Origin: Allomyces arbusculus
Lineage: Eukaryota; Blastocladiomycota; Blastocladiomycetes; Blastocladiales; Blastocladiaceae
Assembly (NCBI GenBank): GCA_027604705.1
Contig: JADHYV010000112.1
Coordinates: 1-46,663, forward strand
Reading direction: 5' to 3'
DNA length: 46,663 nt
Shown: positions 1 through 46,663 of the stretch, piece by piece
Layout: each line of letters starts with the position of its first letter
Numbering within the stretch: position 1 is the first letter of the stretch
The notes under the pieces: model-generated
Told to the model about the DNA's origin: nothing
What the model saw: the letters and a program-made list of their open reading frames with translations, nothing else
The model's database searches: none
Made by a program: the position numbers and the translations under genes

Positions 1-2008
1 GCCATGGCCGGGTCCTTCATGCTCGGCGCGACTTTCGACATGGCCGCCAAGTGGTAGACGTAGTCGACGCCCTGGACTGCCTGCAAGATCGTGTCCTGGT
101 CCATGATATCGCCATAGACAAACTCGACGTTCGGGTGCGTGACCAGGTGCGCGATATTGTGCAGGTAACCCGTCGCCAAATTGTCCAGAATCCGCACCTT
201 GTAACCCAGCGACAGCAACCGCTCAACCAGGTGCGACCCGATAAACCCGGACCCGCCCGTGACCAACGCCGTGGTCCCCTCGGCAATCTTCGGCTCCGAC
301 CGGTGGAACGGTACGTTACTGCATGGGTCGAGCCCCAAAACCCCCGTCGCGGGGGCCGTCACGGGCGGCGGGACCGGGTAGTCCAACCAGTGCCCGGACT
401 CGACGGGCACCTGGTCGGCCGGCCGAAGGCGGAAATTGCCCGGAGCGGCGCGCGGGACTTGGGCGGCGGTCACACACAGGAGGACGAGGGACGCGATCGC
501 GAGCAGCCACGCGACGAGCGCCGACCCAGTAGTGCGGGAGGCGGAGTTGGACGCGGAGGCCGGGCGCGGGAGCGAGGGCGTGTCGTCGCCGAGATCCGAC
601 GCCGAGTGGTCCGAGAGCGGCACGGATTCTGGGGCCGACGCCGACGCGAGCACGTCGCCGTTGCGCATGGGGGACCCGGCGCGCGTGGTGCCGGACGCGG
701 TAGTGGCGGCACGCGACGCGAGGACGGCCGTCGGGACGACGAGCAGGAGCGCGGCAATTGCGACGCCGACGCGCGCTGCACCGGTGACGAACGGCACCGA
801 CCACGCGGCGGTGGTACCCGCCGCGACGGCGAGCGACGTCTGGACGAGGGCCGAGCGCACGGCGCGAGAGGTGCCCGCTGTGGACGCGGCCCATTTGGCG
901 ACAACAGTGGCAATGGCGAGGGTCGCGACATTGGCGGCCGTGTAGGTTGCAGATTTCGCGGGCACTCCCGTCGCGGCGACAACGAGGCCGAGGATCAGGG
1001 TCGCGAGGAAAATGGGCGGAATCGAGACGCGTGTGGGTTCGCTGGATGGACCCGGTGCAGTCTTGGTGGAGGTCGCGTAGGTGGTGACGACGGCGGCGAG
1101 CAGCGCGACGAGAGCAGCGCCCGCATGCAGCGGGTAAGTGGGCCAGTAGATGGCGACGAGACTGTTCACGGGAGAAGAAGTGAGATCTCGCACGTGTTCG
1201 AAAAGAGCTGGAAAGTGGCCAACGTACGTGACAATCGACACGAGGTGCGCGAGCCGCATCCACGGAGGCAGCCTGCCGAGGTTGCTCACGAGCATGCGCG
1301 CCATCGACGGTGAGTAACTCTGCGTCTGTGCTTGCTGCTGCTGCATCGACCACGGCTCTTCCTTGTCGTCGCCCGCGAGCCCGTGGTACTTTGCACTGGC
1401 CGACCCCGAGTCGGCGGTTGCGTGCAGGGCCAGCTACGGTCCCGAAACACGCGGTGAGACTGCTGCACGGCGATCAGGCGCGGCATCACCTTTGCAAAAA
1501 TACACGTACCATCATCACGGCAAACACAACACTCGGGTGTACGACGGTCAGGGCTGCGTGGTAGGCGAGCACGGCCGCGGCCATGGCAGCGCTCTTGGCG
1601 AGCGTCGCGAGCCATCCGGGCGGGCCGGCGGACGCGCGTCGGACGGCTGAGCTGCCGCGCGAGACGAGCCGGGTCACGAGCGCGAGCGCGGCGAGTGACG
1701 CGACCGAGACGAGCGCGAGCGTGCTGGCGTCGCGCCAGCGGATCACCGAGGGCGCGGCATGGCCGGCGGTGGCGAGCAGGAGGGTCAGGAGGCTAGTCGC
1801 GGTCAAGCGCGCGGTCGGATCAGTCAGCGCGCAGTGCGTTTTGGCAAGAAGTGAGAGAGAGCACATACAGCGAGTGTGCAATCCCCGCTACGACAGCAGC
1901 GGTGCCAGCAACGGCGGGCGTGTAGCTGGCGGCGACCATGGCGGCAAGGGGCGGTTGGCGCGCGTGCGCGAGTCGGTTGAGCGCCGGCGGGACCGTGGCG
2001 GCGTCCAT
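1..2008 (-). CDS. Polytopic membrane protein fused to NAD-dependent sugar epimerase/dehydratase (3' end beyond window)
   Basis: Three exons read leftward: 2008-1869, 1792-1510 and 1319 to the window edge, with donors GTATGT and GTACGT, acceptors CTAG and GCAG, and reading phases that match at both junctions. About 580 residues are visible. Residues 20-470 are rich in Ala, Val and Leu and contain roughly eight or nine hydrophobic segments. At about residue 490 a Rossmann NAD-binding motif begins (TGGSGFIGSHLVERL), followed by LDNLATG, YGDIMD and VYHLAAMSKV, as in UDP-sugar 4-epimerases and related short-chain dehydrogenases of the extended type. The catalytic YxxxK lies outside the window. Soluble epimerases lack such a membrane region, so the enzyme may be tethered to the ER or Golgi; that is inference. 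The start at 2008 is the first plausible Met of the exon; a second Met lies at residue 24. I do not recognise the membrane region as a known transporter family. Confidence 0.75.
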
Positions 2009-2642
2009 GGGCCGACGTGGTGGTGTCGTGGCCGCGTCGGTCGGTCCGGCCGCGAGCGAGCAGATCAGGCAGCAGTCGCGCGCTCGGCGTTGCACGGGTG
2101 GGTTCGAGCGCGGCGACGACGGGGGCAGCGTGCAGGAAGAGGTGGCCGTGGGCCGCGCGCGAGAGCGAGCGGGAGCGAGCGGGAGCGAGGGCGGTTGCGC
2201 AGTGCGGGGGAGCGGGCGAGCGGGCGGCCACGACGCGGGCACGAGCGGGTCGACGGCGGCGGGGGCGTGTGCTGCGGAACGGGGGGCGGGCAGCGGCAGG
2301 CGGGCCGGCCTGACGCTGACCGGCCAAGCGTGGGAGACGGGAGACGCGCTGTCGAAGACACACGTGCCGCAGGCGTGCGACCCGCCCGGGGCTGCACGGC
2401 GCACGCGACCGCGCTGGAAGTCTTCTCACGCCCAGACGACCGCGATGACGCGCCTTGGCCGGCTTCACGGCCACCGCTCGACCGCGCGTCGCTGCGAGCA
2501 GCATCGCCGCCACTCCCCGCCCATCCCACGATCCGCGCAACGCACAAACCAAAACTGTTACCACCAACCAGTCCAGCCGGACCGCCGTGCCGCGCCGCGC
2601 TCCTGATCCGTTCCCATCCATGGCACAGAACACAGCTTCTTC

Positions 2643-2674
<32 letters not shown>

Positions 2675-2729
2675 GCAACAACAACAACAACAACAACAAC
2701 TGAAAACGATTTCATCTCCTCCCCCCAAC
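2009..2729. other. Intergenic region with CAA microsatellite
   Basis: This stretch separates the start of the membrane-epimerase gene from the stop of the large minus-strand gene to its right. It should hold the epimerase promoter and the 3' UTR of the neighbour. Apart from the CAA repeat at 2643-2701 I see no gene in it; open frames here are Arg/Ala-rich products of high GC. Confidence 0.6.
2643..2701. repeat. CAA/TTG trinucleotide microsatellite
   Basis: About eighteen CAA units with one CAG interruption near the middle. On the minus strand it is a TTG run starting about 30 nt after the stop codon of the 2730-6995 gene, so it probably lies in that gene's 3' UTR and is not translated. Confidence 0.95.
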
Positions 2730-5700
2730 TCATTGCGGCGACCACGCCTGCGCGCCGCCGACACCCGCGACGGGCGCCGCAACCGGCTGCATCCCGCCGC
2801 CCCCTCCATTCGCCGCCGACGTGACGGCCGCTGCCCACGCAGCATGGTCGTGCGCGGCATATCCACCCGCACCATCCGCCCCCCACGCGCTTGCGTGTGG
2901 CGGCGGGTGCGGGATCGGCACGGGCCCCATGGCCACATGATGATGCCCGGCATGCACATGCGGATGCACGTGCCGCGGCGGCGCAGCGTGCGGCGCGTGG
3001 TGGTGGTGCCCGTGGTGCCCCATTACTGGCGGCGGCGGCGGCGGCGGCGGCGGCCCGGCAAGTCGCGCCGCGGCCTCGCTCATCCACGCATTCCCGGGGG
3101 CCTCCATCCACATCCCGAGTCCGTGCGGGTGCGCGTGGTGGTGGTGGTGCGTATGCTGTGGCGGCGGTGGGGGAGCGCGCGCATGGTGCGGGTGCGGTAA
3201 GGGCATCGGTACGGCCGCGTGAAGAACGTTCGCGGGCGCGAGCGGCGTGAGCATGCTGGTGCGCGGGCCTGGCGTGTGCCACATGCCCGCGGGCGCGAGC
3301 GGCGGGCCGGGTGGGGCGGCTGCGGGCGGAGCCGGGGATGGCGGCGACGGCGGCGGCGGCGCGGCGGCCGGGGCGACGGGCGCAGGGGCCTTGTCGACGG
3401 GTGGGCCCGGCGGGGAAGCTGAGGTGGCCGGGACGACGACGGCGGCAGCAGCAGCAGCGGTGGAGGTCGCAGGGGTACTGGCGGAACTCGCGGTCGCGTT
3501 TGCGGCAGCGGTGGACGACCGCGCGGCCTGTGTCCGCGAGCGCGTGGGCGCCCTGGACGATCCCGATCCCAATCCCGCGCTCGTCGGTGCGGTCGTACTT
3601 GCCGCGGTGGTTGTGGCCGTACTCGTCGCCGTCTCCCCCGCTCCGGCCGTACCACTACCACCACTCCCCGTCGCGTTACTCGGCGCGGCCACTTCAATCT
3701 CCACCATTTTCGCAATCTCAATCGGCGTATCGCCAATCGCGTACCGCGCACACACCTCCACATCAATCGACTGCCTCGCCAAATTCGCCGCCGGGTTCCT
3801 GGCCCTCAAAACCCCCTGGTCCCACTCGAGCCACGGCGGCAACCAGGGCGAATCAAACTCGGCCTTCGGCGCCTTCACCTGCGGGTCCCAGATCCTCGGC
3901 TCCCACTGCCAGCTGGGCCCGCCCGGGATAATTGGCGGGGGCACGGCACCGACAATCTTGCGTTCAAACGCGGCAAATTCCCAGGACCATGGGTCGTCGC
4001 CGGCCCAGTTCTCGTCGTCGGTGAGGTCGTCGTTCGACTCATCCATATCGACGTCGTGGTCGCCACCGCCATCCGGATGGTGGTCGGCGTCAGCGACGGC
4101 CACGATCTGGTCCCAGGCGGGGACGGCCCCCTTGCGCTGCCGCCGCGCGAGCACCGACCAGATGTGCGATCCTTTGGTCTTGGTCTTGCGCCCGTCCACG
4201 TTGAACCGCCGAATGAACCGGTTGTTCCACAGGTACACCTTGATTTTACGCGCCGACAGCGTCCACGGGCCCGTGGCGGCCGCGGCGGCCGCAGCAGCAG
4301 CAGCAGCAGCCGCGGCCGCCGCGTACGCGTAGGAACTGCCCGACAGCGGGCACGCGCCGGGGGCGAGCGCGGCGGCAACGGCGGCCGCAGCGGGGTTCGG
4401 CGGTGGGCAGCCGCAGGTCGAGTGCACGGCGGCGGCCGCAAGCGCCGACGGCGACGGCGCGAGCGATGAGGTACCGGACCCGCCGCGCATCAAGCCGGCG
4501 GCTGAGAGCGCTTCCGTGAACGCGTTGGTGAACGCCTGGATCCGAAAACTGACGGGCTTGAATTCGGCGGGCGGCGCGTCGCCATTCGCGGCGGTCGTGG
4601 ACGTGGCCGCGGTGGTCGTTCCGGACGACGACCCGTTCCCGTTCGTACCCACATCATCTGCTGCCGCCGCGGCGGTAGTACTGCTCTCCCCGTCGTCCCC
4701 GGCCGTCGCCAAATCCACCAACCGCTTGGCCATTTGCGTCTGGTGAATCGGGTCCCCCTTGGCATCCGTCGCGTGCACGGCGCCACAGAGCACCCGCAGG
4801 TATGCCCAGAACACGACATCAATCTCGGCGACCAACGCCGCGGGCAACTGCGACGGTCCCGTCGCAATCGTATGCTGCTGAATCTGTGTCGCCGGCACCA
4901 GTTGCGTCATGGCCGTACGTACGCGGTCGGCCTCGGGCGCGTGCGGGTCCGTGCATTGCGCGAGTTGTGCTGCCAGCCGGCGGTACCGCGATCGCATGTG
5001 CCGCGCGACGCGCGCGACTTCGAGCGCGAACCGCGAGTGCGCACCGACCGACGCGGCGGCCGCGGTTTGCGCGCCGGAACCAGAGGTACCGGAGGTGCGG
5101 GGCGCCGAGGAGGTCGAGGCAGATCGGGTCGCCACGGTCGCGCGCGACGTGGGCGCAGAGGTGCTAGGCGGTGGAGGGGCCGGGAGCGCGGAAGACCGCG
5201 CGGGCGGCGGCAGCGGGGTTGGGACGACGGGCGGGGCGGCCGTTGCGGGGATAGTCGCTGGCGCAGCGGTGACGGCTGGACCCATGAGCTGGTGCGTCCC
5301 GAGTGCCGGTGGCGCAGCAGGGGCACCGCCAGCCGGCCCGAGCAGGGCCTGCCAGTCGGCGGGCGCTGCGGGCGCCATCCATGCGGTCGACGCGGCGGCG
5401 GTGGTCGTCGTCGTGACGACGACAGGTGGTGCGGGCACGTGGTGGTGGTGATGTCCGTCGAGGAACGCGCCCACGTGTGCGAGCATGGCGTCAACGTCCA
5501 TGTTATCGTGCGGCGGCGGCGGGGGAGGAGGAGGCGCGTCCATTTGCGCGGCCGAAGCGGAGCAAGCGGAGCCCGCAGTAGTAGTTGTGTCGAGCACGTA
5601 TTCGGGCAATGACGGCAGCGACCCGAACGGGGTCGCGACCGAGGGCGTCGACGACCACGACGATGCGGCCGCTGCAGCCGCTGCAGCCGCGAGTGCCGCA

Positions 5701-6995
5701 TCGGTCGGAGCCGACCCAGCAAGTGGCGGCGGGAGGAACGGCATCGTCGATGACCCAGCGGCCATGATCGGGACCGCGATCGGCATCGTCCCCGCCGCGG
5801 CAGCAGCGGCCGGATCGATGCCCGCAGACGGCGGGCTCTGGACGAGCGAGACGGCGTTCATGGGCGCGAGCAACGCGGGTGAGGTGAGCGGCATCGACGT
5901 GGTCGCAGGGTTGGGCCGTGCTGCACCCGCAGCAGCCGCCGCGCGCAAGAGGACGGCGGGTGGGGGCGATCCGGTACGCGACCGCTTGCGCTGCAAGCGC
6001 GCCGGGACGGACGTGGGCGCCGTGGGCGCGAGTGCGTGCGCGGGCGAGGCCGACCCGGATCCGGTGCGCGTCGCGGCAGTCGGGACGGCGGTGGCCATGG
6101 TGAGCATGTCGAGCATGGGCGAGGGCGCGGCCGCGGTGCTGGTCATGGACGCCGTCGGGGCGGACATGGTGGCCGGCGCGCCGGCTTGCGCGTCGTTGGG
6201 CGGCGGGGCGGCGTTGGTGAGGACGCTGGCAGCAACGGCAGGCGGCAAGTTCTGTTGTCGGCGAGGGCGCGCAAGGAGTCAGAGTCCGGTCCAAGTCCAC
6301 CAGCGTCGCGTCGCGTCGCGCCGTGTCGCGTCACTGCGATGGCCCAACGGCCGGCCTGCTCAGCGCCCTGCTGCGACGGCACCAGCACCAGCACCGCACC
6401 ACGCAAGCGACGCGCGGGCGCAGTGCTGATTGCGGGCCGCCACCCCACCATGCGCGCGCCAGCCGAGCACGGGCCCATGACCGCGCACGGGCCATTGGCG
6501 GCGGGCGGGTGCCCGTGTCGCGCAGCAGCGGCGGTGGCGACGTTCGGGGCGGGGGCGCGTGGCGCGCAACGTGCATCGCCGTGCATGACGGCCAAGAAGG
6601 CCGGCGTGGGGCAGCGCGTGGAGGAACCGTACCAGGTGCTCGATGCGCGCGCGCACGTCGTGCACAAACTTGACGGTCGCGACGAGCTCCTCGAGGTCGG
6701 CAAACGCGGCCGAGACCGAGGTCGCGTCGGCGCGGGCCAGATGCGCGCGGGCGCTCTCGGCGAGGTGCACGAGCCGGTCGAACGGCGAGGCAACGGCGCC
6801 CGCGGCCGCGGCGGCAGCGGCAGCAGCGGCAGCGGCATCGCGCGCTGTGGGCGCCGGCGAAAGGCCCGCGGTCGGCGGCAAGGGGCCCGAAGCGGATGCA
6901 GGAGCGGGCGTCGGCGAGGCCATCGCAGGTGGTGGTCGATGCGCGGGCGCGGGCAGCAGGGTGCGGTGCCGCTTCGAGGGCCCCCAGGCGGACAC
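2730..6995 (-). CDS. Large low-complexity, probably nuclear protein with conserved Trp-rich block
   Basis: Two exons: 6995-6633 and 6251-2730, about 1294 aa. The second frame has no ATG at its left end but opens straight after an AACAG acceptor with a CTGAC branch site about 30 nt upstream; the first exon ends at a GTACGG donor in matching phase. Residues 1-121 include an Ala run and a helical stretch (FADLEELVATVKFVHDV). Around residue 789 is a basic block (KIKVYLWNNRFIRRFNVDG, then RKTKTKGSHIW), and at 865-951 a Trp-rich block (PWSWEF, PSWQWEPRIWDP, PPWLEWD). The rest is Ala, Pro, Thr, Ser and His runs, including a long poly-Ala tract and a His/Pro-rich C-terminus. The pattern suggests a DNA-binding or transcription-related protein, but I do not recognise the family. 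An ATG-initiated form starting inside exon 2 is possible. Confidence 0.7.
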
Positions 6996-7849
6996 GGCGG
7001 CGGCGGGCCGCTTGCAGCGAGCCGTGGGCGGCGGCGGGTCGCGGCGTGGGCCGGCGTACTGGGTCGCGCGCCGCGACGTCGTGGCGGGCGCGAGCGGAGC
7101 GCGCGGTCGAGCAGGCGGACGGCAGACGGCAGACGGCAGAGGGCGCGGCCGTTGGGTCGGGCGGGGAGAGAGCGCGCGCAGGCGGGCACGGCGGGGAGCG
7201 GCGGCAGTTGGTCAGCGCGCCGCGGGCATGGCGATCTGGTCCCGGTCGAGGCGACAGTCTGTTGGCCGTGGTGGTGGTGGAGGAGATGTGCGTGGTGCGT
7301 GGTGCGCCGAGCTGGCAGGACTCGACTTGCACCGTGTGCCCCGACAACGTGGTGGACCGCGCAGGGGTTGCGCGCAAAGAGGCAAGTGGCGCGGACCCTG
7401 CTGCCAGTCAGCAGCGTCGGCCCAGACCTGCGCTTCTGCGTGCCCTGGCCCGCCGTTGGCGCGCACTCCTTCTACGGGCTGGAGCACGTGGTCGGTTGGC
7501 CCCCGCTGCGCCACACCCAGGCCCCCACCGCACCACGTGCACATGGCACGCCTGACACCGCAGATCCACCGCACCGCACCTCCACCACCTCCTCCACCAC
7601 CGCAAATCAGTCGGCGGTTCGTGCATGCCGATCAACACAGTTCGTCCACAGCGACTGCTCGTCGACGAAGACCTGCACCATCGCCTTGATTCCCTGCAAA
7701 CGCAACCGATTCTTGACTAGGCGCACTCGACGCTCCTGCACCTGCTGCAACCGCTGCTGCCCACCCTTCTGCGACGCTCGGCGCCGTTCTCAACTTGCCG
7801 CTGCAAGCCCTGCTGCTTCATCTTCAACCCACCAACCAAACCAACCATC
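6996..7849. other. Divergent intergenic region
   Basis: This 0.85 kb separates two divergently transcribed genes, the low-complexity nuclear protein (leftward) and the HMG-box gene (rightward), so it should contain both promoters. The last 250 bases before the HMG start are C/T-rich, typical of a leader. I see no convincing gene in it. Confidence 0.5.
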
Positions 7850-8744
7850 ATGTTCCTCTGCCGCTCCCTCCGCGCTCTCGCTCCTCTCGCCGTGCCGCGG
7901 CCTGTCGCCGCCATCGCCGCCGTTCGCGGTAACGATCAATGCTCAACCACAACCAACGCTGCTTGCACGCATAACGGCCCCAATTCTCATGTCATCCCCA
8001 TATGCCGCAACTTGTCGATAGCTGTGCACCACGATGTGACGCCCGCCCCGGAGCCGCCCAAGCGCCAGGGCAAGGTGTGTTGCCGTTACCGGCATACGAT
8101 CACTCACTTGTTCAAGCAATTGCTCACCTGTCCAGTCATGTCCGCATTTCGTAGAACTCCTTCAGTCTCTACATTGGCGACCAGGCCGACAAGAGGCCCG
8201 CCGGCATTTCGAGCCAGGACTGGATGTCGGAGCTCGGCCGCCGCTGGCGCGCCATGCCCGAATTCGGTACGCCCTCACTTGTTCTGCCTGCACTCTGTTC
8301 CATCACGGCTCCTGATTCACCCATGATCCCTCACCTCCAGAGCGCAAGCGCTACGAGCGCAAGCTTGCTGAACTCAAGGTACAGCACCAGCAGCTGCTCG
8401 ACGAGTACCACCGCACCTACACGCCTGCGCAAATCGCGGCCCGCGAAATGATCATGGCGCAGGCCGCCGCCGAAAAGCTGGCCAAGCGCGCCAAGCGTGT
8501 CGCCAAAAAGGAGAACCCGCAGGCCAAGACGTCGTTTACGCACTTCATGATGCATGTGCGGTCGACGCTGCCGGCCGACCAGGGCAAGTACATGCCCAAC
8601 GTGGCCAAGCTCGCGAGCGCGCAGTGGGCGCAAATGTCGGAGGAGGACAAGGCCCCGTGGATCGCCAAAGCCCAGGACGAGAAGAATGCGCTCGCGATTG
8701 CCAAGGCGATCAACGCGCCTGCGACGCCGGCCGAGGAGAAGTAG
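7850..8744 (+). CDS. Mitochondrial double HMG-box protein (Abf2/TFAM-like)
   Basis: Four exons: 7850-7928, 8022-8074, 8155-8266 and 8341-8744, giving 215 aa; every junction keeps phase and joins recognisable motif parts. The first 27 residues (MFLCRSLRALAPLAVPRPV) are basic, hydrophobic and free of acidic residues, like a mitochondrial presequence. HMG box 1 covers about residues 40-105 (SFSLYI, DWMSELGRRWRAMPEFERKRYE, split by the last intron). HMG box 2 covers about 138-205 (TSFTHFMMHVR, LASAQWAQMSEEDKAPWIAKA). Two boxes behind a presequence is the layout of Abf2 and TFAM, which coat and bend mitochondrial DNA. The family call is firm; the mitochondrial location is inferred from the N-terminus. 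An AATAAA lies 102 nt past the stop. Confidence 0.88.
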
Positions 8745-8845
8745 AGGTAGACCTTTGTTTTGCGTGTAGTTGCGGATTTCGCTCATTCATTACTTTGTTC
8801 CACTTTGGCGTTTTTCATTTTGTGTGTGTGCTGCCGTTTTCTTGC

Positions 8846-8851
8846 AATAAA
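8846..8851 (+). terminator. Candidate poly(A) signal of the HMG-box gene
   Basis: A canonical AATAAA hexamer 102 nt downstream of the stop, followed by pyrimidine-rich sequence. It sits in the 344-base gap between the HMG gene and the ECHDC1-like gene on the same strand; nothing else is apparent in that gap. Confidence 0.55.
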
Positions 8852-9088
8852 CCCTTTCCCCCTCGTCCTCGTCACCGTTCACGAGCGTGTTGGTCTGGTC
8901 ATGTCGAAGGGAATGACCGGCAACGATGGGATGGCCGGAGGAAACCGCAACCAGGTCGCTCGGTCCTGGTGCAAGTTGTTCATTTTTCAATCATCTCGCC
9001 CGCCTCTTCTCCTCTCCCCAACTTCATTGTCGACACCAACTTGGACCTCACGCCCAACCATCCACCAACGCGCAACACGTCCGCAACC

Positions 9089-10446
9089 ATGTCCACCCGC
9101 GCCGCCCTCGCCGCGACGCGCGAGTCGTTTCGCAACCTCGGTCGCGGCCAAGTGCATCTCAAGTACCATCGCCAGCTACCAGTCGCGCTCGTGCAGCTCG
9201 ACAACCCGGCCAAGCACAATGCGCTCTCCGGCCGTATGATGGCTGAACTCGCCGACTGGTGTGCATTGCGTCTCGCCTACGTCGTTTGAATTGAATGGGA
9301 GATTCACATCATGAGGCCGTGAACGTAAATACAGCGTCGACCAGCTCGACCAGCACCAGGACAAGCTCGCGGCCGTGATCTTGACGGGGACCGGATCGTC
9401 GTTCTGCACCGGGTTTGGTGCGTTGTGGGATCCCATAACTCGCCCAGATCGCTATCCATTTGGCTGATCCGACGCGACGCGGCGCGACGTTGCCAGATCT
9501 CGACGTCGCGAGCGAGCACGTCTTTGACCCAGAGTCGGGCCGCGCCATGGCCACGCTCATGCACGACTCGCTCACGCGGCTGCGCGAATTACCGCTCGTT
9601 TCGTTTGCCGCCGTCGAGGGCTATGCGATTGGGTCTGTTTTCAACCCGAATTCTCACGCGTCCTGCCCATGGTGCTCACACCCCGCATTCGTGGTAGCGG
9701 CGGCGCCGAGCTCACGACCACGACCGACTTCCGGATCGTCACGCACTCGACTCAGATCCGGTTCGTGCAGCTGAAAATGGGCGCCGCGCCAGGGTCCGTA
9801 CCTCCTCCCCGTTCCCCCTTCTCCCTCTCCCACCAACCCCTCCCTAACCCATCTCTCTTCCCTGTCGCGTAGATGGGGCGGTGGGTACCGCCTGACCCGT
9901 CTCCTCGGCCCGACCAAATCCCTGCAACTCTTCCTCTCCTGCAAGAAACTCGACGGCGACGCTGCCGTCCGGTGGGGTCTCGCGCAAACCGTCTGTCCGG
10001 CGGGCCACGCACTGCACACGGCGCTTGACACGATCAGCTCGTACCTGGGCGTCCCGCTGCCCCTTGACCACCATCCGACATCGTCGGACCGCGTGCCCGC
10101 CCGCCCGCCCGTCTCCCTCGCGCACGGGTCCCGCACGTCGTCGGGCGCCGCGGGGCTGGACACGGCGACCGCCTCGTCGGTCGAGGACCAGGCCGGGGAT
10201 GCGGCGCGTGGGGTCTGGGCGCAGTTTGCGCCGATGCGCGAGCCCGTCGGGGTGGAGGAGTACGACGGGCACAGTTTGAAGAGCGTGCGCGCGATTAAGG
10301 CCGCGGTTGTGGCCGGGGACCGCGCAGTGCGTGAGCGGGCGTTGGAGGTCGAAAGGGACGCGTTTGTCACGTGTTGGGGCAGCGAGGAGAATTTGCGGGC
10401 TTTGGAGAGGGCCGCCGCCGCCGCGGCGGGCAAGAAGAGGAAGTAG
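9089..10446 (+). CDS. ECHDC1: ECHDC1-like ethylmalonyl/methylmalonyl-CoA decarboxylase (crotonase fold)
   Basis: Five exons: 9089-9258, 9335-9417, 9497-9632, 9698-9793 and 9873-10446, 352 aa. The spliced product reads continuously through the crotonase core: LVQLDNPAKHNALSG, VILTGTGSSFCTGFDLDVAS, ATLMHDSLTRLRELPLVSFAAV, EGYAIGGGAELTTTTDF, and FVQLKMGAAPGWGGGYRL. The GGGAELTT block (about residues 130-137) forms one half of the oxyanion hole, and this order and spacing are typical of ECHDC1, a proofreading decarboxylase that removes ethylmalonyl-CoA made by promiscuous carboxylation. Two donors are unusual (GTCTGT at 9633, GTCCGT at 9794) but are forced by the protein alignment. The C-terminal 140 residues include an apparently disordered Ser/Ala stretch. 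Its stop lies only 36 bases from the stop of CTF8 on the opposite strand, so the 3' UTRs probably overlap. Confidence 0.9.
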
Positions 10447-10482
10447 GGGGAGTAGAATGAAATTAGGGATGGGTTTCTTTAT

Positions 10483-10911
10483 TTAGACGACGTTGTGCGG
10501 GCGCGACTTGAACAGGTACCGGTGCCGCACGACGCCGAGCACGTGCCATTCGCTGGGGAGGGATGCGCCGGTGTCGGGCGTGGAGGACTTTCGGAGCACG
10601 GCAAAGGGTTTTGCGCAAGGGACGAGTTTGCCGTGCAGGCGGTGGTGGCCAATTATGAGGTCCGGTGTCGTATTCGTTGGCGCGTCCTGGGATTCGTTCA
10701 TGGACCTGATCAGCTTTTCTAGCGGGTGGAGAGTGTTGGGAGCGTCGCAAGGAATCATGGTTCGTACGGCAAACCGGATCGTGCCCAGTGTCTCGCCGGC
10801 AAAGCTCGTGTCGGCACCGTCCTCGCCAGATCCTTCGAGCGTGCCTTGCAGCTCGAGCAGAACCAGGTCGCGCGGGTTACGGCTCGATAATGGAATGTAA
10901 ATTTGCGGCAT
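10483..10911 (-). CDS. CTF8: Ctf8, alternative clamp-loader (Ctf18-RFC) subunit
   Basis: Single exon, 142 aa. The N-terminus MPQIYIPL followed by PRDLVLLELQGTLE, then LGTIRF, and the C-terminal GHHRLHGKLVPCAKPFAVLRK and VLGVVRHRYLFKSRP are the hallmarks of the Ctf8 family, usually 120-140 aa. Ctf8 joins Dcc1 and Ctf18 to make a PCNA loader needed for sister-chromatid cohesion. I chose the Met at 10911 because it sits where the family starts; the frame stays open to 11010 but the extra 33 residues are not family-like. It is the downstream partner of a tail-to-tail pair with the ECHDC1-like gene. Confidence 0.9.
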   Translation of the reverse strand: MPQIYIPLSSRNPRDLVLLELQGTLEGSGEDGADTSFAGETLGTIRFAVRTMIPCDAPNTLHPLEKLIRSMNESQDAPTNTTPDLIIGHHRLHGKLVPCAKPFAVLRKSSTPDTGASLPSEWHVLGVVRHRYLFKSRPHNVV

Positions 10912-11281
10912 GTTGCGTTCAGTTCGGGCAAGCGCAAGGAAGGGTTGGACAAAAACGGTGGTTCGGAAAAGATCCAGGACTTCAACGATGTCTTTCGTCA
11001 CTTGCTCCAATCGTCCTGATCAAAATTATCCCACTGTCGCCAGCGACACTGGCGCGATGCTGTTGTCTTTCGCTGGATACGGAGGAAAAAATGCTTCTCA
11101 TGATGTATAACTATACACGCAGCAAAACGCGAGGGGAACAAGACAATGCGCAACGAATACAAAGACACGATACCGCCAAACCGACACCCATCACTGAACA
11201 AGAGACAAGAGACAATGCGCGACAGGGATATCAACTGTGCCGCGCTCGAGAATACACATGAAGCGCAACCAAAAGGGGCAT
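10912..11281. other. AT-richer intergenic region, CTF8 promoter side
   Basis: It lies between the CTF8 start and the stop of the transporter-transferase fusion, both on the minus strand. It contains a TATA-like TATAGTTATA on the minus strand near 11106-11117, about 195 nt before the CTF8 start. I see no gene. Confidence 0.5.
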
Positions 11282-13568
11282 CTACGGTGCGGGCAACCCG
11301 GCCACGTCCTCCGGGTACGTGCACCGCTCGTCCTTACCGACGGCCCAGGGCGTGCAGAACCGGTAGTGGTAGTCGCCGGCCGTCAGCTTTTCGAGCAAGC
11401 GCAGGTTTTCCTTGGCGAGCAAATCGGCCATGCGCTGAGCAACCTTATCCTTGCCAGTCCACGCGTGCGTGATGACCGACCCGACGCACGGCCGGAACTC
11501 CCACCAGCCATTGGCCTCCTCACACGGCGCGTGAATGAACTCCTCACCCTCCTTGAGCGTCGGCAAGATAAAGAACGTGAAGACATGCTGCTCATGCGGC
11601 CACTTCGTGCGCCACAAGACGGCCTCCGGGTGGTCCGAGAACGGGAACATGATCAATTTGCGCAGCGTCGCCTTGGCCAAGTCCGTGTTGCGCACGACCC
11701 AGAACCCGCAGTTCACGGCATTCGCGTTCTCCGGCGGCTGGCCGGGTGGGTCGTCGGCCATCATAAACGAGGCCTTGTCGTGGAACCCCCACCGGTCCAT
11801 CATCCACTGCAAGTCCTTGTCGGGCTGGTTGACAAACGCATCGCCGTCAAACATGACAACAATCTCGAACCGGTGCAGCGCGTCATAGAGCGCCTTGAGC
11901 CGCGACCAGGTCCCGTGGAACCCCGGTTCGGGCGCATCGATCCGGATCCGCTGGTAGTCGTACCCGTGCCGCACCGCCCACCAGGCATTCACCAACGCCG
12001 ACGTCGTCACGTAGTCCTGCTTGCCGACGGGGTCCGAGTTGATCGGCTTGGGCGTGCGGGAATCAGCGACCATCACGAGAACGCGCTCGCCCGTGCGCAG
12101 CCGCGCGGGCTGCTTGAGCCGCCGGTCCCAGTGGAAGGGGGCCGAGACTGGCGCGTCGAGCGCGCGCCACATGTGCGTCATCATGTCGGCCACCGACGCG
12201 TTGTTGATGTTCGAGACAACGGGTTCCCAGGGGGCGGTCGCGCCCGACACCATGCCGAGGCCCGGGACGAGGTGCGGCATGTGCCGCAGCGCAAGTACGA
12301 CAAAGACGGACCCGGCGAGCACGCCGCCGAGGAAGTACATCAGGTACCGGAACGTGGCGTAGAAGGCCCTGCTCGTGTTGCAAAAGGCGTAAGGATAATT
12401 AGTATCTGTTGAACATCACGAGCATGACATCCAAGGACAGCGGCACAACGTACTGGAGACCCTTGGGCACGGCCGAGGCGTCACTGCGGTCATCTGCGGC
12501 CGACGCGTACATGGACAGGCCGACCACAGCGACCATCAGGCCCACAACAAACAAGAGCGACCAGTCGTGCGCGGCCGGGTAGAGTGATGCGCCGAAGCAC
12601 ACAATCAGGACCGTCTTGAGGTGGTCAATGACCGACACGCGCGCAGCGTGCGCCGCCTGCACGGGCGAGTTGCCAACGCTCAGCGAGACTATGGTCACAG
12701 CCGCGAGCAGTGCGAGCTGGCCCCAGGGCGCAACGGCGAGTTGCGCGAGCACGGGTTCGGCCTCGACGGCCATCATGGGCACCTCGACAAACAGGACCAG
12801 GAGCGTGACGATTCCGACGGCGTAAGGGCCTGCCGTGGCCACGATCTGCAGCGGGGACATGTCGTCGAACGACGGCACGTACGAGAGCACCACGTGCGCG
12901 AGCGCCGTGAACATGGCAGCAGCGAGCGCCGCGGCCAGACCCCACGGGTCGTCGCGGAAGGCATGCGCCGTGGCCAGGGCCACACCGACCATGACCGTGA
13001 CGATGGCGAGACCACCACGGCGACCACCGTTCGAGCGGAACAAAACAGCGTGCAGGGCAGCGGTCACGGGCAGACCGAGAGCGAGCGCGACTTGATGCAC
13101 CGCGACCGAGTTGATGGCGAGCGAAACGTTGAGCGCAACCAATGCCAACGCGAGCGTCCCACCGACGAGCAACGAATCGCGCTTGGCGACATGGCGGGCA
13201 CTGAGCGGCTGGTACCGGGAGAGAACGTGCGAGACGAGGTAGGCGGCGAGCAGCGGCACAAACGTCACGACCATGGGTCGCGGGAAGCCGACGAGGATAC
13301 GCTTGGCGACGAGCACGGTGCCGACGCTGGCAACAAGGTTGACGAGCACGAGCCAGGCGGCGGTCGGCGGCAGGGCGTAGGTGCGCTCGGCAGCGAGGTC
13401 GAGCGGCGAGGCGGCATGCATGTCCTTGTGCGCGGCCGTGGTCGAGTCGTCAATGGTGAGCGAAGCAAAGGCGGGCGACGCCGAAGGGCCGGCCAGGGTG
13501 GCGCGAGCCGCGTCGTCGTCGTCGGCCGTGGGCACGGGCGCCCACTTGGTGGCGGGCCGGGCGGCCAT
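11282..13568 (-). CDS. Fusion: nucleotide-sugar transporter (TPT family) + lumenal glycosyltransferase
   Basis: Two exons, 13568-12454 and 12368-11282, 733 aa. Exon 1 encodes about ten membrane helices of the triose-phosphate/nucleotide-sugar transporter family (PF03151 type): LNVSLAINSV near residue 142 and HLKTVLIV near 313 match its conserved helices. Exon 2 begins in the same phase with a hydrophobic helix (MYFLGGVLAGSVFVVLAL) and continues as a GT-A glycosyltransferase, with VVMFDGDAF near residue 545 as the DxD metal/sugar-nucleotide site and NCGFWVVRNTDLAKA downstream. The 85-nt intron has a GTACGT donor, a near-perfect TACTAAT branch site and a CAG acceptor 30 nt after it. Ten cytosol-to-cytosol helices plus one more would put the transferase in the Golgi lumen. 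If the intron were retained, a stop after MFNRY would give the transporter alone. GT34-like or an uncharacterised GT family is possible; the substrate is unknown. Confidence 0.8.
12369..12453 (-). other. Intron joining transporter and glycosyltransferase halves
   Basis: On the minus strand it begins GTACGT and ends GAGCAG, with TACTAAT at 12404-12398. Splicing joins CTC CA to G GCC TTC without breaking either frame. The in-frame TAA that ends the unspliced transporter frame overlaps the branch site itself. Confidence 0.85.
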
Positions 13569-15486
13569 CTTGGAGGTGCAAAGAAGTGCAAGGCTGGCAG
13601 TCGAGCGTGGGAGAAGAGGCCGCTGCCGGTCAGTCCCTCGAGTTTTATGGAGTCTGATGAATTCGTGGGTGTGGCAGGCGTGCGGCGGGGATGCACAGCG
13701 GGCGTTGTTGGCGACGGCACACGACAGAACAAAAACTCGTGGTTGGCGTGGGTTGTGTTCTCGACGCGGCGGCACGTTGGCCACCCCCAAGCCACAAAAC
13801 GGCAGTTTGCCCAGTCAAAACTAACAGTCGCCTCTTGCCCCCTGTTCGCCGCCCTTGTCGCCACGCGCATCGCGCCTCCGTTCGTTCGTCTTTTCATAGG
13901 AGAGCCCTGCGATCGAGTTGCCAGCGGGACGGCAAAGAAAATTCGAATTTTCGTAGCCTCGGGTCGGTTGCGCGCTGGCAGGCGATGCACGTGCATCCGC
14001 AAGCGGGCACTGGCCAGGTGTGCAGCGAAGACGGACGGACCCTTGATAAAGTCGAATGGTTCGCGGGATGATTGGTGCACGCCAGATGGCAACGACACGC
14101 GACACGAAGGAGCAACAACAGTACGACTCGCGAGAACGCGAGAGCCGCCCGTTCCAGTGGGGAGGGCCAACTCTTTCTGCGACAAGAATGGCAGCCTAAT
14201 ACATAATTGACGACAGCCAACTAGCACATGTGCCTTGCATTTTGCATGTTTGTTCCAGAAGTTGGCGGATTTCGGCCCGTTGTTTGGCTGACGCTTGATC
14301 TGTCCCAGCTGGCTGGTCCAAATGGCAAGGTCGCTGGCGCACAGGCGCAGGGGGCGCAGAGGTTTGGTTCGCCCAAGGGCCCGGGAGCGACAACATACAC
14401 CACATGACGCGGACCCACACTCTGCGTTTTATGAGCTTTTGGCAGGCTGGCTGGGCTGGGCGCTGGACAAGGGGCGACAACCATGCGCGCGTGGACCTTG
14501 GGGGGCGTCGCATACGACGGCGTGTACGAAAGAGCCTGAGAACCTGTGTTGGCGTGCGTACACGGACGTTTTGTTGGTGACCAGGCCTGCAAGCGCACCG
14601 CGCCCTTCTCGGCGGTCCGGCACCAGAATGGCGTCCATCGCGCCGGCCGAGTGGAGATGGTGATTGGTGAGTGCTGGGCACTCCGAGATTGCGACCGCCA
14701 GCAGCCCCAGCAGAAACACTAAAATGGCTGCGTGCCGGTCAGCTGGAAGAGGGGCAAAAGGGTGCCCTCTGCTTTGAAAGGAGAGAAGAGGGGTCGCCAC
14801 ATGAGGGGTCGACGTGCCCAGACGCGTCGTGCGTGGACGGATCTGTTTCGTATCAAAGTGACGGCAGCGGGGTAACACACTAATATTGAAGTTTCGCTCA
14901 TGATCAAGCCACGCCGAATGCGCCACATTGATCTTCCTGCGCGCGCCAGCCACAGGCCTTCGCCACCCGGGTGGCCCTCGTGTTACGCGCGCAAACGCAC
15001 CTTGCCGCCAAGGTTGACCAGTGACCCTTCCTTCAGCCGGTCAACGTTGCCGAATCGACGACCGACCGTCGAGCCGCCGACCGAGCGCTCGCGGCTCGCC
15101 TCTTCTCTCCCGCCGTTACTGCCCGCTTTTGGTCGTTCCGTGCTCGGTGCAACTGGCGTCGCCTCGGTTCGAGACCAACGACACGCCCCCCAGCAGCTGC
15201 ACCGCACGCCGACGACCTCACGAGCGCTCGCCAAGTCCCTGTATCCGGCAATACTTCGACGACGGACCCTGCTGCGGCCCGAATTCTCTCTGCTACACCG
15301 AGCGCAAGTCAACTTCTCAGCGCCACCAGCTCCCCCCTCGTCTTGACCCTCGACCCTCAACCGACGGTGCTACATTCGCGGCCAAGCGCAAAGCAAGTGC
15401 AAGTAGACAAGCGCTGTCACGTTACCTTCCTGCCCGGTGAGCCCGTGCCTCCTGCCTCGAATTTTTTGACCTTGCGCCGTACCACG
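13569..15486. other. Long divergent intergenic region
   Basis: This 1.9 kb separates two divergent nucleotide-sugar transporter genes (the fusion, leftward; the UDP-galactose-type transporter, rightward), so it should hold both promoters and leaders. The 500 bases before 15487 are C/T-rich. A minus-strand frame at 14429-14953 contains one hydrophobic stretch (ILVFLLGLLAVAI) but no recognisable domain or clear start, so I do not call it. No tRNA-like fold was found by eye. Confidence 0.5.
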
Positions 15487-16722
15487 ATGGGTCTCTTGTC
15501 GGCCTCCGACGGCAGCTCGGTCAAGGCGCTGTCGCTCGTCACGCTCACCGTGCAAAACTCGCTGCTCGTCCTGCTGCTGCGATACTCGCGTACCGTTGCC
15601 GCTGACGCAGCCGAGGGCCCAGCCTACTCAGTGGCGACGGCCGTGCTGCTTTGCGAAGCTATCAAGTTGGTGTTGTCGATTGCCCTGTTTGCGCGCACCG
15701 GTGCCGACCGGTCCGTGCCATTCGTGCCGCAACTCGTGCGTGAAGTGTTTTCGCCGCGGTGGTACCTGCTCGGCGTCCCGGCAGTGCTCTACACGGTGCA
15801 AAACAACCTGCAGTATGTCGCCGCGACGCTGCTCGACCCGGCGACGTTCCAGGTATGTGCGCATGTCCGGTTCGCGACGGTTGCAGTTGCGGTTTGCGAT
15901 TGTTACTCACGAAAGTCCGCTGCTTATTGTGCTCCTTAGACAACGTACCAACTCAAGATTCTTACGACAGCTCTGTGCTCAGTTTGGCTGCTGCACCGCA
16001 CCCTTGCGGCACACAAGTGGGTTGCCCTGCTGCTCTTGACGACGGGTGTCGCGCTCGTGCAACTGCCGACCGGCAGCTCAGCGTCGTCGTCGGCATCCGC
16101 AAATACGGATTTTGGGTCGCGCGCGATGGGCCTCACGGCCGTGGGGGTGGCCTGCCTGCTCTCGGGTCTCGCCGGCGTCTACTTTGAAAAGCTACTCAAG
16201 CAGAGCAAAACGTCGGTCTGGATCCGCAACGCGCAACTGTCGCTCTTCTCGCTCGTGCCGGCCCTGATTGGTGTCCTGTCGGTCGACGGCGCCCAAGTAC
16301 GCGAGCACGGCTTCTTTGCCGGGTACACGACCTGGACGTGGGCCGCAATTCTGTGCCAGGCCGTTGGTGGCCTGATTGTCGCGCTCGTCGTCAAGTACGC
16401 CGACAACATCCTCAAAGGGTTTGCCACGTCCATTTCCATTTTGCTCTCGGCAGTCGCCTCGGTCTACCTGTTCAACTTCTCACTCGCGCCCACGTTTGTT
16501 GCGGGCGCCGCGCTCGTCATTTACGCGACGTTCCTCTACGGCCAGAGCGACGCGCCCAAGGCGCTCATGGTCTTGCCGGCATTCGCGTCGCCACGGAAAG
16601 TGCGCATTCCGCGGGCCGATAGTGCGATTAGTGATGGGAGCAGTAGCGCCGCTGCGAGCCCATTGTTCCAGAGCCACCACACGGTTGAAGTGCCGATTAT
16701 GGTCGAGACCAAGCGCGCATAA
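15487..16722 (+). CDS. UDP-galactose/UDP-GlcNAc-type nucleotide-sugar transporter (SLC35A family)
   Basis: Two exons, 15487-15852 and 15940-16722, 382 aa, with a GTATGT donor and TTAG acceptor in phase 0. Family signatures are plain: LVTLTVQNSLLVLLLRYSR at the N-terminus, VLLCEAIKLVLS, PAVLYTVQNNLQYVAATLLDP, TTYQLKILTTALCSV across the splice junction, SGLAGVYFEKLLKQS, SVWIRNAQLSLFS, and VVKYADNILKGFATS near the end. These identify the SLC35A (UDP-Gal, UDP-GlcNAc, CMP-Sia) group, Golgi antiporters exchanging nucleotide sugar for UMP; the exact sugar cannot be read from sequence. The C-terminal 50 residues are a Ser-rich cytosolic tail. It is divergent from the transporter-transferase fusion, whose transporter half belongs to a different family, so this is not a local duplication. 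Confidence 0.93.
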
Positions 16723-17830
16723 TCGGCGTACTCGTGGATGTGGCTCCTCGCTCGTGGTCCATCTTTTTGCCTGTTATTGTTTCTCCTCGTTTTTTTGTCG
16801 TGCGGTTTCGTTTCCGGTTCTTGATCAGAGTGCGGTCGCAGCGCAGAGCAGATTGGCATGCATACAATGTATACGTTCGCATACCTTGCTGTTCCGCGCC
16901 TGATCTGCCCAAAGTCAGTTAAAGAATGAATGCAGTGCAGAAAACCAGACCAGAGTCCTTTGCCGCGGTTGATCGTTTCACTTCATTTCCAATCCTTTCT
17001 TGGCCGCCGCTCACTCATGCCAGTTGTTGTCGAATGAGCAGACAACAAAGCCGACGGTGCTTCAGATGCAAAGAACAACGACCGTCAGTTGGTGCGCCCC
17101 CATGCCCGGCTGATACCGTTCTTGCTATTGTGGTTGATGCTCATCTCGCAATGGATACTCCACTCGCGGTTGGCCCTCCTCCCTTGGTTGGTTGGTACTT
17201 TACGCAAGATTGGTTGATACTCCTCTCACATCCTTCACTTGCGGCAGATCGTTGCAGTTGTTCCCTGGCCGCGCCGCGATCGATCGATATTTGAATTCTC
17301 GGTTTAATCCAACTTTTTCTGCCCCTCACGATGAATAAGGACCAACCGTGGCCGCGACTTCGTCCCGGCACGCGCGAATTTGATTGCATGCGCGAGCACA
17401 TCACCGTCTGGTTATGTATCAGGGACCAAGTGGGAGAAAACAGGCCAACATTTTCATTCAGAGATGTTGCGAGACGCGCTGTGGCTCGCACTTGCCTCGG
17501 TTGGTCAAGTGCTGGACAGGACACGGTCAACACGAACGCCACCGTCGATTCTGGGGCTCGACGACCACGACGGAGCAGCGCAGAAGAGCTAGATCACGAC
17601 GCTCCGCCCTCGACACGACACGGTTTCTTCGTCGACATCAAGCACGCGCGCTTCACTGCGGCATCCGTTCAGGTCGCGAGCTGCTGCAACCTGCCCGCGT
17701 CAGTTGACGACAGCGCATCGCTGGCTGCTCGACCAGCGCGATTGGACCTCGTTTCGGAGACCGACCGGCACATCCCACACCCTGATCACGACCAAGGATA
17801 CCAAGGCAGTCGCAACCACAACCTGAAACC
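16723..17830. other. Intergenic region
   Basis: Between the SLC35A-type transporter and the DExH helicase, both rightward, so it should hold the terminator of the first and the promoter of the second. GC content is lower than in the genes. A frame at 17331-17834 runs into the helicase start but shows no motif and no genome-like codon bias. Nothing else seen. Confidence 0.5.
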
Positions 17831-20800
17831 ATGATCGGCGCGGCAAGTACATTATTTTCCGGCGCAAACGGCACCTATGACGCGCATCGCGGCGGTTTCC
17901 GCGGCCGCGGCGCACCACGCGGGCGTGGTGGGCGAGGAGGGCGCGCCGGTCGCGGCGGTCGAAATGGCATGCGCACCGTCGTCGATCCCAAACGGCGTGC
18001 AGTCTACGAACAAGGACGCGACACGCTTCCCATCGCGCGGCACCGCGGCGCGATCCTGCACGCCATTGCGTCCTCGCCCATCACTATCATCACGGGCGGC
18101 ACCGGGTGCGGCAAGAGCACACAGGTGCCGCAGTTTCTCTACCAGCAGGCGCTCGAGAAGCGGTCCGAGTGCAAGATTGTGTGCACGCAGCCGCGGTTCG
18201 CCGATCTCTCTCTCTCTTGGCCGTCATCAATCTTAGAACTGGAGCTGATTGACCTTGCCGATCGGCAGACGACTTGCGACCATTACGCTGGCGCGCCGTG
18301 TCGCCGCCGAGCTTGGCGTGCCGGCCGGCCAACCGCACGACGAGCTCGTTGGATACCAGATTGGTGGTCTAAAGTATGCGCGCGACGATACCAAGATCCG
18401 GTTCATGACGACGGGTGTCTTGCTCGAGTCGCTGCGCAAGGCGCCCAATTTCGGGAACTGCACGCACTTGATCATTGACGAGGTCCATGGTCCGTTTGGC
18501 TGTATTTTTGGCACGAAACTGACGCTTTAGATAATGCAGCTCACGTCGTTGCGAAATTCGACGTAGAGCGCAACCTCGATGAGGATTTGTTGCAATACTA
18601 TGTCCGGCACGCACTGCGGCGCAACCCGGAGCTCAAGATCATCATCATGTCGGCGACCATCGACACCAAGACGTTTCTCCAGTACTACCAGCCGCTCGTG
18701 CCGCATATTCGCATTCCCGTCATTGAAGTCGCCGCTCGAACGTTCCCGGTGGCGGTGCGCTACTGGCACGACGTGCTCTGCGAGTTGCGTCTCAGTCCGT
18801 ATGTGACCGAGTCGCCGCAGCTCGGCAAGCCCGGGCTATTTGACGCGACCAACGAGACGATCATCAAGCACATTCTGCTTCGGCACCAGTCGGACCCGAT
18901 GTGGCACTCGTATCTCGTCTTCCTCCCTGGCCTCGGCTCGATTGAAGAGTTTGCCGCCAAGATCCAGGATCTGGCCGACCGCGTGCCCGCGGACATGCGC
19001 CGCAACGTCGACATCATCAAGCTGCACTCGACGATTGACCTCGACGACCAGACGCGTATCGTGCAACGCCCGCCCAAGCGCACGCGCAAGATCATTCTCG
19101 CGACCAACATTGCCGAGACCTCGCTGACGATCCCAGACGCCATGGTCGTGTTCGACACGTGCCTCCGCAAGGACGTGGTCTACCAGGACGCGGAGCGGTA
19201 CGCATCGCTCAACGAAGTCTGGGTCAGCCAGTCGTGCGCCGATCAGCGCAAGGGCCGCGTCGGCCGCGTGCGGTACGGTACCGTCTACCGCTACGTGCCC
19301 GAAACGGCGCTCTACCAGCACCTGCGGCCGCACCGCGAGCCGGAAATGCGCCGGTTGCCGCTCCAGACGGTGGTCTTGCGCGTGCTCGCGGCCAACATGA
19401 CACAGTGGCCGAAACAGGTGCTCGAACAGTGCCTGAGCCCACCGAATCTCGAAAACGTGAGGTGGGCCATTGACTCACTGCTCGAGCTGCAGTGCATCGA
19501 GCCCGTCGCTGAGCCCGGTGCCACAGGCGCAGACGACGCGAGCATGATCGCTGGCGGGCGGCAGGCGCCGCGCGATCGACCCTACACGGTCACGTCCATG
19601 GGCCGCGTCGTCGCCGACCTGCCTCTCGAGCCCGAGCACGGTATCCTGTGCCTGCTCGGGCACGCCATGGGCGCGCTCGACGACTGCATGCTGCTTGCGT
19701 GCATCTTGCAGCGGCGCGGCGTGATCCTGACCCCGCCGTCGCTGCCCGTCGAGAACGCGGCCGCCATGCTCTCGTACGCGGTGCATATTGACGAAGCCAA
19801 GGCCGGATTCGGCGGGTCGTCTGACCTGCTCGCGCACTTGAATGCGTACCGGTTCTGGGAACACGCGCACCGCACCGACGCGGTCGACCCGGACCACGAG
19901 CCCGAATGGTGCCGCGACGAGCAGCACTTGTCGCTGTTTTGGCTGCGCGAGGTACAGGATTTGGTCATAACGCTGCGCAAGGCGCTCGCCAAGCACAGGC
20001 TTGCGGAAATGCCGTCGCGCGAGGAAATGCGCGAGATTCGGCGCAAGCGCACGCGCAAAGTGCGCGAGCTCGACAGGGTCGAGTTCATGGACGAGTTTGA
20101 CGACGAGGTCGATGCCAGTCAGCCGCGGACGGCCGAGCAGGCCGAGGCCGATGAGGTGGACGGAAGCGGGCTGATTCTCGAGGACTATTACGAGCGAGAG
20201 GAAGCACAGCTGCTTGACCCGCCGCCACCCACCTCGGTGTCGGTCATTGACGAGTTGCTCGACGAGTTTGCCGATTTGCCAACCGTGTCGGACGAAAAGC
20301 TCGTGGACGTGGTCGCGCAGGCGTACAAGGCACAGCAGGTCCAGGCGCCAGCGCCGCGTCCAACCATGGATCAGACGAGCACCGTCGCCAACCCATTTGC
20401 GTCGCTCCTGCGCACGATCCCGAATCGCGTTGACCGGCCGGAACTGCTCTGTCTTTTGCTCGCCGCGACTCAGCTGCCGAACCGCATCGAGCACACACCG
20501 GGCTCAAAGTTTCCCGCTCGCATCCCGGACAACCCGCGCTTGGCACCGCGCGCGACGGTCGAGGTGCGGCTGCAACACCCATTACGCGATATTCCAAGCG
20601 AGCACGAGCAGACGCTGCGGCGCATGGACATGGCCATCAAGGCGCGGCCCGACCTGATCGTGCAAATGATGGCACAGCAGCGCACACAGTCGGTCTACTT
20701 GACGTTCCGCGACACGGGCAAGTGGATGCACGCGTGGGATCCGCGCAGCGCGACGCCGCGGCCGGCCGACGGCGTCTACCTCGCGCACAAGCTGCGGCCG

Positions 20801-21466
20801 CACAATGGGCAGCGCATGTTCATAGAAGCGCACAAGAACTATGCCGTGACGCGCACGTTGCCGTACCAGCGCGGGTCTGGTGCCGGACAAGTCTATGTCA
20901 GCCGCGCGTCGCTTTACACCCCACTGCTCCTGCCGAGTGGCGGGTTCGCGCGCCCGTTTTCCATGACCGCAGCCGACTTGCGCGCCGTGAACTATGGCAA
21001 GGCGTGGAACGTTGCGCACTTGACGGCGCTCTTCCCGGCGGTCGCAACGCATGTCGGCGTGCAAGCCATTATCGAGGCGTGCTTTGCACCGCGCTCTGGC
21101 ACACGCGCCGTGATCAACGGCTCGCCCGTAACGCTCGTGCGGTTGAGCGCCGACCAGACTGCAGCCGTGGATGCGTTCCGCGCGTTTGTGAACGACCACG
21201 TCGTGCACCGCACGATGCACATGACCAACGCGCTGCAGTTTGAGGAGTTTGACGAGGACGGGAACGCGGTCGCGCCCGTGGACCTGGCAGCAGTTGCGGC
21301 GGCGGCAGCAGCCGAGCGCGGGCCTCTTCTGGTGGAGAATGTGCGCACGATGCGCGACGTGGCCGACGCGTGGACGCATCCGGAGATTGAGACAAAGCCG
21401 GCCGTGGCTGGCGTGCTGCTCGTCAAGATGGTCGGAATGCTCATGCGTGAGATGGCGACGGCGTGA
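17831..21466 (+). CDS. DExH-box RNA helicase, TDRD9/spindle-E-like, with RGG N-terminus
   Basis: Three exons: 17831-18195, 18269-18489 and 18531-21466, 1173 aa. Residues 19-47 are an Arg/Gly-rich RNA-binding tail. Helicase motifs follow in order: I GGTGCGKST (about 89-97); Ia TQPRRLATI, rebuilt by splicing; II DEVHD (about 192-197), split by the second intron; III MSAT with Ile following; LPGLGSIEE; V ATNIAETSLTIP (about 385); VI QRKGRVGRV (about 433). The winged-helix and HA2-type region follows. The DEVH box, SATI and the LPG segment resemble the TDRD9/spindle-E branch rather than splicing helicases, but I see no clear Tudor domain, so YTHDC2- or DHX57-like alternatives remain. An acidic linker (about 720-790) precedes a C-terminal module I cannot name. 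The second intron is only 41 nt; both donors (GTTCGC, GTCCGT) are atypical. Confidence 0.85.
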
Positions 21467-22006
21467 TTGGCGAGCGGGCCAGGATTTACGAGCTCTTGAA
21501 AGGAAGTTTTGGGTTATGAGGTTTTGTTGGAGATTTTTTTCTTCTTCCATCACTGCACGTAAAATTATCGTGAATCCTGTTTTGTTGAATGCATTCGGTG
21601 AAGTTGTTGCTCTGCAGGTTGCGCGGCGACCAAAAGGAACTAAACTTCGATCGGCCGAATGCCCCACACAAGTCAGCGGGCAGGGTCTGCCCGCTCGCCT
21701 CCGCCTTGCACGTCGAGGCAATACGGAGCGCGTGCGGAGACTCGGGGCCTCCGTTGCATCGTGGTGCGGCAGACTTGCCGATGTGCCAAGCTTACGGTGG
21801 TGTTTGATCCGGGGGCTGCGAGGCGTGCTTACTCCGGGAGAATGATCGCATGCTCGTTGGCGCCGGTCGTCCATCGTGCGACCGTCGACAATGGCGCCGC
21901 GACCAACATCAGTGCTGTACAACGACGCTGCGCGTCTTCACTTGCTGCAAAATCATTCTGGACGACGACAACACGATTCGAGACCACTCCCGCCGCGATT
22001 CGACCA
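21467..22006. other. Intergenic region
   Basis: Helicase 3' flank and upstream region of the PP2A B'' gene, same strand. The first 150 bases are T-rich, fitting a 3' UTR. No gene seen. Confidence 0.5.
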
Positions 22007-23630
22007 ATGGACACGACCGCAACACCCCTCGCTTCCCCGGCAATCGACTGGACGACGCCGACGTCGGCGACGCGGGGCCTGCAAAAGGCGCTCTTATCTG
22101 ACGACGCATCGGCGGCCAGTACCATGGACGTGCTCCTGCGCGGCTGGTTTGCAGAGGACCGCGCCAAATCGGCGCGCCCGCAGTCGCCGGCGATGCAGCT
22201 GGGCCAGCCCACACGGCCTGTTGCATTGGCCCCGCCAGCACCACCGCCACCACCACCAAAACCGGTCTTGAAACCTGCACTACCGCTCACCTATGCCGAC
22301 GTCGAGTCGCTATGGCGGCATGTTGCACGTGCAGCCGGGAACACCGATGGGGGAGGCGGAGGTGACTTGTCGGAGCGGTTCAAGTCGGTCACGGTAGGCA
22401 TATGCTTTACTGCGTCGCAGTGTTGTTCCGCGGTCCCTAACCTGCAGGCTGGACAAAGAGTAGATTTCACCGACGCAGTGGACCAGTATGCAGGCGGCGG
22501 TCCCCAGCCACCTCAAACCGTACCTCGCCACGCGCATTTTCTTGCGGCTGCCCAAGACGCCCGCCGGCGAGATTTCGGCGGCACATTGGATGACCTACGT
22601 GCTCGAGAAGAGCGCCGTCTACGACGTCCAGGAGGCGTTGCGCTCGGCCTGTTCTGACGGCCACCAGCTGCTCGAATCGGTTTGTCCATTCATGAGCCTT
22701 TGTGTTGTGTTTTCGAAACGCTAAGCTGACACGCTGTGATAGGAATGGGCCCAATTCTGCGCGACCCGCGTTACCGATGAGACACCCAGCGATGCAACGG
22801 CGTGGTACGCCGATACGACGCATGCACGGGTCGCCGACGCGCTCGGACTCGTATCCGCACGGCCTGGTGTGGTCGGACGAGCCGGTCGACCGCGCGCACC
22901 GATCCCGCTCGGCCGGCTGCTGTACCACCCGATCGTAATCGAGCTCGCGCAGCGGCAGGCGTGGTGCGATCCGGAGGCCGCCGTTGAGTTGCGCGGTACG
23001 GCTCATCACTGTCGTTTTCTCGTCGTACGCCATCCTCACCGCGTCTTCCCCGCACCAGAATCATTCACGTCGCTCGACACCGACGGCGACGGCCTGTTGT
23101 CACGCGCCGAGTGCCAGCGGCTCTGCAACGGCGTGCTTACGTCGCGCTTCCTCGACCAGCTGGTCGCGGCGCATGGCGGCCGAGGACTCTCGTGGCCAGC
23201 CTACTTGGCCTTCCAGGTCGCCGCGTCGGACGTGCACCGGCCCGCGAGTATCCAGTACTTATTCCACGTCCTTGATGTGGACGGGACGGGGGTTGTCGAC
23301 GAACACGCAGTCCGCGCACACGCGACGGGGGTTCTCGACGCGCTCGAGGCGATGCACGGCGAAAGCGGGTTCGAGGTGGACGATGTCGTGGTACGCTCGT
23401 GGAAAAGCATCGTGTCTGCGCGTGGCGCGGTTTGGCTCACTTGAAGCGGCGTGTAGAACGAGGTTTTTGATATGGCGCGATGCGCAACGACTCGGATGTT
23501 GACGGCGCGGGCGCTCGTGGCGTGCGGGGTCGGCGGGACCGTGCTGCGGATTCTGGTGGACATGCACGGGCTGCTGCAGTACGACGCGTACTGCAGCAGC
23601 GGGAGCGGTGGGGGCGGTGGGAGCGCGTGA
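22007..23630 (+). CDS. PPP2R3C: PP2A regulatory subunit B'' (PPP2R3C/TON2-like)
   Basis: Five exons: 22007-22393, 22464-22679, 22743-22995, 23059-23390 and 23457-23630, 453 aa, all junctions in phase. The N-terminal 90 residues contain a Pro run. The family core follows: YLATRIFLRLPKTPAGEIS, LLYHPIVIELAQ, an EF-hand with a canonical loop (DTDGDGLLSRAE, about 293-304), ASIQYLFHVLDVDGTG, a second EF-hand loop (about 357-368), then NEVFDMA and LTARALVACGVGGTVLRILVDMHGLLQYD, which matches the B'' C-terminal block. The second loop ends in Ala where Glu is needed, so it probably does not bind calcium. Intron 3 (63 nt) could be read through without a stop, but splicing restores a normal ELRESFTSLD helix. 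B'' subunits target PP2A; the TON2 branch acts at centrosomes and the cortex. The frame past 23390 ends at 23444 if unspliced, which would lose the C-terminal block. Confidence 0.87.
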
Positions 23631-24223
23631 TGAGTGGTCGCTGCCGCGTGTGCGGGAGTTGGAAGTCGACTGGCTGGATGGGCTGTCCGACGGCGACTTG
23701 AACTCCTCCTGGAGCTCGAGGTTCACGGGCACATGAATAAATCCTCGTTCATGACATTTATAGGTAGACGCGCGAAAGACTCGCTTTAGCACCCTTGACG
23801 ACGCCTCACATTACTCGTTGGAGCGGAAAATGCGTCTCGGCCCTGGAGACTGGAGACTGGTGATCGGAGTGGTGAGCGGTCTGTCTGACATGGAGCCCTC
23901 CAGGCTGAAAATGGCTGGGGGACAGTACACGATGATTGCGGGAGACAGAATCGACATCACCGGCCGCGTGCTTTTCATTTGCTGAGGCGTCACATCCATC
24001 GGATCGTGGGCGGTCCCTTCCGGGCCGAGCCGTTCAGCAGGGACACAGTGCCTCCCTGCACACCGCCCACGTTCAGCCCGACTTGCACGCTGCGGGCCCG
24101 CTCAAATAAGACCGGCGCCCGCCCACCGTCCCTGCCGCCTCTCTCTCGACGATCCCTTGCTCGCTCGTGCCCGACTGCTGCCTGCTGCCGCCCGTCGTCT
24201 TCTCCGCCCGTCCACTCATCACC
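23631..24223. other. Intergenic region
   Basis: Between the PP2A B'' gene and the NDUFA4-like gene, same strand. The 150 bases before 24224 are C-rich leader-like sequence. No gene seen. Confidence 0.5.
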
Positions 24224-24617
24224 ATGTCGGCTGCTCGCGCTTTCATCAAGACCTGGTACCGCCACGAGGTGCGTTTCCGCTGTCCTTCCGCGAGCGCCGG
24301 TACCGTCATGATCGACGCCGCCTCCCTGGACAGGTCGCGCGATGTGCATAAGGGCCCTGCAATGCTCGCGAGTCCCTGCCGCACCGCGACTGACGCTTTT
24401 CGTGCCCTCGTTGTTCTTGTAGGTCCTCCCCATCATCGCCGTCGTTGGCGTCGCCATGACGGGAGCGTCGGCGTATGTGTTCCGCCTGGCCCGCCACCAG
24501 GAGGTCGTCTGGACGCGCGAGAACCCGCAGCCGTGGAACAAGATCCAGGCGCACCAGAACACCAAGTTCATCAACCTCAACGAGAAGCTCTCTGAGGACT
24601 TCAAGCGTGAGTGGTAA
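24224..24617 (+). CDS. NDUFA4: NDUFA4/MLRQ-like mitochondrial inner-membrane subunit
   Basis: Two exons, 24224-24268 and 24423-24617, 79 aa, close to the usual 80 or so. The 154-nt intron has a GTGCGT donor and a TTGTAG acceptor, phase 0. Residues 1-15 are short and basic, then one membrane helix (LPIIAVVGVAMTGASAYVF), then RLARHQEVVWTRENPQPWNK, which matches the RLAL..PDV.WDR.NPEPWNK signature of NDUFA4 proteins. NDUFA4 was first assigned to complex I and is now placed with cytochrome c oxidase. The gene is too short and split for simple open-frame detection. Confidence 0.85.
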
Positions 24618-26231
24618 GGCGCCGTCGTCGGTGCTGTCGTCGCCGTGTCGGGCGCGCTCGTGTTGTCGTTTCCTGTCTTCGTCGCCGTCGATGCCGCGGC
24701 CGGTGCCCGCGGTCGGTCGATTGGTCGGGTTCCCGCCCTCCCTCGTGTGTCCTAGAGCTGAGCGCCGAGGAGGTGGGCGGTGCGTGTGTATATTTGCTTT
24801 AAATAGCGCTTGATTTGCCCCCTCTCTGCTGCGTGATTTTTCGGCCAGGGGGTCAGGCTCATGCCCAGCGACTCCGTGTCCGCCGCGATCACCTACGTCA
24901 AGCAACCTCCCGCCCTGATGCCAGCAGCTGCGCCACGAAACTGCCAAGTGTCCTCTCCTGCTCGCCACGCCCGCGGCCAACTATGCACGCGACCTCTGCC
25001 ATTCGCCCTGCTCAAGAACCCGACGTTGGCACGCACGATCGGCTGTGCTGTGCGGGAGCGTTGCAACCGCAGCCTCGACTTTCGCCTGCTGCGCACGACG
25101 CTGATCCTTCTTGGCCGCGGATTACACCATCATGGCGCCCGTCGGCCACGATCCCGTCCCCCACGAGCGTCGATCGACTGCAACGGCAACGGCACACGCG
25201 ACCAGGGTCCTCAGCATTGCTGTCAAAAGCGCCGCTGATCGAGCCATGTTCGTCGTGCAAAGCACGAATCGCGCTTCCAGGCCCTTCGTGTCCATCGTCG
25301 GCTCGCCTGTGCTGTGTCCGCGGGTCAGTTTTTCCCGTGCTCGCATCTGCGCCGACCGTCACATGTCGGCTCGGGCCCGCCGCGGGACACGGCACGCGCA
25401 GGTCGTCTTCTCCACCTTGGTACCAATGAGGAAGCGTGCTGCCGTTGGCGGCGATTTGGCTGGTTGGTTGCCTACCAGGGTCCGCACGGTGCTGATGCGC
25501 GTCGCGTCGCGCAATGGCCGGCCGTGCTTCTCAGGATCAGCGCACGGGCGAGGAAGGCAGCGCAAGCTCGAGTAGGCAACGTTCATGCCGGATGCGAGTT
25601 CGTGGTTCTCCATCCGACGACGCTCGTTGGGGGGAAGGTCTGAGGTCGTTTCTGGGCATGAGAGTTGGTGAAGGCGATGGTGGCGCTCCTCTTCTTCGCT
25701 TTTATCTCCCATCTCCTCTCTTCTTCTAAGGCTAGTTGAATGAAAATCAATGGCATTTACATGACTTTGGGACATTCATTGCTGCGGTCGACATGAGCGA
25801 AGCGGGGCGGGCACGGGCGGGCGCGAAAGAGAACAGCAAATCAGCAACAGCAAATTAAGGAAACGGCAAAACAACACTACGACGGACATGCGGGAAACAA
25901 AATCATCCCGCCAACCAATCAACAGAAAAATGAGATCAAAATCGCGCGAGGGCAAAAAAAAAATAATCACCGCGGGGAAACGGGAGGTGCGGCACTTAAT
26001 GGCCAAGACGCAAAGAAAAACCGGCTGGCTCTGCGGCAAACGGGGCGGGAGGAAGCCGGATGGGGGGGAATGGTACAACGGCGAACCGACGGGCAGACGA
26101 CACCGGAACAAGCAAATCTACATCGAGGGCGGGTTGCGCGGATCCCCGAACGCACCAGGCGCGGCGCGGAGTGGCAACGACTTGGTGCGCGCGGAGAGAG
26201 ACGCAGCAGCGCCACCATCTATCGGCACACT
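24618..26231. other. Long convergent intergenic region, no gene recognised
   Basis: 1.6 kb between the 3' ends of the NDUFA4-like gene and the Sel1-repeat gene. The first kilobase is GC-rich with several short frames (for example 25111-25575 on the plus strand) that show no domain. The last 500 bases are A-rich with a run of ten A near 25955. For a convergent gap this is unusually long, so a small or non-coding gene cannot be excluded. Confidence 0.45.
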
Positions 26232-28476
26232 TTACGCAGCCTCAGCGGCCATTCGGTCGGCCATGGTCGCGCGCACGAGTTCGCCGACAGCGAGCATCGA
26301 CACGCGCAGGCCCAATGCAATCGCCCAATCCGAGACGGTCGTGTCCTGGTACCCGAGCTCGAGAGCACGCTTGACCCAGTCGAGCGCGACGTGCACGTCG
26401 GGCTTCACGCCGTGGCCGTGTTCGTAGCACCAGGCGAGGGCAACACACGCGGTCGAGTAATTCTGCGCGGCCGCCTTCTCAAACCAGACGACGGCCTCGA
26501 CCGGGTCGGCCTCGCACCCGGTGCCCTGTTGCAGGAACTGCGCGACTCTGTTCTGCGCGCCCGCATGGCCCTGCTCGGCAGAACGGCGGAACCACATGTA
26601 GGCCAGCCGGTCGTCTTGTGGGACACCCGTGCCGTACGCGTACATGTAGGCCAGGTTGTGTTCGGCCCACGGGTTGCCCTGCTCGGCGGCCACGCGGTAC
26701 CAGTAGACGGCTTGGTCAATGTTCTTGTCGCAGCCAAAGCCCTCCTCGTAGAAGTACCCGAGCGAGTTGGCGGCGAGGGCGTTGCCAAGCTCGGCCGCGC
26801 GCTGATACCACTGAAACGCGATTTCCATGTTGCGTTCGACGCCAATTGACTCTTCGTAGACGTAGCCGACGTTGTACATGGCGACGGTCTGTGCGGAGGA
26901 GGGACATGAGCAAGTCAGTTCAAAGGCTCGTCGCGGAATCTCGGTGAAGATAACAGAGCAAACGTACCTCGCCCTGGTTGGCCGCAAGCAAGTAGTACTT
27001 GAGCGCGAGGTTCGCGTCCTTTTCCACACCAAACGCCTCGCCGTAACAGTACCCCAAAATCCCTTGGCCGCGCGGGTTCTCCTGGTCGGCCGAGAGCCGG
27101 TACCACTTGACTGCCGTCGTTGCCGACTTCTCCACGCCCACGCCATCATGGAAACAAGTCCCGAGCGCATACTGCGCCGCCGCATTCATGCACGTCTCGG
27201 CGGCCCACCAGAGCCAGGCGAGCGGGTCGCCATGGCGCGGGTTCGGGTCCAGCGCGGCCGTCGCATTGCACGCGAGTCGCGGCATATCCGGGTCGCCCAG
27301 CCGGGCCACCCGCTGCTGCCAGAGCTCCGACTCGCCGCGGTTCATGCGCACGTGCGGGCGGCCGTACCGCCGCAAGAAGGCCAGACGCGCCATCGAGACG
27401 GCATGCCCGGCATTCGCGGCCACTTGGTAGTGCGGCTCGGCGTTCTTGAATGACGCCGTCACGCCAAGACCAAACTCGTAGCAGAACCCGAGCAGACCAC
27501 GCGCCTTGACGCACCCGTGCTCGGCAGCCGCCGTCAGGAGCTTGAATGCGCGCGACTCGTCGGCGACGAGGGCGGTGCCGCGCACGCCGAAGAGCAGCAG
27601 CTCGGCGACGCGCGTCAGCGCTGCGGCGTCGGCGGGCGCAGGCGCCACGTGCAAGTGTGGCAGAAGCAGCGGCACGTCGCTTGGGATCGGGCGCGGGTCG
27701 AATGCGGGCGCGGGAAGGTAGGGAAGGGTCGCAATCAGGTCGCGCACCGGGTCCGACTCGGTGAAACGCGCGGGGAGCATCGGGACGGGCGGGAGCATGC
27801 GCGAGGACCGCGACGCGAAGGTCGTCGGCGACTGGACGCGCCGCGGACGGCTGTGCACGTTGGGCGTTGCGTCGGGCGTCGGTGGGGCGCCGTAAGGCAC
27901 GTCCGTGACCATGGCATCGTCGTCGTCCTCGACCATGGTCATGTCGTCGTCATCGTCGTCACAGACCATGCAGTCCTCGGCGGCGGCTGAGCTTGGGTGG
28001 GGGTACGACGTGGTCGCGGGCTGCGCCGTGCGTCGGCGCGCAAGCAGCGAGACGTTGGGCGACGGCAGCGGCGTGTTGCGCGAGGCCACATGCGGCGCGA
28101 GCGCGCCGAGCGTCGTACTTTGCAAGGCCGACGCGAGGACGGCCGCATCAAGGTCGTGTTCTGCATTGGCAGTGTCGTACATGGACGGCGTCACGTCGAC
28201 CTTGAGATTGGCCGACGACGACGCTGCAGATGACGAGGAACTTGACGAACTGCTTGCCGCGTCCTCGTACTGGTGGAACTCGGATTCGGCCTCGGCCATG
28301 ATGTCGTCGACCATGAGGCCGTCGGGCACCGGCAGCGGTGCTGACGTGGACGCGGCAAACTTGGAGGCGACGGGCGATGTTGGCAGCGAGGCCGAGCCGA
28401 CGTGGTGCGCGCCGTAGGCCGCGGGCAGCGGAAGCGGCGACAGGAGCGCGCTGGCTGCAGAAAGCGGCGAGGCCAT
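26232..28476 (-). CDS. Sel1-repeat protein, chitin synthase activator (Skt5/Chs4)-like
   Basis: Two exons, 28476-26968 and 26888-26232, 721 aa; the 79-nt intron has GTACGT and CACAG ends, phase 0. Residues 1-250 are low complexity: a Ser run, an acidic tract (CDDDDDDM and VEDDDDAM) and proline-rich stretches. From about residue 300 to the end are Sel1-type helical repeats of about 36 residues, with units such as AFKLLTAAAEHGCVKARGLL, AVKWYRLSADQENPRGQGIL, AFQWYQRAAELGNALAANSL and AVYWYRVAAEQGNPWAEHNL, each followed by a G(V/Y)G loop. Sel1 arrays are scaffolds; in fungi the best-known ones of this size activate chitin synthase III, but other Sel1 proteins look alike and the specific role is inference. 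A chitin deacetylase is the next gene, divergent. Confidence 0.85.
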
Positions 28477-31240
28477 GGCTGTCAGAGGAAGCGAGGAAGA
28501 AGCAAAGCTGCGCTGTGGTGCGCGGCTTCGGAACGGGGGCCCCCGGCAACACGACGAGGACCAGAACGATGGTGACGGTCACAAGCGACCACAACGACGA
28601 GCTGCTGCTCAGGCGGCAGGTGCGCAGGCGCGCGGCAAAAGCGGGAGCAGGCAAGCGACGGTCGGGGCCAGCAGCCGAGGGCGGAGAAGGGCTGCGTGCA
28701 GGGCCGACAGTCGCGGAGTGTGCGTGCCGAGGCCTAAACGTCGTTGTCGCTGCTGTCGTCGTGCTCGTCTCGAGGGGTCGAGGGGTCGAGCGGTCGGGAG
28801 GGTGGTCGGTGGGTCGCGCCGAGGAAGACGCGGCGAGGTGGTGGGGAGAGAGGATGCTGCGAGCAGCAAGCGGCCAGCAGAAGAGCGAGCGAGGAGATGA
28901 CGAGCGAGGCGGGCGCGGGGCCGCGTGCCGTTATAAATCGGCCCAGGAACGGCACGAGCGAGCACAGGTCGGCACGGGCAGGGCCGTGCGCCGTGCGGGG
29001 GGCAGGGGGCCAGGGCGCACCTGCGCGCAATGGAGGGCGCGCGCGCGCACGGTGCCGGTGCCGCTGGGCTCGACGTGCAGGACGGACGGCGGGCGAGGTG
29101 GAAAATGTGCGCCGTCCAGTGGACCGCGCCACGGCGCCCTGCCGGGCCGGCCTGCAGAGTCGGCCGTGGTCGTCGTGGGCAGCTTCGTAACGCAACCATC
29201 GCTGCGCACGAGCGGCGACGCCCGCCTTCAGCGCAGTCACCTGACGCAGAAGCAAGACGCGACGCGTCGCCTCGCTTGACCACCGACCACCGCCGCGGCC
29301 ACCACGGCCACCCCGACCACCATCTCCGCCGACAACGAGCCCGCGCCCGCCGCGATCACCGTGACGCGGCCTGGTTGCCCCCCTCGGCGTCCTCGTCGTC
29401 GCGGACCGGCCTCGAGCTTAACGCTATTGCTTCGTTCGCAGACCCCAGCGCACCGCCCACAAATGAGCTGCGCGCCGTGGCTCGTCCGCGCCCAGGAGCT
29501 GACGCTGCCTGCCCCGCCGCTCGCTTCCCCATGAGGCATGACTTTGCAACCGATCGACACGCGATGCGTCAGGGCCAAACCGTACGCACCCGCTTCCGTG
29601 CGTCCCACCGGCCGGCGTCGTCGTGTGGCGGCCAGCGCCATGAGCCAAAGGCCCGACAGGGATCAGGCTCGCCGCCGTTCCCATCGCAGTCGTGACCCAA
29701 ATGCGTCGTTTTGCTTCGCTTGCCAGGGGCCGAAACAAGGACGAGTTTGGCGCGCGACGCGACCCGGAACCGGTTCTCGCTCGCGCAGACGCGCGCACGG
29801 ACCGCGTTTTCCGCGCACAGCAACACTAGGTGCTCGGCGCGAGGGGTGGAACGGTCGCACACGGCCGCGTCCTTGCTCGTCACTCCGCCCACGCATGACG
29901 CGCCGTGGCGACACGCGCTTCCAGTCGGTTGTTCGATGCGGGGCTGGCTGGTCGAAGCATCGCCTCGGTCGATCGCGCTAGTTCGGCCGAGACCGTGCGC
30001 CGCTTGGTTCCCACGGTGCACGAGCGCGTCCCTACCGCGCCACACTACCTTCCGGCACCACTTGGCCAGCCTGCCCCACCAACTCCGCACCGCCACCACT
30101 TGCTGAAATGAGCGGTCACCTTTTCGCGACGCGACGAAGCAGCGCGCGTGCTGCCGGTGATGCCACGGCCGCATTTCGTGGGCGGCAGCAGGGCAGGAAC
30201 TGAACCGCAAGTGTGGGGCCAAATCATTGCAAGCTTGTCGATGGCCGCCCGCTGACAGGTTGGCACGATCGACGCAAATACATATCTGCTTGATAGTCGC
30301 GCGTGCCGCGCCGACTCTCGTCGCCCTGCCACGTCGTCGCTGTGCGCTGGTCGGGCGCGGGCACCAAGTGCGTGTGCATGGGCTCGCGCTAATCCTGGAG
30401 CGCCTGTGACGTGTCGCGTTGGAGCACCACGATCGCATATACGATACAACGCGTTGGTCGGCTCGTTCTTGTCGTGCAAGCTGAGCTGAAACTCGGTACT
30501 TTGCTGCGGGGGTGGGGCAGGAGGGTGCGATGCGGGGAGAGAGAGACAAAACGTGGGCAGAGCCCCGGCATGGCCTGCACGAGCATGTGCGACGGGTGCT
30601 GATGACGATAGTGTTCTCGATTGTTTGAGCAGACGCTGACTGCAGAGGCACCAGTTGAAGCTCACGACCGCAAGTCAACTCGATCAGCTGCGAATCACGG
30701 TGGTGCGAGACGGTGCGCGAGACGCGACAGACCTCCAATCGCACACCACCACCGCCCAACGCCCACCGCGTCATCTTCTGCCCGCGCCAGCGCCGCCGCT
30801 TTCCATCTAGGCGGCGGCCTGCATCTTCCGAGGGCGGCGGCCTGCACCTTCCGAGACGTCCACGTGGGCCGCGCCATCGCGCGCGACGGCGTGAAGCCGG
30901 ACGCGGCCGCCGCTAGGGGCGCGATCAAGTATTCTTGGCGAGTATGGCATGGGCCCGCCGCCGCTGATTCGATGCCAAGGCGGGTGCCATGGGATCCATC
31001 CCGTTCCCGCCTCTGCGCTCAGTGCCGTCGGCGGGCATCCGGGCGGCCGACGTCAATAGATCCCCCTATTCGCCAAGTCCGTTGTCACCACGTCGCCCGA
31101 CCGATTCGACATAAATTTCCCTCGCTCTTCCGCCACGGCCGCGAACCTGCCCAACCGACCATCGACTGCAAATGGTCCCGCGCCGATCCTTGACCCGCCG
31201 CTATCCACCCGCGCCGCGCTCGTCGTTCTCGACCACGGCC
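28477..31240. other. Longest gene-free region (divergent)
   Basis: 2.76 kb between the divergent Sel1-repeat gene and chitin deacetylase gene. A TATAAAT at about 28932-28938 reads as a TATA-like box on either strand. A minus-strand frame at 29569-30774 is open for 401 codons but is Arg/Ser/Cys-rich with no domain and no clear start; I treat it as chance in GC-rich DNA. No RNA gene recognised. Confidence 0.45.
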
Positions 31241-32790
31241 ATGCTCGTCCGCGCGGTAGTCGCGCTCGCGCTGATCCTCGCCATCGTCCGCGCCGACTAC
31301 GCGCCGCCCGCTGCGTGGTGCGTGACGCCCCAAGGCTCGTGCCCGACCCCTTCGAGCCAGTCCGTGAAATCGTGGCAGGTGGCCGAGGCCGATACGCTTG
31401 GCGATACGCCCGACGCCATGTTCACGACCAGCGCCAACGCATCATTGCCCGCCGGGTACAAGGCGTGCGGTGACGGCGTGTGCGCAGTCCTCGCGGGCGA
31501 GACGTGCGGCACCTGCCCCGCCGACTGCGGCGCCTGCGCGTACAGTACCGTCCCGATCCAGCGGTGCGTGCAGAATAATATGTTTGCGCTCACGTTCGAC
31601 GATGGGCCGTCATATGTATGTTTATGGGGCTGAGTTGTCCAAAGCTCGGGGCGGACGGAGGGGATCCAAGAACTGATCACGATTGATCCAATTCCGCTAG
31701 TCCACGGCGCAGGCGGTCCAAGTGCTCAACAGCAACAACGTCACGGGCACTTTCTTTGTCAACGCCATCCACGCGCTCGAAAAGCCTACGTTTGCGGCCT
31801 CCATGCGCGCGGCCGCGGCGGCCGGCCACATTATCGGCACGCACACCTACAACCACCGATCGGTCGTGAACGGGCACACGGAGGGGCTGCCTGCCACCAA
31901 CCTGTCGATCGGCACGCTGCGCACGCTGATGTACTACAACGACATGGTCGTCTACGAGAATATTGGGAAATTGCCGCGGTTTTTCCGCCCGCCTTACCTC
32001 GAGACGAATGCAGGCATCTTGCCGACGCTCGATACCTGGGGTTACGTGCCCGTCGGCGTCTCGTTTGATACGACCGACTGGGAGCTCTCGACGCGCGCCA
32101 ACTTGACCGATGCGCAGCGCGCGGCCGCGGTCGTGCAGCAAGTGACGAGTATGCTGGCTGCGAGTCCGCCGGGGGTCACGACGCCCGCTGTGGGGGTCTC
32201 GCTGCCCGGTGGCGCGATTCACTTGCAGCACGATATCTTGGGCTACGTATGGTCGATGAGTGCTTTCCTCACTTTCTTTGGCATGCGGCTGACCTTCTCC
32301 ACCCTGTCCCCCAGTCGATGAACGCGCTACAAGCCGTCATTACGGCGATCCGCTCGCGGCGCGACCTGCAGCTCGTCTCGCTCGCCACGTGCCTCGGCAT
32401 GTCGCCGTACCGCAGCGCGCGTACGTATGGTGCACGCCCACGCGGTCGCATCCATGTCTTCCCCCACTCTCTCTGACGCGCCGGCCACGACGTGTAGAGG
32501 AAAGCCCCTTCTTCCACAACCGGTTCCCGGGCAACAAGTACCCGACAGTCCCGAAATCGCGCGCCAAGGGCGTCCTTGGCAACCTCTACCTGTACTCGAC
32601 CGCCGCCAACGTGACGGGGCTGCGCAAACCGCCGTCCGGGTGGGACCAGCCGAAAAAGGGCGAAAAGTCACCGGACGTGGACCATCACGGCGACTTGCTG
32701 AACGACGCGGCGCGGCGCGCGACCGTGGGCCACAGCGCGGTCATGGTCTCGCTCGCACTCGCGGTCGCGTCGATGCTCGCGACATTGTGA
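31241..32790 (+). CDS. Secreted, GPI-type polysaccharide (chitin) deacetylase, CE4
   Basis: Four exons: 31241-31615, 31701-32246, 32315-32420 and 32498-32790, 439 aa, all in phase. Start at 31241 gives a clean signal peptide (MLVRAVVALALILAIVRA); an upstream in-frame Met at 31172 would bury it. A Cys-rich stretch (residues 75-105) precedes the CE4 domain. All five CE4 motifs are present: LTFDDGPS (about 116-123, split by intron 1), HTYNH for the metal site (about 170), RPPYL (about 220), DTTDW, and HLQHD. Histidines and Asp for metal and base are intact, so it should be active on chitin or related N-acetyl polymers, making chitosan at the cell surface. The hydrophobic C-terminus (VMVSLALAVASMLATL) after small residues suggests a GPI anchor. 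Ends 162 bases from the STRIP gene on the opposite strand. Confidence 0.92.
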
Positions 32791-32952
32791 CGGTGCGCGC
32801 GGCTGGTCGTGCGTGTGGCGGCACGTTGAGATCGCTCCTTGCGTTGCCATTTGTTGGTTGTGTTGTTTTGTTCCGTTCCCCGTGGTGCTCCCTCCCCGAA
32901 TTTCATTCGATATCCCACCTCTCCTGCAATATACACCCGCATGTCCAACATT

Positions 32953-35628
32953 TCACTGTTTCCACCACTCGTGCACCTGCATCGTCTCCTCGTACTCGTC
33001 GCGCCACTCTTCCAGGACGCCATCGTCGCGCGGCTCGTCGTCGTCGTCGCCAAGATGCAACGACGCGAGTGCCGCGAGCAAAGGCGTCGAGACAGGCGAC
33101 GGCCGGTCGGCATCCGAGTCCGAGTCGGGTGTCGCTGTCCCGCGCCGCCGCGGGTGGTGTGCATGCACCACGTCGGGGAAATGGTGGGCGTGGAAGGCAG
33201 TGATGAGCGTGCAGATGTGTTCTTCGTGGCGCTAGAGCGAGAGAAAGTCAGTCATCACAGTGGGGATGGGGATGGGGATGGGGGAGAGCAACGCACCAGA
33301 CCGTCCGCGGCCTCGGCTTCCGGGTCGGTCGTCATCAGGTAATCGTCGACGAGTTTCGGCGTCAGGTGGTGGTAGATGAGCGAAATGAGGGCAATGTTGC
33401 CTACGCCAACCCGGTCCCCGTGTTAGTCTCTGTCCATTGTCATCCTCAACCATCGCCGAAGAAGAAAAAAAAACGTACTCTGCCGCCACTTCCGCGACAT
33501 GAACGGCATCTGCGCCTTGACCAACTTGAGCGCCGCCTTGACCAGCGCATAATTATGCGCCCCGCCCACCCACCGCTTCATCACATTGAACGTCTTGTGC
33601 TGGTACAGGAACAGCACGCGGTGCACGTGGCCTTTCGTTAGCGCGCGCAGCATGCGCAGCACATGCATCGCAGTCACCGCCGCGCTCCACGCCGTCAGCG
33701 ATCCCGCGGCTGTGTGCGGCATAACCAAATCGGACGGGAACGGCCAGACTGAGGGTGGCGGTGCGGTCGTCGGCGCCCACAGCCGGTCAATGTCGGGCAC
33801 GTTCAGGACTTGCAGGAGCGGCACGAGCCCGTTGCCGTCGACGAGCGTGTGCGCGATGTGGCTGCCCATGAGCGGGTGCACGAGCGTCGTGTGCCGCAGG
33901 AGCAGAGACAGGATCGACGCGGTCGCGAGCGCCGCGAGGTCGCGCTCGCGCCGGTCCGCGGCTTGCGCGGTGGTCGGGTGCGGGATCGGTGGGGTCAGCG
34001 CGGTTGCGGAGAGAAGGTGCAGGAGGTGCTGCAGGAACTTGTCGAGGTCCGGCAGGAGCGCGCTCTACACACACCCAACGCGAACGAGATCAGCCAAAGA
34101 CGGGGATAAAACGAACAAGCAGATCCCAAACCGTACGTAGATCGCCTTGACCGCATCCACATACTCGTCGAGTTCCGCCGGGTACTCTGGGTCGATTTGC
34201 GGCAACATGTGCGCAAACAACGACTCGCGCTGGTGCTTCTTGAACGTCTCCACGTACTCGCGCAGCGGCAGCGGCAGTCCTTCCTCCTCACGCGTCCCCG
34301 CACCCGCCGTATCCACATGCAATCCCGCGGCCACCGCCGCCATCCCCGCCTCGGCACTCGCGCGCCACTCGCCATCGCCCGGTAACGGCGACGGCGGCGG
34401 GGACGGTGCGGGCGACGGAACGGGCGAGACGGGCAGCAGTAAATGGTCCTGCGAGGACACTTTTTTCCGCGCGGCAAACATGCGCCGCGGCGGGTGGTGC
34501 GCGGTCGGTGGGGTCGGCATCGTCGGCAGGCGCGGTGGCGGCGCGGGGAGGTCGATCGCGGGGTACCGTGCGACGAGCAGTGACCACGCCTGCGCGTAAT
34601 CGTGCGGCGAGGCTTTCGTCTCGAAGGGTGGTGGCGCCGGGCCGACGGGCGAGTTGGAGGGACTCGCGGTGGCGGGGGACGTGGGAGGCGGGTTGAGGTG
34701 GTAGAAGCGCATCAGCGTCTCCTTGATGGCGCGCGCGCGCGGGAGGTCGCCGAGGTGGCCGAGGAGCAGCTTCCAGAGCGTGAGTGTGACCTAGTTGCGA
34801 AATTAAAGCGTCAATACAACGGCCAGCGAAGAAAACAGTGCCGCGGAAATCACTTTTTTCAACAGCGGCAATGGCGTCCTGTCCGGGTCAGCTCGGGCCA
34901 GAAACCGGATCAGCGCGAGCGCGTAGGGCGGCTCGCCAAAGTCGAGCGGGATCTGGAAGTGGTAGCACGCGAGCACGTGCGCAAACATGCACCCGAGCAG
35001 GACGCGGAGGTCGGCTGGGACCGTGACCACGCTCGCAGCCGTCGAATTGATGATACTCGTCTTGGTCACGGCATCGAGGTCGTCGAGCGCCGCGCGGAGC
35101 CGCGGCCAGAGGCACGCGAGAAACCCGGCCTGCGCGAGCCCCGTATGCGTGCGTTTCAGGGAAATGATCCACGGGTCGCGGCTAGATTGGCGCGTCGGCA
35201 CGCCAATCGCGATCCAGTGCAACCGATCGAGTGCGGTGCGCCAGGTGGTCGTGTCGAGCGCGTCGAGCAAACGGCCAATCTCGCGCTTGTGGTCTGGCCA
35301 CGACATGTGGTGCCATCTTTCTGGGATGCGATGCGTTGGTCCGCGATCAAACGCAGGGACATGATGCGACGAAATGGCGCACCTTCAAACGGAATGTCGC
35401 GCGGAACGAGGCCGTCCTCGCCAATTGTAAAGAATGCGGCGAGTTCACGGTCGATCGTGTCGTATTCCTCGTTGTTGTAGTTGGTGATCTACGCGCTGGC
35501 GATGAGGGCGCCGATCTTCGAAATCAAGTCTCGGTGCAGACAAATACCGGAAGAGCGTCGAGCATGTCTGCGGGGTCGGCAACCAGCTGGTCGCTTGTTC
35601 CTGCCGGCGAGGCCGTGAGCGACGCCAT
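32953..35628 (-). CDS. FAR11: Far11/STRIP-type STRIPAK scaffold subunit
   Basis: Seven exons: 35628-35548, 35488-35383, 35320-34854, 34790-34137, 34064-33479, 33400-33297 and 33231-32953, 758 aa; all six introns (59-78 nt) keep phase. Family landmarks: the N1221-like N-terminus (NNEEYDTIDRELAAFF, ERWHHMSW), PLLKKVTLTLWKLLLGHLGDL rebuilt across intron 3, IKETLMRFYHLNPP, a Pro/Ser linker, then the C-terminal YQHKTFNVMKRWVGGA and KAQMPFMSRKWRQSNIALIS, the last rebuilt across intron 5 and matching the GRKWRQSNM block of STRIP1/Far11. In STRIPAK this subunit scaffolds PP2A and germinal-centre kinases and controls mating arrest, cell fusion and development. The tail is acidic (LGDDDDEPRDD). Intron 6 holds a GGGGAT repeat and intron 5 a T run. 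It is divergent from CK2 beta. Confidence 0.88.
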
Positions 35629-36134
35629 GGTTGGTAGTTGTTCTGTGACTGTTGCTGTGCGGGTAGAGATTGCTGGATGGCCGGCCACGCAGCCGACAGG
35701 CCGCGAACACCCAATTTTCGGGCAACAGCAAAGAGCAGGCGCGCCGTGCTATTGCTTGCGGGCAGTTACTTGTCGACCTGGGCGCTGGTGAGCTCGAAAT
35801 ATTGTCGCGTTAATGTCGATTGTTTGACGATCAGAAGTGGTGGGTGTGCAGGAGACATGCAGGGACGCTTCGCGACGTGAGCCACGTGAATTCCCCACCG
35901 CACCTCCACCGCACGCGTCGTCCGTCGCGCTGGGGCACGTGCGGGCGCATGACCTCGACGCGCACCGCCCACCGCACGTTCGGCCGAGCTACGCCCCCAC
36001 CAACGCACGACCATCGATCACGCCACAAGAAACCACCAACACCGCTCGCCCCGCGCGGCACCCGACTTGCCGCAAACGCCTCGTGCGCACCTTCTGTACA
36101 TACGCGCCTGCGCCGGCCCCGCCACTCCCGCGCC
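35629..36134. other. Divergent promoter region
   Basis: 506 bases between the start codons of the STRIP gene and the CK2 beta gene. The half next to CK2 beta is C/A-rich leader sequence. No gene seen. Confidence 0.5.
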
Positions 36135-36965
36135 ATGAACCTGTCGGAGCGCTCGAGCGACCTGTCCTCGGGCTCGTCCGAAGGCAAGTACTGGGTCGAG
36201 GAATTTCTCGAGGCGCGCGGGCACGAGTACTTTTGCAATGTCGACGAGGACTTTATTCTCGACCGGTTCAACCTGACGGGCCTGAACGCCGAGGTCGAGT
36301 GGTACCCACAGGCGCTCGACGTGATTCTCGATCGCGCCGACACGCACACAATCAACGACGAGATTACGCGCACGCGGCTCGAGCGCGCCGCCAGCACGCT
36401 CTACGGCCTCATTCACGCGCGGTTTATCCTGACGGCGCGCGGCATGCAAAAAATGGCCGACAAGTACCGCCGGCACGACTTCGGCACGTGCCCGCGCGTT
36501 CTGTGCGGCGGCGCGCCCGTGCTGCCCGTTGGGCTCGACGACGTGCTCGGTAAATCCAAGGTCAAGCTCTACTGCCCGAAATGCCAAGATATCTACACGC
36601 CCAAACTCGCGCGCCACGCCAACCTCGACGGCGCGTTTTGGAGTACCACGTTCCCGCACCTCATGCTCTCTAGCCACCCAATGGCGATTCCGGCCGACCA
36701 CCGGCCCGCCGACCACCCCATGGATAAAGTGGGCTTGCCCGAACACCCGCTCGAGACCTACACGCCCAAGATTTTCGGGTTCCGGATCCATGCCGTCGCG
36801 TCGCGCCAACGCGCACGCCAGAAGTTGCGCGAACTCGTCGAGCGCGCGCCAGAGCCCGGGAAGCCAACAACGGCCGTGAACGCAAGTGCCGCGGCCGGTG
36901 CCGTGTCGGCCGCGTACATGGCCGGCGAGTTTGACATGGCCGTCGACGCTGTGCCACAAGCATGA
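36135..36965 (+). CDS. CKB1: Casein kinase 2 regulatory subunit beta
   Basis: Single exon, 276 aa. SSGSSEGKYWVEEFLEARGHEYFCNVDEDFI is split here as WVEEFLEARGHEYFCNVD and DFILDRFNLTGL, the standard CK2 beta N-terminus including Ser autophosphorylation-type sites. TLYGLIHARFILTARGMQ and KYRRHDFGTCPRVLC lead to the four-Cys zinc site (CPRVLC near 119, CPKC near 146-149), then VKLYCPKCQDIYTPK, HANLDGAFWSTTFPHLML and PKIFGFRIH. CK2 beta dimerises through the zinc ribbon and joins two catalytic subunits. The loop after LDVILD, strongly acidic in animal CK2 beta, is here much less acidic (RADTHTINDE), and there is an Ala/Val-rich C-terminal extension of about 45 residues. I chose the Met at 36135 by family alignment; the frame is open further upstream. 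Confidence 0.93.
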   Translation: MNLSERSSDLSSGSSEGKYWVEEFLEARGHEYFCNVDEDFILDRFNLTGLNAEVEWYPQALDVILDRADTHTINDEITRTRLERAASTLYGLIHARFILTARGMQKMADKYRRHDFGTCPRVLCGGAPVLPVGLDDVLGKSKVKLYCPKCQDIYTPKLARHANLDGAFWSTTFPHLMLSSHPMAIPADHRPADHPMDKVGLPEHPLETYTPKIFGFRIHAVASRQRARQKLRELVERAPEPGKPTTAVNASAAAGAVSAAYMAGEFDMAVDAVPQA

Positions 36966-37487
36966 GTGCTGCCCGTGTCGATTGATTTTGTTTCGGTTTC
37001 TTTTTGACGTTCATTCAGCTCGGCTTGCAATCTTCCTCCATTTTTTCGTGGCCGTTTGTTTGGGTTCGTGTTTTTGTTGATTTCCACTGGGCGTTTCCTT
37101 CTATATATTCCTGAATACAGACAGCCTGACTCATCTCATGCGCGAATATCCGTGGAGGCAACGTGCACGAACCAGGATTGCAGGAAGGATTGCAGCGGAT
37201 ATCGACGGCGATTATCGGCGCTCTTCGTCAACTTTCACATCCGCTTTGAAAAAAGAATGAGTTTATTTTTGCAGGCATTAACGTTCTCCACCAGAACGCA
37301 GCCGCGCAACCGTGGCAGACCTGGCGCTACGTCAACTCACACTACCGCAGAACCAGTCTGCTCTCCATGGTGTGCGCACTCACAACGGCCGCGGCGACAG
37401 TCAAGCAAGCAACACTGCTAAAATTGTCTCAAGTACATTGCACCCTACATATATACTTTACATCCTTCACCCATTCCTCCTCCTTCA
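36966..37487. other. Convergent intergenic region
   Basis: 522 bases between the stops of CK2 beta and the first DUF707 gene; T-rich just after the CK2 beta stop, as in a 3' UTR. No gene seen. Confidence 0.5.
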
Positions 37488-39219
37488 CTACACCATCCGT
37501 GGGTACCACCACGGCACGCCCGCCATCTCCCCCATCTCGCCTGGCTCCTCAAAACACGTATCCGTCCGAATTGCGTGCGTCGGCCGCATCTCCCCAAACG
37601 TGCGGTAATCGTGGAACACGTCGCGCCGCCCCAGTCGGCCACAAAGTGCGGTGCGCATCGACGCGGCCCAGGGCGCGCCGCTGATCAAGCCCGTCTCGAC
37701 GTGCGCGCAGAACCAGTTAATCAAGTCGCCGGTCGCTCCGGACTCGCGCATGTTCCGGCTCGTGCTCCCGGAAAAGGTCTTGGTGTCGAGATGTTTCATA
37801 GGGTAGGCGTCGAGGATCGCGAAACGGCAGTACCCGACGGTGCCTAGCAGAGGGGGGGGGGGGGGGAGAATTAGGACCAGGTGAGAAGCCGTTGCAAGGA
37901 CCAGACGAGATAGGAATAGGGTGGAGAGCGTACTGCACACCGGGTAGAGCATGTTGTCGATGCCCCAGGCCGACCGGGCGTCCCATGGAATTAGCGTCCA
38001 TGCGCACGCGTAGGCGCCGCGCGAGATGACTAGTCAGACGAACAAGTGCGATGAATTCACCGCATAGAGTTTGAACATGATGGTGGCCAAGAGCTCGGGC
38101 TAAACGTACTCGGCGCCATCATTTCAATGAAATCTGCGGTCAAGGTTCGGCGCGTTGGTGAGTTTTGCAAACCAGGACGAGAGCACAGAAAAGAACGACC
38201 CGCAACGTACTTGCCCAATGGCCGACCTTGTACAGCGGCACGCGCCGCTCGATCCGGCCTTGCGCGAAATGCTCACCCATAGTCAGCGCCGACTGCGCAA
38301 AGTGCACATTGTACTTTTTCATGGCCTTGGTCGCGTCGACCGGGTCCCACTCGAGATCTATGCTCACGTCGTCGTCGAGCAACCAAATATAATCGTAGGC
38401 GAGCGCGACTTCGGGCGGAACAAATCGCTTGACAAACCAAAACTTGTTCTGCCCGCGCCCTCGCACGGTTGTGACTTTCGGATACCAATCAAACTCGGTC
38501 CAGGTGCTGTTGTCCCACACGCACAGCAAGAATGCGAAATTGTCGAGTCCAAACTGCTGCACGAGCTCGTCAACGCGGCGTTTTGATGATTGGCCCGCAG
38601 GGACGACGACGAGACCGAGCTTGCGCCCGGCACTGGGAGGCTCGATGTTGGCCGACTGGTCGTCCCAAAAGGCCACGTCTGGGTCGATCCGCGACCGGTA
38701 GTGCTGGAACACGTCGTCGCTGGCCACGGCCGCGGCTTTTCGGTCGCGGTCCGGCCGTAGCTCGGCATCGCCGCGGGCTGGCGGGAACCAATCGAGGTGG
38801 GGATCGATAACGGGCGTTTCGGCAGCAACTGGAGCGGCCACGTCAACGACGCTGGCCGCAGCAGCATCTACGTCGGTCGCGGCAAGTAACGTGCTCGTTG
38901 CGCCACCTTGGTTGAGGTCGTGGGTGGTCGTGGCCAAAGTCGATGAATCTGATGGACTCGAGCGCAACACGAGGCCCAGCAAGACGAGCGCCGCGATAGC
39001 AACGGCAGCAAGCACGGTCCGGCGGCGATGTGGGCCTGTTGCAGAGTACAGCAGCTTGCGCAGTGGCCTCGGAGCAATGAGCGGGGGCCGTCCAGGGTGG
39101 GGCGACTTGAGCAGGAGCGACTCGCCGTCGGTCACGGAACTGCCGCGGCTGTGCGGAGCGTCATCGTCGTCGACCAGATCGTAGGCCGGGGTCGTGCGCC
39201 GGCTCAGGAGGTCGGGCAT
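37488..39219 (-). CDS. DUF707-family type II membrane protein, likely glycosyltransferase (copy A)
   Basis: Four exons: 39219-38211, 38133-38110 (24 nt), 38029-37934 and 37843-37488, 494 aa; all junctions are phase 1. The N-terminal 75 residues are cytosolic, then one membrane helix (TVLAAVAIAALVLLGLVL), then a lumenal domain. DUF707 landmarks: GLVVVPAGQSSKRRVDELV, NKFWFVKRFVPPEVALAYDY, IWLLDDDVSID as the DxD-like site, and NFIEMMAP plus ISRGAYACAWTLI, which together rebuild the EMMAPVFSR.AW block only when the 24-nt microexon is included. GYCRFAILDAYPMKHL follows. DUF707 proteins have a GT-A-like look and Golgi topology; their substrates are poorly known. I chose the Met at 39219 over the open frame extending to 39378. 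Intron 3 carries a 15-base C tract. Confidence 0.85.
37852..37866. repeat. Homopolymer run of 15 G (C on the gene strand)
   Basis: Lies in intron 3 of DUF707 copy A, six to nine bases before the CTAG acceptor, so on the transcribed strand it is the polypyrimidine tract. Confidence 0.95.
38110..38133 (-). other. 24-nt microexon of DUF707 copy A
   Basis: Flanked by CGCAG and GTACGT on the minus strand. Encodes NFIEMMAP with help from the neighbouring phase-1 bases, exactly the conserved family motif that would otherwise be missing. Confidence 0.8.
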
Positions 39220-39699
39220 GCTGGCACCGAGCGCACAAGGATGATCGAAGGGGGGGAACGTTGATGGCGTGGGGAGGACGAGAGCGGCCGCGGAGAGAAG
39301 GAAAGCGCCCCGAAAGCGCGCGGGCAGAACAAAAGGGACGGCGTCGACAGGGAGAGTCTGGCGGGCCCTCGTTGGCACGCCGCGCCGCCAGTTGAGATCA
39401 CGTTCAGGGAGGAGAGACAGGGTTCATCGGCGGTGCGCCGCAACCGTACTGCTGCCGGTCAGGCTGAGGGGCCCTTGTTCCACCATCTTGACTTCCGCAG
39501 TCTTCCGCGTGACGTGGAGAGGGCCGCATCTTGATCGCAACCTGATCCCTCGCTTGTCCGATCCCCTATCTCTCCCTCACGCTCGCCCCTCTCTCTCGTC
39601 CTCTCGCGCGGTTCCTCCAAGTCTTTCTCCCAGCAACGCACTCGACCAGCGCCATCCTCTCGCCTGCACTGCCGCCTGCCGCTCCCGCCTGCCGTCACC
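39220..39699. promoter_or_regulatory. Shared divergent promoter of the DUF707 pair
   Basis: 480 bases between the start codons of two head-to-head paralogues, so both promoters must lie here unless leaders contain introns. No TATA box is obvious; the right half is C/T-rich. Confidence 0.5.
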
Positions 39700-41544
39700 A
39701 TGTCCGCAGCGCTGCTCCCGCGCACCAGCGCCGACAGCGGCCTCGACATTTCTGCACCCGTCGACGACGCACCGCAGCACAAGCTTGATACCGGCCGTGC
39801 TCCCGCCCTGCGCCGTGCCTTGCGCACCTGGCCGCTCGTTCTCGCCGCGATCGCCGTGCTCGTCACGACCGCTTGGGTCCTGGGCCCTCGAACGAGGTGG
39901 CAGCGACCTCAGCTCGTTGACCTGGCACCGGCGGCAGCCGCATTTGGCGCCGACTCTCCCATACCATCGCGCAATCCTGGCGTACCTGCCAGTTCGACCA
40001 CTGCACGGCTGCTGATGCACCCGCCGCCCGCATCAAGCGCCTTCCGCTTCTTTGAGCGCGAACCCGGCAACCTGCGCCGAATCGCCAACGGCAATGCTCC
40101 GCGCGACCCGCCGCTCGAGCGTAAAATGGGCTTGCTGGCGATGCGCGTGAGGTCATCGTCGCCAACCAAGTCGGTGCTGAGGATCCTGACTGAGTTTGAC
40201 CGCGCCGGGTTCGATATTACCCTGTTCCACGCCGACGACAATTACGCCAAACTTTGGTGTAAGGTGCCGGGCTACGAGCGGTGGGCGACCGTGCACGCCA
40301 CGGGACAGTCCAAGTGGTGGTTTGCCAAGCGGTTCCTGACGCCCATGGTCGTGGATAATTACGACTTCGTGCTTGTCTGGGACGACGACGCGATCTTGCC
40401 CGAAGGGTGGACGCCCGACCAGTACGTGGCGCTACTCAAGGCGTTTGACTTGCACGTTGCGCACCCAGTTGTCGTGCCTCTGCCAGCCGAGGACGTCGAC
40501 GACGCTGCCGGCCAGACGAAGGCCGGGAATAGCGACGATATGCCAGATACCGACGCGGGCCGTACAGCTCTTCACCGCCGCGGCACCGACGTCGTGATTG
40601 ACGAGCCCGCACCGGCCAACTCGACGACCAACGGCACGACCAGCAGCACCTCAAGCGAGTTTGACCAAGTAATCGGCCAATTCACGACACGTATCGCGAC
40701 CGACTTCCCGATCTTCTCGCGCGCCGCTTGGCCATGCACGTGGCGGCTCATCTCGTACGACGGCACGACCAACGAGGGCACCTGGTACCCGACGTGCGCC
40801 GCACACGGTTTGTGCCGGTTCGCGATCATCGACTCGTTCCCCGTCGGCCGGCGCGGACCCGAACCCGACCCGCGTGCCGGATCCGACGACACGTCGAGCG
40901 ACAGGCGCATGCAGGCACTGTGCGCCGCCGCGGAATTTTCCGATGCACCGCACGCGCCGCTGCAGTACGAAGTCGTCGACACAATCGACATCCCGCGGTT
41001 GCCGCCGCCCCATGTCGCCGACGCTGCGCGCAAGGCCAAGGAGGACCGCGACCGGAAACTCGAGGACCTTGCGCGCGAGTTGCACGTGACAGTGCCCGAG
41101 TTGCTCGACGAGCTCGAGCGCGAGAACGATCCGGCTGTCGCGATCGCGCCCGGGAGTGTTTCCCCACCGCTCGACGTCGTGCCGTGGCACGCATCGGACC
41201 GCGTGCGCGCCATGTGTACCTACTGGTCGTCACGTCCAAAGTCGGCACCGCTGCGTGCGTTCACCAAGGACGACGTCGAGGGGAAACACACGTGCCCGGA
41301 ACCGCACTGGCCCGCGGAAAATTTACCGTGGTGGGCGGATCAACTCATGTCGCCCGCGGATGCGCGGGCCGCGGGACCGCCGCCACAGAGGACCGGGTTC
41401 ATGTTGGCAAGGGATCGCGAGATGGCACGGACTCGTGCGCTCAGGCAGTTGATTGATGATGAGCGTCGTCGCGTGCGCGAGAAGCAGGAGATGGCAGCGT
41501 GGTATGGCGCGCCGTACGAGCTCGGTAATTGGGGCAGTCGGTAA
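39700..41544 (+). CDS. DUF707-family type II membrane protein, likely glycosyltransferase (copy B)
   Basis: Single exon, 614 aa. A cytosolic tail of about 45 residues is followed by one membrane helix (WPLVLAAIAVLVTTAWVLG) and a lumenal domain. Family landmarks: MGLLAMRVRSSSPTKSVLRIL, DITLFHADDNYAKLW, SKWWFAKRFLTPMVVDNYDF, VLVWDDDAI as the DxD-like site, then DFPIFSRAAWPCTWRLISYD and LCRFAIIDSFPV. An insert of about 60 Asp/Thr/Ser-rich residues separates the DxD region from the SRAAW block. After the domain comes a 200-residue extension containing a charged helix (ARKAKEDRDRKLEDLARELH). Compared with copy A it is intronless, longer and clearly diverged, so the duplication is old. It may be a retrocopy or have lost introns; the head-to-head order does not decide this. 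Confidence 0.88.
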   Translation: MSAALLPRTSADSGLDISAPVDDAPQHKLDTGRAPALRRALRTWPLVLAAIAVLVTTAWVLGPRTRWQRPQLVDLAPAAAAFGADSPIPSRNPGVPASSTTARLLMHPPPASSAFRFFEREPGNLRRIANGNAPRDPPLERKMGLLAMRVRSSSPTKSVLRILTEFDRAGFDITLFHADDNYAKLWCKVPGYERWATVHATGQSKWWFAKRFLTPMVVDNYDFVLVWDDDAILPEGWTPDQYVALLKAFDLHVAHPVVVPLPAEDVDDAAGQTKAGNSDDMPDTDAGRTALHRRGTDVVIDEPAPANSTTNGTTSSTSSEFDQVIGQFTTRIATDFPIFSRAAWPCTWRLISYDGTTNEGTWYPTCAAHGLCRFAIIDSFPVGRRGPEPDPRAGSDDTSSDRRMQALCAAAEFSDAPHAPLQYEVVDTIDIPRLPPPHVADAARKAKEDRDRKLEDLARELHVTVPELLDELERENDPAVAIAPGSVSPPLDVVPWHASDRVRAMCTYWSSRPKSAPLRAFTKDDVEGKHTCPEPHWPAENLPWWADQLMSPADARAAGPPPQRTGFMLARDREMARTRALRQLIDDERRRVREKQEMAAWYGAPYELGNWGSR

Positions 41545-42076
41545 GAAGGGAGTTGGGGGGGGGGGGGAATGTCGTTGTCTGTCGTGTGCTGGCAATGTTT
41601 GTGTAGGTATCGTGGTCTAGTTCGAGTAATAATCCATTTGTGTTTTGTTTGCTACACTTCAACGCTCCGCGGCTCCGATTCGGATGATTTTTGCACTTTT
41701 TCCAACCCACTGGGTGGAGAAGGCTCCAGACGACATCGCAAGCGCCTCGTCTTGGCCTGGAGCAACTCGCACTCGCCTCGCACAGCCACGTCGAGGATGG
41801 TCACGCTTGCGTCCACGTGTTGATTTTGCGCCGACTTGACCACATCATCCATGTCGACGACGCCACATCGTGGACGCGGTGGGATGCGGGGGCCAAGGGA
41901 ATGGAGCGACCCAATCTAAACAAATGAAGCACGACCGAGACGCACTTGACAGTGTGATCAAACATTTTGCTCCAGCAAGAACGGTCGTCGCCATCTCTAT
42001 TTACTCATCTCCATCCATCCATTCTTGCACACACAATGCACCTCACCTCCACAGCAATCAAGGAACGCTTGGACGC
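41545..42076. other. Convergent intergenic region with G run
   Basis: Between the stops of DUF707 copy B and the GH19-like gene. A run of 13 G lies at 41555-41567, just after the first stop; the rest is AT-richer than the genes. No gene seen. Confidence 0.55.
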
Positions 42077-44839
42077 TCAGTAGTGTGCCGCGGGCTTCTT
42101 GGCGCGGCACTTCTTGACGCGGCACTTCTTGGCCTGCTTGCCCTCGACCTTCTTGGCCTCGCTGGTCTGGACCACCTTGGCGGCCGCCTCCTGCACGACC
42201 CGAACCGTCGCGGCAGGCGCGTTGCCCGCCGTCGGGTACAGGCTGGCGGGCTGCTGCTGCGCGGGCAGCTCGTTGGCCGTGTAGACAGCCGCCGGCTGGT
42301 CCTGCTTGGGCAGCTCGTCGGCCTTGTACCCCGTCGTCGGCTGCTGCATCTTGGGCAGCTCGCCGACCGGTTGCTGCGTCTTGGGCACCTCGTTGGTCGT
42401 GTAACCCGGCTGCGGCTGCGGCTGCTGGTTCTTGGCCTCCTCGCCGGCCTGGGGCTGCTCGACACCGCCGGTCTTAACCGGCACCGCCGTCGGCTGCGGG
42501 CCGAGCGTGACCGTGACCGTGACTGGCGTCCCGTTCGGGCCCGCAACCACCGTGGTAATGCACGGATCCGCATTGCCACCGACCGTCTTGGTCGCCGCCG
42601 GAATCGGGATCGTGACCGTCACCTGGCCGCCGCCGGGCGCCGCGACGATCGTCGTGATGCACGGGTCCTGCTTCGCGGGAACCGTCGAGGCCGGGTTCGC
42701 AGTGGGCACCGCCGTTGCGGGCGCAGTGGCCGTCGCCGTCGGCTGCGGGCCGAGCGTGACGGTGACCGTGACGGGCGAGCCGTTCGGGCCGGCGACGATC
42801 GTCGTGATGCACGGGTCGGCAAGCGTCGTCGTCGTTGGGACGGGGATCGTGACGGTCACGTGGCCGCCGCCAGGCGCGGCAATGATCGTCGTGATGCAGG
42901 GGTCCTGCGCGGCCGTGGTCGAGGTCGCGGGGACCGTGGTCGTCGGGGCAGCGGTCGCAGGGGCCGTGCTGGTGGCAGTGGCGGTCGGAGTCACGACGGG
43001 GCCGTACCCGGTCGAGGTCGAGGTCAGGGTCGACGTGGGCGAGTCGGGCGCCGACACGGTGGCGCTGGACGTGGCAATGACCGTGCTCGACGAACCGGCG
43101 CTGGTGGACGTGGCCTGAGCGGTGGACGACACAGCGCCAGTCGACGAAATGGCGCCGGTCGAGGTGCCCTGTACGGTGGACGACGCAGTGCCGGTCGTGG
43201 CCGACTGGGTGCCCGTCGAAACGGCGCTCGAGGTGCTCGAAACGGCGGTGCTGGTCGTGCGCGACTGAGTCGACGAAACCGCGGTACTGGTGACCGACGC
43301 GGCAGTGGATGAGGTGGACTGCGCGGTGGACGTGGCAATCACCGTCGGGACCGACTGGGTGGCCGAAACGCTGGTTTGAGTCGACTGGGTGCTCACGACG
43401 CTGGTCTGGGTCGACTGAGCGGTGGACGTGGCAACGCTGGTCTGGGTCGACTGAGCGCCGGACGTGATTGCGCTGGTCGTGCCCGTCGTAATTGCGCTCG
43501 TCGAAACGGTCGTGGCTGTGGTCGTAGGCTTGGGCGTCGTGACAGGCGGCAGCGTTGCCGTGCTGCTGCTGCTGCTGGACGTGGCCGTGGCAGTGGTCTG
43601 AGTCGAAATCGCCGTGGTTTGAGTGGAAATCGCCGTCGTGGAAGCCGTAGAGCCGGTCGAGCCACTCGATGTGGCCGTCGTGGTCGTGCCCGTGGCCTTG
43701 GAGGTCGTCTGCGTCGAGCTAGTCGTTTGCGACGTCGCAATCGAGCTGGTCGTGGCCTTGGAGGTAGTCTGCGTCGAGCTGGCCGTGCTTGTCGCCTGGG
43801 ACGTGGTTTGCACGGCGGTGGTACTGGCCTTGGACGTGGTCTGCACGGCCGTCGTACTCGCCGTCGCCGTACTCCCATACGTGCTCGTGCTTGTACCCGT
43901 CTTGGTCGTCGTGGGCTTGGGCGGGAGCGGCACCTCCGGCGCGACTGTCATCCCGGCCTCGATCGCCGCGGCCAGCGCGAGCCGCACATACTCGGCGCGC
44001 TGCGCCTCGCCCGGGTCCTTCATATCGCCAAACACGCACGTGCCAATGGCCACTGACACGTCAATGTTGGGCTGGTAGGCCGCGTCGTTGATGTGCGCGA
44101 TCGAGTAGGCCGCGGCAAGCCGGTCGACGTGATTGCACCGTGTGCCCAAGACAGTCCCAGCACCGGTCGTGAACCACCACGCGGCAACGCGGTACATGAT
44201 GTCATCTTGCAGCATCAATTGCTTGGCGACGGCGTCGGTGCGCTTCAGGTTGCCGCCGAGCGCGGTCGAGATGGCTGGGGTCAGCACGCCGGCAAAAGCG
44301 TACTGCCAGTTGGACGGGATCTGGTTTCGGGGAGGGGGGTCAGTTGGATGCGGTCGGGGCGGCAGCGGACAAGGTGGAGAAGTTTGGACGCACCATGTGC
44401 AGGGCGCCGGCACCACCGTCGGCAGACTGTGGGGTGGAACGAAGGGTGTGGAACGAGCACGCCAGGGGTCAGTTCGGGTTGCTCCAAACACACGACACCA
44501 AGCAAGCAACCATCACAAGATCGTGCGACGCACCTGCTCAAACACCGTCAACCGCGCCGTTTCATGAGCAATGTTGCCCAGGAACATGGCCGTCTGCTGC
44601 GCCGTGCACAGGCCAAACTCGCCGAGCGCCTGCTGAATCTTCGGGAAGTGGTCGACATTGGCCAATTCAAAGACCGACGCGAAGACGGTCGTCGGCACGT
44701 TGCAGAATGGGAGCGGGGCTTGCGTAATGGTCGGCAGCGTCACTTTGACCGACACGGGAACCGCCGTCGCGGCGAGCGCGAGCAAAAGGGCGGCGGCCGC
44801 CGTCGTCAGCAGGACGGGCGACGCCATTGTCTTGGCCAT
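42077..44839 (-). CDS. Secreted GH19-like (chitinase/lysozyme-fold) protein with mucin-like Thr/Ser region
   Basis: Two exons, 44839-44534 and 44320-42077, 849 aa; GTGCGT donor, AACCAG acceptor, phase 0. A signal peptide (LLTTAAAALLLALAATAVPV) precedes a domain of about 170 residues. CTAQQTAMFLGNIAHETARL (HET near residue 91) resembles the first catalytic-Glu region of GH19 chitinases, and DDIMYRVAAWWFTTG resembles a later conserved stretch; the usual YxGRGxxQLT segment is missing, so activity is uncertain. Residues about 240-560 are almost pure Thr, Ser, Ala and Gln, a likely heavily O-glycosylated stalk. Then come four copies of a DPCITT(I/V)(I/V)A unit at about 574, 604, 654 and 689, several ELPKxxQP units, and a Lys/Cys-rich tail (KKCRVKKCRAKKPAAHY). 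It is probably a wall- or surface-associated protein. Confidence 0.78.
42230..42440 (-). repeat. Coding tandem repeat, ELPKxxQP units
   Basis: Four to five degenerate units of about 18-20 codons near the C-terminus of the GH19-like protein: EVPKTQQP, ELPKMQQP, ELPKQDQP, ELPAQQQP, most preceded by a Tyr-containing linker. Confidence 0.8.
42530..42910 (-). repeat. Coding repeats, four DPCITT units in two alternating types
   Basis: Units at about 42905, 42815, 42665 and 42560 alternate between an AAPGGG(H/Q)VTVTIP type and an AGPNG(S/T)PVTVTVT type, pointing to duplication of a two-unit block. Each has one Cys. Confidence 0.8.
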
Positions 44840-45617
44840 GGCAGGTCTATTTGAGTCGAGTGTCTATGGGGATGATCCGCGGCGTGATCGCGCGGTCGTC
44901 GGCGAGTCGTCGGCGGGTCTTGGTCTATGCGGCGGCGGCGGTGGGCGACCCGACGAGAGAGAGAGAACTCGGGTGGGGTGTGGGGGTTGGGCTGGCGCAC
45001 GCAAAGAGGATTCGACCGTGCGGGGCGTGCGTGGCCTTTATATTTTCTCCGGCTGGCCTGGCGTGCGATGACGAAGTGGACCAGGTGGCCGAGACGAACG
45101 ACGCACTTGCGCGCACCCAATGCAGTCGGGCCACGTTCCGCCACGGCGCGCGCGCGCGGCCGGGCTGGGGGGTTGCACAACACTGGCGTCGATGCACGTG
45201 GGATTGGTTGCGTCGCCGGAATACCTGCAGAAAATGACGGAACGGGCGTCGCCGAGCGGAAGGGGTACGTGGAGTACAGCCCGGCCAGGCACTTCGCCAC
45301 GGGCTTCTTGAGGCGTTTCACCCCGACGTGGCACCAGTTTTGACATGAAACTGCCTGCGCCACTCGAATCGGCAGCGACTCACTGCCAGGCGCCAGACCG
45401 AGCCTTCCTGCACTGGCCGCCTGCATGGATCACTAATCACTGATCACTGATCACTGATCAGATCAGAGGAATCAAGTCGTCGCCAACGCACACCTGGCGG
45501 CATCAGTGAACCGAACGACCACCACGGTCACCACCAACAACAGACACACAAAAAAAAAACTGGTGCGGGAATCAAACCAACATGAATCAAACCACAAACC
45601 CCATCCTCCTCACACCC
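44840..45617. other. Intergenic region
   Basis: Promoter side of the GH19-like gene and 3' flank of the GT77-like gene (both minus strand). It contains the ACTGATC repeat at 45431-45464 and a run of ten A near 45550. No gene seen. Confidence 0.5.
45431..45464. repeat. Short tandem repeat of CACTGAT heptamers
   Basis: About four to five copies of a 7-base unit containing the palindrome TGATCA, ending in GATCAGATCAG. Because each unit is palindromic it could form small hairpins. Confidence 0.85.
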
Positions 45618-46663
45618 TCACGCCGCGGCGACCAACGCCGCCTCGGACCCGAAACACGTCCTCCCCGCAGCCTTCTCTGCCGCAGGCCGCACCGCGGCCT
45701 TCCTCACCGGCACGCTCGCCCCACCCATCGTCCTCGCGAGCGCCGCCGGCACCCCGACACAATCCACAAACCCGTCGCCCGCACACACCTCGCGCATGTG
45801 CCAGACGCCGACCTCCTTATCCAACACTGCGCGCTTCCCATCCGCGTCCGTGCTGCACGGTGCTGCCGCCGCTAACACATAGGGCGCACAGACGTCCGCC
45901 GCGGCGGCCGCGTCGACGCGTTTCGCGCCACCGGCGGAGCCGCAGGGGGTAGGGAGCGACGCAAAGACGGCCACGGGTACCGACCCGGCGCGCGAGATGG
46001 TGGAGCAAGTGTCACGCGACGTGCACTTGGCCGCGTCCCGTTTCCCGCGCGCGAAATATGCGGTCGTCGCGGCGCTCGCGCGCACGACGTAGTGGCTCTG
46101 CGCGGCGGACCCGTCGGGGGACGCGGCCGCGGCCAAATCGGTCCCCGTCGAATCGAGCCACGCGGTCACGGCGGGCCAGACGCGCCGGACCACGCTCACG
46201 TCCGCGTCCATCCAGTGCACGTTGATCCCCGCGGACAGCAACGTGTGCGTGATTGCCATCGACGATTGAGAGCGGGCGTCGTAGCACGGCAAGTTCATTT
46301 GCAGGCACGTGCGCAGCCCGTCGTCGTCGTCGAGAACGGCCACGAGGTACGTGCGGGTCCCGCCGTACGTGACGAGAGAGTAAATGGCGTTCTCGACGAG
46401 CAACCGCGTCGCGCGCGTGAACGGGATCACCGTGACTCTGTGGTTCGCCATCTGCATCTGCGCGAGCGCAACGAGGTCGTGGACGTGCGGCTCGTACTTG
46501 ACGGCGACCAGACCGGGCGGGAGCAGCCACGGGTGCGCGCCGTGCGCGTCGACCATTTTCGCGATTTCCGGCTTGGCCAAGTAGGCCGCCGGGTCGGCCG
46601 CGTCGTGGATCAGGCCGGCCATTTCGTGCGTGAACTCGTAGTCGGCCTCGAACCCAAGCACCT
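45618..46663 (-). CDS. GT77-like nucleotide-diphospho-sugar transferase (5' end beyond window)
   Basis: Open from the right edge to a stop at 45618, at least 347 codons. Recognisable order: RVTVIPFTRATRLLVENAIYSL, TYLVAVLDDDDGLRTCLQM, PCYD, SSMAITHTLLSAGINVHWMDADVSVVRRVW, in which DAD is the DxD metal site. This layout (short name-like segment, conserved Cys, then WMDADV) is that of the GT77 nucleotide-diphospho-sugar transferase domain found in plant arabinosyl- and xylosyltransferases and in many fungi and protists. The C-terminal half holds several paired Cys. The N-terminal signal anchor expected for a Golgi enzyme must lie outside the window. The exact sugar is unknown. Confidence 0.82.
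   Translation of the reverse strand, partial: VLGFEADYEFTHEMAGLIHDAADPAAYLAKPEIAKMVDAHGAHPWLLPPGLVAVKYEPHVHDLVALAQMQMANHRVTVIPFTRATRLLVENAIYSLVTYGGTRTYLVAVLDDDDGLRTCLQMNLPCYDARSQSSMAITHTLLSAGINVHWMDADVSVVRRVWPAVTAWLDSTGTDLAAAASPDGSAAQSHYVVRASAATTAYFARGKRDAAKCTSRDTCSTISRAGSVPVAVFASLPTPCGSAGGAKRVDAAAAADVCAPYVLAAAAPCSTDADGKRAVLDKEVGVWHMREVCAGDGFVDCVGVPAALARTMGGASVPVRKAAVRPAAEKAAGRTCFGSEAALVAAA

Follow-up and report, generated by a model that had tools for sequence, protein, structure and literature searches.

The question raised by this locus of Allomyces arbusculus is whether two frames that look like adjacent genes, one for a membrane transporter and one for an enzyme resembling glycosyltransferases, are parts of a single gene, and what a protein combining the two would do. 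We analysed the surrounding 46,663-nt stretch of DNA (the window) computationally, and consider it probable that 11282-13568 on the minus strand is one gene with a single intron, encoding a 733-residue membrane protein of the secretory pathway in which a transporter is followed by a glycosyltransferase-like enzyme (Table 1). A sequence-only reading had proposed two frames joined by an 85-nt intron that carries GTACGT, TACTAAT and CAG signals in matching phase, and our coordinates, splice signals and 733-codon frame agree with it. Annotation errors are said, in the title of PMC10158824, to distort the numbers of domain gains and losses.

Table 1 Features of the proposed gene, with positions in the window and the basis for each assignment
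Feature	Position	Strand	Basis
Exon 1: start codon, transporter half, residues 1-371 and two bases of codon 372	12454-13568	-	Open frame, coding signal, Pfam TPT
Start codon of exon 1, context CCAAGATGG	13568	-	
Ten predicted membrane helices, residues 70-356	12501-13361	-	Hydropathy, 19-residue window
Intron, 85 nt, GC 0.47	12369-12453	-	Splice signals, phase
5' splice site GTACGT	12448-12453	-	Joint best among 163 GTs of the gene
Branch site TACTAAT	12398-12404	-	Best among 2280 seven-mers of the gene
3' splice site CAG	12369-12371	-	Frame after joining
Exon 2: last base of codon 372, short link, membrane helix, glycosyltransferase-like domain, stop	11282-12368	-	Frame, coding signal, hydropathy
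Eleventh predicted membrane helix, residues 381-399	12287-12343	-	Hydropathy; helix also in single-sequence model
Predicted luminal GT-A-like catalytic domain, about residues 467-717	11333-12085	-	Sub-threshold Pfam matches by fragment
DGD of FDGD, residues 546-548, candidate metal/nucleotide-binding DxD	11840-11848	-	Motif

Translation of the spliced sequence gives 733 codons and a stop, with an exact match of phase between exon 1 (1115 nt) and exon 2 (1087 nt); the intron splits codon 372 after its second base (CA/G). The strings LNVSLAINSV and HLKTVL, which had been placed in the transporter half, and the FDGD site are all found in this translation. The stop codon that would end the unspliced transporter frame, TAA at 12401-12399, sits within the TACTAAT branch site. 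Tandem acceptors, GAG and CAG, lie 3 bases apart (GAG ends at 12372) and are both in frame, and the junction could thereby gain one residue.

How easily such a junction arises by chance depends on its quality. In-phase open joins of any quality were frequent, occurring in 746 of 1000 junction shuffles and in 1479 of 2000 random stretches, and in-phase joins scoring at least as high as the candidate were found in 7 of the 1000 shuffles and 6 of the 2000 stretches; an in-phase join of such quality rarely arises by chance. The donor ties for the top score among all GTs in 11282-13568 with a rival at 12882, inside exon 1, and this donor and the top-ranked branch site fall within the same 85 nt. 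As a yardstick for the splice score we used 14 further introns from the window, all of them short (65-90 nt, mean GC 0.56), which span joint scores of 17.2-24.6; at 20.2 the candidate lies in the lower part of that range, with three of the 14 below it, and its CAG acceptor belongs to the rarer type (2 of 14, against 12 with TAG). These introns were chosen by the author from regular-expression hits and a crude gene finder, and the yardstick is partly subjective because 13 of the 14 rest on such picks; family matches on both flanks are available for one, the intron at 15853-15939.

The gene finder itself, which has an adjustable intron cost and the neighbouring transporter's intron among its seeds, gave results that varied with its settings. 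A first version, predicting 606 to 918 introns, was discarded. At a higher intron cost it predicted 88 introns, recovered the neighbouring transporter and called 11282-13568 as one gene; it picked another in-frame donor, at 12414 (a 46-nt intron), and either donor leads to the fusion, with products 13 residues apart. In the same run, 11535-12362 was predicted as a frame of the opposite strand. At a lower intron cost the predicted introns numbered 260, and a single gene took in most of the minus strand. Since these results are unstable, the junction was judged by the splice-score comparison instead.

The coding signal provides a separate view of the junction. A codon score, for which seven other frames in the window served as the training set and which was read in 60-nt steps, was positive for the exon 1 frame in 17 of the 18 steps from 13568 to 12489 (0.0 in the remaining one) and still positive in the step that spans the donor (12488-12429), where the step size is too coarse to separate the intron's initial 25 nt from exon 1. 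All three frames were negative at 12428-12369, where the GC content is 0.43, and from 12368 to 11289 the exon 2 frame was positive in 18 of 18 steps, so that by this score the coding frame switches at the proposed splice. The signal of exon 2 starts at the acceptor, nine codons ahead of the first usable methionine, at 12340. Those nine codons score 0.58, compared with 0.43 +/- 0.26 for exon 2; of 3195 overlapping stop-free 27-mers from presumed noncoding DNA, 0.6% reach 0.58.

These observations bear directly on the reading that the span holds two adjacent genes, or one transcript with two frames, in which the transporter would stop at TAA 12399, the enzyme would start at Met 12340 after a gap of 58 nt, and the splice signals would be accidental. 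Each half does resemble a complete unit, the first a full transporter, the second a type II membrane enzyme beginning with MYFLGGVLAG, and tight spacing occurs elsewhere in the window, where 36 nt separate the ends, at 10446 and 10483, of two convergent frames. For an enzyme encoded on its own, Met 12340 is the earliest possible start, because its frame has no ATG between the upstream stop and this methionine; the later methionines lie past the helix. The nine codons ahead of Met 12340 are coding-like yet would be untranslated. Moreover, its start context is poor (C at -3, T at +4), as against a good one at 13568 (A at -3, G at +4), and the helix would begin immediately, without a cytosolic tail; among three other starts of the window that were compared, that of CK2 beta likewise has C at -3. 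On the minus strand, the tandem gene that follows is Ctf8-like and starts about 260-370 nt past the stop of the fusion, a spacing that does not favour two genes, and splice signals as good as these and in phase are rare by chance. Given the coding signal, the start contexts, the position of the helix and the TAA within the branch site, one gene is clearly likelier than two, and we regard separate genes as improbable. The earlier claim of one polypeptide thus finds good sequence support in the coding signal, the rarity by chance of the splice signals and the coding character of the codons before the methionine: both halves are very likely made as a single chain, and the fusion is probably real as a natural gene.

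A different possibility is that splicing is regulated and yields two products, the fusion from the spliced transcript and, from a transcript that retains the intron, a transporter-only protein ending in YVVPLSLDVMLVMFNRY. The retained intron is indeed open in the transporter frame as far as the branch-site stop and would add just 17 residues. Against this, 12428-12369 has no coding signal in any frame, and intron-retaining transcripts are often degraded; we consider two regulated products quite unlikely.

What kind of transporter does the first half represent? The Pfam TPT profile (PF03151) is matched over positions 9-290 of its 291, at an E-value of 5.6e-4 and 19.8 bits, below the cut-off of 30 bits, and the transporter core alone improves slightly (E 2.8e-4, 20.8 bits). 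Taken separately, the N-terminal half of the transporter matches TPT (E 0.0038) and the C-terminal half matches EamA (E 0.0041) and not TPT. Together with the ten predicted helices, this indicates a complete but divergent transporter of the TPT/DMT type; we term it TPT-like and do not file it as a member of the family, because its score lies under the curated Pfam cut-off. LNVSLAINSV and HLKTVL are strings that we take to be TPT-family signatures, and the lysine-threonine pair in HLKTVL resembles the motif to which the name NST-KT is presumably tied. In plants, the NST-KT clade includes UDP-rhamnose/UDP-galactose and UDP-xylose transporters (PMC7752924). The sequence-only reading called this half a nucleotide-sugar transporter. 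The TPT/DMT type holds, through a full-length TPT match that is nevertheless under the cut-off, and its cargo would be a nucleotide sugar. Searches against PDB sequences gave no match for the transporter half at E-values up to 1. A Foldseek search of its model against the PDB returned 0 matches at E-values up to 0.001, an outcome that is meaningless given the poor query model. Among 14 prokaryote control genomes TPT was matched in five (two above cut-off) and GT34 in none, numbers that are uninformative for a fungal protein.

The window contains a second nucleotide-sugar transporter gene at 15487-16722 (+), with an intron at 15853-15939 and a strong match of its second exon to PF04142 (E 1.5e-78); it lies 1.9 kb from the fusion and is transcribed in the direction leading away from it. 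Elsewhere in the window, a weak-ECH frame (+) and the Ctf8-like frame (-) converge at 10446-10483, their ends 36 nt apart. A gene at 31172-32790 (+) matches polysaccharide deacetylase (E 1.7e-14) and has three short introns according to the crude gene finder. Two DUF707 genes lie head to head, at 37488-39219 (-) and 39535-41541 (+), with E-values of 0.0041 (under cut-off) and 3.4e-27 respectively, the span of the first having been set by the crude gene finder. A long open frame at 42080-44512 (-) contains several tandem repeats, whose units are 15-54 nt long, and has no Pfam match at E-values up to 0.01. Microsatellites are present at 2644-2700 (19 copies of AAC) and 45428-45460 (4.7 copies of GATCACT). 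Other matches in the window are to CK2 beta, Ctf8 and N1221/DUF3402 (N1221 under cut-off), and together with the polysaccharide deacetylase and DUF707 these neighbours appear to fit a fungus.

The divergence of the transporter half also raises the possibility that the fusion is made but that this half serves as a passive Golgi anchor for the enzyme, without feeding it. The TPT score of 19.8 bits, under the cut-off, speaks for such an anchor, as does a separate, well-scoring nucleotide-sugar transporter gene (15487-16722) 1.9 kb away. On the other hand, the TPT match covers the whole profile, ten helices are predicted, and the lysine-threonine pair of HLKTVL recalls the plant NST-KT clade with its UDP-sugar transporters. 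A purely passive anchor seems unlikely to us, though conceivable.

Assignment of the enzyme half is less straightforward. The whole of exon 2 matched no glycosyltransferase family in Pfam at E-values up to 1. We also scanned it as eight overlapping fragments (three plus five), with E-values uncorrected for the number of fragments. Nucleotid_trans (PF03407) was matched by three of the eight (E 0.079-0.17, 12.3-13.4 bits vs. a cut-off of 22), Glyco_transf_34 (GT34, PF05637) by one (E 0.084, 13 bits vs. a cut-off of 23) and Glyco_tranf_2_3 (PF13641) by one (E 0.11), while three of the eight gave no Pfam match. In all five matching fragments a chance-like match of 15 residues to DUF5894 scores better (E 0.033-0.11). 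Eight of eight shuffles of fragment 11603-12085 gave no Pfam match of any kind. The three weakly matched glycosyltransferase families have the GT-A fold in common, and a DxD site of the FDGD type is the metal/nucleotide site in GT-A enzymes; in exon 2 a candidate site of this kind follows a hydrophobic strand (EIVVMFDGDAF), and the protein as a whole has further DxD patterns near residue 16 and at 555. The FDGD site that had been reported for this half is present, and the membrane helix reported with it is predicted here too (Table 1). An enzyme of GT-A-like glycosyltransferase type is likely, because three families are matched at border score, a DxD follows a strand and a helix precedes the domain. 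The enzyme half is left without a family, because each match is far under its cut-off. The earlier designation as a glycosyltransferase is accordingly plausible, being backed by weak matches to three families in five of the eight fragments and by the DxD, but these matches are under their cut-offs and outscored by DUF5894. AlphaFold single-sequence models, with mean pLDDT values of 36.3 (enzyme model) and 48.9, are too poor for use; within the otherwise unusable enzyme model, the first 30 residues of exon 2 form a helix with block pLDDT of 83-92. The C-terminal stretch of the enzyme presumably resembles an uncharacterised fungal family, a likeness that we do not count as evidence.

For the two halves to cooperate, the enzyme would have to face the compartment into which the transporter delivers. 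Hydropathy gives ten helices plus one, and lysines and arginines number 14 in the even loops vs. 4 in the odd loops, a bias that points to a cytosolic N terminus; with ten helices, both ends of the transporter half would be cytosolic. The part of the protein then predicted to be luminal contains five of the six cysteines, one of the two sequons (N428) and the FDGD site. These features make a luminal enzyme domain likely. The helix count is no proof of topology, because the same method gave just seven helices for the neighbouring, well-scoring transporter used as a control. The luminal transferase of the earlier reading is thus favoured by the 10 + 1 helices and the charge bias, and weakened by the control.

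We propose the following working model. A ten-helix TPT/DMT-type transporter, at about residues 70-356 and with its N terminus in the cytosol, would be connected by a 24-residue cytosolic link to the eleventh helix, and this in turn to a GT-A-like domain with a DxD site in the lumen. Nucleotide-sugar transporters import donor into the Golgi lumen and return nucleoside monophosphate (PMC6508934). The transporter half would likewise let a nucleotide sugar in (probably GDP-mannose or a UDP-sugar) and nucleoside monophosphate out, and the attached enzyme would take the sugar next to the exit and transfer it to a glycan or glycoprotein. Fusion would give equal numbers of the two activities, shared sorting to one Golgi compartment and a high local concentration of donor, and a sealed tunnel would not be required. 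The sequence-only reading had suggested substrate channelling; to us, the chance that the transporter half locally feeds the enzyme attached to it is somewhat short of even. Expression, location, substrate, activity and coupling of the fusion are all matters that we infer from its sequence.

Would such a protein be new? The sequence-only reading knew of no described family with this architecture, and in the open-licence literature no transporter-glycosyltransferase fusion is apparent from titles or the beginnings of abstracts, among the matches listed. Database searches with the two halves were made mostly in collections where a fungal relative is hardly expected: pattern scans gave 0 and 2 pattern matches in viral contigs and 6 and 29 in prokaryote genomes, without a relative in either. 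Using tblastn, the enzyme half matched one plasmid record (E 2, under a GMC oxidoreductase gene) and ten phage records (E about 7-10), all taken as chance. Neither half had a match in NCBIfam or PHROGs, and PDB sequence searches otherwise produced E-values of about 0.85 or worse only, likewise taken as chance, with nothing relevant among them. A public proteome may already contain the fusion without anyone having commented on it. It is possible, but somewhat doubtful, that this is the first described self-feeding glycosyltransferase, in which the enzyme's own N-terminal domain would import its donor at a 1:1 ratio and bypass the common luminal pool. If true, a natural covalent fusion would make coupling testable by cutting the link or mutating one half and watching glycan output, a transporter assay would help to reveal the donor of an otherwise unassignable enzyme, and the protein could find use in glycan engineering.

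Compared with known systems, the protein shares with SLC35/TPT transporters (PF03151, DMT superfamily) the ten predicted helices, a full-length TPT alignment and an EamA-like second half, but it scores under the Pfam cut-off and carries an eleventh helix and a C-terminal part of 334 residues that is predicted to be luminal. With the Golgi enzymes of the GT34 (Gma12/Mnn10, PF05637) and Nucleotid_trans (PF03407) families it has in common one signal-anchor-like helix, the FDGD site and weak partial profile matches; these matches are far under cut-off, however, and its membrane anchor is joined to a transporter. In prokaryotes, GT2 enzymes occur fused to GtrA-like membrane domains, and cellulose and hyaluronan synthases are processive enzymes; in these systems, what passes through the membrane is a lipid-linked sugar or the polymer being extended. 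They too combine a glycosyltransferase and membrane passage in one chain, whereas the fusion described here would import the nucleotide-sugar donor to a luminal enzyme. A further parallel is found in mammalian cells. There, SLC35A2 associates with UGT8, B4GalT1 and B4GalT4, and SLC35A2/A3 with Mgats, all as separate proteins (PMC9368800, PMC6453868), and functional coupling of associated transporters and glycosyltransferases has been proposed (PMC9368800, section 4.7; PMC6453868). According to section 4.7 of PMC9368800, the role of such contacts is not fully understood. In those complexes, as in the fusion, transporter and enzyme sit together in the membrane and coupling has been suggested; unlike them, the fusion is one chain with a fixed 1:1 ratio. 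By analogy, the Allomyces arbusculus gene would be a covalent version of this known transporter-enzyme association.
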